Below, one piece after another: positions 1-64,000 of a stretch of DNA of 64,000 nt. Every line of letters starts with the position of its first letter. Position 1 is the stretch's first letter. The notes under the pieces were generated by a model. It saw only the letters and a program-made list of their open reading frames with translations, was not told where the DNA came from and did no database searches. Both the position numbers and the translations under genes were made by a program. Origin of the DNA: an uncultured Acidobacteriia bacterium. GTDB taxonomy: Bacteria > Acidobacteriota > Terriglobia > Bryobacterales > Bryobacteraceae. The stretch spans positions 1-64,000 of the forward strand of contig CAINNJ010000004.1 in NCBI GenBank assembly GCA_903851195.1, written 5' to 3'.

Positions 1-432
1 AACGTCCTCGCCCTCGGCCACTCCACGCCCGACGCCGACGTCATCGCCGAAAACACCCAAATCCACGCCGCCTTTACCCAGGCCCGCACCTTCTGGCGCA
101 ACCCCGAAAAATTCGCCCTTCTCTCCATCTACGAACAGCGCATTTCCCGCAAAATCCAGCGCAACGAAGCCCGCCTTTACGCCCTCCAGGCCGAACGCAA
201 AGCCGCCCTCGAACAGGCCCTCGAAGACGCCCGCCTCCTCGCCGAAGCCGCCGAATCCGAAGGCCATCCCTACGACCCCGCCCCCGACCTCACCACCCGC
301 CATGGCTTCGCTTTTTCACCTCCCGAATTCGCCCGTCTCCTCGACCGCCACCGCCGCCTCACCCGCGCCCGCCGCGCCCAAACAGCCCTGTCGCATAATC
401 AAAAGAAGTCGCACCACCACCAAACCCACTAA
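1..432 (+). CDS. Hypothetical protein, C-terminal part (5' end outside window)
   Basis: An open frame runs in from the left edge and stops at TAA 430-432, giving 143 residues. The visible part is a charged, probably helical segment: WRNPEKFALLSIYEQRISRK is followed by a long Ala/Glu/Arg-rich stretch (about residues 50-85), consistent with a coiled coil. The end is basic and His-rich. It resembles the C-terminal half of a family of acidobacterial hypothetical proteins whose N-termini carry an N-A-x-x-S-T-G-P-x-T motif, but that diagnostic end is not in the window, so the match is a guess. Codons end predominantly in C, like the next five genes. No function can be assigned. Confidence 0.6.
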   Translation, partial: NVLALGHSTPDADVIAENTQIHAAFTQARTFWRNPEKFALLSIYEQRISRKIQRNEARLYALQAERKAALEQALEDARLLAEAAESEGHPYDPAPDLTTRHGFAFSPPEFARLLDRHRRLTRARRAQTALSHNQKKSHHHQTH

Positions 433-440
433 TTAACGCC

Positions 441-1514
441 ATGAACAATCGCCCCCAGGCCATCGCGTTCCTCCTCGCCCTCGCCACGCTGCCCCTCCCT
501 GCCCAGAGAAACGCAGCCACAACCCCGGTCCCCCCGTCAACCGGCGCATCCGCCCCAACCGCTCCCGCCGCCACTCCAGGCCCGGCCGGACTCAACCCCA
601 ACGACACCGTCCTCAAAGCCCTGGAACTCCAGAAGTGGTACACCGAACTCGGCGACATCGCCGAAGCCGACGAAATCCGCTACACCGGCCCGCCGCCCCA
701 CCGCCCTGCTAATCCCACCGCCCCCGGCGCCCGCAACCCGCTGATCATTCACGCCATGACCTTCGTGCCGAAAAACCTCGATCGCACGAAGAAGCAGCCG
801 TTCCTCGTCTTCGCCCACCAGGGCATCCACAGCAATTTCGGCGCGGACTACGAATACAAACCCGTCCGCGAACTCGTCCAGCAGGGTTACTCCGTCATCG
901 CGCCCGACTACCGCGGCAGCACCGGCTACGGAGCCCGCGTCTATAACGAAATCGATTACGGCGGCGCCGAAGTCGACGACGTCTTCGCCGCCCGCGCCTG
1001 GATGCTCGAAAACTACGACTTCCTCGACGAAAAGCGCGCCGGCATCATCGGCTGGTCTCACGGCGGCATGATCACCCTCATGAACATCCTGCTCCACCCC
1101 GGCGCCTACGCCGCCGCTTACGCTGGAGTTCCCGTCACCGACCTTGTCCTTCGCCTCGGCTATCACGACGCCAGCTACCAGGCCATCTTCTCCGCCCCCA
1201 CCCACATCGGCAAAACCGTCCAGGCGGACGTCCAGGAATATCTGAAGCGCTCTCCCATCACCTACGCGGAAAAACTCGAAACCCCGCTTCTCATTCACGG
1301 AAACACCAATGATGAGGACGTCAATGTCATCGAAATCCAGCGCTTTGTCGCGGCGCTCAAAGCCGCCGGCAAGAAATTCGAGTACAAAATCTACGAAAAT
1401 GCCCCCGGTGGCCACGAGTTTGGCCGCCTCGACACCAAACTGGCCCGCGATTCCCGCCGCGAAATCTATAAGTTCCTGGCCCCTTACCTGAAACCCGAGC
1501 GGCCCGTAGAATGA
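441..1514 (+). CDS. Secreted prolyl-oligopeptidase-family serine hydrolase
   Basis: 357 residues. An N-terminal signal peptide (about residues 1-22, ending LPLPAQ) is followed by a Pro/Ala/Thr-rich linker to about residue 50, then an alpha/beta-hydrolase domain of the S9 peptidase/dienelactone hydrolase type. The nucleophile elbow is GWSHGG with Ser206. The acid is probably Asp291 in HGNTNDEDV and the base His325 in GGHEFG. The oxyanion-side sequence FAHQGIH and the APDYRGSTGYG stretch (154-164) are typical of S9 C-terminal domains. No beta-propeller is present, so this is a stand-alone hydrolase, exported to the periplasm or beyond. Its TGA overlaps the ATG of the next gene (ATGA), implying translational coupling. 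Substrate unknown; peptide or ester are both possible. Confidence 0.85.
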   Translation: MNNRPQAIAFLLALATLPLPAQRNAATTPVPPSTGASAPTAPAATPGPAGLNPNDTVLKALELQKWYTELGDIAEADEIRYTGPPPHRPANPTAPGARNPLIIHAMTFVPKNLDRTKKQPFLVFAHQGIHSNFGADYEYKPVRELVQQGYSVIAPDYRGSTGYGARVYNEIDYGGAEVDDVFAARAWMLENYDFLDEKRAGIIGWSHGGMITLMNILLHPGAYAAAYAGVPVTDLVLRLGYHDASYQAIFSAPTHIGKTVQADVQEYLKRSPITYAEKLETPLLIHGNTNDEDVNVIEIQRFVAALKAAGKKFEYKIYENAPGGHEFGRLDTKLARDSRREIYKFLAPYLKPERPVE

Positions 1515-2650
1515 CAACCCTGGGCGGCGTTACCCTGAAAACAGTGCGAACACGCAACCTGCTCGCGGCCCTCGCCCTCTGTTCTCTCTCCGCCGCCGCC
1601 CAGTGCCGCCTGCCGGATGTGGTCCCGGATGCCCTGTCGCATCTCACGCCCACACAACTTCTCGACGCCGGACATTACCTCCGCACCGAACAACTGCTCG
1701 ACCCGATCGCGAAAGAACGTCCGCGGGACGCCCACACAGCCTGGCTGCTCTCCCGCGCCAAGGCCGCTCTCGGCAAACTCGACGAAGCCGAAGCCCTCGC
1801 CGATACAGCCCTCAGCCTCGATCCCGATAACCCCGCCTACCACGTGCAGGTCGCCGCCGTCGCCGGACGCATGGCCGAAAAAGCCAATCTCTTCAAGCGC
1901 CTCGGCTACGTCCGCCGCGCGAAGATGGAGCTCGACGCCGCGGCCGCCCTCAATGCCCGCGACCCCGACACCCAGTGGGGTCTCATGATGTTCTACTACG
2001 TCGCCCCCGCCATGTTCGGCGGCGACAAAACCAAAGCCCAGCAGATCGGGCAGCAACTCGCCGCGGTCGCCCCCGACCTCGGCCGTTACTACCAGGGCCG
2101 CCTCGCTCTCGAAATGAAAGACCCCGACGCCGCCGAGACCTTCTACAAACAGTCCATCGGCGAAAATCCCCTGCTCTTCGAAACCGCCTCCAACCTCGCC
2201 CTTTTCTACATCCGCACCAAACCCGACCAGGCCAAAGCCGAGCGCTGGGCCTGCCAGGCCGTCCACACTGACCCCACCCGCGCCGACTCCTGGGCGCTCC
2301 TCGCCCGCGTCTACACCCTCTGCGGCTGCTGGACCGAAGCCACCCGCGTCGCCGAAATCGCCGAAACCGTGGACGGCGAAAACCTCGTCCCCTACTACGC
2401 CATCGCCGAAGCCGCCATCGAACACGGCGAACAAACCGAGCTCGCCGCCACCTTCCTGCGCAAGTACCTGAGCCAGCCCGTCGAAGGCAACCAGCCCACC
2501 GAAGCCGCCGCCCGCATGCACCTCGGCACCGCCCTCGCGCGCCTCGGCAATCGCGCCGACGCCGTCAAAGAACTCCAGTCCGCGCTCGAACTCGATTCCA
2601 CCCTTGAGGCCGCGCGCACGGAACTCAAAAGACTGGAGAAGACGAAGTGA
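1511..2650 (+). CDS. Exported tetratricopeptide-repeat protein
   Basis: 379 residues. A basic start plus hydrophobic stretch (LLAALALCSLSAAAQ, about residues 17-31) forms a signal peptide. The rest is helical repeats with the TPR pattern, for example residues around 70-100 (W-L-L-x-x-A-K-A-A-L-G and A-L-x-L-D-P-D-N-P-A) and the final repeat near 345-375 (HLGTALARLGNRADAVKELQ, then A-L-E-L-D). Repeats between are degenerate. TPR folds act as protein-interaction scaffolds; here it would be periplasmic. It starts inside the stop codon of the preceding hydrolase and its own stop overlaps the start of the next gene, so the three genes form one transcription unit. Confidence 0.85.
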   Translation: MTTLGGVTLKTVRTRNLLAALALCSLSAAAQCRLPDVVPDALSHLTPTQLLDAGHYLRTEQLLDPIAKERPRDAHTAWLLSRAKAALGKLDEAEALADTALSLDPDNPAYHVQVAAVAGRMAEKANLFKRLGYVRRAKMELDAAAALNARDPDTQWGLMMFYYVAPAMFGGDKTKAQQIGQQLAAVAPDLGRYYQGRLALEMKDPDAAETFYKQSIGENPLLFETASNLALFYIRTKPDQAKAERWACQAVHTDPTRADSWALLARVYTLCGCWTEATRVAEIAETVDGENLVPYYAIAEAAIEHGEQTELAATFLRKYLSQPVEGNQPTEAAARMHLGTALARLGNRADAVKELQSALELDSTLEAARTELKRLEKTK

Positions 2651-3207
2651 TGCGCTATATACTCAGCAAGCGCACCCCCGCCGGCACGCGCCTCCTCCTC
2701 GTCGAAAGCGGCTCGCGCTCGCTCGCCGAAGGCATCATCCCGCACCTCCAATCGGACTGGGCCGAGTCTTACGAGATCGACCTCATCACCTGCTACGGAG
2801 GCCTCCCCGCCGGACTCCCTGAACACACCCGCGTCTTCCGCGTCGCCGACTACGGTTCGCCCGAAAAGCGCCGCGAACTCGTCGCCGAACTGCGCGCCCG
2901 CGACTACGCCTACCTCGGCATGATCTGCTCCGCCGAGTCCATCATGACCAAGTGGAAATGGCTCGTCGCCCTCCGCGTCCCGGCCAAAGTCTTCATCATT
3001 AACGAAAATGGCGACTATTTCTGGATGCACCGCGAAAACGCCGCCATCCTGCGCGAGTTCGCCCTGGTGCGCATGGGCCTCGAAGGTGCCGGCGCCATCC
3101 GCACTCTCGGACGCCTCTTCGCCTTCCCGTTCACTTTTCTGTATCTGATACTGTATGCATTCACCGCGCACGCAGGCCGCGCGTTCCGACTCAAATTCAA
3201 ATCATGA
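2647..3207 (+). CDS. Conserved hypothetical protein with C-terminal membrane helix
   Basis: 186 residues from GTG 2647, or 185 from the adjacent ATG 2650; both overlap the TGA of the TPR gene. The N-terminal part (RLLLVESGSRSLAEGIIPHL, then EIDLITCYGG) alternates short beta strands and helices, like the first Rossmann-like half of GT-B glycosyltransferases such as the heptosyltransferase group. No sugar-nucleotide site can be recognised and the protein is far too short for a complete GT-B enzyme. The C-terminus has a hydrophobic helix (LFAFPFTFLYLILYAF, about 158-173) followed by basic residues, so the protein is probably a tail-anchored inner-membrane protein with its N-terminal domain in the cytoplasm. 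Its stop overlaps the start of the quinone oxidoreductase gene. Function unknown. Confidence 0.7.
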   Translation: MMRYILSKRTPAGTRLLLVESGSRSLAEGIIPHLQSDWAESYEIDLITCYGGLPAGLPEHTRVFRVADYGSPEKRRELVAELRARDYAYLGMICSAESIMTKWKWLVALRVPAKVFIINENGDYFWMHRENAAILREFALVRMGLEGAGAIRTLGRLFAFPFTFLYLILYAFTAHAGRAFRLKFKS

Positions 3208-4172
3208 AACTCATCCAGATCTCCCAGACCGGCGGCCCCGAAGAACTCCGGCTCGCCGATGCCGATATCCCCACGCCGGGCCCGAAGCACGTCCTCGTCA
3301 GGATCGGCGCCGCCGGCGTCAACTTCATCGACGTCTACTTCCGCATCGGCCTCTACCCGGCCCCGCTGCCCTTCACTCCCGGTAACGAAGGCGCGGGCGT
3401 CATCGAGGCCGTCGGCCCCGATGTCACCGACTTCAAAGTCGGCGACCGCGTCGCCTGGGGCATGTGGCGTGGCTCCTACGCCGAGTACGCCGCCATCCCC
3501 GTTGCCGCCCTCGTGCACCTCCCGGATTCCGTGGATTTCGAGACCGGCGCCGCCGCCATGCTGCAGGGCATGACCGCGCACTACCTCTCGCACTCGTCCT
3601 TCCCGCTGAAGAAGGGCGATACTTGCCTTATCCACGCGGCCGCGGGCGGCGCGGGACGCCTGCTCGTCCAGATGGCGAAGATGCTCGGAGCCACCGTCTA
3701 CGGCACCGCCGGCACGGACGAGAAAGCCGCCATCGCGAAGTCCGCCGGAGCCGACGAAGTCATCGTCTACACCCGTCAGGATTTCGTGCAGGAAGTGAAG
3801 AACCTCACCGGCGGCAAGGGCGTCGATGTGGTCTATGACTCGGTCGGCGTCGACACCTTCCTGAAAGGTCTCGACATCATCCGCCCCCGCGGCATGATGG
3901 TCCTGTTCGGCCAGTCCAGCGGCGCCGTGCCGCCCTTCAACCCCGCCCTCCTCAACCAGAAGGGCTCGCTCTTCCTGACCCGCCCCAGCCTCGCCCACCA
4001 CTGCCTCACCAAAGAGGAACTGAACGGGCGCGCCTCGGACGTCCTCAACTGGATCGGCGAGGGCAAACTCGAACTGCGCATCCACAAGACGTACGCGCTC
4101 GGCGACGCCGCCCAGGCGCACAAAGATCTCGAAGGACGCGGCACGGCAGGCAAACTGCTGCTGGTCAACTAA
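3204..4172 (+). CDS. NAD(P)H:quinone oxidoreductase, zeta-crystallin type (MDR superfamily)
   Basis: 322 residues, the usual length for quinone reductases of the medium-chain dehydrogenase superfamily. The N-terminal GroES-like domain has GAAGVNFIDVYFRIG and FTPGNEGAGVIEAVG. The cofactor domain has the Rossmann loop AAAGGAGRLLVQMAK (145-159), followed by KSAGADEVIVY and VYDSVG. The zinc-binding Cys/His residues of alcohol dehydrogenases are absent, as expected for zinc-free quinone reductases. It would reduce quinones or enones in the cytoplasm with NADPH. ATGA overlap with the upstream gene places it in the same operon; the next gene starts immediately after its TAA. Family is certain, physiological substrate is not. 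Confidence 0.92.
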   Translation: MKLIQISQTGGPEELRLADADIPTPGPKHVLVRIGAAGVNFIDVYFRIGLYPAPLPFTPGNEGAGVIEAVGPDVTDFKVGDRVAWGMWRGSYAEYAAIPVAALVHLPDSVDFETGAAAMLQGMTAHYLSHSSFPLKKGDTCLIHAAAGGAGRLLVQMAKMLGATVYGTAGTDEKAAIAKSAGADEVIVYTRQDFVQEVKNLTGGKGVDVVYDSVGVDTFLKGLDIIRPRGMMVLFGQSSGAVPPFNPALLNQKGSLFLTRPSLAHHCLTKEELNGRASDVLNWIGEGKLELRIHKTYALGDAAQAHKDLEGRGTAGKLLLVN

Positions 4173-5219
4173 ATGCGCAGCGTCGCTCTTCCCCCGGAGA
4201 CCGACGCGCTGCTGGTCACCCGGCTGCACAACATCCGTTACCTCACCGGCTTCACCGGCAGTAACGCGATGTTGCTGCTTCTCGGCGGCACGCGCGCCGT
4301 GCTCTATACGGACCCTCGCTACACGGTCCAGTCGAAACAGCAGGCCGATTGCGCCATCAAAATCGCCACCGGCGGGCTCGGCAAAGCCGCGCTCAAAGAC
4401 ATCCGCCGCCGCAGGATCGTCAAACTCGGCTTCGAGCAGGATCACCTCACTTACGCGCAGTACGAATCGCTCAAAAAGGAACTGCCGCTCAGCGCCGAAC
4501 TCGTCCCGCTCTCCGGCTTCATCGAGAAGCTGCGCACAGTGAAGGACGACGCCGAGATCGCCCTCATCCGGGCCTCCGTCGACACCAACTCGAAGGCCCT
4601 CGCCAACGCTCTGAAGCGCCTCAAGCCCGGCATCTCCGAGGCCGACTTCGCCGCCGAGATCGATTACCAGAACCGCCGCCTCGGCGCCGAAGCCCCCGCC
4701 TTCGACACCATCGTCGCCGCCGGCCCGCGCGCCGCCCTGCCCCACGCGCATCCGGGTTCCACGAAGATCGCTCCCGGCATGCTGCTCATCGACATGGGCG
4801 CGTTCCGCGACGGCTACGCCAGCGACATGACCCGCATGGTCCACCTCGGCCCCGCGACCACGAAATACAAGAAGGCCTACAAAGCGGTGCTCGAAGCCCA
4901 GCTCGCCGCCATCCACGCCATACGCCCCGGCGCGAAGACCAGCGCGGTGGATAAGGCCGCGCGCGACGTCCTCAAGGCCCACGGGCTTGAGAAAGAGTTC
5001 ATCCACTCCACCGGCCACGGACTCGGCCTCGAGATCCACGAACCGCCGCGCATCGGCCGCAAGGACAAGACAAAACTTGAAGCGGGCATGGCCATCACCG
5101 TCGAACCCGGCGTCTACATTGAGGGCTGGGGCGGCATCCGCATCGAGGACACCGTGCTCGTCACGGCCACCGGCTGCGAGATCCTCACGCCCACCAGCAA
5201 GGAGTTACGTGAGCTCTAG
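4173..5219 (+). CDS. M24-family Xaa-Pro aminopeptidase
   Basis: 348 residues with the two-domain plan of short prolidase/aminopeptidase P enzymes: a creatinase-like N-terminal domain (1-125, with RYLTGFTGSNA) and a pita-bread catalytic domain. All five metal ligands are present: Asp207 and Asp218 in DMGAFRDGYASDMTR, His282 in GHGLGLEIHE, Glu311 in TVEPG and Glu325 in RIEDT. His191 matches the conserved active-site histidine. It should cleave N-terminal residues preceding proline, using two Mn or Co ions, in the cytoplasm. It begins directly after the TAA of the quinone reductase (zero spacing), so it is the last gene of this + strand operon; the following genes run in the opposite direction. 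Confidence 0.93.
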   Translation: MRSVALPPETDALLVTRLHNIRYLTGFTGSNAMLLLLGGTRAVLYTDPRYTVQSKQQADCAIKIATGGLGKAALKDIRRRRIVKLGFEQDHLTYAQYESLKKELPLSAELVPLSGFIEKLRTVKDDAEIALIRASVDTNSKALANALKRLKPGISEADFAAEIDYQNRRLGAEAPAFDTIVAAGPRAALPHAHPGSTKIAPGMLLIDMGAFRDGYASDMTRMVHLGPATTKYKKAYKAVLEAQLAAIHAIRPGAKTSAVDKAARDVLKAHGLEKEFIHSTGHGLGLEIHEPPRIGRKDKTKLEAGMAITVEPGVYIEGWGGIRIEDTVLVTATGCEILTPTSKELREL

Positions 5220-5232
5220 GCTCACATCCCGG

Positions 5233-6084
5233 TCAGCTCTGCAGGCACAAACTCAAAGCCCCATAAAGCACACTATCGTCCCCCAGCAGCGCGGGCTGCA
5301 CATCGACCCGGGCCTGCGACCACGGCGGCATCTGTCGCGCCAGTTCCTCGCGCAGCGGCCCGAACAGCGCGTCGCCCGCCTTGCTGATGCCGCCGCCGAT
5401 CACGATCCGCTCCGGATTCAGCAGCATAATGCAGGCCTTCAGCCCGCGCGCCATGGGAACCACGTACCCGCGCACGAACTCCGGATTGCGCAGCAGTTCG
5501 CTCGCCGGCGCGCCGTAATCGCGCTCCAGCCAAAGCCCGCAACACATGCGCTCCAGACAGCCGTTCGACCCGCACAGACAGTCCGGCCCATCCGGCAGCA
5601 CGTTCAGATGCCCGATCTCGCCCGCCCACGAATCCCGCCCGCGCAGCACCTGCCCGTCGATCAGCACCCCGCCGCCGATGCCCGTCGAGACCGTCATATA
5701 GAACAGCGGCGAACAGCCCTTCCCCGCCCCGTGCCGGTACTCCCCGAGCGCGCCCGCGTTGGCGTCGTTGTCCATCACCACCGGCGCGCCGTCCAGCAGT
5801 TCGCGGATATGGCCCGGCAGATCGAACTCGCTCCAGCCGCCCACATGCGTGGAGAGCGCCACCTTCTGCGACGGCCAGTAAACCGGGCCGCCGAAGCCGA
5901 TGCCGCAGCGGTCGAAGCGCTCCGCCGCATGCCACTCGCGAAGCAGCGGCGTCAGGCTCTCCATCAGCTTTTCGCGCCCGCCAGCGCGATCCGTCGCGCG
6001 GCTCTCCCGGCGCGTCATGCGCTCGCCGTCGAAGCCCGCCACCGTGAACTTCGTGCCGCCGATGTCGATGGCCAGTGTCTTCAC
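5233..6084 (-). CDS. ROK-family sugar kinase (glucokinase-like)
   Basis: 283 residues from GTG 6084. This start is preferred over longer in-frame extensions because the protein then begins directly with the phosphate-binding motif (KTLAIDIGGTK). It also overlaps the upstream stop by GTGA and is preceded by a purine-rich GGAGGGG ribosome site. ROK hallmarks are present: DIGGTK near residue 6, catalytic Asp107 in NDANAGALGE, STGIGGGV, EIGH at 156-159, and the zinc motif His159/Cys169/Cys171/Cys176 (CLCGSNGCLE). It would phosphorylate a hexose such as glucose or an N-acyl hexosamine with ATP. It is the downstream gene of a pair with a HAD hydrolase, and converges on the M24 peptidase gene. Confidence 0.93.
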   Translation of the reverse strand: MKTLAIDIGGTKFTVAGFDGERMTRRESRATDRAGGREKLMESLTPLLREWHAAERFDRCGIGFGGPVYWPSQKVALSTHVGGWSEFDLPGHIRELLDGAPVVMDNDANAGALGEYRHGAGKGCSPLFYMTVSTGIGGGVLIDGQVLRGRDSWAGEIGHLNVLPDGPDCLCGSNGCLERMCCGLWLERDYGAPASELLRNPEFVRGYVVPMARGLKACIMLLNPERIVIGGGISKAGDALFGPLREELARQMPPWSQARVDVQPALLGDDSVLYGALSLCLQS

Positions 6085-6869
6085 TGCCTCCCCTCCGCGA
6101 CTTCGATCAGGAGGTCCGCATGAAGCAGATTCGGCACAATGTAATCGGCCCCGGCGTCGATCAGCCAGCCGCGCTTCTTCGCATCGACGGTGAGACACTC
6201 GGCCTCGTCGGTCGCCACGCCTACCGTCGTTCCCCCGGCCTCTTTCGTCACCTCGATCTCAACCCGGCCATCGCCAAACGTGAGGATCGCCTCGCCGGGG
6301 ACGCCCGACGCCACGATGTGAGCCAGCAGTTCGCTCTTCGTGAAGCTGTCGGGAGCCGAGCCGTAGATCCCGTCGAAGTAGCCCTCGATGCCGAGCAGTT
6401 TCGCTTCCCGGCAGATCGCCTCATGCGCCGTCCCGCTGGCCAGATACAGCAGCAGCCCGCGCTCGCGCAGCGCTTCGAGCAACCCGCGCGCGCCCGGCAC
6501 CAGCAGGCTGTCCGCGGACCGCTCTCCGCTCTCCACGGCCCGCAGGCGCGACGTGTGACTCTCCGCCGTCCGGCGGAAGAACTCGTCCCGGTACTCCGCT
6601 CCGCTCCGCGCCTCGCCACCCAGTTCCCGCACATGCTCCGCGAACGCGTTCATCTGGTGCACCGTGTCTTTGCCGGTGAGCCGGGCCACATAGACTTCGG
6701 CCGCCGCGCGCAGGGCAACCGGGTCTTCCCCAAGCGGTCCCAGCGTCTCCATCATCATGTCGAGCATCGCGGGCATCCAGCCCGCGCGGACCAGCGCCAG
6801 CGTGCCGTCGAAATCAAACATGACAGCCCGCGCGGGGGCGGGCGGATTGGTTCGCAGTCGTTCGATCAA
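6081..6869 (-). CDS. HAD-superfamily hydrolase
   Basis: 262 residues. Motif I MFDFDGTL lies near the N-terminus (nucleophile Asp19, acid/base Asp21). A helical cap follows (about 40-130), then motif II-like YLASGT, and motif IV is FGDGRVEIEV followed by GGTTVGVATDE. This is the layout of phosphoglycolate phosphatase/beta-phosphoglucomutase-type enzymes with a C1 cap, although the cap has no clear substrate signature. The gene is translationally coupled (GTGA) to a sugar kinase of the ROK family, so a sugar-phosphate substrate is a reasonable inference. The C-terminal part includes a stretch GWLIDAGADYIVPNLLHADLL, typical of HADs that report a location for an unstable phosphate. Confidence 0.85.
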   Translation of the reverse strand: MIERLRTNPPAPARAVMFDFDGTLALVRAGWMPAMLDMMMETLGPLGEDPVALRAAAEVYVARLTGKDTVHQMNAFAEHVRELGGEARSGAEYRDEFFRRTAESHTSRLRAVESGERSADSLLVPGARGLLEALRERGLLLYLASGTAHEAICREAKLLGIEGYFDGIYGSAPDSFTKSELLAHIVASGVPGEAILTFGDGRVEIEVTKEAGGTTVGVATDEAECLTVDAKKRGWLIDAGADYIVPNLLHADLLIEVAEGRQ

Positions 6870-6893
6870 GACGTATTCTCACACGAACGCACT

Positions 6894-8720
6894 ATGCCAA
6901 ACTGTTGTGAGGTGAGGGGCTCCATTACACGAAGGGCGTTACTCGGCCAGGCCGCGGCTGCCGCCGTCCGGGCACAGACCGGCACTGAAGATCCCCTGCG
7001 CTCGCTGCGTCCCGAACACCCGCGTCTGCTGCTCCCCGATTCCGAACTGGAGCGTCTCCGGGCGCTGGTCCGCGACCACTCGCTCGCCCGCCGCATCTAC
7101 GGCGATATGGAAAAGGAGTGCGACCGCCTCCTCTCCATCCCGCCGGTCGAGTACAAGCTGAACGGCCCGCGTCTGCAGCAGCAGACGCGCAAAGCCATCG
7201 ACCGCATCCTCACGCTGTCTCTGATGTACCGCCTCGCGAAGCGCGATCCCTGGCTGCGCCGCGCCATCATGGAACTGAACGCGGCGGCGAACTTCCGCGA
7301 CTGGAATCCGGCGTGCTTTGTCGATACGGCCGAGATGACGTTCGCGTTCGCGATCGGCTACGACTGGCTGTACAATTCGCTCTCCCCGGATGAACGCGGC
7401 TGGGTGCGAGACGCCCTGATCACGAAGGGTCTCGATCAGGCGTTGCCTTACTACCAGAAGCAGACCTGGTGGACGCGCGAACGTCTCCACTGGAACGTGG
7501 TCTGCAACAGTGCCATGGCGATGGGCGCTCTGGCGGTCGCGGACGACGCCCGCGAGAAGTCCGCCGAAGTTCTTCGCAGCGCGCTCGATTCGGTCACTCA
7601 CGGCCTCGCCAGCTGGGGTCAGGACGGCGCCTGGCCCGAAGGTCCGGCCTACGGTGAGTTCACGGCCCGCTACGCCGCGCTGCTCTATGCGTCGCTCGAC
7701 ACGGCTCTCGGGACCGACGGCGGTCTGGGCGCATTCCACGGCCTCGAAAAAGCCGGCCGCTATCGCCTGTACAGCATCGGCCCCACCAACCGCGTCTTCA
7801 ACTTCTCCGATGGCCCCGAAGACCCCGGCCTCGCGCCCGGCATGTTCTGGATGGCGAAGCGCTACAACGCGCCCGCCTATGCCTGGAGCGAGCAGAAACA
7901 GCTCGAGCGGAACCCCCATCCCGACGCGCTCGATCTTGCCTGGTTCGATCGCGATTCGAAGCCTCCGCAGCCGCCGCTCTGGCCTCTCGATGCCGCGTTC
8001 CACGGCGTGGGAGTGGCCACGTTCCGCAGTTCCTGGGACGACCCCGCGGCGCTCTTCGTGGCCGTGAAAGGCGGCGACAACAAGGCCAGCCACGCCCATC
8101 TCGACCTCGGCTCGTTCGTCCTCGACGCCGGCAACGTGCGCTGGGCCTCCGACCTCGGCGCCGACGACGTCGCGCCTCCCGGCTTCCCGCGCGGCTCCAT
8201 CTACCGCGTGCGCACCGAGTCGCACAACACGCTGCTGATCGACGGCGAAAATCAGGACGCCCGCGCCGAAGCCCGCATCACCCGCCAGGAGATGACGCCC
8301 GACTTCAGCTGGGTGCAGCTCGACCTGTCGAAGGCCAGTCTCAGGATCCGGCAATGGACACGGCGGGTGGGCATGGCGCAGCGCCAGGCCGTTCTCATCC
8401 AGGACACCCTGCGCAGCGATCAGCCGGTCGAAGCGATCTGGGGCATGATGACGGATTCGGAAATCACCGTGAACGGCCCCACCGCGACGCTGCGCAAGAA
8501 CGGCTGGAACCTGACCGCGGAGATCCGCTCGCCGCGCCATGCCGTCTTCGACATCGCGCCGTTGCGCACACCGGCGCCGCAGCCGCAGAATCCGAAGTTT
8601 CAGAAGCTCATCGTGCGGCTGTTTGAAAAGGTAACGGACCTCGATCTGAACATCGTTCTGACACCCTGGAAGGACGGTCAGACGAGGCCGAGGATCACGG
8701 CCCAGTTTCCCGCGTCATGA
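6894..8720 (+). CDS. Heparinase II/III-family protein
   Basis: 608 residues from ATG 6894; the frame stays open upstream but that region is the antisense of the HAD gene. The N-terminus has an Arg-Arg pair and hydrophobic stretch (TRRALLGQAAAAAVRAQ), suggesting Tat or Sec export. An alpha/alpha-toroid domain (about 35-370) includes NVVCNSAMAMGALAV and DGAWPEGPAYGEF. The C-terminal heparinase II/III-like beta domain begins near 375 (GVGVATFRSSWDDP) and holds the conserved SHAHLDLGSFVLDAG and ESHNTLLIDG motifs. The family comprises polysaccharide lyases acting on uronic-acid polymers (heparin, alginate-like). It is the first gene after a strand switch and overlaps the next gene by ATGA. Substrate cannot be read from sequence. 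Confidence 0.88.
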   Translation: MPNCCEVRGSITRRALLGQAAAAAVRAQTGTEDPLRSLRPEHPRLLLPDSELERLRALVRDHSLARRIYGDMEKECDRLLSIPPVEYKLNGPRLQQQTRKAIDRILTLSLMYRLAKRDPWLRRAIMELNAAANFRDWNPACFVDTAEMTFAFAIGYDWLYNSLSPDERGWVRDALITKGLDQALPYYQKQTWWTRERLHWNVVCNSAMAMGALAVADDAREKSAEVLRSALDSVTHGLASWGQDGAWPEGPAYGEFTARYAALLYASLDTALGTDGGLGAFHGLEKAGRYRLYSIGPTNRVFNFSDGPEDPGLAPGMFWMAKRYNAPAYAWSEQKQLERNPHPDALDLAWFDRDSKPPQPPLWPLDAAFHGVGVATFRSSWDDPAALFVAVKGGDNKASHAHLDLGSFVLDAGNVRWASDLGADDVAPPGFPRGSIYRVRTESHNTLLIDGENQDARAEARITRQEMTPDFSWVQLDLSKASLRIRQWTRRVGMAQRQAVLIQDTLRSDQPVEAIWGMMTDSEITVNGPTATLRKNGWNLTAEIRSPRHAVFDIAPLRTPAPQPQNPKFQKLIVRLFEKVTDLDLNIVLTPWKDGQTRPRITAQFPAS

Positions 8721-9214
8721 CCCGGCGATCCGTCCTGCGCACACTTTTGGCCTCTTCCGCCAGGGGTGTGGCGGGGGCGGATACGGCGGTGGCGGATACA
8801 TCGGACTTCGCGCCCCGCATCTTCGCGCGAATCAATGAACTGCGGCGCGCTTCCGGCGTGGAGCCGCTGGCCTGGTCGGATGCTTTGGGCCGCTGTGCCC
8901 GGGAGCAGAGCGCGCGCAAAGAGCAGTTGCGCTTCCCGGGGCATGACGACCCGGATCGCGGCACGGTAGCCCAGCGGGTGCAGGCCGCCGGTATCGCCTG
9001 GCAGCGGTGCGGGGAGAATCTCTTCTCCGAGCGCGGCTGGGACGATCCCGTGAACTTCGCTGTGGTGTTCTGGTGGTACAGCGCGGGACATCGGGCGAAC
9101 CTGCTGAACCCGGACTTCACCGAGTCCGGAGTAGGTGTGGTGAAAGGGGCTGACGAGACGTATTATATAACTCAGATATTTGTGCTTCCCGCTCCATTCC
9201 GGCCCCGTCGATGA
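8717..9214 (+). CDS. Exported CAP-domain (SCP/PR-1-like) protein
   Basis: 165 residues. A short basic/hydrophobic N-terminus (MTRRSVLRTLLASSARGVAGA) looks like a signal sequence. The rest is a bacterial YkwD-type CAP domain: RINELRRASGVEPLAWSDAL is the first helix, the family histidine lies in GHDDPD, followed by GENLF, WWYSAGHRANLL and the closing strand YYITQIF. CAP proteins of bacteria are extracytoplasmic and mostly of unknown role. The gene starts within the stop codon of the heparinase-like gene, so the two exported proteins are co-translated and may act on the same surface or environmental polymer; that last point is inference. Confidence 0.85.
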   Translation: MTRRSVLRTLLASSARGVAGADTAVADTSDFAPRIFARINELRRASGVEPLAWSDALGRCAREQSARKEQLRFPGHDDPDRGTVAQRVQAAGIAWQRCGENLFSERGWDDPVNFAVVFWWYSAGHRANLLNPDFTESGVGVVKGADETYYITQIFVLPAPFRPRR

Positions 9215-9238
9215 TGTCTTCGCGTTGCTTTGGCGGGT

Positions 9239-9244
9239 TATAAT
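9239..9244 (+). promoter_or_regulatory. Candidate -10 element (TATAAT) before the stressosome operon
   Basis: A perfect TATAAT hexamer lies 50 bases upstream of the RsbR-like ATG at 9295, in the 80-base gap after the CAP-domain gene. No good -35 hexamer occurs at 16-18 bases spacing; the best nearby TTGCTT (9225-9230) is only 8 bases away. An AAGGAG ribosome-binding site sits at 9279-9284, 10 bases before the ATG. This would be the transcription start of the six-gene operon if real. Confidence 0.4.
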
Positions 9245-9294
9245 CCAGGTCTCATTTCGTTCATTTCGCGTCGCAAAAAAGGAGAATCGGTCAC

Positions 9295-10164
9295 ATGAAA
9301 GCGTCTGCAACAACAGAAGCTCAGGAGTCCCTGCGCTTATCGGATATTCTCGCGCGGCACGAAACGGAACTGCTGTCGCAATGGATCGATGAACAGATGT
9401 CCGCGTCCACCCTGCGGCGCGATCTGATGAAGGAATCGGAGCTCCGCGAACAGTCGGAGCAGTTTCTCTCGCTGCTGCGGCAGGCCACGCGGTCGGAAAA
9501 CCTGAAAGACACCACACGGCCCGAATGGGAAGGCGTGCGCGAGTTTCTCATCGACCTCTCCGGCTCCCGCGCCGCGCAGGGCTTCACGCCCTCGGAAACG
9601 GCCACGTTCATCTTCTCTCTCCGGGCGCCTCTCACCGAACTGCTGCAGCGCGCCGATGCCCCCCCGGCCAGCGTGCGCGCCGCTACAGTCCTGCTGGACA
9701 AACTGGGCCTCTTCACCTTCGAGGGCTATCAGAAGAGCCGCGAAGCCGTCATCAGCCGGCAGCAGCAGGAGATGCTGGAACTCTCCACGCCGGTGGTGCG
9801 GCTGTTCGAAGGCATCGTGGCGCTGCCGCTGATCGGGACTCTCGACAGCGCGCGCACGCAGGTCGTCATGGAAAACCTGCTGGAGCGCATCGTGGAAACC
9901 GGCGCGGAAATCGCCATCATCGACATCACCGGCGTGCCGACCGTGGACACGCTGGTGGCGCAGCATCTGCTCAAAGCCGTCGCCGCCGCGCGCCTGATGG
10001 GCGCGGACTGCATCATCAGCGGCATTCGTCCGCAGATCGCGCAGACCATCATCCATCTGGGCGTGGATCTGCAGAACGTGACCACGAAGGCTAACCTGGC
10101 GGATGCGCTGCGCCTCGCGCTGCAGAAGCTGGGACTGACGGTCGGCCGCAAGAGCGAGAAGTAG
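9295..10164 (+). CDS. rsbR: RsbR-type stressosome STAS protein (RsbRD-like N-terminus)
   Basis: 289 residues. The N-terminal half (about 15-150) is all-helical and resembles the RsbRD N-terminal domain rather than a globin or PAS sensor. The C-terminal STAS domain (about 165-285) closely follows RsbR proteins: DITGVPTVDTLVAQHLL, then GIRPQIAQTIIHLGVDLQ. Thr219 (VDT) and Thr251 (IAQT) lie at the places where RsbR proteins are phosphorylated by RsbT. In known systems RsbR and RsbS co-assemble into the cytoplasmic stressosome that holds RsbT until stress. It is the first gene of a run of six, with AAGGAG 10 bases before the ATG, and RsbS follows after one base. Sensor input unknown. Confidence 0.92.
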   Translation: MKASATTEAQESLRLSDILARHETELLSQWIDEQMSASTLRRDLMKESELREQSEQFLSLLRQATRSENLKDTTRPEWEGVREFLIDLSGSRAAQGFTPSETATFIFSLRAPLTELLQRADAPPASVRAATVLLDKLGLFTFEGYQKSREAVISRQQQEMLELSTPVVRLFEGIVALPLIGTLDSARTQVVMENLLERIVETGAEIAIIDITGVPTVDTLVAQHLLKAVAAARLMGADCIISGIRPQIAQTIIHLGVDLQNVTTKANLADALRLALQKLGLTVGRKSEK

Positions 10165-10165
10165 C

Positions 10166-10558
10166 ATGGAGCGCATTCCGATCCTGAAGATGGGTGACTT
10201 CCTGCTGGTCACCATTCAGGTCGACATGCACGACCAGATGGCTCTGGCGTTGCAGGACGATCTGACGGAGCGCATTGTCCGCACCGGCGCGCGCGGCGTG
10301 CTGATCGATATCTCGTCGCTGGAGATTGTGGATTCCTTCATCGGCCGCATGCTCGGCGTCATCGCGGGCATGTCGCGCGTGCTCGACGCGGAGACCGTGG
10401 TGGTGGGCATGCAGCCCTCGGTGGCCATCACGCTGGTGGAACTTGGGCTCGCGCTGACGGGCGTCCGCACCGCGCTCAATGTCGAAAAGGGGATGAAGCT
10501 GCTCCGGGCGGCGACAGGTCTGGCGGACGAGACAAATCATGCCGGCGAACGAGAGTAA
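10166..10558 (+). CDS. rsbS: RsbS-type stressosome scaffold, single STAS domain
   Basis: 130 residues, the length of a lone STAS domain. It matches RsbS in IPILKMGDFLLVTIQVDMHD at the N-terminus and DISSLEIVDSFIGRMLG in the middle. Ser57 (VDSF) corresponds to the serine phosphorylated by RsbT in characterised RsbS proteins, so the switch residue is intact. It should form the stressosome core with RsbR and bind RsbT while unphosphorylated. The start lies one base after the RsbR stop; the C-terminal end overlaps the rsbT start by 20 bases, a typical arrangement for co-translated partners. The last 15 residues beyond the STAS fold are charged and probably flexible. Confidence 0.93.
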   Translation: MERIPILKMGDFLLVTIQVDMHDQMALALQDDLTERIVRTGARGVLIDISSLEIVDSFIGRMLGVIAGMSRVLDAETVVVGMQPSVAITLVELGLALTGVRTALNVEKGMKLLRAATGLADETNHAGERE

Positions 10559-10946
10559 GGAACTGCCGCTGCGCACCGACGACGACATTGTTCGCATGCG
10601 GCAGGCGGTCCGCTCCATTGCCATCGAGACGGGCCTGAGTCTGGTGGATCAGACCAAACTGGTGACGGCGGCCAGCGAACTGGGCCGGAATACGAGGATC
10701 TATGGCGGCGGCGGGTCGGTGAAGATAGAGAAGGTGGACAACGGCATCCGGCGCGGTGTGCGGCTGACCTTCGAAGACCACGGCACGGGCATCCCGAACG
10801 TGGAACTGGCGCTCAAAGATGGTTACACGACAGGGGGCGGACTCGGCCTGGGACTGGGCGGGTCGAAGCGGCTGTGCAATGAGTTCGAGATCGACAGCCG
10901 TCCCGGCGAAGGCACGCGAGTGATGATCGCAAGGTGGAAGCCCTGA
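10539..10946 (+). CDS. rsbT: RsbT-type serine/threonine kinase (GHKL anti-sigma-regulatory fold)
   Basis: 135 residues, the usual size for RsbT. The GHKL ATPase motifs are complete: N-box TAASELGRNTRIYG (Glu47, Asn51), G1 box DHGTGIPN (Asp80) and G2 box GLGLGLGGSKRL. Known RsbT phosphorylates RsbS and RsbR, leaves the stressosome and then activates a partner phosphatase such as RsbU. No RsbU, RsbV, RsbW or sigma-B gene is present in the window, so the downstream target here must be different. The immediately following genes encode two further proteins with RsbT-like domains. The gene overlaps rsbS by 20 bases and the next gene by 13. Confidence 0.93.
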   Translation: MPANESKELPLRTDDDIVRMRQAVRSIAIETGLSLVDQTKLVTAASELGRNTRIYGGGGSVKIEKVDNGIRRGVRLTFEDHGTGIPNVELALKDGYTTGGGLGLGLGGSKRLCNEFEIDSRPGEGTRVMIARWKP

Positions 10947-11950
10947 ACGGCGCGGCGAAGCGGGTGCCGGTCTCCGAGTCCAGTCAGCTGGCCGAGGCGC
11001 GGCGCGTGGCGCTCGGTCTGGCGAGGGCGGCCGGGTTCGACGAGACCAAGGCGGGCAAAGCCGCGATCGCGGTGACCGAAGCCGCCAGCAACCTGCTGAA
11101 GCACGCGGGCCGCGGCGAGATTCTGCTGCAGACTCTGGACGACAAGCGCCGGGGGCGCGGCGTGGAGATGCTCGCGCTGGACAAAGGACCGGGCATTGAG
11201 AACGTGGGCGAAAGCCTGCGCGACGGCTACTCGACGGCGGGCAGCGCGGGCGAGGGTCTGGGCGCCATCTCCCGGCAGGCGGACGTCTTCGACATCTACT
11301 CGCGCCCGGGGCTGGGCACCGGGATTCTGGCGCAGTTCTGGGCCAGGCCCGCCACCGTTCCGGAGGTCTTCGAGACCGGCGGCATCTCCATCGCGGTGGA
11401 GGGCGAACAGGTCTGCGGCGACGTCTGGAGCTTCCGGGTCACGCCGGACGGCATGTCCGCCTTCGTGGCCGATGGTCTGGGCCACGGCTCGCTGGCGGAG
11501 GCCGCGGCGCGCAACGCCGTGGTCGCTTACGAGAGTCATGCGGCCGAGCCCCTGCCGGAACTGCTGGACGTCGTCCACCGGGCGTCCCAAAGCACGCGCG
11601 GAGCGGCGGTGGCGGTGGCGCGGCTGAACCCAGCCAGCCGCAGGGTGGAGTTCGCGGGAGTCGGGAATATCGCGGCCGTGCTGGCGGGCGCCGGCGGCAT
11701 GCGCCACATGGTTTCGATGAGCGGCATCATCGGCCACCACGTGCGCTCCTTCCGGGAATTCACCTACGAGTGGGAGCCCGGCGCGCTGCTGATTCTGCAC
11801 TCCGACGGCGTGGGCACGCGCTGGGATCTCGCCGCGTATCCGGGACTCGCCCGGAAGCACTGCAGTCTGATCGCGGGCGTGCTCTGGCGCGATATGGCGA
11901 GAGGCCGGGACGATGCCACGGTGTTCGTCGCGAGGGAAGGATCGCGATAA
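10934..11950 (+). CDS. RsbT-like ATPase fused to PP2C/SpoIIE-type phosphatase (RsbX-like)
   Basis: 338 residues starting at GTG 10934. Residues 15-135 are a second RsbT-like GHKL domain with N-box TEAASNLLKHAG, G1 DKGPGIEN and G2 GEGLGAISR. Residues 150-336 are an RsbX/SpoIIE-type PP2C phosphatase. The metal-binding aspartates are kept: Asp163 in CGDVWSF, Asp180 in VADGLGHG, Asp291 in LHSDGV, Asp326/327 in GRDDATV. In stressosome systems the RsbX phosphatase resets RsbS and RsbR by dephosphorylation. Position immediately after rsbT and the fused ATPase domain support that job, with the ATPase part perhaps docking onto the STAS scaffold or phosphorylating it. The fusion makes one protein a potential kinase and phosphatase of the same target. 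It overlaps rsbT by 13 bases. Confidence 0.88.
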   Translation: MEALNGAAKRVPVSESSQLAEARRVALGLARAAGFDETKAGKAAIAVTEAASNLLKHAGRGEILLQTLDDKRRGRGVEMLALDKGPGIENVGESLRDGYSTAGSAGEGLGAISRQADVFDIYSRPGLGTGILAQFWARPATVPEVFETGGISIAVEGEQVCGDVWSFRVTPDGMSAFVADGLGHGSLAEAAARNAVVAYESHAAEPLPELLDVVHRASQSTRGAAVAVARLNPASRRVEFAGVGNIAAVLAGAGGMRHMVSMSGIIGHHVRSFREFTYEWEPGALLILHSDGVGTRWDLAAYPGLARKHCSLIAGVLWRDMARGRDDATVFVAREGSR

Positions 11951-11951
11951 C

Positions 11952-13715
11952 ATGCTGCCGATTCTCACGGTCGCCATCGCGCATGAGAAGGACATCGTGT
12001 CGGCGCGGCGCCGCGCGCGGCAACTGGCGCGGCTGCTGAAGTTTCCCGATCAGGACGGCACGCGCATCGGCACGGCCGTGTCGGAGATCGCGCGCAATGC
12101 GTGGGCCTACGGGCACGGCGGCAAGGTGGAATTCGCGATCGACCCGGAGCCGCCGCAGACGTTCCGGATCCAGGTGACCGATCAGGGCCCGGGCATCGCG
12201 GACGTGGAGGCGATTCTGGCGGGCCGGTACAAGTCGTCCACCGGCATGGGAATGGGCATCGTCGGCGCGCGGCGGCTGGTGGATGACTTCCGGATGACGT
12301 CGGCCCCCGGCCAGGGAACCCGCGTGGTGCTGCGCAAATATCTGCCGGCCGGCCACGCCGCCGTCACCCCGAAGAGCCTGGCCGCGCTGGCGGATCAACT
12401 GGCCCTGGAGCCGCAGGATATCTACGATGAGATTCGCTGCCAGAATCAGGAACTGCTGAACACGCTCGAAGACGTGCGGCGTCGCGACGAAGACCTGAGC
12501 CGGATCAACCGCGAACTGGAGGACACCAATCGCGGCGTGGTGGCGCTGTATGCCGAACTCGATCAGCGCGCCGAGCAACTGCGGTACGCGGACCGCATGA
12601 AGACGCGCTTCCTCTCGCACATGAGCCATGAGTTCCGGACGCCGCTCAACGCCATCGTGGGGCTCTCCCGGCTGCTGCTGAAGCGCGAGGCGGTGGCGCA
12701 GAATCCGGACGTCGCGAAGGAGGTGACGTTCATTCAGCAGACGGCGCTCTCGCTGACGGAGATCGTGGACGATCTGCTCGATCTCTCGAAAGCCGAGAGC
12801 GGCAAGCTGACCGTGCAGGCGGCGGAGACGAATCTGAACACGCTGTTCGCCACGCTGCGCGCGATGCTGCGGCCGCTGGTGGGGAACAACGCCGTGGAAC
12901 TGGTCTTCGAGGATGCCTCCGCCATTCCGCCGCTGGTGAGCGACGAGAGCAAGATCTCGCAGATTCTGCGCAATCTGCTCTCGAACGCGCTGAAGTTCAC
13001 CGAGCGCGGCGAGGTGCGGGCCGCCGCTGTTTACGATCCGGAGCGGGACATGGTCACGTTCACGGTGTCGGATACGGGCATCGGCATCGCGAAGGAGCAT
13101 CAGGAGCGGATCTTCGAAGAGTTCGCGCAACTGGAGAACCCGCTGCAGAAGAACACGAAGGGCACGGGGCTGGGGTTGCCGTTGTGCAGGAAACTGGCGG
13201 AACTGCTGGGCGGGACGATCGCGGTGGAAAGCGAGCCGGGGGCCGGTTCGCGGTTCACGGTCAGGATCCCGCGGTCGTACGAGGCCGGCGCGCGGGCGCC
13301 GCACGGACCGCAACGCACCGTGCTGCTGATCGACGACGCCGAGGTGTCGCGCTATCTGCTGCGGCAACTGCTCGAAGGCAGTTTCCGCCTGGTGGAGGCG
13401 TCCGGCGGCGCCGAAGGGGTGGAACTGGCCTGGAGACTGCGTCCGGATTTGATTATGCTGGATCTGAACATGCCCGGCCTGAATGGATTCGAAGTTCTGG
13501 AAAAGCTCAGAGGAGGGGCCGAGACGCGCGGGATTCCCGTGGTGGTGGTAACGGGACAGAAGCTGGACGCGCACGAACTGGAACTGCTGGGCAAACAAAC
13601 GGTGGCGGTGCTGCGCAAAGAGATGCTGACCGGCACCGAAAAGCTGTCGATCGATTTCGGACCTCCGGTCACGGTGATTCCCGGCTATGGGGGCGGCACG
13701 ACGTGGAACGGCTGA
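11952..13715 (+). CDS. RsbT-like ATPase fused to hybrid histidine kinase with receiver domain
   Basis: 587 residues from ATG 11952, one base after the previous stop. Domain order: RsbT-like GHKL domain (about 5-130; SEIARNAWAYG, DQGPGIAD, GMGMGIVGARRL), helical linker probably coiled coil (about 155-212), HisKA with His226 in SHMSHEFRTPLN, HATPase_c (about 325-440; ILRNLLSNALKF, SDTGIGIA, GTGLGLPLCRKL), and a receiver domain (about 455-575) with phospho-acceptor Asp504 in IMLDLNMPG. There is no membrane segment or PAS/GAF sensor, so the input is presumably through the RsbT-like domain. In this operon that means capture and release by the RsbR/RsbS scaffold. This links stressosome signalling straight to phosphorelay. 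Its C-terminus overlaps the following kinase gene by 13 bases. Confidence 0.9.
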   Translation: MLPILTVAIAHEKDIVSARRRARQLARLLKFPDQDGTRIGTAVSEIARNAWAYGHGGKVEFAIDPEPPQTFRIQVTDQGPGIADVEAILAGRYKSSTGMGMGIVGARRLVDDFRMTSAPGQGTRVVLRKYLPAGHAAVTPKSLAALADQLALEPQDIYDEIRCQNQELLNTLEDVRRRDEDLSRINRELEDTNRGVVALYAELDQRAEQLRYADRMKTRFLSHMSHEFRTPLNAIVGLSRLLLKREAVAQNPDVAKEVTFIQQTALSLTEIVDDLLDLSKAESGKLTVQAAETNLNTLFATLRAMLRPLVGNNAVELVFEDASAIPPLVSDESKISQILRNLLSNALKFTERGEVRAAAVYDPERDMVTFTVSDTGIGIAKEHQERIFEEFAQLENPLQKNTKGTGLGLPLCRKLAELLGGTIAVESEPGAGSRFTVRIPRSYEAGARAPHGPQRTVLLIDDAEVSRYLLRQLLEGSFRLVEASGGAEGVELAWRLRPDLIMLDLNMPGLNGFEVLEKLRGGAETRGIPVVVVTGQKLDAHELELLGKQTVAVLRKEMLTGTEKLSIDFGPPVTVIPGYGGGTTWNG

Positions 13716-15961
13716 AGAGCGGAGTTCCGACGATTCTGAACGTGGACGACCGCGAGGTCAACCGCTATATCCGGACCCAGACGCTGCGGGGCGCGGGATA
13801 CCGGATTGTGGAAGCGGGGACGGGCGCGGAGGCACTCCGGCTGTTCCGGGACGAGAGTCCGCAACTGGTGCTGCTCGACATGAACCTGCCCGATATGGAC
13901 GGCGTGGATATCTGCCGGATCATCAAAGCGTCGCCAGGGTTTTGTTCCACCATTGTGCTGCACATTTCCGCGTCGCTCACCAGCGTGCAGGACCGCGTGC
14001 AGGGGCTGGAGGGCGGCGCGGACGGGTATCTGGTGGAACCGGTGGAGCCGGAACTGCTGCTGGCCACGGTGCGCTCGATGCTGCGGTTGTGGATGGCCGA
14101 GACGCGGCTCGAAGAGAGTCTGACAATGTCCCGGGAACTGGCCGCGCGCTACCAGTCGCTGATCGAGGCCGTGCCGCACGTGATTTTCACCACCAGAGCC
14201 GACGGCGAGTGCGATTACGTCAACGAGCAGTTCGCGACGTACACGGGACGGCATCCGAAAGAAGCGTTCGGAAACGGCTGGACGAACCTCGCGCATCCGG
14301 AAGACCGCGAGCGCGCCGCCCTGTTGTGGGCCGGGTCGATCCGGACCGGCGAGCCTTTTGAGACCGAGTACCGCTTCTGGCATGCCGATGGCACCTGGCG
14401 CTGGAATCTGTCCCGCGCGCGCCCCGTGCGGAACGCCGCCGGGGCGGTGGTGCAGTGGGTGGGCAGCGTGACGGACGTGCATGAACGCAAGATGCTGGAT
14501 GAAGCGGTGCGGCTGCGTCATGAAGAGTTCGTGGCGCTGGCGGAGCATTCGCCGGACAGCATCGCGCGGCTGGACACGGAACTGCGCTATCTGTATCTGA
14601 ACCGGGTGCTGCCGGGCATGTGTGGGGCGACCCGGGAAGAGTATATCGGGAAGACGAACCGCGAACTGGGCTGGCCCGCCGGGATCTGTGACGTGCGGGA
14701 AGAGAACTGCAGGCAGGTGCTGGCGACAGGGAAGCCGGTGGCGTTCGAGTTCCAGCATACCGGCCCGGACGGCAGGACGGCGTACTATCAGGCGCGGCTG
14801 GTGCCGGAGTTTCGCGCCGGAGAAGTGGAAGCTTTACTCTCCATCACGACGGACGTCACGGAACGCCGGGAGGCGGAACTGGCCGTGGCGGAAAGCGAGC
14901 GCCGGTTGCGGCGGCTGGTGGAGAGCAATGTCATCGGCGTGGTGATCGGCGATAACGAAAGAATCACGTATGCCAACGATGTGTTTCTGGAAATGCTCGG
15001 ATATTCCCGGCAGGATCCGGAATCGGGCGAGTTGCGCTGGCGGGCGCTGACGCCGCCGGAATATTTGCCGCTCGACGAACGCTGCATCGAGGAACTGAAA
15101 GAGCGGGGCGCGTGCGCGCCGTTCGAGAAGGAGTACTGGCGGCGCGACGGCACGCGGGTGCCGATTCTGATCGGCGCGGCGGCGCTGGACAACGCGGCGA
15201 CGGAGTGGGCCTGCTTCGTGCTGGATCTGACGGGGCTGAAGAATGCGGAGGACGCGTTGCGGAGGACGAATCTGGCGCTGCAGCGCTCCAACACGGACCT
15301 GGCGCAGTTCGCCTATGCGGCGAGCCACGATCTGCAGGAACCGCTGCGGGCGGTGGGAATCTACACGCAGTTGCTGTCGCGGGAGTCCGTGGCGGCGATC
15401 AGTCCGGAGGCGTCGAGGCATCTGGGGCTGATTCTGGCCGCGGTGCGGCGTATGCAGACGCTGATCACGAATCTGCTGGCGTTTTCCCAGGCGCAGAGCG
15501 CGGAGTTCCGGTTTGCCGGGCCGGTGCCGGCGGGCGACATGGTGCAGGGCGCGACGGAGAATCTGAAGAACGCGATGGAAGAAAGCGGCGCGGTGCTCAC
15601 CTGGCGCGATCTGCCGCCGATTCCCGCCGACGCTTCGCAGTTCACGCTGGTCTTCCAGAATCTGATCAGCAATTCGATTAAGTACCGGCGGGCGGACGTG
15701 CAGCCGCGGATCGACATCTCGGCCGAGCGCGAGGGGAACAGCTGGGTCTTCGCGGTGCGGGACAACGGGATGGGGTTCGAGCAGGCGCAGGCGGAACGGA
15801 TCTTCAGCCCGTTCACGCGGCTGCATGGCCGGGAGTTGCCGGGCACGGGGATCGGCCTCGCGATCGTGCAGAAGGTGATCGAGCGGCATGGCGGGCAGGT
15901 GTGGGCGGAAGGGCAGCCGGGCGCGGGCGCCACGTTCTTCTTCCGGCTGCCTGCACATTAA
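13703..15961 (+). CDS. Histidine kinase with N-terminal receiver and three PAS domains
   Basis: 752 residues from GTG 13703, a start chosen because it puts the receiver domain at the N-terminus and overlaps the previous gene by 13 bases. Domains: receiver (about 8-125, Asp59 in VLLDMNLPD), PAS1 (about 140-260, HADGTWRWNLSRARPV), PAS2 (about 268-390), PAS3 (about 395-520, RRDGTRVPILIGAA), HisKA with His542 in AASHDLQEPLRAVG, HATPase_c (about 635-750; NLISNSIKYR, DNGMGFE, GTGIGLAIVQKV). No membrane helix: a cytoplasmic kinase. The receiver could accept phosphate from the preceding hybrid kinase, placing this protein next in a relay, but the final DNA-binding output regulator is not in the window. 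Confidence 0.9.
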   Translation: MERLKSGVPTILNVDDREVNRYIRTQTLRGAGYRIVEAGTGAEALRLFRDESPQLVLLDMNLPDMDGVDICRIIKASPGFCSTIVLHISASLTSVQDRVQGLEGGADGYLVEPVEPELLLATVRSMLRLWMAETRLEESLTMSRELAARYQSLIEAVPHVIFTTRADGECDYVNEQFATYTGRHPKEAFGNGWTNLAHPEDRERAALLWAGSIRTGEPFETEYRFWHADGTWRWNLSRARPVRNAAGAVVQWVGSVTDVHERKMLDEAVRLRHEEFVALAEHSPDSIARLDTELRYLYLNRVLPGMCGATREEYIGKTNRELGWPAGICDVREENCRQVLATGKPVAFEFQHTGPDGRTAYYQARLVPEFRAGEVEALLSITTDVTERREAELAVAESERRLRRLVESNVIGVVIGDNERITYANDVFLEMLGYSRQDPESGELRWRALTPPEYLPLDERCIEELKERGACAPFEKEYWRRDGTRVPILIGAAALDNAATEWACFVLDLTGLKNAEDALRRTNLALQRSNTDLAQFAYAASHDLQEPLRAVGIYTQLLSRESVAAISPEASRHLGLILAAVRRMQTLITNLLAFSQAQSAEFRFAGPVPAGDMVQGATENLKNAMEESGAVLTWRDLPPIPADASQFTLVFQNLISNSIKYRRADVQPRIDISAEREGNSWVFAVRDNGMGFEQAQAERIFSPFTRLHGRELPGTGIGLAIVQKVIERHGGQVWAEGQPGAGATFFFRLPAH

Positions 15962-15985
15962 GCGACGCGGGGTGAGGCTTGCCGG

Positions 15986-16324
15986 TTATCCGCGCGCGCC
16001 GGGCGGCGGACCGAGGACGGCCATGACGACGAGGCGGCCGGGGCCGGGATTGCGGATGGAGTGAAGAACGCCGGAGGGCGCGAGGGCGATGTCCCCGGTG
16101 GCGAGAAGTTCGGTTGCGTCGCCGATGAGAACTTCCGCCGCGCCCTGCAGGACGACGTAGAGCTTGTCCTGTCCCTCATGGGTGTGCGGCGCGTGTTCCT
16201 GGCCGGGCTCGAAGGCGTTCAGGCCGGCGAAGAGGAACTCGCCCCGCGCGAGCGTGCCTTTGGTCATGCGGTCGGGCGAGAAGGTGGCGAGGGCGGCGGG
16301 TTGTCGGACGAACATGCCCGTCAT
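15986..16324 (-). CDS. Small cupin-domain protein
   Basis: 112 residues from ATG 16324 (109 from ATG 16315); longer in-frame starts would run into the opposite permease gene. It is a single conserved beta-barrel cupin. Motif 1 is approximated by GLNAFEPGQEHAPHTHEGQDKL with His residues of H-x-H and a following Glu; motif 2 by GDIALAPSGVLHSIRNPG with His. It can therefore bind a divalent metal. Stand-alone cupins are diverse (isomerases, dioxygenases, small-molecule sensors), so no reaction is proposed. It converges on the stressosome kinase gene and diverges from the permease gene, leaving 70 bases for the two promoters. Confidence 0.8.
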   Translation of the reverse strand: MTGMFVRQPAALATFSPDRMTKGTLARGEFLFAGLNAFEPGQEHAPHTHEGQDKLYVVLQGAAEVLIGDATELLATGDIALAPSGVLHSIRNPGPGRLVVMAVLGPPPGARG

Positions 16325-16394
16325 TGTAAACGGCGGCGTGAATCTTTTCGAACCTGGTTTCCGGTCTGTTCGTAATAGTGGTGAGCGCATAACC

Positions 16395-18941
16395 ATGACG
16401 ACCTTTCCGCAGGACCTGAAGTACGGCATCCGGATGCTGGTGAATAAACCGGGATTTACAGCAGCGGCGGTGCTGGTGCTGGCGCTGGGGATCGGCGCGA
16501 ACAGCGCGGTGTTCAGCCTGGTGAATGCGTTCCTGCTGAAGCCGCTGGCGGTGCGGGAACCGGAGCAGCTAAGCGGGCTTTACAGCCGGGATGTGAAGCA
16601 TCCGGATGTCTACCGGGCGTTCTCGTATCCGAACTATCTGGATATCCGGGAGAATCACGCGGTATTCAGCAGCTTGATGGCGCACACGCTGGCGATGGTG
16701 GGCATTACGGAAGGCGAGACGACGCGGCGGGCGTTCGCGGGCATTGTGTCGTCGAATTACTTCAGCACGCTGGGCGTTTCTCTGCTGCAAGGCCGGACGT
16801 TCACGCCGGAGGAAGAGAAGCCGGGGGCGGCCGGATTGCCGGTGATCGTGTCGCATGCGTTCTGGAAGAAGACGGGGCGGAATCCACAGTTGTTGGGCAG
16901 CCCGCTGCGCATTAACGGACGCGTGTTCACGGTGGTGGGGATCACGCCGGAGGGCTTCAGCGGAACGACGGCGCTGGTGAGTCCGGACATCTTTGTCCCG
17001 CTGGGCGTTTACGGCCTGGTGATGAACGATTTCGAGACCCAGGGCAAGCCGCTGACGGCGCGGGACAACGCGTCGCTGATCCTGGTGGGGCGATACCGCG
17101 AAGGCATGACGCAGGCGGGCGCGGCGGCGCCGCTGGCGGTGTTGTCGTCGCAGATGGAGCAGGCGTATCCGGCGGTGAATAGAGATCAGGCGCTGCTGGC
17201 GAGACCGCTTTCGCGCATGAGCATTTCGACGAATCCGTCAACCGATTCGTCGATGCGGTTGCCGGCGATTCTGCTGCTGTCGCTTTCGGCGGTGGTGCTG
17301 CTGATTGCGTCGCTGAACCTGTCGAACATGATGATGGCGAGGGGCGCGGCGCGGCGCAAGGAGATCGCGATCCGGCTGGCGATCGGCGGCGGGCGCGGGC
17401 GCATTGTGCGGCAGCTGATCACCGAGGGGATGCTGCTGGCGATGCTGGGCGGCGCGGGCGGCCTGCTGCTGGCGTCCTGGAGCACCACGCTGCTGATCTC
17501 TTCGCTGCAGAGGCTGGCGCCGCTCGATCTGGTGTATGACGCGAGTCCGGACATCCGTGTGGTGGGCGCGACGCTGGCGTTCTGCGGGCTGAGCACGGTG
17601 GTGTTCGCGCTGTTTCCGGCGTGGAAGCTCTCGAAGCCGGACATGTGGTTCGACCTGAAGGAGAACACCGGAGAAGACGTGGCGGGCGGGGCGCGGCGGC
17701 TGTTTTCGCGCGGCAATCTGCTGGTGATGGGGCAACTGTCTTTGTCGCTGATGATGCTGACGGCGGCGGGGATGTTTATCCGGAGCGCGATGCGGGCGGC
17801 CGATGTGCAGCCCGGTTTTTCGATGAACAACGAGGTGATTGCGGAGACGGATCCGAGCCTGATCAATTACGACGAGGCGCGCGGTCGGCGGGTGTATGCG
17901 GAAGTGACGGAACGGCTGCGGCGGCTGCCCGGCGTGCAGAGCGTGGGGCTGGCGGCTACGGTGCCGTTCGGGATGGTCAGTCTGGGGAAGAGCATCTTGC
18001 CGGCCGGGACGAAGGCGTCGAAGGAAAATCCGGGCGTCAGCGCGCGCTACAACGTGGTGACGGGCGAGTATTTCGCCACGCTGGGGATTCCGCTGCTGCG
18101 GGGCCGGTCGTTCTCGGCGGCCGAGAACGGCGCAAGCGCGAAGAGTCACGTGGCGGTGCTGGATCGGCTGGCGGCTGCGAAGTTGTGGCCGGGCGGCGAG
18201 GCGCTGGGAAAACGCATCCGGCTGGATGAAGGGGGCGCGGGCGGCGGCATCGGGATTTCGACCGACGTGGCGGAGGCGAGGCCGGAGGACCTGGAAGTGG
18301 TGGGAGTGGTCGGCGAGATTCGCGAGGGGATTCTGGGTGGCACGGGGCCGACGCCGCATGTCTATGTGCCGTTCGGGCAGAACTATCTGGCGAACATGCA
18401 GATTCATCTGAAGACGTCGGCGGGTGTGCCCGAAGCGCAGATGCTGGAAGGGGTGCGGCGGGAGATTCGGGCCGTGGATGAGCGGCTGCCGCTACTGGCG
18501 CTGCGGACCATGCGGGGACATCTGGAAGCGGGCGTGGATCTGTGGGTGATGCGGACGGGGGCGACGGTGCTCGAGATCTTCGGCGGCGTGGCGCTGTTTC
18601 TGGCGGTGATCGGGCTGTATGCGGTGAATGCGTATACGGTGTCGCGGCGAACGCGGGAGATCGGGATCCGGATGGCGCTGGGCGCGGATACGGGGACGAC
18701 GCTGGGGATGGTGCTGCGGGAAGGGCTGCGGGTGACGGCGGCGGGGATCGGGCTGGGGCTGCTGCTGGCGGTGGGGCTGAGTCAAGTGCTGGCGGGCGTG
18801 CTGTATGAGGTGGGGGCGTTCGATCCGGTGGTGTTGGGGATCGCGCCGCTGCTGCTGGGAGCGGTCGCGTTGCTGGCTTGTTATGTGCCGGCGCGGCGGG
18901 CGGCGCGGGTGGATCCGATGGTGGCTTTGCGGTGCGAGTAG
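16395..18941 (+). CDS. Duplicated orphan FtsX/MacB-like permease (acidobacterial ADOP type)
   Basis: 848 residues from ATG 16395. An N-terminal transmembrane helix (about 20-42, AAAVLVLALGIGANSAVFSL) is followed by a MacB-type periplasmic core, then three helices (about 285-420 region; ILLLSLSAVVLLIASLNLSN, LLAMLGGAGGLLLASW). The whole unit then repeats: a second periplasmic core and a final FtsX-like set (VLEIFGGVALFLAVIGLYAV, VTAAGIGLGLLLAV, LLLGAVALLACYV). This is the layout of the duplicated orphan permeases abundant in Acidobacteria. They carry MacB_PCD and FtsX domains twice in one chain and have no cognate ATP-binding protein next door; none is seen here either. Transported substrate unknown. 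Codons end mainly in G, like the rest of the right-hand region. Confidence 0.92.
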   Translation: MTTFPQDLKYGIRMLVNKPGFTAAAVLVLALGIGANSAVFSLVNAFLLKPLAVREPEQLSGLYSRDVKHPDVYRAFSYPNYLDIRENHAVFSSLMAHTLAMVGITEGETTRRAFAGIVSSNYFSTLGVSLLQGRTFTPEEEKPGAAGLPVIVSHAFWKKTGRNPQLLGSPLRINGRVFTVVGITPEGFSGTTALVSPDIFVPLGVYGLVMNDFETQGKPLTARDNASLILVGRYREGMTQAGAAAPLAVLSSQMEQAYPAVNRDQALLARPLSRMSISTNPSTDSSMRLPAILLLSLSAVVLLIASLNLSNMMMARGAARRKEIAIRLAIGGGRGRIVRQLITEGMLLAMLGGAGGLLLASWSTTLLISSLQRLAPLDLVYDASPDIRVVGATLAFCGLSTVVFALFPAWKLSKPDMWFDLKENTGEDVAGGARRLFSRGNLLVMGQLSLSLMMLTAAGMFIRSAMRAADVQPGFSMNNEVIAETDPSLINYDEARGRRVYAEVTERLRRLPGVQSVGLAATVPFGMVSLGKSILPAGTKASKENPGVSARYNVVTGEYFATLGIPLLRGRSFSAAENGASAKSHVAVLDRLAAAKLWPGGEALGKRIRLDEGGAGGGIGISTDVAEARPEDLEVVGVVGEIREGILGGTGPTPHVYVPFGQNYLANMQIHLKTSAGVPEAQMLEGVRREIRAVDERLPLLALRTMRGHLEAGVDLWVMRTGATVLEIFGGVALFLAVIGLYAVNAYTVSRRTREIGIRMALGADTGTTLGMVLREGLRVTAAGIGLGLLLAVGLSQVLAGVLYEVGAFDPVVLGIAPLLLGAVALLACYVPARRAARVDPMVALRCE

Positions 18942-18945
18942 GGCG

Positions 18946-20058
18946 CTAACCGGGGAAGCGGCGAACGTAGGTGGCGCGCGGCAGGCCGGAGGCGATGGCG
19001 CGTTTGCGGAGCGCGGCGGCTTCGTCTTCAGAGAGATTGCGGCCGATGACGACGAGATGCAGGGTGCGGGCGGCGCGGGCTTCGAAGACTTCGGCGCGGA
19101 AACGCGGGAATTTGCGGGAGACGGACTGGGCGCGCTTTTCGGCGGCGGTGCGCGCGCCGTAGGTGGCGACGACTACCGCCCAGTTTCCGTCGGATTTTGG
19201 TTCGGGAGTGACGGACGCGGCCGCGGGTTTCGGAGTTGCCGGGGCCGGCGCGGTGATGGTGGCGGCCGCGGGGGTTGGGGCTTCGGGGTGAGTGCCGGTG
19301 CGAAAGGCCGCGATCACGCCCAGAAGCAGAACCATGGCGGCGGCTCCCAGGGCCAGCGTTCGGGTGGCGGGACGGTTTGGCGGCGGTGGTGGAGGTTCGG
19401 GCCTGGGGGTCGCTGCCTGCAGAGGCTCAGGTACGGCGGCAGGCGGGTTGATCTCGGCTTCGATGCGGTCGACGGTCCAGCGCTTTTCGGGATCGGGGTC
19501 GAGGCAGCGCTGGATGATCCGGCGATACGGGTCGCCAGCGCCCGCGTCCAGAGCCGTGCTGAGAAGTTCGCCGAGGGCGTGAATGTCTTCCTGCTGCAGG
19601 GTACGGCTCGGCGCTCGCACGACCCGATCCGACGAGAGCTTCAGCTGGTCGCCGCAGGCCATCACGTTGGAAGGGCGCAGAGCGGTGTGTGCATAGCCGT
19701 TGCGGTGCAAATAGCCGAGAGCCGCGAGCGTGGGGTCGAGCAGTTCGCGCGCGTCGGACTCGGGGAGGCGGCGTTCGGCGAGCACGCCCGCGAGGGTCTC
19801 GTCGGCGCGCTCCATGACCACGTAGCGGAGCGACACGCCATGGAGGATGCAGGAACCGGTGGCGCGGAGGCGGATCAGATTCGGGTGGTCGAGGGAGAGG
19901 TCTCCATCAGGCGCCCCTGTATCCGCACGGAATTTGATGGCCGCCCCATTATCCAGCGCCTCATTATCGAGTTCATAGACGGCGCTGTCCGGCGTGGCGC
20001 CGAGGAGGGCGCCGACGGTGCCGACACCTTCGAGAAACGTTCCCTGAAGATCCTGCAT
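18946..20058 (-). CDS. Pseudokinase - transmembrane - SPOR-domain protein
   Basis: 370 residues from ATG 20058, which shares one base with the bactofilin stop (TAATG). Residues 1-205 have a Ser/Thr-kinase fold: Lys42 in AAIK, a DHPNLIRL-type stretch (57-64), and the catalytic-loop equivalent HTALRPSN (124-131), in which the catalytic Asp is Ala126. The DFG position reads LSSD (141-144). Both catalytic/metal aspartates are therefore missing, so it is predicted to be a pseudokinase, although Asn131 and the Lys remain. A Pro-rich stretch (205-230), one membrane helix (235-252, LALGAAAMVLLLGVIAA), an Ala/Pro linker and a C-terminal SPOR domain (about 291-368) follow. SPOR domains bind denuded septal peptidoglycan. 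The protein should link a cytoplasmic bactofilin scaffold with the cell wall. Confidence 0.88.
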   Translation of the reverse strand: MQDLQGTFLEGVGTVGALLGATPDSAVYELDNEALDNGAAIKFRADTGAPDGDLSLDHPNLIRLRATGSCILHGVSLRYVVMERADETLAGVLAERRLPESDARELLDPTLAALGYLHRNGYAHTALRPSNVMACGDQLKLSSDRVVRAPSRTLQQEDIHALGELLSTALDAGAGDPYRRIIQRCLDPDPEKRWTVDRIEAEINPPAAVPEPLQAATPRPEPPPPPPNRPATRTLALGAAAMVLLLGVIAAFRTGTHPEAPTPAAATITAPAPATPKPAAASVTPEPKSDGNWAVVVATYGARTAAEKRAQSVSRKFPRFRAEVFEARAARTLHLVVIGRNLSEDEAAALRKRAIASGLPRATYVRRFPG

Positions 20059-20459
20059 TAACCTTCTTCCGCCGTGGTGAGATTTGAGTCCGGTTCGGCA
20101 GGCCACCTGGTCACGATATCGATGCTGCCTTTGAAGTACGCGCCGTCTTCGATGACGATGCCAGCGGTCCGCACATTGCCGATGAGACGCGCGCCGGTGC
20201 GGATGGAGATCGTCCCGGTGGTTTCGACGTTGCCGTCGATTTCGCCCTGCAGATCGACTTCGCGGGCGCGGGCGCCGGAGTCGGCTTTGCCGTGGGGACC
20301 GATGGTGAGGCGGCAGTTGCCGACTTCCAGAGTGCCCTGCACGGCGCCATCGATGTAGATATCCTGATCGCTCCTGACGCTGCCACGGATCACGGTGTTC
20401 CTGCCGATCAGCGCCATGCTTTTCAGCGCCTCATTCTGGGCGCGGGGTTTTTCCCACAT
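20058..20459 (-). CDS. bacA: Bactofilin (polymer-forming cytoskeletal protein)
   Basis: 133 residues. The bactofilin (DUF583) core runs from about 15 to 115: ALIGRNTVIRGSVRSDQDIY, then IDGAVQGTLE, LTIGPHGKADSGARAREVD, LQGEIDGNVETTGTI, ARLIGNVRTAGIVIEDGAYF and KGSIDI. The regular Gly/Ile spacing builds the right-handed beta-helix that self-assembles into filaments. The short N-terminus (MWEKPRAQNEA) could serve as membrane-association tail; the C-terminus is polar. An AGGAGG ribosome site lies at 20466-20472, about 7 bases before the ATG. It overlaps the start of the pseudokinase-SPOR gene by one base, so the two proteins are almost certainly made together and probably interact. Confidence 0.93.
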   Translation of the reverse strand: MWEKPRAQNEALKSMALIGRNTVIRGSVRSDQDIYIDGAVQGTLEVGNCRLTIGPHGKADSGARAREVDLQGEIDGNVETTGTISIRTGARLIGNVRTAGIVIEDGAYFKGSIDIVTRWPAEPDSNLTTAEEG

Positions 20460-20616
20460 GAAAATTCCTCCTCTGCACTTTTTACCGGCCGTCCAAATCG
20501 AATCACTGCGGCTTCGCAGGGAGATGGGAACCGAGGACGGCGGAATGTGTTGAACAGAGCACGCGATGCACGCGGCTCGCCATCCCGTCCTAAGTGTGGT
20601 TACAGCTTAAATTGAG
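20460..20616. promoter_or_regulatory. Intergenic region upstream of bactofilin operon
   Basis: 157 bases between the methyltransferase stop and the bactofilin start, both on the - strand. It holds the AGGAGG ribosome site (20466-20472), a small hairpin CTGCG-gctt-CGCAG (20506-20519), and a direct repeat GCACGCG-at-GCACGCG (20559-20574) that could be an operator. No confident -35/-10 pair for the - strand is visible. Confidence 0.35.
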
Positions 20617-21522
20617 TTACGGATTGTACAGGAACCAGGGGAAGCGATCGACGGGTAAGTGAGACCGTTTGATGGCGACGCACCAGGACTGTTCACCACG
20701 TAATTCCGTATCATAACCGTTCTCCGCGAGTAAGTGCAGCAGCGGAAGATGGGAAGCGAATTCGGCGATGTGCGTGGTGAAGAGTTTCGCCACTTCAAAG
20801 CCGGCGGCCTTCATGGTTTCGCCGAGTTCGTGAGCCGTGTATTCGCGCATATGGCCGATGTCCGGCGGGATGCCGGGCGCGGGCCTGGTGTAGAGGAAAA
20901 AGATCTGCGGGTTGTCATGCCCGTCGAGTGTTTTGGCTACGCTGGTGATGCTGCCGACGTTCGGTGTCGAGACAACCAGACAGCCGCCATCGCGCAGCAC
21001 GCGGCGGGATTCGAGCAGCAGATGCATGGGGTCGTAAATCATGTGCTCGATGATTTCGCCGGCGATGACGACATCGAAGTGGTTGTCGGGATACGGGAAC
21101 GGATCGCGCTCGGCATCGAAGTGATCGATATAACAGGAGAAATCGCCATCGGGAAACGGAACGACCTTGTGGTCCGTCTGGCCGGGCTTGCCGTAGTAAG
21201 CGCCGCGCACTTCTTTATAACCGGAGAGCTTCTGCAGCAGCGGGGTGATCTGCATGTAGCAGCCGAGTTCGAGGATGCGGCCGGCGGGGCCGGGCGGGGG
21301 GATCAGAGCGAGCGTGCGGGCGAGGCGGGGGATGTGTTTCGCGAGGTAGGCGCGGGCGTCGTCATCCGGCATGGGCATGTCGCGGAGAGCAGCTTCGGCG
21401 CGGGCGAGTTGCCGGGGATCGAAAGGCTCGGCGACGGGGTTGGCGGCGGACGAGAGATGGTAATTCAGGCGCCGCAGGAGATTGCGAAGGAGTTTGAGAT
21501 GAGCGGGCAGTTGCGGGGCCAA
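20617..21522 (-). CDS. Class I SAM-dependent methyltransferase
   Basis: 301 residues from TTG 21522; a stop codon lies two codons further upstream in frame and no ATG occurs before residue 49, so the TTG start is likely but lacks a clear ribosome site. The Rossmann core has motif I ILELGCYMQITPLL (about 83-96), an acidic motif near CYIDHFDAE, motif IV FDVVIAGEIIEHM and the post-motif GGCLVVSTPNVGSI. The variant EIIEHM with a following STPN is typical of methyltransferases acting on quinones or lipid/saccharide intermediates (Methyltransf_11/23). A basic N-terminal helix (HLKLLRNLLRRLNYHL) could attach it to membranes. Substrate unknown. It precedes the bactofilin gene on the same strand and diverges from the beta-helix gene. 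Confidence 0.82.
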   Translation of the reverse strand: MAPQLPAHLKLLRNLLRRLNYHLSSAANPVAEPFDPRQLARAEAALRDMPMPDDDARAYLAKHIPRLARTLALIPPPGPAGRILELGCYMQITPLLQKLSGYKEVRGAYYGKPGQTDHKVVPFPDGDFSCYIDHFDAERDPFPYPDNHFDVVIAGEIIEHMIYDPMHLLLESRRVLRDGGCLVVSTPNVGSITSVAKTLDGHDNPQIFFLYTRPAPGIPPDIGHMREYTAHELGETMKAAGFEVAKLFTTHIAEFASHLPLLHLLAENGYDTELRGEQSWCVAIKRSHLPVDRFPWFLYNP

Positions 21523-21544
21523 TGCTTAGTTTAGATTAGGATTC

Positions 21545-22849
21545 ATGCTGCCCTGGCTGCTGGCGATGTTGGTGGTGAATCCGCGCGTAATCGAATTGGC
21601 GGCGGGAGAAACGCATCTGCAGCGGCCGATGGTGATCGCGAAGGGCAGCCGGCAGGTGAGCATCCGGGGCAACGCGGCGGGGAGCACGCTGGTGCTGGAC
21701 GCGGGCTTCGAGGGCAGCGCGGCGATTGTAGTGGAAGGCGCGGAGGACGTGAGTCTTTCGGGTTTCGCGGTCCGCGGGAACCGGACGGAACTGAAGTCCG
21801 ACTGGTATTTGCCGGTCAAAGAGGAGGCGTTCGCGGATTTCTATTCGGGCAACGGGATTGTGGTGCGGGAGAGCAAGCGCGTGGCGATCCGGGATGTGCA
21901 GTTTCGGTTGATCCGCGCGTTTCCGGTGCTGGTGAATCAGTCTGCCGGGGTGACGATCGAGGGCGTTCGGATCGAGGACTGCGGCACGCTGAATCCGGCG
22001 GGCCGGAACAATACGACCGGCGGGATTTTGCTGGAAGAGGGCGTGAGCGAGTTCGAGGTGCGGCGGTCGACGATCCGGCGGATTACGGGGAACGGGATCT
22101 GGACGCATTCCTATGCGCGGTCGGCGCGGCAGGCGGGCGGGGTGATTCGCGGGAACAGCATTTCGGTGGTGGGGCGGGATGCGATTCAGGTGGGTCACGC
22201 GACGGGGGTGCGGGTGGAGGGGAACACGGGGAGCGAACTGGGTTTTCCGGTGGAGTACGTGGATGTGGAGCACCACGGGGTGGCGGTGGCGCTGGATACG
22301 GCGGGCAATGTGGACCATTCGGTTTATGCGAATAACCGGTTTACGGATGTGAACGGGCAGTGCATCGATCTGGACGGGTTTCACGACGGGTCGGTGACGG
22401 GGAATTCGTGTGTAAACGGGAAGGCCGCGGGAGCGTATCCGGCATCGCACTATGCGATTGTGTTCGGGAATAACGATCCGGCGGCGGATTCGTCGCACAT
22501 TGTGATTTCGGGGAATACGGTGCAGGGGTTCGCGTATGGCGCGGTGTTTCTGACGGGGTCGCGGAACACGGTAGAGAACAACCGGTTTCTGGATGTGAAC
22601 CGGGCGCACTGCGGGAGTTTGCCTTTGAGCGCGGTCTGCAATTATGCGGTGGCGGAACAGCCGGATCTGCTGCGAAGCGGGATCTATCTGGCGGGCAACG
22701 GCGGGCGGCCGGTGGCGACGAAAGACAACGTGATCCGGGGGAATGTGATCACGGGGTTCGGGATGGCGAAGAACGGCGTGGCGGCCGGGCCGGGGGTGGG
22801 TCTGGACGCGAATGTGGTGGCCGGGAACAGTTGCCGGGATGTGCCTTAG
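21545..22849 (+). CDS. Exported right-handed beta-helix repeat protein
   Basis: 434 residues; an AGG lies 5 bases before the ATG. The short hydrophobic start (MLPWLLAMLVV) may be a signal sequence without a long n-region. The rest is made of PbH1-type turns: repeated G-N-x-I/V and N-x-F patterns such as GNGIVVRESKRVAIRDVQF, VIRGNSISVVGRDAIQVG, VISGNTVQGFAYGAVFLTG, TVENNRFLDV and VIRGNVITGFGMAKNGV. This is the fold of pectate lyase-like and parallel beta-helix carbohydrate-active proteins. No canonical lyase or glycosidase catalytic cluster stands out, so a polysaccharide-binding or lyase role is only a possibility. It is followed by a hairpin-rich intergenic region. Confidence 0.82.
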   Translation: MLPWLLAMLVVNPRVIELAAGETHLQRPMVIAKGSRQVSIRGNAAGSTLVLDAGFEGSAAIVVEGAEDVSLSGFAVRGNRTELKSDWYLPVKEEAFADFYSGNGIVVRESKRVAIRDVQFRLIRAFPVLVNQSAGVTIEGVRIEDCGTLNPAGRNNTTGGILLEEGVSEFEVRRSTIRRITGNGIWTHSYARSARQAGGVIRGNSISVVGRDAIQVGHATGVRVEGNTGSELGFPVEYVDVEHHGVAVALDTAGNVDHSVYANNRFTDVNGQCIDLDGFHDGSVTGNSCVNGKAAGAYPASHYAIVFGNNDPAADSSHIVISGNTVQGFAYGAVFLTGSRNTVENNRFLDVNRAHCGSLPLSAVCNYAVAEQPDLLRSGIYLAGNGGRPVATKDNVIRGNVITGFGMAKNGVAAGPGVGLDANVVAGNSCRDVP

Positions 22850-22878
22850 GTGGGCGGTAGTTCTTCGACCGGGTGGTG

Positions 22879-22947
22879 GCGCCGGTTACCAACCGGCGCG
22901 CAGTTTAACAAACTGCCCCACAAAACCTGTGTTTTGCAATGGTGGGG
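22879..22947. repeat. Three abutting intergenic hairpins
   Basis: Between the beta-helix gene and the convergent DUF1080 gene there are three head-to-tail palindromes. The first is GCGCCGGTT-acc-AACCGGCGC (22879-22899, 9-bp stem). The second is GCAGTTT-aac-AAACTGC (22900-22916, 7-bp stem). The third is a compound hairpin with outer CCCCA/TGGGG and inner CAAAAC-ctgt-GTTTTG (22916-22947). None is followed by a T run, so they are not classical terminators. The design looks like a REP-type palindromic intergenic element; it could also act as a bidirectional 3' end for the two converging genes. Confidence 0.7.
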
Positions 22948-22957
22948 TGAGCAAAAA

Positions 22958-23767
22958 CTAGAACTCTTTCAGGCGGAAGTTGCGGTACTCGACTTTCATG
23001 GGCGGGCCGACGTGGACCTGGACGCCGATGAGACCTTCCATCATGCGGCCGGGCGTGGTGGCGTCGCCGGGCTTATCGTCGTCGATCACGACGCACATGG
23101 TGTGGCCGTTCAGGATGTGAATCAACACGTTGTTGCGGATGATGAGGTGGTAGGAATTCCAGTCCGGCGTGATGAGCGCGGCGAGGTCTTTGTCGTTGCC
23201 CAGTGAGGACAGGATGAGTGGTTTGCGTCCACCGACGACGTGGGTGATCTGGCCGCGGGTGGCGAGGAAGAGGCGGCCCTTCTCTTCGTAGTTCTGGCCG
23301 GTGTAGACGTTCTTACCGTCGATATCGGCCTGGTAGCCGCGCATGGCGAATTTGTTCGAGGGCGTAACGGGGTCGGGCACGACGACGCTGCGGTAATTGA
23401 TGCCGCTGTTGCCGTTGGCGGTCATGCGGTAGTCGACTTTGAGTTCGAAGTCTTTGGGGGCGCCGCCGCGCCAGATGATGAACGTGTTGCTCTTGACGAC
23501 GGTCTCCGGAGTGATCTCGCCGACGAGGCTGCCGGCCTCCCAACGCCAGTATTTCGGGTCGCCTTCCCAGCCATCCAGATTGCGGCCGTTGAAAAGAGGA
23601 CGGAAGCCGGCTTCGTCGCCCTGGAGGGCTTCGGGGCGGTCGCTCTGTTTGGGCTTGTACGGTTCGGCGGGGGCCTGGGCTTGGGCCTGGGCGGGGAGCG
23701 GGAGACAGACGCCTCCGAGAAGCGAAGTGACGAAGGCGGCGCGGCTGATGGGGTTTCCGGAACTCAT
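22958..23767 (-). CDS. Secreted DUF1080 protein (3-keto-disaccharide hydrolase-like)
   Basis: 269 residues. A signal peptide (about 1-30; ISRAAFVTSLLGGVCLPLPAQA) precedes a DUF1080 concanavalin-like jelly-roll domain (about 55-268). It opens with the typical FRPLFNGRNLDGWEGDPKYW, then VGEITPETVVKSNTFIIW, DFELKVDYRMTANGNSGI and GYQADID, and closes with GLIGVQVHVGPPMKVEYRNF. The family (GH-like, 3-keto-disaccharide hydrolases) is greatly expanded in Acidobacteria and Planctomycetes and acts on oligosaccharides outside the cytoplasm. The gene diverges from a methyltransferase gene with only 25 bases between the two starts, so promoters must lie partly within coding sequence. Confidence 0.9.
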   Translation of the reverse strand: MSSGNPISRAAFVTSLLGGVCLPLPAQAQAQAPAEPYKPKQSDRPEALQGDEAGFRPLFNGRNLDGWEGDPKYWRWEAGSLVGEITPETVVKSNTFIIWRGGAPKDFELKVDYRMTANGNSGINYRSVVVPDPVTPSNKFAMRGYQADIDGKNVYTGQNYEEKGRLFLATRGQITHVVGGRKPLILSSLGNDKDLAALITPDWNSYHLIIRNNVLIHILNGHTMCVVIDDDKPGDATTPGRMMEGLIGVQVHVGPPMKVEYRNFRLKEF

Positions 23768-23792
23768 GTGCTGTCTACGTTATCATTGCCCG

Positions 23793-25172
23793 GTGGGAAT
23801 CAAATCGGCAGCCAGAGATCCGGAATTCCAGCGTCTGATTCGTTTGCAGACGGAGGCTTTCGCGAAGAGCACGTTGTACCACAGCCTGGAGTTGCCGGAC
23901 GGCTCGGTGTGGCCGGGAATCATTCCGGTGGAGAACCTGCGGGCGCGGCTGGCGGCGTATCCGCTGCCGGAGGATTTGCGGGGCAAGCGGGTGCTCGACA
24001 TCGGGGCGGCGTCGGGGTGGAACAGCTTTGAGTGCGAGCGGCGCGGGGCCGAGGTGGTGGCGTTCGATTACGTGGAGTATGAAGAGCTGACGGCGCTGAA
24101 GCGGCTGCGGGAATCGAAGATCGAGTATGCGATCGCCGATATTGAAGAGCTGACGCCGGAGCGGTTCGGGTTCTTCGATTATGTGCTGTTTTTCGGGGTT
24201 TTTTATCATCTGCGGCATCCCCTGTATGCGATGGAGAACGTGTGTTCGGTGACGCGGGGAAAGGCGTTTATCGAATCCTATGTGATCGACGACGAGCCGG
24301 ATGCGGCGCGCTGTTTCCTGGAGTTTTACGAGACGGATGAACTGGGCGGGCAGATCGATAACTGGTGCGGTCCGACGACGGCGTGCCTGATGGCGATGGC
24401 GCGGTCGGCCGGGTTTCCGCGGGTGGAGTTCAAATATGTGGACTCGCGGCGCGGGGGGCTGGTGGCGCACCGGACGTGGGAACCGGTGACAGCTGTGCCT
24501 GGGGCGCGGGCGCCGTTCCTGTGTTCGGCGGTGAACAACCGGCACAACGATGTCGTGTTTCAGCCGCGCAAGGACGAGTACCTGGTGCTGGCGTTCCTGT
24601 ACGAAGGCGCGTTGCGTAAGGAAGACGTGCTGGTGGAGGTGGACCGGTATGGCGTGCCGGCGCTGGTGCTGGTGCGGCATGAGGCGGGTTACTGGCAGGT
24701 GAACTGTAAGGTGCCTCCGGGGATTTCGCCGGGCGAGCATGAAGTGCGGGTGGGGACGCGGAACGCGGGGTTCAGCGAGCCGGTGCGGATCCGCATGCTG
24801 CCGGCGGGGGCGGAGCGGCGGTATGGAGAGACGCCGTTTGTTGAGGAGGCGGTGTCGGCGCCTGCTCCCGAGTTCGTGCGCGTGGAGAATACGATGGACC
24901 GGAGCACGACGTTTCGGGGGTATCGGAATGAGACGCTGGCGTGCCGGTTCACGCATGGCGAGGCGGCGATGGATTTGTCGAAGGTGCAGCTCACGGTGGA
25001 CGGGAATGCGTATCCGCTGCTTTCGGTGGAGAGGCCGGAGCCGGGGATGTGGCAGGTGAATGCGCGGCTGAAGGGGCTGGAACGGGGAACGCATGAACTG
25101 CGGCTGCGGACGGCGCGGAGCGGGTTTTCGGCGGCGGTGAAGATCGAGTTCGATCCGGTGTTTGTTCCATGA
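23793..25172 (+). CDS. SAM-dependent methyltransferase with two C-terminal beta domains (paralogue A)
   Basis: 459 residues from GTG 23793; an in-frame ATG at 23766 would overlap the divergent gene start. Residues 1-250 form a CmoB/DUF1698-like methyltransferase: LYHSLELPDGSVWPG, motif I RVLDIGAASGWNSFECE, FDYVLFFGVFYHLRHPLYAM and the family signature ELGGQIDNWCGPT. Two similar beta domains follow (about 265-335 and 378-457), each with the pattern V-x-V-D-x-x-x-P-L/A-L, G-x-W-Q-V-N and G-x-H-E-L/V-R. They probably have an immunoglobulin-like fold. A second gene at 59789 has the same architecture. The substrate is unknown; the beta domains suggest a large or saccharide acceptor. The stop overlaps the following SDR gene by 4 bases. 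Confidence 0.85.
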   Translation: MGIKSAARDPEFQRLIRLQTEAFAKSTLYHSLELPDGSVWPGIIPVENLRARLAAYPLPEDLRGKRVLDIGAASGWNSFECERRGAEVVAFDYVEYEELTALKRLRESKIEYAIADIEELTPERFGFFDYVLFFGVFYHLRHPLYAMENVCSVTRGKAFIESYVIDDEPDAARCFLEFYETDELGGQIDNWCGPTTACLMAMARSAGFPRVEFKYVDSRRGGLVAHRTWEPVTAVPGARAPFLCSAVNNRHNDVVFQPRKDEYLVLAFLYEGALRKEDVLVEVDRYGVPALVLVRHEAGYWQVNCKVPPGISPGEHEVRVGTRNAGFSEPVRIRMLPAGAERRYGETPFVEEAVSAPAPEFVRVENTMDRSTTFRGYRNETLACRFTHGEAAMDLSKVQLTVDGNAYPLLSVERPEPGMWQVNARLKGLERGTHELRLRTARSGFSAAVKIEFDPVFVP

Positions 25173-25894
25173 GGGTCTGCCTGATGACGGGGGCGAGCGG
25201 CGGGCTGGGGCGGGTGGTGCTGCCGATGTTCCTCGAGGCGGGTTACGGGGTGGCGGCGGTGGCGCTCGACTGGGAGGAGCGGCCGGTACTGAGCCCGGCG
25301 CTGCTGCCGATGAAGGCGGATCTGACGAAGCCTGCGGAGGCGCGGGCCGCGGTGGCGAAGACGGTGGAGCGGTTCGGGCGGCTGGATTGCGTAGTGCATC
25401 TGGTGGGGTATTTCGGGCCGGAGTCGCCGATTGAGGAGATTTCGGATGAGACGTTCACGCGGACGATCGAGGTGAATCTGCGCGCGGCGTTCCACATGAT
25501 TCGCGCGGCAGTGGGGCCGATGCGGGCGGCGGGTGGCGGGCGGATGGTGCTGGTGGGGTCGACCGTGGCGGAGCAGCCGGTGGTGACGTGGGGCGCCTTT
25601 TCGGCGGCGATGGGCGGTCTGAAGGCGCTGGTGCAGGTGGCGTCGGCGGAGTTGCGGAAGGACGGGATTACGGTGAATCTGGTGAATCCGTCGTCGATCT
25701 ATACGCCGGCTGTTGGGGAGGCACTGGGCGCGGCGGAAGCGGGCCGGTGGGTGAAGCCGGAGGCGATGGGGGCGCTGATGCTGTGGTTGTGTTCGGAGGC
25801 GGGGGCGGATGTGTCGGGGGCGTCGATTGCGATGCCGGGGCGGATGGAGCATCCGGCGTATGTCTGGCCAGGGGTGGTGCCAGAATTGAAATAA
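25169..25894 (+). CDS. SDR-fold protein lacking the catalytic YxxxK motif
   Basis: 241 residues, usual length for classical short-chain dehydrogenases. The cofactor loop TGASGGLG (7-14), the NAG-equivalent (HLVG), Ser131 in VLVGST and the downstream NPSSIYTP are all present. At the exact Ser+13 position where the catalytic Tyr should be, the sequence has Phe144, and the Lys four residues on is Met148 (AFSAAMGGLKAL). DNA reads ttt and atg there, so this is not a frame error. Classical dehydrogenase chemistry should therefore be lost; the protein may bind a nucleotide or act as a non-enzymatic partner. It overlaps the methyltransferase gene by 4 bases and precedes an esterase gene by 7. Confidence 0.85.
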   Translation: MRVCLMTGASGGLGRVVLPMFLEAGYGVAAVALDWEERPVLSPALLPMKADLTKPAEARAAVAKTVERFGRLDCVVHLVGYFGPESPIEEISDETFTRTIEVNLRAAFHMIRAAVGPMRAAGGGRMVLVGSTVAEQPVVTWGAFSAAMGGLKALVQVASAELRKDGITVNLVNPSSIYTPAVGEALGAAEAGRWVKPEAMGALMLWLCSEAGADVSGASIAMPGRMEHPAYVWPGVVPELK

Positions 25895-25901
25895 CCACCT
25901 T

Positions 25902-26510
25902 ATGGCCATCGAATTTATTCATCAGTTTGTTCAGGGGACTTCGCCGCTCACGATTCTGGCGCTGCACGGCACGGGGGGCGATGAGAACGACCTGTTGCCG
26001 ATTGCGCGGGCGGTGGCGCCGGGGGCGTCGGTGCTGAGTCCGCGGGGGAAGGCCGAGGAGAACGGGGCGTTTCGGTTCTTCGCGCGGCGGGCGCCCGGGG
26101 TGTTCGATCAGGACGAGGTGCTGACGCGGGCGGGCGAACTGGCGGAGTGGGTGGAAGGGGCCGCGCGGCAGTACGGGCTGGATGCTTCGCGGGTGTTCGC
26201 GCTGGGGTATTCGAACGGGGCGAATATCGCGAATGCGGTGATGATGCTGCATCCGGGGGTGCTGGCGGGCGCGGTGCTGCTGCGGCCGATGCGGGTGATC
26301 CGGCCGGAGCCGTTGCCGGAACTGGGGAACGCGCCGGTGCTGATCGTATCGGGCAAAGAAGACGGGATGATGCCCGCTGGTGAAGGGGAAGCGCTGGGTC
26401 GTTTACTGGCGGAGGCGGGCGCGGCCGTGGATTTCGCGCTGCAGGACGCGGGGCACGAGCTTACGCCGCAGGATTTCTCGCTGGCGAAGCGGTGGCTGGC
26501 AGAACGGTAA
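25902..26510 (+). CDS. Carboxylesterase/phospholipase-family alpha/beta hydrolase
   Basis: 202 residues, the typical size of the compact carboxylesterase (Abhydrolase_2) family. Oxyanion-hole region LALHGTGGDENDLLP (19-33), nucleophile Ser104 in GYSNGANIA, acid Asp154 in SGKEDGMMP and base His185 in DAGHELTP form a full triad. No signal peptide, so cytoplasmic. It resembles MhqD/YodD-type hydrolases associated with quinone or dioxygenase pathways, which suggests small ester substrates. It is the third gene of a run after the methyltransferase and SDR genes, and its 3' end overlaps the convergent larE gene by 50 bases. Confidence 0.9.
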   Translation: MAIEFIHQFVQGTSPLTILALHGTGGDENDLLPIARAVAPGASVLSPRGKAEENGAFRFFARRAPGVFDQDEVLTRAGELAEWVEGAARQYGLDASRVFALGYSNGANIANAVMMLHPGVLAGAVLLRPMRVIRPEPLPELGNAPVLIVSGKEDGMMPAGEGEALGRLLAEAGAAVDFALQDAGHELTPQDFSLAKRWLAER

Positions 26511-27327
26511 GAAGTGTCTTGTCGAGCACTTCGTTGAGCGAGCCCTGGCGGTAGCCTTCGAGGTCGAGCGTCACGTATTTGAAGCCGAGGGTTTTGAAGA
26601 TCGCCGTGAGTTTGCCGGCGACTTCGAGGTTGAGGGCTTTGGGGAGTTCTTCGCGGGCGATTTCGATGCGGACGAGTTCGCCGTGGAAACGGGTGCGGAA
26701 CTGGCGGAAGCCGAGGGCTTTCATCTCTTCCTCGCCCAGTTCGACGGTTTTGATGTTCTGGATAGTGACGGGAGTTCCATAGGGGATGCGGGAACTCAGA
26801 CACGCGGCGGCGGGGCGGTCCCAGGTGGGCAGGCCAGCGAGGCGGGAGAGTTCGCGGATCTCGGCTTTGGTGAGTTCGGCGTCGACCAGAGGGGCTTTCA
26901 CCTGGTGGAGTTTGGCGGCGCGCTGGCCGGGGCGATAGTCGCCAAGGTCGTCTTTATTGACGCCGTAGATGAGGTGCGTGTAGCCACGTTCGTTCCCGAG
27001 GCGTTCGAGGACGGTGAAGAGTTCGTCCTTGCAGTGGAAGCAGCGGTTGGCGTCGTTTTTGATGTAGTCGGGATTGTCGAACTCGCGGGTTTCGACGTAT
27101 TCGTGGCGGATGCCGAACTGGCGGACAAAGGCTTCGGCGTCGGTCTTGTGAGAGGACGGGATGGAGGCGGAATCGGCGGTGATGGCGAGGGCGGCGTCGC
27201 CGAGGGCCTGTTGGGCGGCCCAGGCGAGGTAAGCGGAATCGGTGCCGCCGGAGTAGGCGACGATGACGCGGCCCATGTTCCGGAGGTTTTCGATCAGATT
27301 TTGCTGCTTTTCGGTGATGCCTGCCAT
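26461..27327 (-). CDS. larE: LarE-type ATP-dependent sacrificial sulfur transferase
   Basis: 288 residues from ATG 27327; a TTG eight codons upstream is less likely. It has the PP-loop AYSGGTDSAYLAW (24-36), NRCFHCKDELF (94-104), IYGVNKDDLGDYRPG (120-134) and WDRPAAACLSSRIPYGTPV. Cys176 in the last motif falls at the same number as the sacrificial cysteine of the Lactobacillus enzyme, which supports the chosen start. LarE donates its cysteine sulfur to pyridinium-3,5-biscarboxylic acid mononucleotide during synthesis of the nickel-pincer cofactor of lactate racemase. The partner genes larA, larB and larC are not in this window. Its 3' end overlaps the converging esterase gene. Confidence 0.92.
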   Translation of the reverse strand: MAGITEKQQNLIENLRNMGRVIVAYSGGTDSAYLAWAAQQALGDAALAITADSASIPSSHKTDAEAFVRQFGIRHEYVETREFDNPDYIKNDANRCFHCKDELFTVLERLGNERGYTHLIYGVNKDDLGDYRPGQRAAKLHQVKAPLVDAELTKAEIRELSRLAGLPTWDRPAAACLSSRIPYGTPVTIQNIKTVELGEEEMKALGFRQFRTRFHGELVRIEIAREELPKALNLEVAGKLTAIFKTLGFKYVTLDLEGYRQGSLNEVLDKTLLTVLPATASPARNPAA

Positions 27328-27364
27328 GCCTTCATGATACCGACTCTTCAAAGATACGACCGGG

Positions 27365-27625
27365 TCAGCGCAGGTTTCCGATCCAGTAAGGGACCCAACT
27401 GGCGGCGAGCAGGATGTCGAAGAGGTAGGCGCGGCGGTTGTGGGGGTCGCGCCAGGCTTTGACGGCGGAAACGATGCCGAAGACCGCGAAGACGAAGACG
27501 GAGGCGATGAACCAGTAGTAGAAGGGCAGAAATACGAACGGATTCATCTTGCCGCCGGAACGCCGGGCGAAGAACATGATGATGAGGGTGAGGGCGACCA
27601 GCACGCGAAAAACAATTCTGGACAT
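27365..27625 (-). CDS. Small multi-pass membrane protein, unknown function
   Basis: 86 residues from ATG 27625 (98 from ATG 27661, which would overlap the DinB-like gene). Three hydrophobic segments are visible: IVFRVLVALTLIIMFFA (about 3-19), PFYYWFIASVFVFAVFGIVSAV (about 33-54) and a weaker YLFDILLAASWVPYWIG at the C-terminus. Between them RRSGGK suggests a positive-inside loop. I do not recognise the family. It lies 14 bases downstream of the DinB-like gene and upstream of larE on the same strand, so may be co-transcribed with either. No obvious ribosome site supports the shorter start. Confidence 0.6.
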   Translation of the reverse strand: MSRIVFRVLVALTLIIMFFARRSGGKMNPFVFLPFYYWFIASVFVFAVFGIVSAVKAWRDPHNRRAYLFDILLAASWVPYWIGNLR

Positions 27626-27639
27626 CGGTGTAAGTTCGA

Positions 27640-28131
27640 TTATCGCGTACCCCATTCCCACAAACCGAACATGGCGCTCTGCGGGAGCGGAAAGGCGGTC
27701 TGGCGGGCCAGCATCGACATCTGGCCGCGGTGGTGGCCTTCATGCGCGAACAGGTAGGCGAGGAAACTGCAGACGTCCGGTTTGAAGCCTTTGATGCGGC
27801 CGTCGGTGGCGAGGGCGGCGCGAATGAGGGAGTCGAGAGCGGCGAAACTGTCTTCCAGAGCGGCCGCGGCTTCGGCTTTGGTGGCGGTATCGACGTCGAG
27901 TTTGGCGGGTATTTGCCCGCCGGCGCTTTTGAGCCACATGAGGCGGACGTTGTGGATGTGGGCGGCGATGGCGCCGATGGTGCGCCCCTTCCCGTTCGGC
28001 GGGGTGGCGCGCCAGGCTTCGTTCGGGAGGTGCTGAATCAGATACAGATTGATGCGGTTGTTGGTGGCGAAGGCTGTCATCAGCGCTTCCGCGGCGTCAA
28101 AGGGCGAGGCGGGTTTCGGTTTGGCGGGCAT
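27640..28131 (-). CDS. DinB-family protein
   Basis: 163 residues, one four-helix DinB/YfiT bundle. The probable metal triad is visible: His in AAHIHNVR (58/60) and the pair in HEGHHRGQ (130-134), spaced as in metal-binding DinB proteins. DRRG-type YfiT signature is absent. Members of the family act as nickel- or zinc-dependent hydrolases or as thiol transferases (mycothiol, bacillithiol); in most bacteria the job is unknown. The protein has no export signal. The gene heads a - strand run with the small membrane protein and larE, and is divergent from the receptor gene, separated by 99 bases. Confidence 0.85.
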   Translation of the reverse strand: MPAKPKPASPFDAAEALMTAFATNNRINLYLIQHLPNEAWRATPPNGKGRTIGAIAAHIHNVRLMWLKSAGGQIPAKLDVDTATKAEAAAALEDSFAALDSLIRAALATDGRIKGFKPDVCSFLAYLFAHEGHHRGQMSMLARQTAFPLPQSAMFGLWEWGTR

Positions 28132-28210
28132 AGGTTCCGGTGTAAGTGGATTGTATCGGACGCTTCCTGTTACGCGACCGTCATGATTCTGTTAACTAAT
28201 AACAACATGC

Positions 28211-28220
28211 GCTTGCAAGC
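28211..28220. promoter_or_regulatory. Perfect 10-bp palindrome upstream of the receptor gene
   Basis: GCTTGCAAGC lies 10 bases before the first ATG of the Oar-like receptor gene, in a 99-base divergent intergenic region that is otherwise AT-richer than its surroundings. Position and symmetry fit an operator for a dimeric regulator, but one copy gives little statistical support. Confidence 0.3.
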
Positions 28221-28230
28221 ATAGACGGTT

Positions 28231-31200
28231 ATGAGGGTTTTTCAAGGTATGAAAAAATCGCTGGTCGTGTGTCTGGCGACGGTGTTTTTACAGGGCGTCC
28301 CGCTCTTCGCGCAGTTCGAAACAGCGGAAGTGCTGGGGACAGTTCGCGACGCGTCGGGCGGCGGCGTGCCGAAAGCGGCGGTCACGCTGACCAATCAGAA
28401 CACCGGCATTCTGGCCAAAGCGACCACGGACGAGAACGGCAATTACGATTTCTTCAACGTGAAAGTCGGTGTTTACACGGTGGCGGTTGAGGCGACCGGG
28501 TTTTCGAAAGTGTCCACGTCCGACGTGAATGTGTCGATCAATGCGCGGCAGCGCGTGGATCTGGCGCTGCAGGTGGGATCGGTGACCGAATCGGTGCAGG
28601 TCACGGGCGCGGCGGCCACGCTGGAGACGGATATCAGCGAGCACGGGCAGGTGATCGGTTCGCAGCAGGTGGTGGAACTGCCGCTGAACGGGCGGAATTA
28701 TTCGGATCTGGCGCTGCTTTCGACCAACGTGGTGAAGTCGGTTCTGGGAACCGCGCCGATTACGGGCACGCCGCGAGAAGGCGCGTTCAACGCCAACGGG
28801 ATGCGGAGCACTTACAACAACTTTCTGCTGGACGGCATGGATAACAATGCTTACTCGACGAGTAACCAGGGATTTTCCAACCAGGTAGCGCAGCCTTCTC
28901 CCGATGCGGTGCAGGAGTTCAAGGTCATCACGAGCAATTACAGCGCGGAGTACGGACGCGTGGGGGGCGCGGTGGTGAACGTGGTGATGCGGTCCGGCAC
29001 GAATGCCATTCACGGCACGGCGTATGAGTTTCTGCGCAATACGGAACTGAATGCGATCGGCTACATCTTCGGGGTGCGGCCTTCGACGTTCAGGAAGCCG
29101 ACGCTGCAGCGGAATCAGTTCGGGCTGACGGTGGGCGGACCCGTCGTGAAGAACCGGATTTTCTACTTCGCGGATTATGAGGGTTTCCGCAATCTGCAGA
29201 AAGTGGTGAATATCGATTCGATTCCGACGCTGCTGGACCGGCAGGGCGTGCTGCCGGTGACGGTGGTGAATCCGGCGACGGGCGCGGTGTATCCGGCCGG
29301 TTCGGTGATTCCGATGACGAGTTTCGCGCAGAAGGTGCTGAACGATCTGCCGGCGCCGACGAACGGAAACCGGAGTTCGAATTATCAGATTCTGCAGCTG
29401 ACGCGCGATTACAGCGATAAGTACGACGCCAAGGTGGACGGCGTGATCAACGACCGCATGACGGCGTTCCTGCGGTTCAGCCAGCGCAAGGATAATCAGT
29501 TTTATCAGCCCGATATCGCGGGGCCCTCGGGCGGCGCGGGCAACGGCAATATCCGCGTGCTCGATCAGAGCGCGGCGGCGGGTTACACGTGGACGGTGAC
29601 GCCGGCGTCGATTCTGGAAGTGCGGCTGGGCTTCACGCATCTGACGGGCGGCAAGTTTCCTCCGCTGCTGGGCGGACCGAGCGAACTGAGCCTTTACGGC
29701 GTGACCGGGCTGCCGACGGCGCCTTATCTGACGGGCGGGCTGAATACGCAGACGATCAGCGGATTTAATTCCCTGGGGCGGCAGGCGACGAATCCGCAGT
29801 TCCAGAATCCGACGACGTGGAATCCGAAGGTGAATTATTCGTGGAACAAGGGCCGCCATGCGATCAAGATGGGCTTTGAGAACACGATTATTCACACCGA
29901 GGTGATGGATATCAATCCGACGTACGGGCTGAATCAGTACACGAGCGGTTTCAGCAAACCGACCTGCGCGCAGCTGGGCCAGGCGGCGGGCTGCACGATT
30001 CCGAGCGATTCCAACGCGACGACGAGCTATAACCTGGCGGACTTTTATTTCGGTCTGCCCACGCAGGTTTCGCTCGCGCCGTTCCTGGTGGGGAGCTACC
30101 GGCAGCAGCAGTATTTCGGGTACGCACAGGACGATTACCGCGTGAACAGCAAGCTGACGCTGAATCTGGGGATGCGGTGGGAATTCGCGACGCCGCGCTG
30201 GGAACGGGACAACGTGCTGACGAATTTCGATCCGGCGACGAACTCGCTGGTCCAGGCGAAGAACGGCGGCATTTTCGACCGGACGCGGGTGAATCCGGAT
30301 TACAACAACTGGGGACCGCGGGTCGGGCTGGCGTACAGCGTGGATCCGAAAACGGTTTTCCGCGCCGGGTACGGAATCAGCTATGTTCATCTGAACCGGC
30401 TGGGCAGCGCGGACGAACTGGGAATCAATTTCCCGCAGGTGGTGCTGGCGGTGATCAATCAGAGCATTCCGGCGGGGAGCACGAGTCTGCCGGCGGGATT
30501 CATCACGGCGCCGAATTTCCCGGCGGGCCTGATCGATCCGGCGAAATTCAACACGGCGAACGCGAATATCGCGTATATTCCGAAAGACACGAAGTGGCCG
30601 CGGGTGCAGACGTGGTTTTTCTCCGTGCAGCGGGAACTGATGCGCAATACGGTGCTGGAAGTGGGTTATTCGGGCAACCACAGCACGCGGCTGCCGATTA
30701 TCGCGGATTATAACCAGGCGACTCCGAACGCTTCCACGGCGACGTGCAATGCGCAGATCACCACTGGTTGCCTGGGGACGCAGGCGCGGCGGCCGGATCC
30801 GACGTATGGTTCGATCACCTGGGTGGACCCGGCGGGTTCATCGAGCTACAACAGCCTGTTCGTGCGTTTCGAACACCGGCTGACGAACGGGCTGTATTTT
30901 CTGAATTCGTTCACGTGGGCGAAGGCGCTGGGCAATTCCGAGCAGGCGCTGGAAAACGCGGGTTCGGGAAATACGGTGGCGAATCCGCAGAATATTTATA
31001 ATCTGGCGGCGGAGCGGGGACCGACGAGTTCGGATATCAAACTGATCAACGTGACTTCGTTCGTCTACCAGCTGCCGTTCGGCAAAGGGCGGCGGTTCGG
31101 CGGAAACTGGAACGGCGCGGTGGATGCGGTGCTGGGCGGCTGGGAGCTGAATACCATCAACACGGCGAATTCGGGGCTGCCGGTGAACGTGCAGTACACG

Positions 31201-31620
31201 CCGACGGGGAATTTCGACGTCACCGGGCGCATCAACGATTTCCGTGGCCTTTCGGTGATGCGGCCGAACCTGGTGGGAGATCCGACGACGGGCGCGGCGA
31301 ACGATTCGAGCGGAACGCCGTTCTTCTTCAACCGGGCGGCGTTTTCGATCCCGACGGATCCGAGCCATCCGTTCGGCAATCTGGGACGCAATGCGCTGCG
31401 CGGACCGGACTTCTGGCAGTGGGATATGGCGGTGAACAAGACCTTCCGGATTCCCTATCGCGAGGGCATGGGGCTGCAGTTCCGGTCGGAATTCTTCAAC
31501 GTTCTGAATCACACGAATTTCGGAATTCCGAATCCGAACGTGTCGGGGGCGAGTTTCGGGCAAATTACGAATACTTATCCCGCGCGGCAGATTCAGCTGG
31601 CTCTGAAATTGTTGTTTTAG
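28231..31620 (+). CDS. Oar-like TonB-dependent receptor with carboxypeptidase-regulatory domain
   Basis: 1129 residues from ATG 28231; an in-frame ATG at 28249 (MKKSLVVCLATVFLQ) would give a cleaner signal peptide, cleaved after about LFAQ. Residues about 35-120 are a CarboxypepD_reg-like beta sandwich (VLGTVRDASGGGVPKAAVTL, YTVAVEATGFSK). A plug domain follows (VVELPLNGRNYSDLALLS, FLLDGMDNNAYS, YSAEYGRVGGAVVNVVMRSG), then a long outer-membrane beta barrel ending in aromatic-containing YPARQIQLALKLLF. There is no visible TonB box, as is usual for this acidobacterial group. Such receptors are thought to import oligosaccharides or peptides. The neighbouring sedolisin-type protease gene makes peptide uptake plausible. 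Confidence 0.93.
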   Translation: MRVFQGMKKSLVVCLATVFLQGVPLFAQFETAEVLGTVRDASGGGVPKAAVTLTNQNTGILAKATTDENGNYDFFNVKVGVYTVAVEATGFSKVSTSDVNVSINARQRVDLALQVGSVTESVQVTGAAATLETDISEHGQVIGSQQVVELPLNGRNYSDLALLSTNVVKSVLGTAPITGTPREGAFNANGMRSTYNNFLLDGMDNNAYSTSNQGFSNQVAQPSPDAVQEFKVITSNYSAEYGRVGGAVVNVVMRSGTNAIHGTAYEFLRNTELNAIGYIFGVRPSTFRKPTLQRNQFGLTVGGPVVKNRIFYFADYEGFRNLQKVVNIDSIPTLLDRQGVLPVTVVNPATGAVYPAGSVIPMTSFAQKVLNDLPAPTNGNRSSNYQILQLTRDYSDKYDAKVDGVINDRMTAFLRFSQRKDNQFYQPDIAGPSGGAGNGNIRVLDQSAAAGYTWTVTPASILEVRLGFTHLTGGKFPPLLGGPSELSLYGVTGLPTAPYLTGGLNTQTISGFNSLGRQATNPQFQNPTTWNPKVNYSWNKGRHAIKMGFENTIIHTEVMDINPTYGLNQYTSGFSKPTCAQLGQAAGCTIPSDSNATTSYNLADFYFGLPTQVSLAPFLVGSYRQQQYFGYAQDDYRVNSKLTLNLGMRWEFATPRWERDNVLTNFDPATNSLVQAKNGGIFDRTRVNPDYNNWGPRVGLAYSVDPKTVFRAGYGISYVHLNRLGSADELGINFPQVVLAVINQSIPAGSTSLPAGFITAPNFPAGLIDPAKFNTANANIAYIPKDTKWPRVQTWFFSVQRELMRNTVLEVGYSGNHSTRLPIIADYNQATPNASTATCNAQITTGCLGTQARRPDPTYGSITWVDPAGSSSYNSLFVRFEHRLTNGLYFLNSFTWAKALGNSEQALENAGSGNTVANPQNIYNLAAERGPTSSDIKLINVTSFVYQLPFGKGRRFGGNWNGAVDAVLGGWELNTINTANSGLPVNVQYTPTGNFDVTGRINDFRGLSVMRPNLVGDPTTGAANDSSGTPFFFNRAAFSIPTDPSHPFGNLGRNALRGPDFWQWDMAVNKTFRIPYREGMGLQFRSEFFNVLNHTNFGIPNPNVSGASFGQITNTYPARQIQLALKLLF

Positions 31621-31628
31621 GGTGTTTT

Positions 31629-31657
31629 TTTCAGGCCGCTGGTTCAGCGGCCTGAAA
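31629..31657. repeat. 12-bp perfect hairpin between receptor and protease genes
   Basis: TTTCAGGCCGCT-ggttc-AGCGGCCTGAAA forms a perfect 12-bp stem with a 5-base loop, 8 bases after the receptor stop. It is preceded by a T run (31625-31631) but not followed by one, so it is a poor intrinsic terminator in the + direction. It may stabilise the receptor mRNA end or reduce read-through into the protease gene. Confidence 0.6.
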
Positions 31658-31690
31658 CCCCTCCGGCGGCTGCGGCGTCACTATTGCGCC

Positions 31691-33244
31691 ATGTCAGATT
31701 ATCATCAGAAAACAATTCTTCCGGGAAGCGAACGGAAGCCCCTCGGAAAGTGGGTCGGGGGACTGAATCCGGAGGAGAAGATTGAAATTTCGGTGATTTT
31801 GAAGCCGAAAGAACAGGCGCCGCTGCCCGGACCGGGTGAAGCGGCGCTTTCGCGTGAAGAGTTCGCCGCGCGGCACGGAGCGGATCCGGACGCGATCCGG
31901 AAGCTACGGGATTTCGCGGCGGCGGCGCACCTGACCGTCGAGGAAGTGGCGCCGGAGCGGCGGACGGTGAAGCTTTCGGGAACCATTGCGAATTTGACCG
32001 CGGCGTTCAACGTGAACGTCGATAACTACGAGCACGAGGGGCAAGCGATTCGCGCGCGCAGCGGGGAGATCCATGTGCCGACGGAACTGGCGGAATCCAT
32101 CGAAGCCGTGCTGGGATTCGACAACAGGCCGCAGGCGAGGACGCATTACCGGGTTCTGGATGTGATGCCTGCCGCCGCGGCGGGGGTTTCCTACACGCCG
32201 GTGCAGGTGGCGCAGTTGTACAGCTTCCCGCAGGGCGCGACGGGCGCGGGGCAGACGATTGCGATTCTGGAACTGGGCGGCGGGTATAAGCCGGCCGATC
32301 TGAAGACGTATTTCGCGTCCGTTGGCGTGCACCAGCCGTCCGTCACCGCGGTGCTGGTGGATAAGGCGAAAAATCACCCGACCACTCCGAGCAGCGCGGA
32401 TGGGGAGGTGCTGCTGGATATCGAGGTCGCGGGGGCGGTGGCGCCCGGAGCGAATATTGTGGTGTACTTCGCGCCGAATACCGATCAGGGCTTTCTGGAC
32501 GCGCTGACCACGGCGGTGCACGACAAGACGCATAAGCCGTCGGTGGTGTCGATCAGCTGGGGCGGGCCGGAATCCTCCTGGACCGCGCAGGCGATGACGG
32601 CGTTCGACTCGGCGGCGCAGGATGCGGCGGCTCTGGGGGTGACGATCTGCGCGGCTTCGGGAGACAACGGATCGAGCGACGGCGTTACGGACGGAGCGGA
32701 CCACGTCGATTTTCCGGCGAGCAGTCCGCATATCCTGGCCTGCGGCGGGACGAATCTGCAGAGCGCGGGCGGGAAGATCACGAGCGAGACGGTGTGGAAC
32801 GACGGCGCGCAGGGCGGGGCTTCGGGAGGCGGATTCAGCGTGCAGTTTCCGTTGCCGTCCTACCAGGCGTCGGCAAAGATCACGCCGCCGGCCAAGGGTG
32901 GACGAGGCGTGCCGGACGTGTCGGGCGATGCGAGTCCGCAGACGGGATATCAGGTGCTGGTGGACGGCCAATCCCTGGTGATTGGCGGGACCAGCGCCGT
33001 GGCGCCGTTGTGGAGCGGGCTCATTGCGCTGCTGAATCAGAAGCTGGGGCGGCCGGTGGGCTTCCTGCAGCCGGCGTTGTACGCGCTGCCGACGTCGGCG
33101 GGAGCGTTCCACGACATCGTTTCGGGGTCGAACGGGTCTTTCGCGGCGGGGCCGGGATGGGATGCGGCTACAGGGCTGGGGTCGCCTTCGGGTCAGAATC
33201 TGCTGACGGCTTTGACGTCGGCGAAGACGAAACACACGTCTTAA
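31691..33244 (+). CDS. Sedolisin-family (S53) serine-carboxyl peptidase, kumamolisin-like
   Basis: 517 residues from ATG 31691. The activation prodomain spans about 25-150 (KIEISVILKPKEQAPLPG, RTVKLSGTIANLTAAFNV). The catalytic domain starts near 165 (SYTPVQVAQLYSFP). The sedolisin residues are all present: Glu239 and Asp243 in ADGEVLLDIEVAG, oxyanion Asp325 in ASGDNGSSDG, and Ser435 in GGTSAVAPLWSG. The C-terminal calcium site is suggested by FHDIVSGSNG and GPGWDAATGLGSP. These are acid-active endopeptidases. No standard signal peptide precedes the prodomain, which is also true of kumamolisin itself. It follows the Oar-like receptor by 70 bases and converges, one base apart, on a large esterase gene. 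Confidence 0.93.
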   Translation: MSDYHQKTILPGSERKPLGKWVGGLNPEEKIEISVILKPKEQAPLPGPGEAALSREEFAARHGADPDAIRKLRDFAAAAHLTVEEVAPERRTVKLSGTIANLTAAFNVNVDNYEHEGQAIRARSGEIHVPTELAESIEAVLGFDNRPQARTHYRVLDVMPAAAAGVSYTPVQVAQLYSFPQGATGAGQTIAILELGGGYKPADLKTYFASVGVHQPSVTAVLVDKAKNHPTTPSSADGEVLLDIEVAGAVAPGANIVVYFAPNTDQGFLDALTTAVHDKTHKPSVVSISWGGPESSWTAQAMTAFDSAAQDAAALGVTICAASGDNGSSDGVTDGADHVDFPASSPHILACGGTNLQSAGGKITSETVWNDGAQGGASGGGFSVQFPLPSYQASAKITPPAKGGRGVPDVSGDASPQTGYQVLVDGQSLVIGGTSAVAPLWSGLIALLNQKLGRPVGFLQPALYALPTSAGAFHDIVSGSNGSFAAGPGWDAATGLGSPSGQNLLTALTSAKTKHTS

Positions 33245-33245
33245 T

Positions 33246-34946
33246 TCAGCGGCTCGCGGCGGTCAGGCGGTCGGCCGCCGCGAGTCCTCCGGCGAGCTGG
33301 ATGCCGGGGACGTTGAAGTATTTCAGGAAGTCTTCGTCCGTGCCGCGGAAAGCGGAGCGGTCGCCTTTCAGGCGTACGGGCACCGGCGCGACGGCGGCGG
33401 CGAATTCGGCCCAAACGGCGGGGGCGGTGCCGACTCCGATCAGTTCGACGGGCGCGGTTGGGTACTTCTGGTGCAGCCACGCGAGAGCCGTCAGGATGTC
33501 CTGGACGCGAAGCTGATCGTCACTGTGGTTGAAGGCGGAGAAGTGCTTGCCGCTTTGATCGCGGGTTTTGAAAACTTCGATAAGCAGTGCCGGGCGTCCG
33601 GCGGGCGCGTCTTTGGGGGAACCGCCGACGATCAGGGCTGGCGCGCCTTTGCCGTCGATGAACGTGTATGGGACGCGGTCGCCCTGGCCGGCGCGGCTGA
33701 GGGCTTTGTCATCGTTCAGAACGCGCTCAGGCCACTCAGCGCCGAGGGTCCGCAGCAGGGCGTCTTTTTCCTGCGCGGGGGAGTCGCGCGGGGCGCGGTG
33801 TTTCCACTGTTCGAAGATCTGGTCATAGGTGAGCGCTCCGGCGGGAGGCGTGCGGCCGAAGAGGGCGAGCATGTCCTGTAAGTTGCGGACTTCGGCGTTC
33901 TTTTCGGCGTACGGTTTTGCATCCGCAGCATGCAGAATGTGCTTCGCGAAGAAGCGGTAGACGGCTTCGCGGTTTTCCTTGTTGTAGTTGTGCGGCGCGT
34001 CGAGCATCACCATCTCCAGATTTTCCGGTTTGCCGTAGAGGGCGTAAATCTTGCGGAGGGCCGGGAACTCTTCAGTGGCGGTGTTGCGGGTCCAGTCGCC
34101 GGTGGCCGCGACCAGGATCATGGGTTTCGGCGCGATCATGGCGGCGATTTCGACGTTGTTGGTGGCGTAGCGGAGGCCGGGCGCGTTCTCGCAGACATCG
34201 CCGCCCTGCATGATGGCGGAGACCATGTTGACGGGGGCGAAGGTCTGCACGCGGTCGTCCACGGCGGCCAGGAGGAAGGTCTGGGTGGCGCCGCCGGATG
34301 CGCCGGTCATGGCGAGGCGGGCGGGATCCACGTCGTCAAGTGAGGTGATGAAGTCGACGGCGCGGATGGCGTTCCAGAGCTGCAGAGCCACGGGTCCGAA
34401 CGACCAGAGCTGTTCAGCGGGAGTGCCGAAGGAGTGCGGCGTCTGGACGGTGTCGTTGTAGCCGACCATATCCCATGCGAAAACGACGTAACCCTGGCGG
34501 GCGAGGTTCGCGCCAAGTTGAGGACCGGCGTAGAGGGGCTGATTTTCGAGGCGGCCGTAGGTCCAATGGCCGTGAGGATTAAGGACCGCCGGGTGTTTAC
34601 CGGCGCCATCGAGCGGGCGATAGAGATTGCCGCCCAGGTAATAGCCGGGCATGGTCTCGATGAGGACTTTCTCGATGATGCAGTCCTTTGTTTTAATGCG
34701 GCCGAAGATCTGTGGGTGGAGCGGGGTGCGGGCCGGCATGGGGTCGAGTCCGGCGGCGGTGAGGATCTGGCGGCGCAGCTGAACTTTGCGTTTTTCCCAG
34801 GCCTCGCGGGTCTGGTAGGCGGGGGCGTCGAAGGCGACGGAGAAGTGGGTGTCGGTGTTGGGGAGACTGGTGAGGCGGGAGTCGGTGGGCGGGACGGACT
34901 GAGCTTGCATGAGAAGAGGCAGGAGCAGGAGAACGCCGGAAGTCAT
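33246..34946 (-). CDS. Exported alpha/beta hydrolase of the acetylxylan-esterase/Abhydrolase_7 type
   Basis: 566 residues. N-terminal signal peptide (MTSGVLLLLPLLMQAQ). The hydrolase core (about 85-345) has NPHGHWTYG at the oxyanion side, nucleophile Ser217 in MTGASGGATQ, acid near Asp284 in ATGDWTRNT and base His319 in DAPHNYN, a complete triad. Beyond 345 a helical insertion and a second, degenerate alpha/beta unit (ALIVGGSPKDAPAGRPALLI, then VELIGVGTAPAVWAE) extend the protein. The family removes acyl groups from plant polysaccharides or related esters in the periplasm. Its start overlaps the stop of the response-regulator gene by ATGA, so the esterase is translationally coupled to a signalling protein. 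Confidence 0.85.
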   Translation of the reverse strand: MTSGVLLLLPLLMQAQSVPPTDSRLTSLPNTDTHFSVAFDAPAYQTREAWEKRKVQLRRQILTAAGLDPMPARTPLHPQIFGRIKTKDCIIEKVLIETMPGYYLGGNLYRPLDGAGKHPAVLNPHGHWTYGRLENQPLYAGPQLGANLARQGYVVFAWDMVGYNDTVQTPHSFGTPAEQLWSFGPVALQLWNAIRAVDFITSLDDVDPARLAMTGASGGATQTFLLAAVDDRVQTFAPVNMVSAIMQGGDVCENAPGLRYATNNVEIAAMIAPKPMILVAATGDWTRNTATEEFPALRKIYALYGKPENLEMVMLDAPHNYNKENREAVYRFFAKHILHAADAKPYAEKNAEVRNLQDMLALFGRTPPAGALTYDQIFEQWKHRAPRDSPAQEKDALLRTLGAEWPERVLNDDKALSRAGQGDRVPYTFIDGKGAPALIVGGSPKDAPAGRPALLIEVFKTRDQSGKHFSAFNHSDDQLRVQDILTALAWLHQKYPTAPVELIGVGTAPAVWAEFAAAVAPVPVRLKGDRSAFRGTDEDFLKYFNVPGIQLAGGLAAADRLTAASR

Positions 34947-35839
34947 GGATTCGACTTTATCGCAATGTCCGGCACTGGCTGAGGGCTCTTGGCGGGGGAC
35001 TTCAGGTACTTGATGAGAAGAACTTCGTTACCACATTCATTGTAAATGAGTTCATCGACAAGAGAACGGGTCATCAGGATGCCGAAGCCGCCGGAGCGCA
35101 TGCCCAATTGGGCGCGGCGTTCCACGTGTTCGAGGGGATCGTCGGCGGAATTGGAGATGGCGGCGTGTTTGAGCTGGTCGAAAGAGAAGCCCTTGCCGGG
35201 GTCGCGCACGTAGTAGAGGAGCGCGTGTTCGGCGCGCACGTAGGTGATGGTGACGGACTTGGCGGGGTCGTTGCCGCCGCCGTGCTCGATACCGTTCAGG
35301 AGGATTTCGCGGAAGGCGGCGGCAACGGCATCTTCCTCATCGGGCGGCAGGCGGTGTTCCATTTCGCGAATGAACTGCAGGATGCGGGTGGCGGTTTCGA
35401 GTTTGCAGCGGAGGCGGAGGCCGAGCCAGCGCGGGCTGGCGGAGATGATTTCGATATCGTCGTCGCAGCAGTGGTTGTGCAGGGCGCGGTCCACCATATC
35501 CCGCACGGATTCCACGGCGAAAGGCTTGCTGAACCAGGCGAAGGCGTGGTCGCGGAGGGCGCCGACGACATGCTCGGCGGTGCCGGCGGCGGTCATGACG
35601 ATGACGGGGAGTTCCGGCCGGAGAGCGTGGATGCGTTCGAGCAGGGCCATCCCGTCGATGCCGGGCATGAGGATATCGGTGAGGACAAGATCCCAGTGGC
35701 CGCCGGTGACCAGGCCGAGGCCTTCCAGACCGTCACAGGCGCTGACCAGTTCCCGGTCGGGCGCACGGAGAGCGACGCTCAATAACCGGTGCACTACCGG
35801 ATCGTCGTCGACGATCAGGATCCGCTTCTTATCGGCCAT
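34943..35839 (-). CDS. Response regulator with C-terminal RsbW-like ATPase domain
   Basis: 298 residues from ATG 35839. Residues 1-125 are a receiver domain (RILIVDDDPVVHRLL; phospho-acceptor Asp55 in LVLTDILMPGIDG; VIVMTAAG; conserved Lys in WFSKPFAV). Residues about 150-285 are a GHKL anti-sigma-type ATPase domain: N-box AFREILLNGIEHGGG, G1 VRDPGKGFSF, G2 GGFGILMTRSLVDEL. There is no DNA-binding domain, so output would be protein phosphorylation or sequestration of an anti-sigma partner, as in partner-switching systems. It is another link in this window between two-component and Rsb-type signalling, about 19 kb from the stressosome operon. Its stop overlaps the esterase start. Confidence 0.88.
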   Translation of the reverse strand: MADKKRILIVDDDPVVHRLLSVALRAPDRELVSACDGLEGLGLVTGGHWDLVLTDILMPGIDGMALLERIHALRPELPVIVMTAAGTAEHVVGALRDHAFAWFSKPFAVESVRDMVDRALHNHCCDDDIEIISASPRWLGLRLRCKLETATRILQFIREMEHRLPPDEEDAVAAAFREILLNGIEHGGGNDPAKSVTITYVRAEHALLYYVRDPGKGFSFDQLKHAAISNSADDPLEHVERRAQLGMRSGGFGILMTRSLVDELIYNECGNEVLLIKYLKSPAKSPQPVPDIAIKSNP

Positions 35840-35877
35840 GACTTTCAGTACAACACGGCGAGTCCGGCGTGCATTCC

Positions 35878-37311
35878 TTAACTTTTTCGATGGCCGCTGA
35901 CTTCGGCTCCGGCATGGGGGTCGAGGCCGAAGCAATCGGCGACGGCGATGAGGGCGAGGGTGGAGACGAGGGCGAAGGCGATATGGAAATCCGCGAGGGC
36001 GGGTTCGGCGCCGCGATAGCCGCGAAGGGCGGAGGCGGCGCGGAGAGCCAGGGCGCCCACCGCGACGCCCATGCCCATGGAAAGCTGCTGCACCACGGCC
36101 TGCATGCTGGTGGCGGAACTCATGGCGGCTTTGGGGACGTCGGCAAAGGCGAGGGTGTTGACGCTGCTGAACTGCATGGAGCGGGACAGGCCGTGGAGGA
36201 AGAGGACGGCGAGGAGCGCGAAGCGCGGAGTTTGGGGTGAGACCAGGCCGAATGAGGCGATCAGGACGGCGGAGACGATGCCGTTGACGATGAGGACAGT
36301 GCGAAAGCCGAAGCGGCGGAGAACGGGCGTGGTGATGGTCTTCATGCTGAGGTTGCCGGCGAAGAGGCAGAGCACGAGCATGCCGGATTCGAACGCGCTG
36401 AGGCCGAAGGCGATCTGGAACATGAGAGGCAGCAGGAACGGGGACACGCTGATGGCGATTCGGAACAGCGAGCCGCCGAGGATGGAGATGGAGAAGCTGC
36501 GGAATTTCATGGACGAGAATTCGAGCAGCGGGTGTGGCGTGCGCAGCATGTGCCGCACCGCCAGCCAGCCGGTGAGCAGGCTGAAGGCGAGCAGAGCGGC
36601 GATGGGCGTCCAGCGGGGCGTGCGCTGGCCGGTGAGTTCGAGCGCGTACATGAAAGCCACGCAGGCTGCGCCGGCGAGAGCGAAACCCAGCCAGTCGAAG
36701 GAGCGGCGGGTGTGTTCGCGATCGTTGGAGATCCAGAGCAGGGCGAAGGCGATGGCGATGAGGCCGAGAGGGACGTTGAGGAAGAAGATCCAGCGCCAGG
36801 TGAAGTACGTGGTGATGAAGCCGCCTACCGGTGGGCCGATTACCGGCGCCATGAGGCCGGGCCAGGTGATGTAGGCGACGGAGCGCATCAGGTTCTTCTT
36901 GTCCGTGATGCGGAGCACGACGAGGCGGCCGACCGGGACCATCATGGCGCCGCCGATTCCCTGCAGAATGCGCGCGAGGGTGAACTGCCAGAGGCTGCTG
37001 GTGATGCCGCAGAGGACCGAGGCGAGGGTGAAGACAGCGATGGCGGAGGAGAAGACGGTGCGGGGTCCGAAGCGATCGGCCAGCCAGCCGCTGACGGGGA
37101 TGAAGACGGCGAGGGTCAGCATGTAGACCGTCATGCCGGTGTTGAGGTCGACGGGGCTGGCGTGGAAGGAGGCCGCCATTTGCGGAAGGGCAGTGGCGAT
37201 GACGGTGCCGTCGAGATTCTCCATGAAGAACGCGCCGGCGACGACGAAGGCGATGAGTTTCTGGTGGGCGGCGTCCGGATGGACGGGGGGCGGGATGGCG
37301 GCGGCGTTCAT
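35878..37311 (-). CDS. MFS drug/metabolite exporter, DHA2 (EmrB/QacA) type
   Basis: 477 residues, consistent with a 14-helix DHA2 transporter. Family motifs: LDGTVIATALPQMAASF in the first helix region, motif A GWLADRFGPRTVF (74-86), ARILQGIGGAMMVPVGRL and motif C-like GPPVGGFIT. Proton-coupled export of toxic or metabolic compounds at the inner membrane is the known role of the family; this protein's substrate is unknown. No membrane-fusion (EmrA) or TolC-like gene is next to it. Instead a small lipoprotein gene ends 3 bases upstream of its start on the same strand. Confidence 0.92.
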   Translation of the reverse strand: MNAAAIPPPVHPDAAHQKLIAFVVAGAFFMENLDGTVIATALPQMAASFHASPVDLNTGMTVYMLTLAVFIPVSGWLADRFGPRTVFSSAIAVFTLASVLCGITSSLWQFTLARILQGIGGAMMVPVGRLVVLRITDKKNLMRSVAYITWPGLMAPVIGPPVGGFITTYFTWRWIFFLNVPLGLIAIAFALLWISNDREHTRRSFDWLGFALAGAACVAFMYALELTGQRTPRWTPIAALLAFSLLTGWLAVRHMLRTPHPLLEFSSMKFRSFSISILGGSLFRIAISVSPFLLPLMFQIAFGLSAFESGMLVLCLFAGNLSMKTITTPVLRRFGFRTVLIVNGIVSAVLIASFGLVSPQTPRFALLAVLFLHGLSRSMQFSSVNTLAFADVPKAAMSSATSMQAVVQQLSMGMGVAVGALALRAASALRGYRGAEPALADFHIAFALVSTLALIAVADCFGLDPHAGAEVSGHRKS

Positions 37312-37314
37312 CGA

Positions 37315-37788
37315 TTATTGGCTGATGTGCTTGTCGCACTCGGCAATGGAGGCCTGGGCGAGTTTGAGGCGGCGTTCGGTTTCCGGGGTCTGCGGCTGCC
37401 AGTGTTTCCAGCGGGCGAGGTTTTTCTGGAACTGCAGGCGCGCCCAGCCGTAGCGGTGGTTGGAGAGGAGCATGCGGCCGTAGAGCTGGTCGAGGTCGGC
37501 GGCGGCTTCGGTGGCTTCGAGGGTGGGACGCGGGACGGAGAGGAGCCGGGACGCGAGGGGTTCGCCACGCTGGATCAGAGCGGCCGCCTGGTCGGGCTGG
37601 TTGTTCTTGAAGAGCGTTTCGGCTGCGCGGTTGAGGTCTGTCAACTGCGCGAGAACGCCGGGGTACCAGGCTTGATCGCCGGCCTTTTGAGAGGGCGCGG
37701 CCGCGGGGGCGGGATCGGAACCGCAGGCGGTCAGGAGGGCGGCGAAGAGGGCGAGGGCGGTCGCGGTGAAGGGGAATTTTCCCGGCAT
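37315..37788 (-). CDS. Small lipoprotein, unknown function
   Basis: 157 residues from ATG 37788. The N-terminus is a lipoprotein signal: basic start, hydrophobic TALALFAALLTA and lipobox LTAC with Cys22 as the acylated residue; the next residues GSDPAPAA form a flexible tether. The mature domain is alpha-helical with a TPR-like feel (LNRAAETLFKNNQPDQAAAL, RYGWARLQFQKNLARW), but no full TPR motif can be drawn. It precedes the MFS exporter by 3 bases and is probably co-transcribed, so it may be an accessory to export; this is inference. It diverges from a glycosyltransferase gene with 48 bases between starts. Confidence 0.75.
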   Translation of the reverse strand: MPGKFPFTATALALFAALLTACGSDPAPAAAPSQKAGDQAWYPGVLAQLTDLNRAAETLFKNNQPDQAAALIQRGEPLASRLLSVPRPTLEATEAAADLDQLYGRMLLSNHRYGWARLQFQKNLARWKHWQPQTPETERRLKLAQASIAECDKHISQ

Positions 37789-37836
37789 GGTCCAATACCA
37801 GCGTAAGGGACGCTGCCTGATATTCTTTGGACTATT

Positions 37837-38493
37837 GTGACGTCCCATCCGGAAGTTTCGGTCAATACGCCCGCATTTAATGCCATTGCCACGCTGGAGC
37901 GCGCGTGCCGGTCGGTCGCGAGCCAGGGGTTCACGGCGTGGGAACACATCATCGTGAACGATGGCAGCACGGATGGCACCGGCGAACTGGCCGAGAGAAT
38001 CGCCGCCGGCGACGAGCGGGTGAAGGTGGCGCATACGGAAAATCGCGGGAACGGGGCCGCGCACAATCTGGCGCTGCGGCTGGGGTCGGCTCCGCTGGTG
38101 GCGTTTCTGGATGCGGACGACGAGTATTTGCCCGGGCACCTGGAGAAGCGCCTGCAGTTTTTCGAGCAGCATCCGGAAGTGGACGCGATCTGGGGCGGGC
38201 TGGAAGTGGTGGCGGGAGACGAGCAGGATGCCTGGGTTCCCGACATGGTGAAAGGCCACGGTCTGATTCATGCGACGGAGTGCGTGGTGCAGGGGACGAT
38301 CATGCTGCGCCGGCGCGTGATCGAGCGGTTTCAGTTTACCGAGGACAGATCCATCTGGTATCCGGATTTCGAGCTGCTGCGGCGCGTCGAAAAAGTGTTC
38401 ACGGTGGCGCGGTTCCACGAGGTGACGTATCGGTATTACCGGAACTCGGGCAGCAGCGCGGTGGACCGGGCCAAGGCGGAGATGGTTCGCTAA
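37837..38493 (+). CDS. Family 2 glycosyltransferase
   Basis: 218 residues from GTG 37837, a GT-A fold of minimal length. Key motifs are VSVNTPAFNAIATLERACRS at the N-terminus, VNDGSTDGT for nucleotide-sugar binding and FLDADDEYLPG, the DxD-like metal site. The C-terminal ED is represented by IWYPDFELLRRV. No membrane helix is visible, so it is a soluble cytoplasmic or peripheral enzyme that transfers a sugar from a nucleotide donor to a polysaccharide or lipid acceptor. It is a single gene flanked by a divergent lipoprotein and the converging trpS gene, with no polysaccharide cluster around it. Confidence 0.9.
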   Translation: MTSHPEVSVNTPAFNAIATLERACRSVASQGFTAWEHIIVNDGSTDGTGELAERIAAGDERVKVAHTENRGNGAAHNLALRLGSAPLVAFLDADDEYLPGHLEKRLQFFEQHPEVDAIWGGLEVVAGDEQDAWVPDMVKGHGLIHATECVVQGTIMLRRRVIERFQFTEDRSIWYPDFELLRRVEKVFTVARFHEVTYRYYRNSGSSAVDRAKAEMVR

Positions 38494-38499
38494 GCCGGC

Positions 38500-39492
38500 T
38501 CAGCGGGACGGCGTGTAGATGCCCATGCGCTCCTTGACGAGACGCACGGTGGAGTTGGCTACGGGCGTGACAGCATCGGCGCCGGCCTGCAGGATGCCGT
38601 CGAGATAAGCGGGGTCGGCGGTGATGTCGCGGTAGCGCTGCTGCATCGGTTCCAGACTTGCGATGGTGGCTTCCGCGACCTGCTTCTTAAGATCGCCGTA
38701 ACGCATGCCGGTGAAGTGGGCGCGCATCTGGTCGTTGGTCCAGCCGGTGAAGGCCTGGTAGATGGCGAGCAGGTTTTTGACGCCCGGGCCCATGGTGTCG
38801 AGGTCCACGGCGGAGTTGGAATCCGTGGTGGCCTTCATGATGGTTTTGCGGATGCGGTCGGGCGGGTCGAGCAGGCCGACGCGGTGGCCGGCGCCGGTGG
38901 CGGACTTGCTCATCTTCGCGGTGGGGTCGTCCAGGCCCATGATGCGGGCACCTACCGTGGCGAGGCGCGTGGCAGGCATCGTGAAGGTCTCGCCGTAGAG
39001 GGAGTTGAAGCGCTGGGCGATGTCGCGGGCGAGTTCCACGTGCTGCATCTGGTCTTCGCCGACGGGAACGACGTTGGCCTGGTAGAGCAGGATGTCGGCG
39101 GCCATCAGGACGGGGTACTGGAAGAGGCCGTCGCCGACCGATTCCTGCGCGGCGGCTTTGGCCTTGAACTGGGTCATGCGCTCGAGCCAGCCCATGGGGG
39201 TGACGCAGGTGAGCAGCCAGGCGAGTTCGGAGTGCGCCGGGACGGTGGACTGCACGACGATTTTGGAGTGCTTCGGGTCGATGCCGGCCGCGAGGAAGAT
39301 ACCGGCGATTTCGCGGATACTGGCGCGGAGTTCGTCGGGTTTCTGGTAGACCGTGATGGCGTGCAGATCGACGATGCAGAAGATGCTTTCGTACTCGTGC
39401 TGGATTTTGACCCAGTTGCCGAGGGCGCCGAGATAGTTACCGATATGCAGGTTGCCGGACGGCTGAATGCCCGACAGGACGCGTGGAATCAT
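38500..39492 (-). CDS. trpS: Tryptophanyl-tRNA synthetase
   Basis: 330 residues, the normal length for bacterial TrpRS. The class I HIGH signature appears as PSGNLHIGNYLGAL (11-24) and the second signature as AKMSKS (about 193-198). Tryptophan-pocket and dimer regions such as VDLHAITV, PVLMAADILLY, VPVGEDQMQHVELARDIA are intact. It charges tRNA-Trp with tryptophan using ATP in the cytoplasm. The gene converges on the GT2 gene six bases away and stands 27 bases downstream of an SDR gene on the same strand. No upstream leader, T-box or attenuator is visible. Confidence 0.97.
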   Translation of the reverse strand: MIPRVLSGIQPSGNLHIGNYLGALGNWVKIQHEYESIFCIVDLHAITVYQKPDELRASIREIAGIFLAAGIDPKHSKIVVQSTVPAHSELAWLLTCVTPMGWLERMTQFKAKAAAQESVGDGLFQYPVLMAADILLYQANVVPVGEDQMQHVELARDIAQRFNSLYGETFTMPATRLATVGARIMGLDDPTAKMSKSATGAGHRVGLLDPPDRIRKTIMKATTDSNSAVDLDTMGPGVKNLLAIYQAFTGWTNDQMRAHFTGMRYGDLKKQVAEATIASLEPMQQRYRDITADPAYLDGILQAGADAVTPVANSTVRLVKERMGIYTPSR

Positions 39493-39519
39493 GAGTTTTG
39501 GGTGAAGGACTATGGTAGC

Positions 39520-40314
39520 TTACGGGCGCGCGGAGGCAGGCCGGAAGAGACGTTCGGAGATGGCGGTCACGACGCGGCGGGGGGCCAGGCGCTGCAGTTC
39601 CATGCCGAGGCGGTTGCCGACGCCGCAGATCACATAATGCTTGCCGGCGGCGAGGGCTTTGAGGCCGGTCTGCGCGACATACTGCGCGGTGTGGACCGTC
39701 ATCTGTTTCGGGATCGGCTCATTGGCCACTTCGTGAAATTCGGACTGCGTGTGGCCGGGGCAGAGGGCGCAGACCCGCACGCCGAAACGTTTGACTTCTT
39801 CGGCGAGACCTTCGGCGAAGATGAGGTCGAAGGCCTTCGTTGCCGCGTAGGTGATCTGGTAGGGCACCGCCTGGAAAGACGCGGTGGAGGCGACGATGAG
39901 AATGTCGCCCTGCCGCCGCTCTACCATGCCAGGCAGGTAGAGATGGGTCATGGCGACGACGGCGGCGCAGTTGACCTGGACCATGGCGGTCTGGCGTGCA
40001 GGGTTCAGATCGCGGAACTCGCCGAACTCGCCGAAGCCGGCGTTGTTGACCAGGAGGGCGGGCTGAATTCCCTTCCCTTCCGTGAAGTCGAAGATACGGC
40101 GCGGGGCGTCGGGATATTCGAGATCGGCGTCGATGATTTCGACTTTGGTGTTCAGTTTCGTCGCGAATTCGCGGAGACGTTCGAGGCGACGGGCGGTGAG
40201 CACGAGATCCACACCGCTCGCGGCGAGTTCGGTGGCGATCGCCTGTCCGATGCCGGAACTGGCCCCGGTAACGAGGGCCCATTGGCCTTTCCAGCGCGTT
40301 CCGTAAGCGCTCAT
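39520..40314 (-). CDS. Short-chain dehydrogenase/reductase
   Basis: 264 residues from ATG 40314, which overlaps the stop of the upstream FG-GAP gene (ATGA). Classical SDR motifs are complete: TGASSGIG (17-24), DADLEYPDA for the adenine pocket, NNAGFGEFGE (90-99), catalytic Ser143 and Tyr156-x3-Lys160 in YAATK. The sequence is close to the DltE/YqjQ-like group of oxidoreductases with a C-terminal helix pair (YVICGVGNRLGMELQRLAPRR) that may touch membranes. It probably reduces or oxidises a lipophilic carbonyl/alcohol with NADPH. Compare the second SDR of this window (25169-25894), in which the same catalytic residues are lost. Confidence 0.92.
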   Translation of the reverse strand: MSAYGTRWKGQWALVTGASSGIGQAIATELAASGVDLVLTARRLERLREFATKLNTKVEIIDADLEYPDAPRRIFDFTEGKGIQPALLVNNAGFGEFGEFRDLNPARQTAMVQVNCAAVVAMTHLYLPGMVERRQGDILIVASTASFQAVPYQITYAATKAFDLIFAEGLAEEVKRFGVRVCALCPGHTQSEFHEVANEPIPKQMTVHTAQYVAQTGLKALAAGKHYVICGVGNRLGMELQRLAPRRVVTAISERLFRPASARP

Positions 40315-41474
40315 TTGCGGCCCGACTTTTTCGACATGTTTTCGAAGAGGAAGAGGCCGCTTTTGCCGCCGGTGGCGAAATCGATGTCGCCATCGCCGTC
40401 GATGTCGGCCACGGGAATCTGCATGCCGCCGCCGGTGCGGGAGCCGTAGTCGACGATGTGTTTGACCCACTCGACGTTGCCTTTTTCGTCGGGGGCCAGA
40501 TATTCATACCAGTAGACGCCGAGTGGTTCGCGCTCGCCGGGGTCGCGGCCGTTGTGGGCCATGAAGCGCTTGCCGGTGACGAGGTCGGGCTTGCCGTCGC
40601 CGTTGATGTCGGCGAGGGTCATGGCGTGGGACTGCGACCAGCTGTCGTCGATGACGTTCTTCTTCCACTTGTTGTCGGCGAGTTGTTCCATCCAGAAGAT
40701 GCCGTAGTCGTGGGCCATGGAGGTGACGAGGTCGATGCGGCCGTCGCCATTGACGTCGAGAGCGTAAATGAAGCCGGTTTGGCCGAGGTCCCAATCGGGA
40801 TGGAATTTCCAGGTTCCGGTGCGCGGGTCGGGCGGGGCTTCGAACCAGCCTTTGGGCGTGAGGATGTCGGTGCGGCCGTCTTTATTGATGTCGCCGGCGC
40901 CGATTCCGTGGCCGTAGGATTTGGGGCTGACGATGTGACGCACGAAGCCGCCATCCTTGATTTCGTACCAGGAGAGGGGGGCGTCGGCGTTGCCGAACTG
41001 AGGCAGGACTTCGCGCTTTTTGCCGGTGTTCAGCAGGTCGACGGCGAAGCAGAATTCGATGTTGAAGCCGCCTTGGATTTCGTGGGATTTCCATTGGGCG
41101 GTGGCGGCGGTTTTGCCGGGGTTTTCGTTCCACCAGAGGCTCTTCGAGAACCAGCCGCAACTCACGATATCGGGGTAGCCGTCGCCGTTGACGTCGAGGG
41201 GGAGATCGCTGAAATCGTCAATGTAATTGGTGGTGAAGAGCTGGGTGCGGAAGTGGTGTTTGGTCCAGGCGGGGGCTTCATACCAGTTCTCGCCGGAGAC
41301 GATGTCGAGCTTGCCGTCACGGTTCACATCGACGAAAGCGGCGGGCTCGTTCTGGCCGAGGTCGAGGGTGTGTTTGGTGAAGAGGATTTCGCCATCGGGG
41401 CGCGTGGCCGTCCAGGCAAGGGCGCTGAGGAGGATGGCGGCCGCGGTGGCCGGGAGCAGACGGGATTTCGGCAT
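40311..41474 (-). CDS. Exported FG-GAP/VCBS-repeat protein
   Basis: 387 residues from ATG 41474. An N-terminal hydrophobic segment (LLPATAAAILLSALAW) acts as signal peptide or anchor. The body is a beta-propeller made of FG-GAP/VCBS repeats with calcium-binding loops of the D-x-D/N-x-D-G type: DVNRDGKLDIV, DVNGDGYPDIV, DINKDGRTDIL, DVNGDGRIDLV, DINGDGKPDLV and DIDGDGDIDFA, six clear copies. Such proteins are extracytoplasmic and often bind ligands or other proteins; enzymatic function cannot be inferred. The stop overlaps the SDR start and the transglutaminase-like gene ends 11 bases upstream, giving a - strand operon. Confidence 0.9.
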   Translation of the reverse strand: MPKSRLLPATAAAILLSALAWTATRPDGEILFTKHTLDLGQNEPAAFVDVNRDGKLDIVSGENWYEAPAWTKHHFRTQLFTTNYIDDFSDLPLDVNGDGYPDIVSCGWFSKSLWWNENPGKTAATAQWKSHEIQGGFNIEFCFAVDLLNTGKKREVLPQFGNADAPLSWYEIKDGGFVRHIVSPKSYGHGIGAGDINKDGRTDILTPKGWFEAPPDPRTGTWKFHPDWDLGQTGFIYALDVNGDGRIDLVTSMAHDYGIFWMEQLADNKWKKNVIDDSWSQSHAMTLADINGDGKPDLVTGKRFMAHNGRDPGEREPLGVYWYEYLAPDEKGNVEWVKHIVDYGSRTGGGMQIPVADIDGDGDIDFATGGKSGLFLFENMSKKSGRK

Positions 41475-41485
41475 CGCCTGTGATT

Positions 41486-43600
41486 CTATCGTTTGAGGTC
41501 GTGCAGGATTTGCCGGAGGAGGTCGGCGAGAGGAATGGCGGATGCGGCGTCGTTGCCGAAGCGGACGGCGTAGTAGAGAGAGGTGAAGCGAAGGACGGGT
41601 TCGGATTCGGCGGGGGGGAGGGTGCGGGCGAATTCGAGCGGGGTGACGCCGGCGGGTTTGCGGAAGCCGCGGCGGGCGAGGGCGTCGAGCATGAGCTGGT
41701 AGAGCAGCGCGGCATCGTGCGCGGAGCCGCCTGTTTTCCCGATGCGCCGAAGTTGATATCGGCCGCGTAGCCGTTTCCAGAGTCGGGGGGCGAAGAGAAT
41801 GGCGAGGCCGGTGAAGAGGGCCAAGGAGATCAGGACTGCGGACCAGGTGCGGAAGGTGGTCAGGAAGCCGGGTTTCCAGTCGCTTTGGCCGCGCAGACGG
41901 GCTTCGCTGAGATTGCGCAGGGTGCCTTCGAATTTGGCGGCGAGGGCGGCCTGGTGGCCGAGGTCGTAAGCCATCACCCACTGCTGCCACATGCTGTCGG
42001 CGGCGTCCAGATACATGTTGACGCGGGCCGAGAGGCCGAGAGTGCGGTTGGAGGCGGCGGGCGGCGTGGGGTCGAAGGTGACCCAGCCCTGGCCTTCGAG
42101 CCAGGCTTCCACCCACGCGTGGGCGTCCGAGGCGCGGATGACGGTGAGGCCGGAGACTTCGTTGTAATAGCCGCTTTGGAAGCCGGTGGCGACGCGGGCG
42201 GGAATGCCCTGGGTGCGAAGCATGACGGCCATGGCGGAGGCGAAGTACTCGCAATAGCCGCGTTTGGTGACGAAGAGGAAGTTCGAGAGGGGGTCGCGAA
42301 CGGGCTGGTTTGCGCTTTCGAGAGAGTACTGGTAGTCGAGCCGGAGGTGCTGCTGGATGCGGCGGGCGCGCTCGGCGGGGGTGCCGTCGGCGCCGGCCCA
42401 TTCGCGCGCCTGCGACCAGATGCGGGTGTTGATGGGGGGAAGCTGGAGGTAGCGAACGCGTTCGGCCGCGGAGAGGGTGGAGGGGAGCGGCGCACCGTAA
42501 TGCGCGGAGACTTCGTAGCGGAGTTCCTCGCCGGTGACGGGGAGGACGCGGTAGGAGTCCTCGACCGTGCGGATGAGGCGGGGGGCGGTGAAGTTGATGT
42601 ATTCCGGCGTGCCGGCGATGAAGAGGGTGCCGGTGTCCGAACTGTTGACGTCGACGCGATAGAGCAGGCGGCGGCCATCGCGGCGGGAGCGCTGCAGGCG
42701 GCCGGCGACTTCGGCGGTGCCGTGGGACGTGGTGAGGTCGGTGGCGGCGAGGGGCGGTTCGGACCAGCGTTTGCCGTTGAAGAGGCTGAGGGCGGTGCCG
42801 CGCCACTTGATGTTGCGGGGCAGTTCGCGGGAGTAGGAGAGGATGTGCGCGACCGGGCGATTGTCTTTGCTGATTTCGCCGAAGCCGCCGAGATCCACCA
42901 CGTTCGAGTAGCCAGTCAGGCGGGGGGCGTTCGGGAAGAGCATGGCCGCGGCGCGGGCGGTGCGGGGGACGATCAGGAAGAGGCCGCCGGTGATGAGGAG
43001 GATGCCGAAGGTGGCGGCGAGGGTGACGACGGCGAGACGCCAGCCGACGCGGGCGCGGGCGGGTTGGACGACGATCTCATTGCGTTCGAGGCCGCGGCGG
43101 ATTTCCGAACTGGTGAAGGCTGCGATGGCGAAGAGGATGTAGAGGGCGAGCCATCCGAAAAAAGTCGCCTCAAAGGAGAGCAGCGCCGCGCCGATGAGTT
43201 CAATGAAGGCGACGGAGGCGGTGTAGAGGTAGTCGCGATTGGTTTCGGAGGTGAGGATCTTGACGGCGGCGAGGAAACAGACGCCGTGGAGCGTGGCGGT
43301 GAAGAAGTCGCGAGAGAGGAAGTAGAAGTCGAGGGGGTAGAAGCCGACGTAGGCGAGGGCGGCGGCGGAGATGACGAGGGGCGGGATGGTGAAGCGGACC
43401 CAGCCGGCGATCATGGCGCCGCGGAGGGCGAGGGCGAGGAAGGTGAGCCAGAGGGTGGGGCGGTCGAGGTAGCGGGAGCCGGCGAGGGCGAAGAAGCCGC
43501 TGGCGACCAGTCCGAGGAGGGAGAACTGGAAGAAGCGTTCGACGGAGGCGGAGGCAGGGGTGCGGGCTGACGTGCGTGGCGAGGTGCGTGCGGGAGGCAC
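41486..43600 (-). CDS. Transglutaminase-like membrane protein (TgpA type)
   Basis: 704 residues from GTG 43600. The N-terminal half has about six membrane helices (for example FFQFSLLGLVASGFFALAG, PLVISAAALAYVGFYPLDF, LAVVTLAATFGILLITGGLF). A large extracytoplasmic part carries the transglutaminase core: Cys450 in RGYCEYFASAM, His494 in SDAHAWVEAW and Asp510 in WVTFDPTPP, a complete triad. One more membrane helix (about 590-610, AVLISLALFTGLAILFA) precedes a C-terminal cytoplasmic DUF4129-like region. The family is usually encoded with a MoxR ATPase and a DUF58 protein; neither is adjacent here. The role is unclear (cross-linking or proteolysis at the membrane surface). Confidence 0.9.
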   Translation of the reverse strand: MPPARTSPRTSARTPASASVERFFQFSLLGLVASGFFALAGSRYLDRPTLWLTFLALALRGAMIAGWVRFTIPPLVISAAALAYVGFYPLDFYFLSRDFFTATLHGVCFLAAVKILTSETNRDYLYTASVAFIELIGAALLSFEATFFGWLALYILFAIAAFTSSEIRRGLERNEIVVQPARARVGWRLAVVTLAATFGILLITGGLFLIVPRTARAAAMLFPNAPRLTGYSNVVDLGGFGEISKDNRPVAHILSYSRELPRNIKWRGTALSLFNGKRWSEPPLAATDLTTSHGTAEVAGRLQRSRRDGRRLLYRVDVNSSDTGTLFIAGTPEYINFTAPRLIRTVEDSYRVLPVTGEELRYEVSAHYGAPLPSTLSAAERVRYLQLPPINTRIWSQAREWAGADGTPAERARRIQQHLRLDYQYSLESANQPVRDPLSNFLFVTKRGYCEYFASAMAVMLRTQGIPARVATGFQSGYYNEVSGLTVIRASDAHAWVEAWLEGQGWVTFDPTPPAASNRTLGLSARVNMYLDAADSMWQQWVMAYDLGHQAALAAKFEGTLRNLSEARLRGQSDWKPGFLTTFRTWSAVLISLALFTGLAILFAPRLWKRLRGRYQLRRIGKTGGSAHDAALLYQLMLDALARRGFRKPAGVTPLEFARTLPPAESEPVLRFTSLYYAVRFGNDAASAIPLADLLRQILHDLKR

Positions 43601-43668
43601 GGTTTTAGTTTAGGTGATGAAGGAGGAGGGTTGTGTGACGGGGCGTCTTCGCTTAGGGTGAAGGAAGT

Positions 43669-44277
43669 ATGCATATTGCATTGCCTGAGCTTCACGAGCC
43701 GGTCACGTTGATTCTGGATAGTGAGCACGGGATCAGCGATCAGGATTACTTCGCGTTTTGCGAGGCGAATCCGGATTTGCGGCTGGAACGGACTTCGCGG
43801 GGGGAAATCGTTATCGTGCCACCAGCGGGAGGGGAATCGGATTTTCGGTGTTCCAGAACCAACTACCAGCTTGTCGGTTGGGCAATTCGGGATGGACGGG
43901 GTGAGGGGTTTACGACGAGTGTCGAATTCCTCCTCCCGGATGGGTCCGCCTTGTCGCCCGATGCGGCGTGGGTTTCGAAGGCGCGGCTTGCCTCACTGTC
44001 GAAGGCGGAGCGGAGGCAGTTTCTGCGCGTGGTGCCCGAGTTTGTCGTGGAGGTGATGTCTCCCGCCGACCGGTTGGCGGCCGCGCGGAGCAAGATGCAG
44101 AACTGGATGGCGAATGGCGTCGAGTTGGGCTGGCTCAGCGACGGCGATGCGGAAACGGTGTGGGTCTACCGGCAGGGGCAGGAAGCGCGGGAACTGACGG
44201 GGATCACCAGGTTGGCGGGCGAGGGTCCGATGGAGGGTTTTGTGCTGGAGCTCGAAGATATCTGGAAGGGGCTGTAG
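43669..44277 (+). CDS. Uma2-family (DUF820) putative endonuclease, copy 1
   Basis: 202 residues; GAAGGAAG lies immediately before the ATG. PD-(D/E)xK-like restriction-endonuclease fold of the Uma2 type: RLERTSRGEIVIVPPAGG, LPDGSALSPDAAWVSKARL (metal Asp), PEFVVEVMSPADRLAAAR (Glu of ExK-type site, followed by S-P) and MQNWMANGVELGWLSDGD. Uma2 proteins are widespread in cyanobacteria, Chloroflexi and Acidobacteria, often in many copies; biochemical function is unproved. The gene is followed at once by a paralogue. A 96-base stretch inside both genes is almost identical (see the repeat entries), much more alike than the rest. Confidence 0.88.
   Translation: MHIALPELHEPVTLILDSEHGISDQDYFAFCEANPDLRLERTSRGEIVIVPPAGGESDFRCSRTNYQLVGWAIRDGRGEGFTTSVEFLLPDGSALSPDAAWVSKARLASLSKAERRQFLRVVPEFVVEVMSPADRLAAARSKMQNWMANGVELGWLSDGDAETVWVYRQGQEARELTGITRLAGEGPMEGFVLELEDIWKGL
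43750..43845 (+). repeat. Near-identical 96-bp patch, copy 1 (in Uma2 gene 1)
   Basis: This 96-base segment matches 44318-44413 at all but two positions (t/c in the Asp-Leu codons and a/g in a Pro codon, both silent). Sequence on either side of it diverges abruptly. It encodes FAFCEANPDLRLERTSRGEI and onward to GGESDF. Confidence 0.85.
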
Positions 44278-44287
44278 GTCGGGGCTT

Positions 44288-44878
44288 ATGCAGACCATCG
44301 TTTCGGATCGTGAATTCTTCGCGTTTTGCGAGGCGAATCCGGATCTGCGGCTGGAACGGACTTCGCGGGGGGAAATCGTTATCGTGCCGCCAGCGGGAGG
44401 GGAATCGGATTTTGAATGCCTGGAGATTGCCGCGGAGGTGCGGGCCTGGGCGATGAAAATGCGCCGGGGCGCGGTGTTCGGAACGAGCGCGGCGTTCCTG
44501 TTACCCGATGGCTCGGCACTTTCGCCCGATGTGGCCTGGGTGTCGAAGGAACGGCTGGCTCAATTGTCGAGAGCGCAGCGCCGGCAGTTTCTGCAGGTAA
44601 TACCGGAATTCATCGTGGAAGTGATGTCCCCCAGCGACCGGTTGGCGGACGCACGGCAGAAGATGCAAAACTGGATGGCGAACGGCGTGGAACTCGGCTG
44701 GCTGATCGACGGCGATGCGCGCACCGTGTGGGTTTACCGCAACGGCCACGAACCCCTGCAGGTTTCCGGAGCCGGGACGCTGGCCGGCGAGGGGCCTCTG
44801 GACGGTTTTTTATTGCCCCTGAACGACTTCTGGGACGGCCTCACGCGGCTAGTCGAAGAGGGTCCCGCGTCCGAGTAA
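44288..44878 (+). CDS. Uma2-family (DUF820) putative endonuclease, copy 2
   Basis: 196 residues from ATG 44288, ten bases after copy 1. Same domain as its neighbour: RLERTSRGEIVIVPPAGG, LPDGSALSPDVAWVSKERL, PEFIVEVMSPSDRLADAR and MQNWMANGVELGWLIDGD, so the presumed metal-binding Asp and Glu are kept. It lacks the first 17 or so residues of copy 1. Paralogy with copy 1 is evident along the whole length, but identity is highest in the 96-bp patch. The 3' end overlaps the converging FAD oxidase gene by 30 bases, which suggests that this end was set by the insertion or duplication event; inference. Confidence 0.88.
   Translation: MQTIVSDREFFAFCEANPDLRLERTSRGEIVIVPPAGGESDFECLEIAAEVRAWAMKMRRGAVFGTSAAFLLPDGSALSPDVAWVSKERLAQLSRAQRRQFLQVIPEFIVEVMSPSDRLADARQKMQNWMANGVELGWLIDGDARTVWVYRNGHEPLQVSGAGTLAGEGPLDGFLLPLNDFWDGLTRLVEEGPASE
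44318..44413 (+). repeat. Near-identical 96-bp patch, copy 2 (in Uma2 gene 2)
   Basis: Second copy of the 96-base segment at 43750-43845, in direct orientation 568 bases apart, differing at two silent positions. Such a sharply bounded patch is expected from gene conversion between tandem paralogues or from a recent partial duplication. Confidence 0.85.
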
Positions 44879-46213
44879 GCCGTGCGGGTCCAGCTTCGCT
44901 TTCACCTGCTTCATGGCTGTGATTTGCTCGGCGCTGAACTGCAGGGGTAAAAAATCTTTCTTGCGCTTGCCGAGACCGTGCTCGGCCGAAACCGTGCCGC
45001 CCATTTCCACCGCGGCGCGGGCGAATCCCAGCATCAGCTTCTTGGCTCGCTGCCACTCGGCGTCGTTGGCCGGGAGGATGTTGGTGTGCAGGTGGGCGTC
45101 GCCGATGTGGCCGAAGATGACGTACTGGCCGGGGAATTCGCGGTCGAGCGTTTCGCGGTAGACGCGCAGCATGTCCGGGTTGCGGGCGATCGGCACGGCG
45201 AAATCGGAGCCCATCTTGGTGAGGTTTTTGCGGCGCACCAGATCGTTGACGGCTTCGGGAACGCCGTGGCGGAATTTGCGGAAACGTTCGCGGTCGGCGG
45301 CGGAGGTGGCAAACCAGGAGTCTTCGAGCAGGGCGGCGGAGAATTCGAGACGCTCGATCCAGGCTTCCTCGGCATCCTCATTCGGGCGGACTTCCTGTTC
45401 GATGAGCAGCGCGGCCTGGGCTTCGGCGGGGATTTCCGGGAAGCGGGGGCGAAGCAGGCCGAGCGACGCGGCGTCCAGGTATTCGAGCATGCGGAGTCCG
45501 GCGACCGTGCGCCAAGTGGTGACGGCGTGGAGGGCGGTGTCGTCCGAGGCGAAGAAGACGACGCCGGTGAACAGGGACGCCGGGACCGGCAACAGCTGGA
45601 GTTCCGCCTGGGTGATGACGCCGAGGGTGCCTTCGGAGCCGATGAAGAGATCGAGGTAATCCATCCCCGGGCGGAGGTAGTAGCCGGCAGTGTTTTTCGT
45701 GGTGGCGGGGGGCGCGATGACGGGGAGGTCGAAAGGCGGCTTTTCGCCGCGGCGCAGCGCGAGGGTTTCGCCGCTGGCGAGGACGACGTGAATCGCGCGG
45801 ACGTGGCGGCGGGTGTCGCCGTATTGAAAGCTGCGGGACCCGCTGGCGTTGGTGGCGAGGGTGCCGCCGACCGAGGCGCCCCACTCGGTCGGGTCCGGGG
45901 CGTAGAACTGGCGGGAGCCGGTGGCGGCCGTCTGGAGATCCTGCAGCAGGACACCGGCGCCGCAGATGGCGTATCCCTTTTGGATGTCGATGGAGTTCAG
46001 GCGTTCGAGGGAGAGCACGGCGCCACCTTGCGGCACGCGGCCGCCGGTGACGCCGGTGCCCGCGCCGGAGATGGTGACGGGGGTTTCGGTGCGGGCGGCT
46101 TCGGCGATGGCGGCGGCGACTTCGGCTTCGGACGCGGGGACCAGGATAGCGTCGGCGGAACCGGTGAAGCCGGACGCGTCAATCAGGTAGGGAGAATCGC
46201 TGGCAACTGGCAT
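44849..46213 (-). CDS. FAD-linked oxidase, glycolate oxidase GlcD/D-lactate dehydrogenase type
   Basis: 454 residues. The PCMH-type FAD-binding domain occupies about 15-215 with SGAGTGVTGGRVPQGG and GGTLATNASGSRSFQYGDTR, and GSEGTLGVITQAELQL closing it. The C-terminal FAD-oxidase domain contains the substrate/metal motif FGHIGDAHLHTNI and AEHGLGKRKKDF. These flavoenzymes oxidise 2-hydroxy acids (D-lactate, glycolate, 2-hydroxyglutarate) and pass electrons to quinone or a partner. No GlcE/GlcF or iron-sulfur partner is adjacent. It follows a ZIP transporter and a cupin gene on the same strand (33 and then 18 bases apart), a probable operon. Substrate open. Confidence 0.92.
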   Translation of the reverse strand: MPVASDSPYLIDASGFTGSADAILVPASEAEVAAAIAEAARTETPVTISGAGTGVTGGRVPQGGAVLSLERLNSIDIQKGYAICGAGVLLQDLQTAATGSRQFYAPDPTEWGASVGGTLATNASGSRSFQYGDTRRHVRAIHVVLASGETLALRRGEKPPFDLPVIAPPATTKNTAGYYLRPGMDYLDLFIGSEGTLGVITQAELQLLPVPASLFTGVVFFASDDTALHAVTTWRTVAGLRMLEYLDAASLGLLRPRFPEIPAEAQAALLIEQEVRPNEDAEEAWIERLEFSAALLEDSWFATSAADRERFRKFRHGVPEAVNDLVRRKNLTKMGSDFAVPIARNPDMLRVYRETLDREFPGQYVIFGHIGDAHLHTNILPANDAEWQRAKKLMLGFARAAVEMGGTVSAEHGLGKRKKDFLPLQFSAEQITAMKQVKAKLDPHGLLGRGTLFD

Positions 46214-46246
46214 GGTTGTGGGGAAATTCCATTTTCGCGCACCGGG

Positions 46247-46870
46247 TTATTTTCGGGCGGCGATGGCGTGGAGTCCGAGGAACAGGAAGGTGCCGCCGGC
46301 GAGGGCGAGCGGGTAGTCGATCCAGATGCCGGGAGCGCTGTGAAGTCCGGTGATGCCGCCGGCAATCGTTGGAAGTTCGGCGACGAACAGCAGCGCCATG
46401 GCGGCGGCGGCGCGGGGGGTCGCGACGCGGAGCATGGTCCCGAGGGCGAGGCCTTCCGGAATTTTGTGCAGCAGCATGGCGGTGGTGATGGCGGCGCCGA
46501 CACTGGCCTGGTTCTCGGTGGCGGCCATGCCCCAGCCGTCCACAAAGGCGTGGAAGGCCGTGGCAATGACGAGAGACGTGCTGAACTTCTCCCCGTGGGA
46601 ACAGGAGGGGCAGACGGGTACGCCGTTGTGATCCAGAAGGGACAACACGCCGTAGCCGAGCGCGGCGAGTCCGAGAGTGGATGGCCAGCCGATGGCGCGG
46701 ACGAGTTCCGGCAGCAGGCCGAAGACGGCCACTCCGGCCAGCAGCACGCCGGAAACGGGAACCAGCCAGCGAGCTTTGCGGGCCCCGGAGAGCGCGATGG
46801 CTCCGCAGCCACACAGGACTGCGACACAGGTTGCCAGGAGGGGTGGGCCGAGCGGGAAAACTGCCAACAA
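46247..46870 (-). CDS. ZIP-family metal transporter
   Basis: 207 residues from TTG 46870 (or the adjacent TTG 46867); a stop codon precedes directly in frame, so no earlier start is possible. About seven hydrophobic segments are visible. The metal-transport signatures of ZIP helices 4 and 5 are intact: AFHAFVDGWGM (helix 4) and LLHKIPEGLALGTML (helix 5), with His, Asp and Glu as ligands. The short cytoplasmic loop includes CPSCSHGEKF, a Cys/His-rich stretch that could bind the ion. Uptake of zinc or another divalent metal is expected. Upstream cupin (18 bases) and downstream FAD oxidase (33 bases) are on the same strand. Confidence 0.88.
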   Translation of the reverse strand: MLAVFPLGPPLLATCVAVLCGCGAIALSGARKARWLVPVSGVLLAGVAVFGLLPELVRAIGWPSTLGLAALGYGVLSLLDHNGVPVCPSCSHGEKFSTSLVIATAFHAFVDGWGMAATENQASVGAAITTAMLLHKIPEGLALGTMLRVATPRAAAAMALLFVAELPTIAGGITGLHSAPGIWIDYPLALAGGTFLFLGLHAIAARK

Positions 46871-46888
46871 CTACTCTAGCGGAAAGAC

Positions 46889-47284
46889 TTACGCGACGGT
46901 TTTCGCCAGCCACTTCGACCAGTAAAACGTCATCGGGGTGGCGCCGGTGTTGGTGATGCCGTGCCAGGTATTGCCGGCGCAGTACATCATGGCTCCGGGG
47001 CCGACCTGGGTGATTTTGCCGTCGCACTCAATCTCGCCCGTGCCTTCGCCGACAATGAGGAATTCCTCTTCGGGGTGCTGGTGGACGGGATGCGGGCTGC
47101 GGCCGGGTTCCAGAACGCAGGCGCCGGCGGAGACGCCGCTGAGCTGGTCGGTGGGGCCGTTGTAGTAAACGAAGACTTTCTGTCCTTCGAGGACCAGAGG
47201 GGCGACTGTGGTGAAGTCATGAACGCCCTCGGGAATATTGCTGGCTTCGAATTCGGTGGAGATGGCTCCGTCCTGTTGCGGCAT
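46889..47284 (-). CDS. Cupin-domain protein
   Basis: 131 residues from ATG 47284; a longer frame exists but would run through the divergent thioesterase start. The single cupin barrel has motif 1 PHPVHQHPEEEFLIVGEGTG (two His of H-x-H and a Glu) and motif 2 GPGAMMYCAGNTWHGITN with His, so the classical metal site is present. Reaction unknown; small cupins range from dioxygenases to sugar isomerases. Only 32 bases separate it from the divergent thioesterase gene. It is the first gene of the cupin-ZIP-FAD oxidase run; a metal-dependent cupin next to a metal importer is suggestive but not proof of a link. Confidence 0.85.
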   Translation of the reverse strand: MPQQDGAISTEFEASNIPEGVHDFTTVAPLVLEGQKVFVYYNGPTDQLSGVSAGACVLEPGRSPHPVHQHPEEEFLIVGEGTGEIECDGKITQVGPGAMMYCAGNTWHGITNTGATPMTFYWSKWLAKTVA

Positions 47285-47316
47285 ACAGGGTTTATGATAG
47301 CCGCACGATAAGATCG

Positions 47317-47718
47317 GTGTTGGTTTCCCGACATACTTCTCACGTTCGCGTTCGTTATGCCGAGACGGATCAGATGGGCGTTGTGTATCACGCCAACTAT
47401 CTGGTTTGGATGGAGGTGGCACGGACGGCGCTTTGCACCGCGATGGGCTTCCGGTATCGGGAGATGGAGGCGGACGGGGTGCTGCTGGCCGTCACGGAGG
47501 CGCATTGCCGGTATCTGAGCGCGGCGAAATATGACGATGAGGTCTCGGTCACGGCGATTCTGACGGAGGCGAACCGGCGGTTCGTCGCGTTCGATTACGA
47601 GATCGTCTGTGAGGGCCGAAGGGTGGCAACGGGGCAGACCCGGCATATATTCCTGAGCCCGGAACTGCGGCCGGTGCGACTGCCGGACAAGTATGCGCCG
47701 ATGTTCGGACTGCTGTAG
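47317..47718 (+). CDS. Acyl-CoA thioesterase, YbgC/4-hydroxybenzoyl-CoA thioesterase type
   Basis: 133 residues from GTG 47317, a single hot-dog domain of standard length. The active-site motif is RYAETDQMGVVYHANYLVW with catalytic Asp18 near the N-terminal end of the central helix, exactly as in the 4HBT-I family. The following MGFRYREMEADGVLLAVTEA and the strand pattern SVTAILTEANRRFVAFDYEI fit the fold. It hydrolyses acyl-CoA thioesters in the cytoplasm; YbgC homologues are linked with the Tol-Pal complex and phospholipid metabolism, but no tol genes are near. It converges on the AsmA-like gene, four bases apart. Confidence 0.93.
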   Translation: MLVSRHTSHVRVRYAETDQMGVVYHANYLVWMEVARTALCTAMGFRYREMEADGVLLAVTEAHCRYLSAAKYDDEVSVTAILTEANRRFVAFDYEIVCEGRRVATGQTRHIFLSPELRPVRLPDKYAPMFGLL

Positions 47719-47721
47719 CCG

Positions 47722-50040
47722 TTAAGGCAACACGGTGGTCTGGATCTGTTTGGTGCCGTCGGTGGCATGCAGGACGATCTGGCCATCGGCACGGGTTTCG
47801 GCGCTGCCCTGGTAGGTGTCGCTGCCGGAGGTCATCACCAACTGGCCGAGTTTCAGGCGCGGAGTTTTGTCGCTCCAGGCCCAGTCGAAGGTGCCGTCGA
47901 TGCGGTCCCAGGGGTCGAGAGGCGCGATTTCGATGTTGCGGCCGCGCAGTTTGCCTTCCGCTTTCATGTTGGCGAGAAGATCGGGGCCGGTCCCGAGAGT
48001 GGTCAGGGTGCCTTCGGCTTCGAGATTGCCCGAATGCCAGGGGAAGCCGGAGATCCGGCCGGTGAAGTCGTACCGCGGCTGGCGCTGCGCTACGTTGACG
48101 GTGCCCGCGCCGGCGAACGCGGCATCCTGCAGAAAAGCCTGGAGACCGGTGAGGCGCGCCTGGTTGTCATCCCAGAGAACGCGAAACTTCAGCTTCGTCA
48201 GGGGGGTGCCGTTGAAGTCGAGCGAGGCTATCTGGACGGTGCCGTCGGCATGCATGTTGCGTAGCCAGTCCGGTTCGGGGACGCGTCCAAAGTTAAACGC
48301 ATAGTTGAGGAAAGATCCTCTATGTAACGCGGGCATCAGGAGTTTCTCTACCGCAGCCGCGTCTACTTTGCCGAGGTTGACGTGGAAGCGATGGGGACGC
48401 GGGGAGTCCGCTTCGTAACGGTAGTCGCCCTGTCCTTCAATGCCGCCGAGGGAGAACGAAAGCCGCTTCGTCAGAACGCTGGCGCCGCTGATGCTGAGGT
48501 CGGCGGCGAGAAGGCGGACCGGTTGCGAGAAGGCTTCGAAGGGAATCTCGGCGTCTTTCAGGCGGAGGTCGCCGCTCCAGCCGGCGAGTCCCGTGTTCGA
48601 ATAGCGCAGGTCGCCGCTCCAGGAGCCGGAAGTGGCCAGACTCAGCAGCGGCACATGGGCGATGGACACCTGGCGGCGCAGGGAGGCGAGTGCCATGCCT
48701 TCACTGGAGAGCGTGACTTGCAGGCTGCGGTCGGCAACGTCGAAGACACCGGAAACGAGCGCGGATTCCTTGCTCTCATTGGTGATGGAGGCCGGGGAGA
48801 GCGTAACCGTGGAACCGGCGAATTTCAGTTCGGCATCGGAGACGTGCAGGGGCGGCGTTCCGGCGACCGAGAGGGTGGATCCGGTGATTTGGACCTGACC
48901 ATCCATCTGGGCGCGGCCTTCCGGCATGGAAAGGCCGACGGCGCCCTGGCCGATGCCATCGAAGGAAAGATCGGCGGGCAGATCGAAACCGAGGTTGCGG
49001 GCGACCGCGGGCAGGGGCGCGAGGGGAAGCTGACTGAAGAGCGCGGTGACTCCCCAGCGGGGATGCGTCAGGTAGCTGGAGAGGCGATAGCGGACGTCGA
49101 CGGGCGGCTGTTTGCCTTCCGTGGTGGCGCGGATTTCGACGATTTGTCCGGGGATGTCGATGGCGCCGCCGAGAGAAACGGGGAGAGCGCCGCCGCCGGG
49201 CGGGGTCTGGTTCCAGCCGTGGATATCGTCAATGCGGAGGCGTCCGGCGAGACCGACGCGGGAGACCGGACCGGCGAGATGGGCGTCGCCCCAGATGTGC
49301 CCCTGAAGGTACGATTCCCTGCCCTGGAAGAGCGTCACGATATCGCCCAGTTCGCTTTTTTCAAGTTTGACGTCGAGCGTGACGAGCCCGCCGCCGGGGC
49401 CGTTGCCGGGGCGCCACTCGCCGCGGGCCTGGAAACTGCCAAAGCCGTGGGACGGGCGGTCGGTGCGGGCCGGCCAGGAGTGAACGCGAAGGGTCCAGGG
49501 GGCATCGGCGCCGGAAGGAGGCCAGAGATCCACGTCGGTATTGAGCAGGTAGAAGACGGATTTGGTGTCGCCGATTTTGAAATTCACGCGGCCGCCGATG
49601 AGGTGAATGCTGGGAAAGGCGGTGAGCAGTTTGGGGCGCAGGAGAGAGGTGAAGTTCCAGCGGACGGCTCCGGCATCGGAATCGACGCGGGAGAGGTTCA
49701 CGCTGGTGTCTTCGAGATCGACGGAGGCGAATTCGAGCGGGCCGCCGAAGAGGGCGGAGAGGCGCGGACGGCCGCGCAGGGTATCGATGTAGGCGATGGG
49801 CTCGGCGCCGATGGCGGGGTCTTCGCCGATCTGGACGTAGCGAACGGTGAAGCCTGGCACGGGCAGGAGCTGAAATTTCACTTCGCCGATTTCGACTTTG
49901 CGTCCGAGCGCGTTTTGAAGGCCGGCGCGGATGGGCTCGCGATAGCGGTCGGCGCTGAGGCGGGGGACGTACCAGGCGGCGAGCAGAAGCAGCAGCAGTC
50001 CCGCGGCGAGCAGTTTCGGCCAGGTCAGCCAGCGTTTCAT
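47722..50040 (-). CDS. AsmA-family protein
   Basis: 772 residues. One N-terminal membrane helix (WPKLLAAGLLLLLLAAWYV, about 7-25) anchors a very long periplasmic domain of repeated beta strands. The AsmA start signature is REPIRAGLQNALGRKVEIGEVKFQLLPVPGF, and the C-terminal AsmA-like region runs through TLTTLGTGPDLLANMKAEGKL to the end. AsmA-like proteins (TamB, YhdP, YicH relatives) form hydrophobic grooves that carry phospholipid from inner to outer membrane. A role in outer-membrane lipid traffic is therefore likely for a didermic bacterium. Its start overlaps the stop of the MocA-like gene (ATGA), although the two products have no obvious common task. Confidence 0.88.
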   Translation of the reverse strand: MKRWLTWPKLLAAGLLLLLLAAWYVPRLSADRYREPIRAGLQNALGRKVEIGEVKFQLLPVPGFTVRYVQIGEDPAIGAEPIAYIDTLRGRPRLSALFGGPLEFASVDLEDTSVNLSRVDSDAGAVRWNFTSLLRPKLLTAFPSIHLIGGRVNFKIGDTKSVFYLLNTDVDLWPPSGADAPWTLRVHSWPARTDRPSHGFGSFQARGEWRPGNGPGGGLVTLDVKLEKSELGDIVTLFQGRESYLQGHIWGDAHLAGPVSRVGLAGRLRIDDIHGWNQTPPGGGALPVSLGGAIDIPGQIVEIRATTEGKQPPVDVRYRLSSYLTHPRWGVTALFSQLPLAPLPAVARNLGFDLPADLSFDGIGQGAVGLSMPEGRAQMDGQVQITGSTLSVAGTPPLHVSDAELKFAGSTVTLSPASITNESKESALVSGVFDVADRSLQVTLSSEGMALASLRRQVSIAHVPLLSLATSGSWSGDLRYSNTGLAGWSGDLRLKDAEIPFEAFSQPVRLLAADLSISGASVLTKRLSFSLGGIEGQGDYRYEADSPRPHRFHVNLGKVDAAAVEKLLMPALHRGSFLNYAFNFGRVPEPDWLRNMHADGTVQIASLDFNGTPLTKLKFRVLWDDNQARLTGLQAFLQDAAFAGAGTVNVAQRQPRYDFTGRISGFPWHSGNLEAEGTLTTLGTGPDLLANMKAEGKLRGRNIEIAPLDPWDRIDGTFDWAWSDKTPRLKLGQLVMTSGSDTYQGSAETRADGQIVLHATDGTKQIQTTVLP

Positions 50041-50642
50041 TCTTTTATGGCCTCGCGGGTTTTTATGGCCTCGCGGGCGAGAAGCGCCTGGTAGAGGGCG
50101 GGGTCGTCCACGTCATCACAGATACCGGGATCGTCGACGTCGACGTAGCGGATCTGGCCGGCGTGGCGGTCGATCAGGTCGCGGACCTTGGCGGTCAGCG
50201 GTTCGGCGAGGTACTGGTCGGCGAAGCAGCGGCGCATCAGGACGGGATGGCCGCGTTTGCCGTTGAAGCGCGGGATGGCGATATCGGATTCGGGGACCGC
50301 GGCCAGCAGTTGGGCGACGGTGCCGGGGGACACCGCGGGGTGGTCGACGAGAGTGAACAGAATGGTGTCGATGGCGTCCGGGCAGGCGCGGAGGCCGGTC
50401 TGCAGCGAGGTCAGCATGCCGAGGCGGTAGTCCGTATTGACGACGGCGGTGACGTTATCCGGCGCGGCGAGGCGCACGTTCTCGCCATCGAAGCCGAACA
50501 CGGCGATCACGAGATCGGAGAAAGGGGAGAAAGTAGCGGCCAGGACGGAGAGGAAAGTGCCTCCGCGGAACGGCAACAGAGCTTTGGGACGGCCCATGCG
50601 GCGGGACTCACCGGCGGCGAGAATAATGGAGGCCGTCCTCAC
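50037..50642 (-). CDS. mocA: MobA/MocA-like nucleotidyltransferase (molybdenum cofactor cytidylyltransferase)
   Basis: 201 residues from GTG 50642, overlapping the XdhC stop as GTGA. The N-terminal NTP-binding loop LAAGESRRMGRPKALLPFRG (8-27) is diagnostic; VNTDYRLGMLTSLQTGL, LVDHPAV (metal Asp) and FNGKRGHPVLMRR follow the MocA pattern. MocA adds CMP to molybdopterin, giving the cofactor used by xanthine-dehydrogenase-family enzymes. The adjacent XdhC-like gene strengthens the assignment. The C-terminus ends in an imperfect six-residue repeat (REAIKTREAIKE), produced by an 18-bp tandem duplication in the DNA. Confidence 0.88.
   Translation of the reverse strand: MRTASIILAAGESRRMGRPKALLPFRGGTFLSVLAATFSPFSDLVIAVFGFDGENVRLAAPDNVTAVVNTDYRLGMLTSLQTGLRACPDAIDTILFTLVDHPAVSPGTVAQLLAAVPESDIAIPRFNGKRGHPVLMRRCFADQYLAEPLTAKVRDLIDRHAGQIRYVDVDDPGICDDVDDPALYQALLAREAIKTREAIKE
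50043..50077 (-). repeat. 18-bp tandem duplication at the end of the MocA-like gene
   Basis: TTTTATGGCCTCGCGGG occurs at 50043-50059 and again at 50061-50077, a period of 18 bases. It adds one in-frame copy of six residues at the C-terminus of the nucleotidyltransferase, beyond the conserved fold. Confidence 0.8.
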
Positions 50643-51475
50643 TTCAGGAGGGAGCGCATGTGTTCGTCCACGAAGATCGACTTCGAAAGCGAGCGCCAGT
50701 TCCCTTCCGGATCGCGGCGCATGGCGATCATTTCGGCGCCCACGGAGATGGCGATTTCTTCGGGGGAGACGGCGCCGATTTCGAGACCCATGGGGGCATA
50801 CACGCGGTCGAAGGCGGTGCGGGGGATGCCTTCCTTTTCCAGTTCTTTGACGACGGAGATGGTCTTGCGGCGGCTGCCGATCATGGAAATGTAGCGGGCG
50901 CGGGTGTCGATGGCCCAGCGGAGCACGCGCATGTCGTCGCGATGGCCGCGCGTGACGATCACGATGTAGGTGGATTCGTTGACGGCGAGTTTGGGGAAGA
51001 CGTCCTCATACTCTTCGGCATGCACTTCGGCCGCTTCCGGGAAGCGCTCGGCGTTGGCGTAGGCTTCACGGTTGTCGATGACGGAGACGCGGAAGCCGGC
51101 AAGGTTGAGCACCTTCGCAAGGCTTTTCGAGATGTGGCCGCCGCCGAAGATGAGAACGGCCGGCTGGGGATTGATGCATTCCACGAACACCTGCAGCTGT
51201 CCTCCACAGATCAGCCCGTTGTCGTACGCGGCATCCTGGCCGAGGCTGAAGTTCATGTTGCGGGGCTTGCCGGTCTCGATGACTTCGCGGGCGGCGTTCC
51301 AGACTTCGGCTTCGACGCAGCCGCCGCCGATGGTGCCGACCAGGGAGCCGTCTTCACGAACCAGGAGTTTGGCGGTCTGGAAGCTCGGGATGGAGCCCTT
51401 TACTTCGACGATGGTGGCGAGGGCGCATTTCTGGCCGAGGCCGCGCAACCGCACAAGTTCATCAAAAACGTCCAT
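50639..51475 (-). CDS. xdhC: XdhC/CoxI-family molybdenum-enzyme maturation protein
   Basis: 278 residues. The N-terminal XdhC_CoxI domain contains the motif KGSIPSFQTAKLLVREDG and GTIGGGCVEAEVWNAA. The C-terminal XdhC Rossmann domain has LIFGGGHISKSLAKVLNLAG (approximately 108-127), VIDNREAYAN, VIVTRGHRDD and YISMIGSRRK. XdhC proteins bind molybdenum cofactor, promote its sulfuration and insert it into xanthine-dehydrogenase-type enzymes. The coupled MocA-like gene supplies the cytidylated cofactor. No structural xdh/cox subunits lie in the window, so the client enzyme must be encoded elsewhere. The start is ATG 51475; the next gene upstream ends 42 bases away on the same strand. Confidence 0.92.
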   Translation of the reverse strand: MDVFDELVRLRGLGQKCALATIVEVKGSIPSFQTAKLLVREDGSLVGTIGGGCVEAEVWNAAREVIETGKPRNMNFSLGQDAAYDNGLICGGQLQVFVECINPQPAVLIFGGGHISKSLAKVLNLAGFRVSVIDNREAYANAERFPEAAEVHAEEYEDVFPKLAVNESTYIVIVTRGHRDDMRVLRWAIDTRARYISMIGSRRKTISVVKELEKEGIPRTAFDRVYAPMGLEIGAVSPEEIAISVGAEMIAMRRDPEGNWRSLSKSIFVDEHMRSLLK

Positions 51476-51517
51476 CTGTGTTTCCGATTATAAAACGAAG
51501 CGCGGCAGCGCGACGGT

Positions 51518-52084
51518 TTACTGGGGAAGCGGGCCCTTCGCGGTCCGTGAGAATCTCAGAGAAAAGATGGAGGTCGCGAAGACGAGCAGAATGGCCCCGC
51601 CGACGATGGCGGAGGCGACGACGGGACCGGCCTCGCCGGGGCGAATGCGTCCTTTGGAAGAGCCGCAGTTGGCGCCGCAATTCTGGTGGGTGACGGTGAT
51701 CAGCTTAATGGCGCCGCCGGGATCGGCCATTCCGACCTGAAACAGCGGCGAAATGAGCGGAACTTCCCCGTTTTCAGGCCTGATTAAAGCCGCCGTCATC
51801 ATGGAATTGCCGGCGATGGAGAAGGTGGCGTTGGGATCGACAAACGCGTAGGCGCCGCTGCCATACATCGCGCCTTCACGGGTTGTGAGCTGCACGTCGC
51901 TGTACTGGCGATTCGCCTCATCATCGGAGGCGGTGGCCGCGGAAGCCGTACCGCCGCCTTCGAAAGCGGAGACGCCGCCGGACGACCAGACCACTCCGGC
52001 ACCGGAGACGATCCCGTTATTCGCGGTCAGTCCGATGGCGAGAATCAAGACACTTTTAAGGGTAGTGATCTTTTGTCTTACCAT
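51518..52084 (-). CDS. Exported protein with C-terminal membrane anchor, unknown
   Basis: 188 residues from ATG 52084; earlier in-frame starts would extend through the promoter region of the divergent cytochrome gene. A signal peptide (TLKSVLILAIGLTANNGIVSGAG, about 8-30) leads into a Gly/Ser/Ala-rich extracytoplasmic part (VWSSGGVSAFEGGGTASAA), a region with YSDVQLTTREGAMYGSGAYAF, and a C-N-x-x-Cys pair in NCGANCGSSKGR. A C-terminal hydrophobic helix (VVASAIVGGAILLVFATSIF, about 155-175) is followed by basic residues, the design of a wall- or membrane-retained surface protein. I do not recognise the family. AGG only three bases before the ATG is a weak ribosome site. Confidence 0.6.
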   Translation of the reverse strand: MVRQKITTLKSVLILAIGLTANNGIVSGAGVVWSSGGVSAFEGGGTASAATASDDEANRQYSDVQLTTREGAMYGSGAYAFVDPNATFSIAGNSMMTAALIRPENGEVPLISPLFQVGMADPGGAIKLITVTHQNCGANCGSSKGRIRPGEAGPVVASAIVGGAILLVFATSIFSLRFSRTAKGPLPQ

Positions 52085-52164
52085 TACCTGAAAATACCAT
52101 ATATTTGTGTACGTATTCCACGACCAATTCGGGGGGTAGACGGCGGCGGACTCCGGTGTGATCC

Positions 52165-52191
52165 TTGACATCCCGGCGGCCGTCATATAGT
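52165..52191 (+). promoter_or_regulatory. Candidate sigma-70-type promoter for the cytochrome/PQQ operon
   Basis: A perfect -35 TTGACA (52165-52170) and a -10-like TATAGT (52186-52191) lie 21 bases before the cytochrome ATG. The spacing of 15 bases is shorter than the usual 17, which would make the promoter weak or activator-dependent. The rest of the 127-base gap to the divergent gene has an AT-rich stretch around 52088-52112. Confidence 0.5.
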
Positions 52192-52211
52192 TTTTCTGGG
52201 TACACCGCCAC

Positions 52212-52664
52212 ATGCTCACTGTTCACGTTTCGAAGACCGGATCTGTCGCCCTTGCCGCCCTGATTGCCGGACTGTGCCTGGGGCCGGCATTCAGCGCCGC
52301 GTCGCGCTCGGCGCAGGATGGCGTGTATTCGGCTGAACAGGCGAAACGCGGGCAGAGCGTCTACCGCGAGGAGTGCGCCAAGTGCCATGCCGAGAACCTG
52401 ACGGGCGGGGACGGGTCGCCGGAACTGGCTGGGCCGGAGTTCCGGGCCAGGTGGACCGGTAAAACGGTGGGGCAGTTGTTCGAACTGCTGCGGAAGACGA
52501 TGCCGACCGACGATCCGGGGCATCTCGCCATCCGGCAGTATGTCGATCTGACCGCCTACCTGCTGCAGGCGAATGAATTCCCGGCGGGCCAGAAAGACCT
52601 GGACCGGGATATCGCGGCAATGAACGAAATTCAGATTCCGGCCGGCGCGAAGCCGGCGAAATAG
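52212..52664 (+). CDS. Periplasmic c-type cytochrome (electron acceptor for PQQ enzyme)
   Basis: 150 residues. Signal peptide (ALAALIAGLCLGPAFSAA, about 12-30) followed by a mono-haem cytochrome c domain with haem motif CAKCH (Cys55, Cys58, His59) and a probable axial Met in TMPTDDPG near residue 97. YVDLTAYLLQANEFPAG is the usual closing helix. It probably accepts electrons from the quinoprotein encoded 13 bases downstream, which has its own ribosome site AAGGAG (52665-52670). A TTGACA-containing promoter precedes the gene. This two-gene layout is common for PQQ-dependent alcohol and sugar dehydrogenases. Confidence 0.9.
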   Translation: MLTVHVSKTGSVALAALIAGLCLGPAFSAASRSAQDGVYSAEQAKRGQSVYREECAKCHAENLTGGDGSPELAGPEFRARWTGKTVGQLFELLRKTMPTDDPGHLAIRQYVDLTAYLLQANEFPAGQKDLDRDIAAMNEIQIPAGAKPAK

Positions 52665-52677
52665 AAGGAGAACTTCC

Positions 52678-54693
52678 ATGTCCCGAACCCGGTTGTTTCG
52701 GAGGCTGTCATTTTTGTGTGCGCTTCTGGCCGCCTGGCCGGCAGGCGCGCAGCAGGGTGCGAAGAACGGCGAGTGGCGTTATTACGGCGGCGATGCGGGG
52801 ACGACGAAATATTCGCCGCTGGACCAGATCAATGCGCAAAACGTCAAAGACCTGAAAATCGTCTGGCAGTGGAAGGCGCAGAACTTCGGCAAGAGGCCGG
52901 ATTTCAACTGGGAAGTGACGCCGCTGATGGTGAACGGCGTCCTGTATTTCACGGCGGGAACGCGGCGGGATGCGGTGGCGGTGGACGCGGCGACGGGCGA
53001 AACGCTGTGGATTTATCGGGTGGACGAAGGGGCGCGCGGACAGGTGGTGGCGCGCACGGTGAATCGCGGGCTTTCCTACTGGAGCGACGGGAAAGGCGAC
53101 GACCGGATTGTAGTGATTACGCCGGGGTATCAGCTCGTGGCGCTGCATGCGAAGACCGGCCTGCCGGTCACGAATTTCGGCGTGAACGGGTTTATCGATC
53201 TGACCGAAGGGTTGGACCGGCCGGTGGTGAAACCGGGGACGATCGGCGCGAGTTCTCCGGCGATTGTGGTTCGCGACATGGTGGTGGTGGGGGCGGCGCT
53301 GCAGGCCGGCACCGCGCCGTCGTCGAAGGAAAACGTGCCGGGATACATCCGGGGCTACGACGTGCGCACCGGAAAGAAGCTATGGACATTCCACACGATT
53401 CCGCAGCCGGGTGAGTTCGGCCACGAGACGTGGGAAGGCGATTCCTGGAAGTACACGGGGAATACGGGCGCGTGGGCGCCGTTGAGTGCCGATGAGGAAC
53501 TGGGGTACGTGTACATCCCGGTGGAGATGCCGACGGGCGATTTCTATGGCGGGAACCGGCCGGGAAACACGCTGTTTTCCGATAGTCTGGTTTGCCTGGA
53601 CGCGCGCACGGGCAAACGGATCTGGCACTACCAGTTGGTGCACCACGATATCTGGGACTGGGACATTCCGACCGCGCCGATTCTGCTGGACATCGTGAAG
53701 GACGGCAAGAAGATCAAAGCGGTGGCGCAGGTGACCAAGCAGGCGTTCACCTTTGTGTTCGACCGCGTGACGGGCGAGCCGGTGTGGCCGATCGAAGAGC
53801 GTCCGGCGCCGCCGTCGGACGTGCCCGGCGAGAAGGCGTCGCCGACGCAGCCGTTTCCCACGAAGCCGAAAGCGTTCGACCGGCAGGGCACCAGTCTGGA
53901 CGATCTGATCGATTTCACGCCGGCGCTGAAGGAAGAGGCGGTCAAGATCGCCTCGCAGTACAAGATGGGTCCGCTGTATACGCCGCCGATTGTGCCGGAT
54001 ACAAACGGAAAACAGGCGATGCTGCTGTTGCCCGCGCATGTGGGCGGGGTGAACTGGCCGGGGGGCGCGGTGGACGCCGAGACCGGGATTCTGTACGTCG
54101 CGTCGGTGACGCAGACGGAGGCGATGGCGGTCTCGAAGGCGGATCCGAAGCGGTCCGACATGGGGTATGTGGGCGGGCGCGGCGGGGGCGGACGCGGTCC
54201 GGCGCCGGTGGCGGCGGGAGACGACAGCGAGGCCATGGCGATGCGGCCGGCGCCGAAGACGAACAGCGGTCCGCAGGGATTGCCGTTAGCGAAAGCGCCC
54301 TGGGGCCGGATCACGGCCATCGATCTGAACACGGGAGAGCATGTCTGGATGGCTGCCAATGGCGCGGCGCCGGATTACATCCGGAATCATCCGGCGCTGA
54401 AGGGAATCGATCTGAGCAATGCGGGGCGGCCCTCGCGTTCGCTGCTGATGGTGACGAAGACGCTGCTGTTCGGGGGCGACGGGAATAATCTGTGGGCGAG
54501 TCCGGCGGGCGCGGGCGGGAATATGTTCCGGGCGATCGACAAGAAGACCGGGAAGACGATTCACGAGATGGAACTGCCGGCGATGACCACGGGTGTTCCG
54601 ATGACTTATATGGCGGACGGACGACAGTTCATCGTGGTGGCCGTGGGCGCGGCGGGCCATCCGGCTGAACTGGTGGCGCTGGCGTTGCCGTAG
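52678..54693 (+). CDS. PQQ-dependent dehydrogenase (eight-bladed quinoprotein)
   Basis: 671 residues. Signal peptide to about AGAQQ (25), then a beta-propeller: EWRYYGGDAGTTKYSPLDQI (typical opening), W-motif repeats such as AVDAATGETLWIYR, YDVRTGKKLWTFHT, CLDARTGKRIWHYQ, and AIDLNTGEHVWMA, the tryptophan-docking repeats of quinoproteins. Residues HDIWDWDIPTAPIL match the PQQ-site region of membrane glucose/quinate and alcohol dehydrogenase families. A Gly/Arg-rich insertion (YVGGRGGGGRGPAP) forms a surface loop. It lacks the N-terminal membrane domain of mGDH, so it is periplasmic and probably delivers electrons to the cytochrome c encoded just upstream. Substrate (sugar or alcohol) not determined; no PQQ-synthesis genes nearby. 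Confidence 0.9.
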   Translation: MSRTRLFRRLSFLCALLAAWPAGAQQGAKNGEWRYYGGDAGTTKYSPLDQINAQNVKDLKIVWQWKAQNFGKRPDFNWEVTPLMVNGVLYFTAGTRRDAVAVDAATGETLWIYRVDEGARGQVVARTVNRGLSYWSDGKGDDRIVVITPGYQLVALHAKTGLPVTNFGVNGFIDLTEGLDRPVVKPGTIGASSPAIVVRDMVVVGAALQAGTAPSSKENVPGYIRGYDVRTGKKLWTFHTIPQPGEFGHETWEGDSWKYTGNTGAWAPLSADEELGYVYIPVEMPTGDFYGGNRPGNTLFSDSLVCLDARTGKRIWHYQLVHHDIWDWDIPTAPILLDIVKDGKKIKAVAQVTKQAFTFVFDRVTGEPVWPIEERPAPPSDVPGEKASPTQPFPTKPKAFDRQGTSLDDLIDFTPALKEEAVKIASQYKMGPLYTPPIVPDTNGKQAMLLLPAHVGGVNWPGGAVDAETGILYVASVTQTEAMAVSKADPKRSDMGYVGGRGGGGRGPAPVAAGDDSEAMAMRPAPKTNSGPQGLPLAKAPWGRITAIDLNTGEHVWMAANGAAPDYIRNHPALKGIDLSNAGRPSRSLLMVTKTLLFGGDGNNLWASPAGAGGNMFRAIDKKTGKTIHEMELPAMTTGVPMTYMADGRQFIVVAVGAAGHPAELVALALP

Positions 54694-54710
54694 GGGGGGT
54701 AAAAAGCGAG

Positions 54711-55520
54711 ATGCCGGACGAGCGGCTGCTGCACCCGAGGTTTCCGCGTTCGAATGCGTATCATCCCGAGTGGGTGATGGCGGGGATCAGCGGGGGCGCG
54801 AATCCGCTATGGCTGGCGGAATGGCTGACGGAGGCTCTGGATTTGCGGCCCGGGATGCGGGTGCTGGATCTGGGGTGCGGACGCGGGTTGTCGTCGATCT
54901 TTCTGCGGCGGGAGTTCGGCGTGGCGGTCTGGGCGGCGGATCTCTGGTTCAGCGCGTCGGAGACGCTCCAGCGGGTTCGCGACGCGGAGGTTGCCGAAGG
55001 CGTGTTCCCGGTGCACGCCGATGCACGGGCACTGCCGTTCGCGAATGAGTTTTTCGATGCCGTGATTTCGATCGATTCGTTTCCTTACTACGGGACCGAC
55101 GAGAGCTACCTGAATTCCCTGGCACGTCTGGTGAAACCGGACGGCGTGATGGCGATTGCCGGCGCGGGGCTGATGGCGGAACTCGACGGGCCGGTGCCGG
55201 AGGCGCTGCGGGCGTGGTGGGAACCGGGGATGTGGTGTTTCCATTCGGCGGCGTGGTGGCGGCGGCACTGGGAGAAGACCGGCATCGTGGAGGTGGAACG
55301 GGCGGATTCCATGCCGGATGGCTGGCGGGTCTGGCTGGACTGGCACAAGGCGGTTGTGCCGGATAACCACGCGGAGATTCAGGCGCTGGAGGCGGACGCG
55401 GGGCAGCATCTCGGTTATGTGCGCGTGGTCGCGCGCCGGCGTGCGGATGCCCGGCTGGAGGAGGCGGTGACATCGGTTCCGACGGAATATCATCGTCACC
55501 CCCTTCTGCGCGGTGAGTGA
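54711..55520 (+). CDS. Class I SAM-dependent methyltransferase
   Basis: 269 residues with a Methyltransf_11 core: motif I VLDLGCGRGLSSIFL (about 52-66), acidic residue in WAADLWF, VHADARALPF, and FDAVISIDSFPYYGTDE with the post-motif LVKPDGVMAIAGAG. A long C-terminal region with tryptophans (RAWWEPGMWCFHSAAWWRRH) is probably the substrate lid. It resembles small-molecule methyltransferases of unknown acceptor. The gene lies 17 bases after the quinoprotein and 21 before the NIPSNAP gene, all on the same strand. No partner genes suggest a pathway. Confidence 0.87.
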   Translation: MPDERLLHPRFPRSNAYHPEWVMAGISGGANPLWLAEWLTEALDLRPGMRVLDLGCGRGLSSIFLRREFGVAVWAADLWFSASETLQRVRDAEVAEGVFPVHADARALPFANEFFDAVISIDSFPYYGTDESYLNSLARLVKPDGVMAIAGAGLMAELDGPVPEALRAWWEPGMWCFHSAAWWRRHWEKTGIVEVERADSMPDGWRVWLDWHKAVVPDNHAEIQALEADAGQHLGYVRVVARRRADARLEEAVTSVPTEYHRHPLLRGE

Positions 55521-55541
55521 AGACGCGATATCGTAGTCAGC

Positions 55542-55964
55542 ATGAAAAGTTCCCACATTGTCTCGTTCGCACTCGGCCTGGCCGTTATGCTGGGCGTGAG
55601 CATGATTCATCCGACCACCACGCAGGCGCAGCCTCCGAACCACACGTTTGAAATGCGTACCTACTACGCGATGCCCGGCAAACTCGACGATCTGAAGAAG
55701 CGCTTCCGCGATCACACCATCACGATCTTCGACCGGCATCACATGAAGAGCGTGGGGTATTGGGAACCGCAGGACAACAAAGAGAATTACCTGGTTTACA
55801 TTCTGGAGCATGCAAGCAAGGAAGAGGGCCTGAAGAACTGGGCGGAATTCATGGCGGATCCGGAATGGAAAGAAGTGGCCAAGGCGTCGGAAGCGAACGG
55901 CAAGCTGGTGGACCACGTGGTGCGCGTCTGGCTGAATCCGAGCGACTTTTCCGCGATCAAATAG
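55542..55964 (+). CDS. Exported NIPSNAP-family protein
   Basis: 140 residues. Signal peptide (IVSFALGLAVMLGVSM...TTTQA, about 6-30) and one NIPSNAP ferredoxin-like domain: FEMRTYYAMPGKLDDLKKRF, HTITIFDRHHMKSVGYWEPQ, NYLVYILEHASKEEGLKNW. Secreted NIPSNAP proteins are typical for Acidobacteria and Planctomycetes, with unknown function; cytoplasmic relatives are stress- or vesicle-associated. A dimeric alpha-beta barrel is expected. It is separated by only two bases from the following DUF1684 gene, so the two are probably co-expressed in the same compartment. Confidence 0.9.
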   Translation: MKSSHIVSFALGLAVMLGVSMIHPTTTQAQPPNHTFEMRTYYAMPGKLDDLKKRFRDHTITIFDRHHMKSVGYWEPQDNKENYLVYILEHASKEEGLKNWAEFMADPEWKEVAKASEANGKLVDHVVRVWLNPSDFSAIK

Positions 55965-55966
55965 CC

Positions 55967-56815
55967 ATGCGTTCGGGACTCTTACTGGCGGCGGGTTGGT
56001 TCATGATGCAGGGGGCGCTCGCCGCCGAGTCCCCGGGATATTTGCAGGACGTGGCGCAATGGCGAGTGGAGCGGGAGGCGAAGCTGAAGGCTCCGGAGAG
56101 CTGGCTGGCGGTCGCGGGCCTTTTCTGGCTGCGCGAGGGCGAGAGCGTGGTGGGGTCGGACCCGCTATCGGATGTGGTGTTGCGCGAGGGCTTGCCGAAA
56201 CGGGCGGGTGTGTTGCGGATGTCGGGCGGCGTGGTGACGTTCGCGCCGGTTGACGGAGCGGCCGTGGTGATGAAACCGGATTCGCCGGGTCCGCCGGATG
56301 TGGTGCGGATCGGGTCGGTGTCGATGACCGTGATTAAGCGCGGCGATCGCACGGGTGTCCGGCTGCGGGATCCCGAGGCGGCGACGCGGCGGAACTTCAC
56401 CGGGCTGATCTGGTATCCGGTGGCGGCTGCGTGGCGGGTGGACGCGAAGTGGGTGGCTTATCCGGCGCCGAAGACGCTGAAAATCGTGAATATTCTGGGG
56501 ATGACGATCGAGGAATCGGCGCCGGGATACGCGGAGTTCACGCTGCAGGGGAAGACGTTCCGGCTGGAGCCGATCACGGAAGACGATCATCTGTTCTTCC
56601 TGCTGAAGGACCAGACCAGCGGGCACGAGACTTACGGAGCCGGACGATATCTGTATTCGGCCTTGCCCAAAGACGGGCGCGTGGAACTCGACTTCAATAA
56701 GACCGAGAATCCGCCGTGCGCGTTTACGGCTTTCGCGACCTGTCCGCTGCCTCCGAAACAGAACGTGCTGCCGATTGCGATTGAGGCGGGCGAAAAGAAG
56801 TACGGGAATCATTAG
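55967..56815 (+). CDS. Exported DUF1684 protein
   Basis: 282 residues from ATG 55967, two bases after the NIPSNAP stop. Signal peptide ([17 protein letters not shown], about 5-21). The mature part is a DUF1684 domain: [26 protein letters not shown], then [34 protein letters not shown] and the C-terminal [34 protein letters not shown]. The last segment, rich in Cys/Pro/Asn with conserved N-P-P, is the signature of the family. It is a protein of unknown activity, probably extracytoplasmic. Its stop overlaps the Maf start by one base (TAGTG). Confidence 0.9.
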
Positions 56816-57357
56816 TGCTGGTTCTGGCGTCGGGATCGCCTCGCCGGGCGGAGTTGCTGGCGGCGGCGGGGATTGAATTCGTGGTGCGCGTTTCGCAGAT
56901 CGACGAGACGCCGCGCGACGGGGAAGTTCCCCTGGGTTACGCACTTCGCATGGCGGCGGAGAAGGCTTCGGCGGCACCGTCGGCGGACGAGATCGTGCTG
57001 GCGGCGGATACCATCGTCGTGGTGGACGGCGAGATTATGGGGAAGCCGCGGGATGCGGCGGATGCCGTCCGGATGCTGCGCGCGCTGTCCGGCCGGGGGC
57101 ATGAGGTGATCACGGGCGTTTGTCTGCGCGGCCGCGGCCGGACGGTTCTCGATTCGGCGTCCACAAGAGTGTGGTTTGCGACGATGAGCGAGGCGGAGAT
57201 CGCGTGGTATGTGGAGTCCGGTGAGCCGATGGATAAGGCGGGGGCTTACGGAATTCAGGGGCTGGCGTCGCGGTTCGTGGAGCGGATCGACGGGCCGTAC
57301 TCAAATGTGGTGGGTCTGCCGGTAGCGCTGGTTTATCGCTTATTGCGCGAATTCTGA
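56815..57357 (+). CDS. maf: Maf-family nucleoside-triphosphate pyrophosphatase
   Basis: 180 residues from GTG 56815. Maf signatures: [16 protein letters not shown] (5-20), [26 protein letters not shown] (catalytic Asp in AADT), [12 protein letters not shown] and the C-terminal [19 protein letters not shown]. Family enzymes hydrolyse dTTP, UTP or modified nucleotides to monophosphates and diphosphate, as house-cleaning enzymes or in control of septum formation. The KAGAYGIQG motif puts it in the dTTP/UTP (YhdE) group rather than the m7GTP (YceF) group. Cytoplasmic, unlike the two genes before it; nothing in the run suggests joint function. Confidence 0.93.
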
Positions 57358-57384
57358 GCCATCTGCGCGAAGGGGCGCAGGGCT
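57357..57384 (+). other. Stem-loop at the 3' end of the Maf gene
   Basis: AGCC-atCTGCGC-gaaggg-GCGCAG-GGCT folds into a compound stem directly at the Maf stop codon. It lacks a following T run, so it is not an intrinsic terminator in the strict sense. The remaining gap to 57491 has a small CACCC-cgtga-GGGTG hairpin (57458-57472) and the GGGGAGG ribosome site of the next gene. Confidence 0.35.
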
Positions 57385-57491
57385 GGATTCGCGCGTTGGG
57401 TTCCGTTGTTCGGCGATCGTTGAAAACACACGCCGGCCCGATTTGGAAGCCCTGCTGCACCCCGTGAGGGTGTTGATTCGGGGAGGTTCCC

Positions 57492-58013
57492 ATGAAGAGA
57501 ACGTTGATTTGCCTGGTTCTGCTTTGCGCCGCTCCGGCGCGGGCGGCCGATTTGCCGGGGACTCAGATCGAGCGCGGGCGGCAGTGGTTTCTGCATTCGT
57601 CGAAAGGGACAGCCTGTGCGACGTGCCATGCGCTGGAGGGCAACGGGACGGCGGTCGGTCCGGATTTGACGCGACTGGCGAGCGTGATTGGTCCGCGCGG
57701 GCTGGTGATGACGATTCAGATGACCGTCACGGCTTATGTGCAGGACGTGGAGTTGCGGAACGGGCGGCATTTCCCGGGGATTCAGAAGCAGAAGGTTGGG
57801 GATGTGCTGGAAATTTACGATCTGAGCAAGACTCCGGCGGTGTTGCTGAGCGTGAAGGCGGCGGATGTGGCGTCGATGAAGGCGAACACGAAGTGGACGC
57901 ATCCACCGGCGTCGGCGGGATATACGGATGCGGAACTGGCGGATATTATTGCGTATCTGAAGTTCGTTTCGACGGGTGTGGATAAGGAAGTTGCGGTGGG
58001 GGATCTGCGGTAA
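57492..58013 (+). CDS. Exported c-type cytochrome (sorbosone-dehydrogenase-associated type)
   Basis: 173 residues, with GGGGAGG six bases before the ATG. Signal peptide (LICLVLLCAAPARAA, about 5-19) then a mono-haem domain, haem motif CATCH (Cys42, Cys45, His46) followed by ALEGNGTAVGPDLTRLA. The region VQDVELRNGRHFPGIQKQKVG and closing YTDAELADIIAYLKFV resemble cytochrome modules found fused or next to soluble dehydrogenases in Planctomycetes and Acidobacteria. The sixth ligand may be Met in VMTIQM or SMKAN. No dehydrogenase is immediately adjacent; the PQQ enzyme is 3 kb upstream. Confidence 0.87.
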   Translation: MKRTLICLVLLCAAPARAADLPGTQIERGRQWFLHSSKGTACATCHALEGNGTAVGPDLTRLASVIGPRGLVMTIQMTVTAYVQDVELRNGRHFPGIQKQKVGDVLEIYDLSKTPAVLLSVKAADVASMKANTKWTHPPASAGYTDAELADIIAYLKFVSTGVDKEVAVGDLR

Positions 58014-58020
58014 CCTTTGC

Positions 58021-58050
58021 TTGACAGAAGTCTGGCCGGTGCTCTAGCGT
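58021..58050 (+). promoter_or_regulatory. Candidate promoter of the toxin-antitoxin operon
   Basis: TTGACA (58021-58026) is followed after 18 bases by TAGCGT (58045-58050), seven bases before the antitoxin ATG at 58057. If used, transcription would start at or next to the ATG and give a nearly leaderless mRNA. The G-rich sequence before the ATG could serve as a ribosome site only if transcription starts further upstream. Confidence 0.45.
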
Positions 58051-58056
58051 GGGGGC

Positions 58057-58281
58057 ATGGAAGTTCACTTCACTCCGGAACAGGAGTCCCGGCTATCGCA
58101 AATTGCGGTCCATGCGGGCACCGACACGGAACAACTGGTAATCGATGCCGCGTTGCGACTGGTGCATGAGGATACTCAGTTTCGGGAGGCGGTACAGCGG
58201 GGAATCGATCAGGCTGATCGCGGAGAACTGATACCCCATGATGAGGTAGTTGCGCGGATCAAACGGCTTCTTCAACGGTAA
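58057..58281 (+). CDS. Antitoxin of a ParE/RelE-type toxin-antitoxin pair
   Basis: 74 residues. It begins with a short beta strand (VHFTPEQESRLSQIAVHAG) and a helix (TEQLVIDAALRLVHE) in the order found in small ribbon-helix-helix antitoxins. The charged C-terminal tail (AVQRGIDQADRGELIPHDEV then ARIKRLLQ) ends with a helix that usually wraps the toxin. The RGIDQADRGELIPHDEV stretch is a common signature of addiction-module antitoxins of the CHP02606/ParD-like kind. It should neutralise the toxin and repress the operon through the DNA-binding N-terminus. The toxin gene starts directly after its stop. Confidence 0.87.
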   Translation: MEVHFTPEQESRLSQIAVHAGTDTEQLVIDAALRLVHEDTQFREAVQRGIDQADRGELIPHDEVVARIKRLLQR

Positions 58282-58554
58282 ATGGAGATTCGCTGGACAC
58301 CGGAAGCGAGTTCCTGCCTTGAGAATATTTCGCTTCATATTGCTGAGAACAGTCCCGACGCCGCTCTGAAGACAGTCAGCAACATTTTCGACCGGATTGA
58401 GCATCTGGTCCACTTTCCCTATGTCGGACGTGTCGGTCGTATTCAAGGGACACGGGAATTAGTCCTTGCGCCCCTGCCTTACATCGCGATCTATCGGGTG
58501 ATGGACGCTGCAGTCGAAGTTCTCCAAATCCTTCATGGGGCACAAGATCGGTGA
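58282..58554 (+). CDS. ParE/RelE-superfamily toxin
   Basis: 90 residues starting at the base after the antitoxin TAA. RelE/ParE fold: helical hairpin WTPEASSCLENISLHIAENS and NIFDRIEHLVHFPYVGRVGR, then the beta-sheet TRELVLAPLPYIAIYRV and VEVLQILHGAQDR. The H-F-P-x-x-G-R and R-E-L-V-x-x-P-Y-x-I-x-Y-R-V pattern is typical of ParE-type toxins; the C-terminal H-G-A-Q-D-R matches relatives with H-x-x-Q-x-W-P. Known members inhibit gyrase (ParE) or cleave mRNA on ribosomes (RelE); which applies is not clear. Only pair of this sort in the window. Confidence 0.92.
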   Translation: MEIRWTPEASSCLENISLHIAENSPDAALKTVSNIFDRIEHLVHFPYVGRVGRIQGTRELVLAPLPYIAIYRVMDAAVEVLQILHGAQDR

Positions 58555-58569
58555 TGTTTGGGGCTTTAT

Positions 58570-59280
58570 TCACCCGCCCTGCACAAATCGCAGGGTCCGG
58601 GACCAGCGGGTCTTCGTCATGAAGTGCTCGGCCAGATCCAACGCGTGGCGGAGGTTGAATTCGAGCAGGTCCTCTTCCGGCGCGTCGTAGGACCAGTAAA
58701 CCAGCAGCGGCTTGCCAGTGATGTTTTCGCGGGGAATCAGACCCCAGTAGCGGCTGTCGGAGGAGTTGTCGCGGTTGTCTCCCATGGCGAAATACTGACC
58801 TTCGGGGACGATCAGTTCCCCGCCCCGCACGTGGTCGCGCAGCATCCCCAGGGCTTGCGGTTTCACCGTGAGGTCAGGCTCGGCGGGGAAGTTGTCGCGG
58901 TAGCGATCGGGGAAGGTCGCGATGTGCTGCACGTAGGGTTCGACCAGCCTTTGTCCGTTGCGGATCACCACGCCGTTTTCGAGACGCAGATGGTCGCCGG
59001 GAATTCCGATGACGCGCTTGACGAAGTTCTGGCGGATGTCGAGCGGGTAGCGGAAGACAATGATGTCGCCGCGCCTGACCTCCTGATACGGCAGCAGATG
59101 CGACGTCAGCCCGTCATGCGGCGAGTAGGCCAGGCGGTCCACGATGACATGGTCGCCGGTCATGAGCGTGCCTTCCATGGAAGCCGAAGGGATGATGTAG
59201 GGCATCGCGATGGTGGAGGTCGCGAAGATCAGAACCACGATTTGGGCAGCCCAGTCGGCCGCTTCACGAACGAATCGCAT
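58570..59280 (-). CDS. lepB: Signal peptidase I
   Basis: 236 residues. One N-terminal membrane helix (DWAAQIVVLIFATSTIAMPYI, about 9-29) precedes the catalytic Ser34 in IPSASMEGTLMTGD (box B), GDIIVFRYP (box C), general base Lys88 in NFVKRVIGIPGD (box D) and GDNRDNSSDSRYWG (box E). It would cleave signal peptides on the outer face of the inner membrane. The window itself encodes many substrates. It converges on the toxin gene with 15 bases between, and is preceded by a hypothetical gene on the same strand, 46 bases away. Only one helix is visible, unlike the two of E. coli LepB, as in most non-gammaproteobacterial forms. Confidence 0.95.
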   Translation of the reverse strand: MRFVREAADWAAQIVVLIFATSTIAMPYIIPSASMEGTLMTGDHVIVDRLAYSPHDGLTSHLLPYQEVRRGDIIVFRYPLDIRQNFVKRVIGIPGDHLRLENGVVIRNGQRLVEPYVQHIATFPDRYRDNFPAEPDLTVKPQALGMLRDHVRGGELIVPEGQYFAMGDNRDNSSDSRYWGLIPRENITGKPLLVYWSYDAPEEDLLEFNLRHALDLAEHFMTKTRWSRTLRFVQGG

Positions 59281-59326
59281 ACCTGCACTAACGGAATGCG
59301 CGCGGCGTTTGTTCGGCCGGAAGCGC

Positions 59327-59743
59327 TTAGATGCCGAGCAGTTGTTCGATGCGGCACTGCAGGATGACGATGTCCGGGGACTCCTGCACGGCGGCGTAAT
59401 AGCGCTGCTGGAAATCGGAACCGTGCTCGCGGGGGCGCATGATATCGCGGGCCTGTTCGAGCAGGGCGTCGGCTACGGGCTGCCCGGCTTTGCTGCGGCG
59501 GGAGATGGCTTCGTCGATCTCGACAACCAAAGTGGAAATCTGCTTCAGCCAGGCGAAGTGGGCGTCGCCCATGACGAGAGCGAGGAAGTTGCCGGGTCCG
59601 CCGATGGGGCCGTGGGTGCGTTCGTATTCGGCCCGCTCCCGGTCCAGGAGCAGTTTGTGCTGTTCGAGCAGCAGGTTGCGAAGGTGGCCGAGCAGTTCCT
59701 TCGACTCGGCGTCGATCGGCTGGTGGGGAGTAATAGGTGACAT
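59327..59743 (-). CDS. Conserved hypothetical helical protein
   Basis: 138 residues, no signal or membrane segment, probably cytoplasmic. Predicted to be almost entirely alpha-helical, with long amphipathic stretches (ESKELLGHLRNLLLEQHKLL, FAWLKQISTLVVEIDEAISR, DALLEQARDIMRPREH, DIVILQCRIEQLLGI) and a Gly-rich turn THGPIGGPGNFLAL that looks like the only candidate functional loop. I do not recognise a family. It is 46 bases upstream of lepB on the same strand and divergent from a methyltransferase gene, 45 bases between starts. Confidence 0.7.
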   Translation of the reverse strand: MSPITPHQPIDAESKELLGHLRNLLLEQHKLLLDRERAEYERTHGPIGGPGNFLALVMGDAHFAWLKQISTLVVEIDEAISRRSKAGQPVADALLEQARDIMRPREHGSDFQQRYYAAVQESPDIVILQCRIEQLLGI

Positions 59744-59788
59744 GAACTGATTTCATTTTCGCCTGGCGGACCGTTACACTGGGCCTTC

Positions 59789-61165
59789 ATGGCAAACGAC
59801 GGACTTCGTGTCGCCGCCGGCAATGCCCGGTTCGAGGAACGCATTCAGGACATGGCGGCGAGCGTGGCGGCGCGATTCCGCTACCACTCGATCAAACTGC
59901 CGGACGGCAGCGTGTTGCCCGGATTGCAGTCCCTGGAACACCTGCGATGGCGGCTGGGATTGTTCGGCCTTGAAGAAGATTTGCGGGGCAAGCGCGTGCT
60001 CGATGTGGGCGCGTGGGATGGCTGGTTCAGTTTCGAGTGCGAGCGGCGGGGCGCGCAGGTGGTCGCGGTGGATTGCGTGGAACTGGACACGTTCCTCGAA
60101 GCGCGGCAGTTGCTCGGATCGAAGGTGGAGTACCTGACGCTGGACGTGACGGAGCTTTCGGCGGCGCGGCTGGGAACGTTCGATATCGTGCTGTTCTTCG
60201 GCGTCCTGTATCATCTGCGGCATCCGCTGCTGGGGCTGGAAAAAGCGCTGGAACTGACGACGGACCGGGCGCTGATCGAATCGTTCGTGATCGCGCCGGA
60301 AGCACGGGCAATTCCGGCGGTGATGGAATTCTACGAACGCGCGGAACTGGGCGGCCAGATCGACAACTGGTGTGGACCATCGCCCGAGTGCATGGCGGCG
60401 ATGTGCCGGTCGGCGGGATTCGCGCAGGTGGAACTGCGGGATATCACGAACCAGCGGGCTTCGGTGCTGTGCCGGCGGCACTGGCCGGAACCGGCGGGGA
60501 CAAAACAGGGAGGAATCGCGCGACCGCCTCATCTGCATTCGGCGACGAACAACCGGACGTACACGGCGAAGTTCCATCCGCTGAAGGAAGAGTACATCTG
60601 CTGCTTTTTCAAGTCGGAAGAGCTGGCGCTGACGGCGGATTCGGTGTTCATCGAAGTGGATGGATTCGGGGCGCCGGCATTGGCGGTTTCCGCGAACGGG
60701 CCGGGGGCGTGGCAGGTGAGTTGTCTGCGTCCGGCGGGGCTGCGGCCGGGGCGGCACCAGGTGCGGCTGCGAACGGCAGTGAGTGCGCGCAGCAATCCAG
60801 TGGAAATTGTGATGCTGGCCGAAGACGGTCGGGAGGTTTCTTCGCCCGCGGGCGTGTTGCCCCCGGAGGCGCCGGAGTTGTGCAGCGCGGAGTTTCATCC
60901 GTCCGGAGATTTGCGGCTGGCGGTGAACCGGGCGGGGTCGCTGATTCTGTATTTCCGAAGCGTGGCGGAGTCAATCGGGACGCCGGACGTGGTGGTGGAC
61001 GTGGCGGGCACGGGGCGGCGCGTGGACGTGGTCAGTTCTCTGGGCGACGGGGTCTGGCAGGCGAACATCCTGCTGAGTGAGCCGGTTGCGGCGGGCACGG
61101 CGGTGCGACTGCGGCTGGGGGACGGGGCGTGGAGCGAGTGGTGGGGGTCGGAAACGCGCGCATGA
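59789..61165 (+). CDS. SAM-dependent methyltransferase with two C-terminal beta domains (paralogue B)
   Basis: 458 residues, same layout as the gene at 23793: methyltransferase domain (1-255) with FRYHSIKLPDGSVLPG, motif I RVLDVGAWDGWFSFECE, FDIVLFFGVLYHLRHPLLGL and signature ELGGQIDNWCGPS. Two beta domains follow (about 268-342 and 375-455), the first with FIEVDGFGAPALAV, GAWQVSCL and GRHQVRLRT. The two proteins are clearly homologous end to end, and the glycine-poor motif I (W-D-G) suggests an adapted SAM pocket. The putative acceptor is unknown. The stop overlaps the start of a GNAT gene (ATGA). It is one of the few genes in this stretch with a close relative in the same window. Confidence 0.85.
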   Translation: MANDGLRVAAGNARFEERIQDMAASVAARFRYHSIKLPDGSVLPGLQSLEHLRWRLGLFGLEEDLRGKRVLDVGAWDGWFSFECERRGAQVVAVDCVELDTFLEARQLLGSKVEYLTLDVTELSAARLGTFDIVLFFGVLYHLRHPLLGLEKALELTTDRALIESFVIAPEARAIPAVMEFYERAELGGQIDNWCGPSPECMAAMCRSAGFAQVELRDITNQRASVLCRRHWPEPAGTKQGGIARPPHLHSATNNRTYTAKFHPLKEEYICCFFKSEELALTADSVFIEVDGFGAPALAVSANGPGAWQVSCLRPAGLRPGRHQVRLRTAVSARSNPVEIVMLAEDGREVSSPAGVLPPEAPELCSAEFHPSGDLRLAVNRAGSLILYFRSVAESIGTPDVVVDVAGTGRRVDVVSSLGDGVWQANILLSEPVAAGTAVRLRLGDGAWSEWWGSETRA

Positions 61166-61728
61166 CCGAGTTGCGCCCGGCGAAAGCCGGTGAGGTGGAT
61201 ATCTGGTTCGAGGCGATCGTACGAAATATGGACCGGCTGCGGCAGTGGTTGCCGTGGGCGAATCTCGAATTTCAGCGGGACGACATCGGCCGGTATCTGG
61301 CGGAGCGGGAGAAGGATAACGCGGAACGGATCGCGCTGACGGCGGGAATCTGGTGCGGCGAGGAACTTTGCGGGGCGATCGGACTGCACCGGATCGATCA
61401 ACAGAACCGGTCCACCAGCATCGGCTACTGGCTGGAGAGTTCGCGCGAAGGCCAGGGGCTGATGACGGGAGCGGTCCGCACCATGGTGACGGAAGGGTTT
61501 CAGAACTTCGGGCTGCATCGTATTGAGATACGGTGCGCGACGGGGAATCAGAAAAGCTGCGCGATTCCGCGGCGGCTGGGATTTGTGGAAGAAGGCATCC
61601 TGCGGGAGGCCGAGCGGCTGGGGGATCGCTGGGTGGATTTGCGGGTTTTCAGCATGCTGGAAGGGGATTGGGATGGTACTAGTACGGGTTTGCCGGGAGA
61701 TTGTAAATCTTTTCCACTACGAACGTAA
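61162..61728 (+). CDS. GNAT-family N-acetyltransferase, RimJ/RimL type
   Basis: 188 residues from ATG 61162, overlapping the preceding stop. GNAT fold with RimJ/RimL-like motifs: LRQWLPWANLEFQRDDIGRY near the N-terminus, GAIGLHRIDQQNRSTSIGYW (beta 2-4), motif A GQGLMTGAVRTMVTEGF for acetyl-CoA binding, IEIRCATGNQKSCAIPRRLG and FVEEGILREAE. It should acetylate an N-terminal or small-molecule amino group in the cytoplasm. The C-terminal tail (GTSTGLPGDCKSF) is unrelated to the fold and may be disordered. Coupling with the beta-domain methyltransferase hints at a shared modification pathway; this is inference. Confidence 0.88.
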   Translation: MTELRPAKAGEVDIWFEAIVRNMDRLRQWLPWANLEFQRDDIGRYLAEREKDNAERIALTAGIWCGEELCGAIGLHRIDQQNRSTSIGYWLESSREGQGLMTGAVRTMVTEGFQNFGLHRIEIRCATGNQKSCAIPRRLGFVEEGILREAERLGDRWVDLRVFSMLEGDWDGTSTGLPGDCKSFPLRT

Positions 61729-61785
61729 AATCAGGTAAAGTTGGTAAAAGTTCGCACAGTACTTCAACAGGGCCAATTCCAACTG

Positions 61786-63999
61786 ATGTCCCGATTTTCC
61801 CGCGGTTTCGGCCGCTCAACCTCATCTTTACCCTTCCTCTTTCTGGTTGTGACAGCGCTCGCATCCTGTAACGCGGCCCTTGCGCAGCTCACAGTTACGG
61901 GATATAGCGGCACTGCGGTGTCTGTCTCTTCGAACGGCAACTGGAATGTCGCGATTCCCGGTCCCCACTGGAATTTTTCGGGAAGTATCGGGGCGCCGGC
62001 GGTTGCGGCGCGAATCGGCACGAACAAAGACGGCTGGGGGTCGTTTCAGGAGATCACGTTCGATTACACGATCGGCGGGGGATCGAGAACGGCGGCGATC
62101 CGGGTCTACGACTCGCGGCCCACGGTGTTGTTTTCCGTGACCTGGAACAGCGCAGCGGCGAATGCTTCGCCGTTTCCCGTGATTTCTTCGTATCCGTCAA
62201 CGCTCTCGCATCTGGCGTTCAACGGCGAGTTCGCGCCGGCGGATTTTATCGATCTGCTGCCTGACAGCCCGTGGGCGTACTTCGACAGCATGGGGGAAAC
62301 CTTCATTCTGTCGCCGACGACGAATTTCATGACGGCGTCGATGAACCGGCGGGCGGACAACTCGATCGGCGCGGGAATCTCTTCGAAAATCGCGACGCTG
62401 CCGGCGGGTTTCACGCACCGGACGGCGCTGGTGTACGGCAAGGGCATCAACGCGACGTTCGATACCTGGGGTTCGGCACTGACCAGCCTGAAGGGGAAGA
62501 AACGGCCGGGGAACGATGCGGATCCGCTGCTGAAATCGGTGAGCTACTGGACGGACAACGGCGCGGCTTACTATTACAACGCGGGCGGGCCTTCCTATAC
62601 GGACACGCTGAAGGCCGTGCGGACCGAATTCGCGGACAAGGGGATCCGGCTGGGCTCGATGCAGCTGGACAGCTGGTGGTATCCGAAGGGGCCGGACAAC
62701 AGCTGGTCGAGTCATTCCGGAATCTGGACGTATACGGCTTCTCCGGCGCTTTTTCAGGCGGATCTGGGCGGATTTCAGACCGGGTTGAAGACGCCGCTGG
62801 TGACGCACGCGCGGTGGATCGACGCGAACAGCCCGTACCGGTCGAAATATGCGATTTCGGGCAATGTGGCCACGGATCCGAAGTACTGGGAAGATACGGC
62901 CACCTATCTGAAGGCCTCCGGAGTTTCGACTTACGAACAGGACTGGCTGGCGGAGCAGGCGCACACGGATTTCAATCTGACGGATCCGGAAGCGTTTCTG
63001 GACGGGATGGCGGCTTCGATGGCGAAGCGCGGGATCACGATTCAGTACTGCATGGCGGCGCCCGGTCATTTTCTGCAAAGCACCAATTACGGCAATGTCA
63101 CGACAATCCGGGCGAGCCAGGACCGGTTCCGGCGGGAGATCTGGACCAACTTTTTCTACAGCTCGCGGCTGGCTTCCGCGCTTGGCGTGTGGCCGTTTAC
63201 CGATGTCCTGATGAGTTCGGAGACGAACAATCTGATCGCGGCGACGCTGTCGGCGGGTCCGGTGGGAATCGGCGACGCTTTGGGGAATATCTCGAAGGGC
63301 AATCTGATTCGGGCGGTCCGGGCGGACGGCGTGATCGTGAAGCCGGACGTGGCGGCGACGCCGGTGGACAGCGTGATGCAGAACGACGCGCTGGGGATCG
63401 ACGTGCCGATGGTGGTGGCTTCGCATTCGGACTTCGGGGCCGGGCTGCGAACGTACTACCTGTTCGCGTATGTCCGGGGAGCGAACAAGACCATCACGAT
63501 CGATCCGGCCACGTACGGTATCAGCGGAGCCGCTTATTTCTACGATGCGCTGCAGGAATCCGGACGGCTGATTAACCCACACTCTCCCGTGACGTTCGAT
63601 CTGGCGGGCGACGCCGGGTATTACGTGCTGGCGCCGGTGGGGAAAAGCGGCATCGCGATGCTGGGCGATAAGGGGAACTTCGTCAGCATGGGGAAGAAGC
63701 GCGTGTCGGCGTTTCAGGATACGGGCGAGGCGGAAATTACGGTCAACTTCGCGGCGGGCGAGGGGATGCGGACGATCTACGGCTTCGCGCCTTATCCGGT
63801 GCTGGCTACGGCGCTGACGGGGTCTTCGAGCGGGATGACGTGGGATGAAACGTCGCAGATTTTCACGCTGAATCTGCACCAGGCGGGGGGCAAGGCGAAG
63901 GTGCAGATCAGTGTCTCGGCGCCGGCGGCGAAGCCCGTGGGATGTCTGATCAAGTGTTCCGGCGGGGGCGCGGCGCCGGTGCCGGGCGCCGGACAGTAA
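61786..63999 (+). CDS. Large exported glycosidase-like protein (GH36/raffinose-synthase-like fold)
   Basis: 737 residues from ATG 61786; the frame extends to TTG 61741, but the signal sequence fits the ATG. Signal peptide SLPFLFLVVTALASCNAALA: LASC could be a lipobox, ALAQ a signal-peptidase I site. Residues 30-230 are a beta-rich N-terminal domain. A TIM-barrel-like part follows with GSMQLDSWWYP (Asp295), YEQDWLAEQAH (Asp386), ITIQYCMAAPGHF and TIRASQDRFRREIW. The Asp pairs and tryptophans recall alpha-galactosidase-like glycosidases, but the full nucleophile/acid assignment is uncertain. A C-terminal beta domain (about 620-720) ends in a Gly/Pro tail. Stop is three bases before the window edge. 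Substrate unknown; probably a plant or microbial oligosaccharide. Confidence 0.72.
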   Translation: MSRFSRGFGRSTSSLPFLFLVVTALASCNAALAQLTVTGYSGTAVSVSSNGNWNVAIPGPHWNFSGSIGAPAVAARIGTNKDGWGSFQEITFDYTIGGGSRTAAIRVYDSRPTVLFSVTWNSAAANASPFPVISSYPSTLSHLAFNGEFAPADFIDLLPDSPWAYFDSMGETFILSPTTNFMTASMNRRADNSIGAGISSKIATLPAGFTHRTALVYGKGINATFDTWGSALTSLKGKKRPGNDADPLLKSVSYWTDNGAAYYYNAGGPSYTDTLKAVRTEFADKGIRLGSMQLDSWWYPKGPDNSWSSHSGIWTYTASPALFQADLGGFQTGLKTPLVTHARWIDANSPYRSKYAISGNVATDPKYWEDTATYLKASGVSTYEQDWLAEQAHTDFNLTDPEAFLDGMAASMAKRGITIQYCMAAPGHFLQSTNYGNVTTIRASQDRFRREIWTNFFYSSRLASALGVWPFTDVLMSSETNNLIAATLSAGPVGIGDALGNISKGNLIRAVRADGVIVKPDVAATPVDSVMQNDALGIDVPMVVASHSDFGAGLRTYYLFAYVRGANKTITIDPATYGISGAAYFYDALQESGRLINPHSPVTFDLAGDAGYYVLAPVGKSGIAMLGDKGNFVSMGKKRVSAFQDTGEAEITVNFAAGEGMRTIYGFAPYPVLATALTGSSSGMTWDETSQIFTLNLHQAGGKAKVQISVSAPAAKPVGCLIKCSGGGAAPVPGAGQ

Positions 64000-64000
64000 G

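Follow-up and report, generated by a model that had tools for sequence, protein, structure and literature searches.

The window, i.e. the whole 64,000-nucleotide stretch analysed here, encodes at positions 9295–15961 RsbR, RsbS, RsbT, an RsbT-like/PP2C fusion (hereafter TX), an RsbT-like/hybrid histidine kinase fusion (hereafter TK) and a receiver–PAS–histidine kinase (hereafter gene 6). Every gene and domain fusion claimed for this DNA in an earlier note is present in the open reading frames and their Pfam matches (Table 1). From the coordinates, RsbR and RsbS lie 1 base apart, as do TX and TK, while RsbS/RsbT overlap by 20 bases and RsbT/TX and TK/gene 6 by 13 bases each. TK starts at the ATG at 11952, with another in-frame ATG at 11913, and gene 6 starts at the GTG at 13703; for these starts, the receiver residues named earlier (i.e. 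Asp504 and Asp59) are numbered correctly.

Table 1. Genes of the stressosome locus, with domains and key residues.
Gene	Position	Strand	Domains and residues
RsbR	9295..10164	+	RsbRD_N sensor domain + STAS
RsbS	10166..10558	+	STAS protein; phospho-serine position Ser57
RsbT	10539..10946	+	Free switch kinase, HATPase
TX	10934..11950	+	HATPase_c_2 + SpoIIE; RsbT-like (~residues 8–138), RsbX-like PP2C (~145–336)
TK	11952..13715	+	HATPase_c_2 + HisKA + HATPase_c + REC; RsbT-like (~residues 2–133), helical linker, His226, Asp504
Gene 6	13703..15961	+	REC + PAS (three by PAS_9) + HisKA + HATPase_c; Asp59, His542

Stressosome core and sigma-factor search

RsbR and RsbS match their closest solved counterparts at E values of 2.5e-34 and 6.8e-32, respectively, and RsbT matches SpoIIAB weakly (E 0.001). 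In RsbR, Ser185 and Thr219 correspond to residues 175 and 209 of the Listeria protein and are kept in 86/87 and 87/87 sequences; RsbS Ser57 is kept in 87/88, and Glu47 and Asn51 of free RsbT in 88/88. RsbRD_N occurs only once in the genome, in RsbR, and no further RsbR-type STAS protein was found there at E ≤ 0.001, which speaks against several RsbR sensors on one core. The locus has the features that identify an rsbRSTX module, i.e. adjacent RsbR, RsbS and RsbT genes with their phospho-sites, and an RsbX-type PP2C directly 3′ of them. The operon thus encodes a stressosome of the rsbRSTX kind, in which RsbX carries an extra RsbT-like domain; RsbR and RsbS are predicted to assemble into its megadalton core, which would bind and release RsbT.

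The features of a SigB operon (i.e. RsbU with an RsbU_N domain and a SigB-type sigma factor) were not found. RsbV and RsbW have no Pfam match among the six genes, a search of the whole genome for RsbU_N gave nothing at E ≤ 1, and none of the 24 genomic matches of the sigma-factor search (E ≤ 0.01) exceeds the SigBFG cut-off, the best scoring 131 bits vs 234. The absence of RsbU and sigma-B noted earlier for the window therefore extends to the genome under these thresholds.

Domains of the phosphatase and the kinases

The PP2C domain of TX matches RsbX (3w40, E 1.5e-16) and the Moorella stressosome phosphatase (3zt9, E 3.6e-15), and its predicted structure, compared by Foldseek, is also placed nearest to these two. 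Its metal-site residues are kept among relatives (e.g. Asp163 in 95/95 and Asp291 in 93/95). These nearest solved relatives, together with the lack of RsbU_N, rule out an output in the role of RsbU. The domain is RsbX-like and therefore a reset enzyme. Pfam analysis bears out the earlier statement that the genes 3′ of the PP2C gene encode histidine kinases; these stand as candidates for the next step, and the PP2C itself does not.

TK contains HisKA His226, HATPase_c and receiver Asp504, as expected of a two-component output, and the Asp of its last receiver is kept in 76/76 relatives. The gene 6 receiver is atypical: Asp is kept in 72/73, but the switch Lys that canonically accompanies it is absent in all 72 with a residue at that place. 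Phosphotransfer straight from the Asp of one of these receivers to that of the other would be unusual for a phosphorelay. Among the six genes, Pfam finds no DNA-binding or enzyme output of the relay. A stand-alone response regulator appears unlikely as the common end of the relay, with upstream single-receiver genes in only a few fetched loci.

The RsbT-like domain of TK has a SpoIIAB-like fold in the predicted model. In a tree of the RsbT-like domains, RsbT, the TX domain (X_T) and the TK domain (K_T) form three separate clades. The kinase Glu, the Mg-binding Asn and the Arg matching the partner-site Arg20 of SpoIIAB (residue roles from the available passages of PMC10345196) are kept across all three classes; the active-site Glu and Asn occur in 94/94 X_T and 92/92 K_T domains, and the partner-site arginine is Arg23 of X_T and Arg19 of K_T. 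The DGxST motif is kept in RsbT and X_T but lost in K_T, and the Arg that precedes Asn is variable in X_T; in free RsbT, this motif and this Arg are each invariant or nearly so. The kept catalytic residues also fit a kinase role without docking. In five Bacteroidota loci (L153–L157), K_T scores only 36–45 bits.

Distribution of the fused form

Using the TK RsbT-like domain as query, we fetched 80 relatives. An RsbT-like/PP2C gene lies 5′ of the kinase in all 80, and the complete R–S–T–TX–TK order recurs in 73, so that it does not reflect chance. The conservation beyond this genome that the earlier note had proposed to check is thus found, although the "compact version" that it described is not a local form or curiosity: the fused form is a branch spread across many phyla. 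In the relatives, the gene after TX encodes a kinase or other signalling enzyme.

In a survey of 70 RsbS loci, retrieved with an RsbS query built from fused loci only, an output with an RsbT-like domain is present in 37 of the 47 loci with a fused RsbX vs none of the 23 without. RsbU_N occurs in 17/20 next proteins examined at loci without fused RsbX, vs 0/37 outputs bearing the RsbT-like domain (E ≤ 0.0005); TK itself also lacks it. The earlier note had considered that homologous operons might always include RsbU or a co-regulated sigma factor; in part, for RsbU, these 37 outputs speak against it. The RsbT-like domain is also joined to GGDEF (2/37) and HWE/HisKA_2 outputs. Ten kinases at fused loci (nine in the survey and one on a plasmid) lack the domain, which is therefore dispensable in one lineage. 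The fused loci form one clade, so the association between the domain and fused RsbX rests on few independent events.

Comparison with known systems and proposed working

A stressosome with a phosphorelay output is not new: according to the available passages of Heinz et al. 2022 (PMC9237108), HisKA/REC phosphorelays are among the systems that follow rsbRSTX. The modules of that study, whose outputs are two-component, c-di-GMP or PP2C proteins, resemble the present one in RsbR, RsbS, RsbT, an RsbX-type PP2C directly after them and subsequent signalling proteins. According to the same passages, that survey covered globin-coupled RsbR, whereas RsbR here has RsbRD_N; RsbX was called a single-domain PP2C; and no RsbU_N was found on most of the downstream proteins considered, transient RsbT-dependent phosphorylation being proposed instead. 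The output link there is thus RsbU_N or such phosphorylation, whereas in the present operon an RsbT-like domain is fused both to RsbX and to the output. In the available parts of an eLife 2025 study (PMC12143880), histidine kinases and GGDEF enzymes beside stressosome genes (Moorella thermoacetica MtG among the coupled outputs named) likewise have an N-terminal domain linking the stressosome to an exchangeable dimeric output; that domain is RsbU_N, an RsbT receptor, whereas the output of the present operon has no receptor but an RsbT-like domain of its own. The Bacillus subtilis rsbRSTUVW–sigB–rsbX operon shares homologues of RsbR, RsbS, RsbT and RsbX, but it has RsbU and sigB, which were not found in this genome by the searches above.

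Profile searches identified the same six genes, with identical domains and order, on plasmid MP1 of Deinococcus radiodurans R1 (DR_RS15570–DR_RS15595), where the annotation goes no further than STAS, anti-sigma regulatory factor and ATP-binding proteins. We found no printed description of RsbT-like fusions in the literature searched, including passages of PMC2887360, PMC6848086, PMC12189002 and PMC8115616; the 2005 and 2017 Pane-Farre papers may mention a fusion. The part of interest is the RsbT-like fusions on RsbX and on the output, which are widespread.

We consider it an evenly balanced proposition that these loci represent a distinct stressosome branch, in which RsbX and an output enzyme without RsbU_N each have their own RsbT-like ATP-binding domain that docks on the RsbR/RsbS core and is released by phosphorylation. 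RsbR and RsbS would form the STAS core, whose STAS sites would be shared docking points for which free RsbT competes with the RsbT-like domains of both fusion proteins; this would hold TK at the core. Upon stress, RsbT, and perhaps also the TX and TK domains, in which the kinase residues are kept, would phosphorylate RsbS Ser57 and RsbR Ser185/Thr219. The RsbT-like domains would then lose affinity for the phosphorylated core and free TK, which could pair through its long helix, autophosphorylate His226 and hand its phosphate to Asp504. From there it would travel to other partners, of which gene 6 is the closest candidate; either release or docking may be what switches TK on. TX, with its own domain bringing the PP2C to its substrates, would dephosphorylate the core and reset it. 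The RsbT-like domain may behave as a plug on exchangeable outputs, because sister operons join it to GGDEF or another kinase type.

Alternatively, the locus could be an ordinary rsbRSTX plus two-component module. The RsbT-like domains would then be inherited fusions that play no particular part in coupling, and the kinase would be controlled by free RsbT through a transient contact or phosphorylation, as Heinz et al. suggest where the output lacks RsbU_N. Modules of this kind have been described (PMC9237108, available passages), and one lineage retains a kinase without the domain; however, catalytic and partner-site residues kept over many phyla, and the domain's presence on GGDEF and HWE/HisKA_2 outputs, are hard to square with an idle domain, and we regard this explanation as unlikely. 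Somewhat less probable still is that the RsbT-like domains are mainly extra Ser/Thr kinases, TX being a single-chain kinase/phosphatase pair acting on RsbS/RsbR and TK also phosphorylating STAS proteins, with docking being substrate binding only. The invariant active-site Glu and Asn of X_T and K_T agree with this, but the loss of DGxST in K_T and the variable Arg in X_T point to catalysis that was altered instead of being duplicated. It is very improbable that the signal ends in a sigma-factor partner switch at some other locus, with the kinases on a side branch and RsbU replaced by one of the genome's 13 other SpoIIE-type PP2C places (TX makes it 14), given the missing RsbU_N, the lack of a sigma factor above the SigBFG cut-off and the kinase or other signalling enzyme that follows TX in relatives.

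There could be two stressosome wirings, a generalization that we put forward with slightly less than even confidence. In one, outputs carry RsbU_N as a receptor for RsbT once it is freed. The other would have arisen once and spread over many phyla; in it, copies of RsbT would have become plugs, one on RsbX and the other on an exchangeable histidine kinase, HWE kinase or diguanylate cyclase, so that the core would hold and release the output enzyme instead of a messenger. For a large stressosome branch, the sequences suggest another, testable output link, i.e. the output's own RsbT-like domain vs the transient phosphorylation of Heinz et al. 2022 (PMC9237108, available passages). The proteins named for testing include the set of D. 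radiodurans, a tractable and non-pathogenic organism. RsbT-like plugs would also be a natural set of parts with which kinases or cyclases could be coupled to a stress sensor, and this wiring may explain how stress reaches outputs that lack the usual connector.

Operon anatomy, structural relatives and the own genome

The operon (9295–15961) consists of six plus-strand genes that follow one another almost without gaps. They encode RsbR (R), RsbS (S), free RsbT (T), an RsbT-like/PP2C fusion (TX), an RsbT-like/hybrid kinase fusion (TK) and a receiver-PAS-kinase (gene 6); X_T and K_T denote the RsbT-like part of TX and of TK, respectively. With the tabulated starts of TK and gene 6, the gene overlaps and receiver positions of the earlier note are correct. 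By Pfam, a CAP-domain protein lies upstream (8717–9214) and a cupin downstream on the opposite strand (15986–16429); no link of either to the system was seen.

Genes of the operon with their start codons and Pfam domains
Gene	Position	Start	Strand	Domains (Pfam)
R			plus	RsbRD_N+STAS
S			plus	STAS
T			plus	HATPase
TX			plus	HATPase_c_2+SpoIIE
TK		ATG 11952	plus	HATPase_c_2+HisKA+HATPase_c+REC
Gene 6	13703–15961	GTG 13703	plus	REC+PAS+HisKA+HATPase_c

The nearest solved structures of R and S are RsbR and RsbS chains, while RsbT and K_T are both nearest to SpoIIAB, in weak matches (E 0.001 and 0.0014, respectively). SpoIIAB chains also match the predicted model of K_T plus linker best (pLDDT 91.5), with RsbW next; in TK, helix 157–214 of the model runs into HisKA, which starts at residue 216 (model, Pfam). 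By sequence, the PP2C domain of TX is nearest to the reset phosphatase RsbX (3w40, E 1.5e-16) and the Moorella stressosome phosphatase 3zt9 (E 3.6e-15), and the predicted TX model (pLDDT 90.5) matches 3zt9 first (TM 0.90, by target length) and RsbX second (0.79). Because its nearest solved relatives by both sequence and model are 3zt9 and RsbX, this PP2C is the reset enzyme rather than an output of the RsbU kind.

The own genome, as searched (7.72 Mb, 67 contigs), gave no match at E≤1 to RsbU_N, the RsbT receptor domain; a control search gave matches in 7 of 14 genomes including B. subtilis, above the cut-off in one. No sigma factor in this genome exceeds the SigBFG cut-off (24 matches at E≤0.01, the best 131 versus 234 bits). 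It contains one RsbRD_N domain and, at E≤0.001, no RsbR-type STAS beyond the operon's R and S. A distant partner-switching branch may be encoded elsewhere in the genome, since it has 14 SpoIIE-type PP2C places, that of TX counted. Three such places are consecutive on the minus strand at G000:C6:121512-126877.

Conservation of gene order and of the RsbT-like domains

The TK query matches 18 of 247 genomes of the own phylum at 1e-60: K_T is covered in seven (own genome counted), the match begins at residue 146 in genome G125, and in the remaining ten, which are other kinases, the match starts no earlier than residue 164. The six K_T relatives and G125 have neighbourhoods with R, S, T, TX, a kinase and gene 6, the kinase of G125 (locus L027) being without K_T. 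In L022 (genome G231, about 3000–4600), R and the initial portion of S run opposite to the other operon genes, through either a true inversion or an assembly fault.

A scan of genome contigs with K_T plus linker gave at least 566 relatives. Judged by record title, the best 80 of these include cyanobacteria, Acidobacteria, alpha-, beta- and gammaproteobacteria, Nitrospira, Rokubacteria, Planctomycetota, Anaeromyxobacter, Chloroflexi, Binatia, Ignavibacteria and several metagenome bins. Bryobacterales bins belong to the nearest relatives that carry a name, so an acidobacterium is the probable host of the window. Among these best 80, TX precedes TK in all, and R, S, T, TX and TK are complete in 73; in five of the seven incomplete loci no more than about 200 bases separate the first gene from a contig end, and in the other two, L066 and L092, the roughly 7 kb that precede the TX–TK pair show no R, S or T. 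A receiver-bearing gene lies within 400 bases 3' of TK in 73 of 91 TK loci, loci at contig ends counted. The system also occurs in plasmid records of Deinococcus radiodurans MP1, Deinococcus sp. KNUC1210, Sphingomonas and Paraburkholderia; gene 6 is absent from the annotation of the latter two.

Classes of 274 RsbT-like domains, first set by profiles from the window's relatives, agree with gene layout and with the clades of a domain tree: 94/94 X_T (support 1.0), 92/92 K_T (0.917) and 87/88 free RsbT (0.946). The kinase Glu and the Mg-binding Asn are each kept throughout (RsbT 88/88, X_T 94/94, K_T 92/92), and an Arg is kept in all domains but one (RsbT Arg21 87/88, X_T Arg23 94/94, K_T Arg19 92/92). 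In pairwise alignments, these Glu and Asn positions match SpoIIAB 46 and 50 for both RsbT and K_T; the Arg corresponds to SpoIIAB 20 by register extended past the alignment (few residues for RsbT, 16 for K_T), and X_T residues are placed through the common alignment column only. SpoIIAB Glu46 is described as the catalytic base, Asn50 as the Mg ligand and Arg20 as part of a cluster close to the antagonist-binding site (PMC10345196). The DGxST motif is kept in RsbT and X_T and absent from K_T, and X_T is variable at the Arg preceding the Asn. RsbS Ser57 (87/88) and RsbR Ser185 (86/87) and Thr219 (87/87) are kept; in the alignments with solved chains, Ser57 pairs with RsbS residue 56, and Ser185 and Thr219 pair with RsbR residues 175 and 209, positions that are phospho-sites in Listeria.

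Two ways of coupling outputs

The RsbS query (alignment A2, 17 rows) was built from fused loci only, which biases the survey. It found 24/297 genomes of the own phylum at 1e-30 and, at 1e-25, 23/398 of Burkholderia's phylum, 12/296 of the Ignavibacteria bin's phylum and 10/244 (11 places) of the cyanobacterium's phylum. All 70 places were classed by our own profiles, with K_T counted above 30 bits: (i) 37 have a fused RsbX and a K_T output (34 by the kinase profile, 3 other), five of them (L153–L157, Bacteroidota) with weak K_T scores of 36–45 bits; (ii) 10 have a fused RsbX and no K_T (nine kinases and L151); and (iii) 23 have RsbX unfused or out of view, none with K_T. A K_T output thus accompanies 37/47 fused versus 0/23 other loci (Fisher p 5e-11, loci treated as independent despite shared descent). 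In a midpoint-rooted RsbS+RsbR-STAS tree of 76 loci (seven plasmid loci in, L022 left out), all 53 fused-RsbX loci fall into a single clade (support 0.946), within which the ten kinases that lack K_T (nine of the survey, one from a plasmid) cluster together; the sequences thus suggest that K_T was gained once and lost later. Strong as the association is, few evolutionary events lie behind the figure.

The next protein, i.e. the first ORF of at least 150 aa past RsbX, was obtainable from 21 of 24 loci, namely L151 and the 23 in which RsbX is not fused; the sequence stops too early in L121 and L130, and L129 shows no RsbX. RsbU_N is present (E≤0.01) in 17 of the 21, or 17 of 20 without fused RsbX, and absent from L126, L149, L150 and the fused L151. 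The 37 K_T outputs contain none at E≤0.0005 (full list, 15 families; proteins read from the K_T start) and none at E≤0.01 among the matches listed (25 of 28 families). Eight of the ten K_T-less kinases were searched as well, and none of the eight carries RsbU_N. RsbU_N and K_T couplings never occur together in the sampled loci.

K_T is joined to GGDEF in two of the 37 outputs (L117 and, by layout, its sister L118, both from the window's own phylum) and to HisKA_2/HWE kinases in L034 and L147; the Streptomyces output (L032) may be K_T plus PP2C, weakly (39 bits with our own profile; Pfam: SpoIIE alone). L148 and L150 have a second free RsbT gene ahead of a plain RsbX, and L173 has an X_T-like gene (121 bits for X_T versus 111 for RsbT) adjoining a separate PP2C gene; these look like possible states before the TX fusion.

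Heinz et al. 2022 describe rsbRSTX with eleven downstream architectures, HisKA/REC phosphorelays among them, and most downstream proteins without RsbU_N (PMC9237108). RsbU_N histidine kinases and GGDEF enzymes are discussed in eLife 2025 (PMC12143880), the Vibrio vulnificus stressosome is tied to a two-component pair (PMC10014275), and a 2020 review notes that a 2005 paper already listed Deinococcus-group stressosomes (PMC7358398). In the portions of text covered by our literature search, with the 2005 and 2017 reviews outside it, no description of RsbT-like domains on outputs was found.

Gene 6 receiver and proposed mechanism

In the gene 6 receiver, the phospho-acceptor Asp is kept across phyla (72/73), but the switch position has no lysine in 72/72 (Q36, E27, H7, A2, one gap). 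An ordinary phosphorylation switch is therefore doubtful, and the receiver is of an atypical kind that is conserved across phyla.

The sequence side of the proposed mechanism comprises the operon anatomy, its conservation, the kept residues, outputs free of RsbU_N and two couplings that never occur together among the loci surveyed. X_T and K_T would dock on the STAS core as RsbT does, and phosphorylation would free them. The kinase would be switched on by release rather than by docking, and phosphate may then travel a route beyond Asp504.
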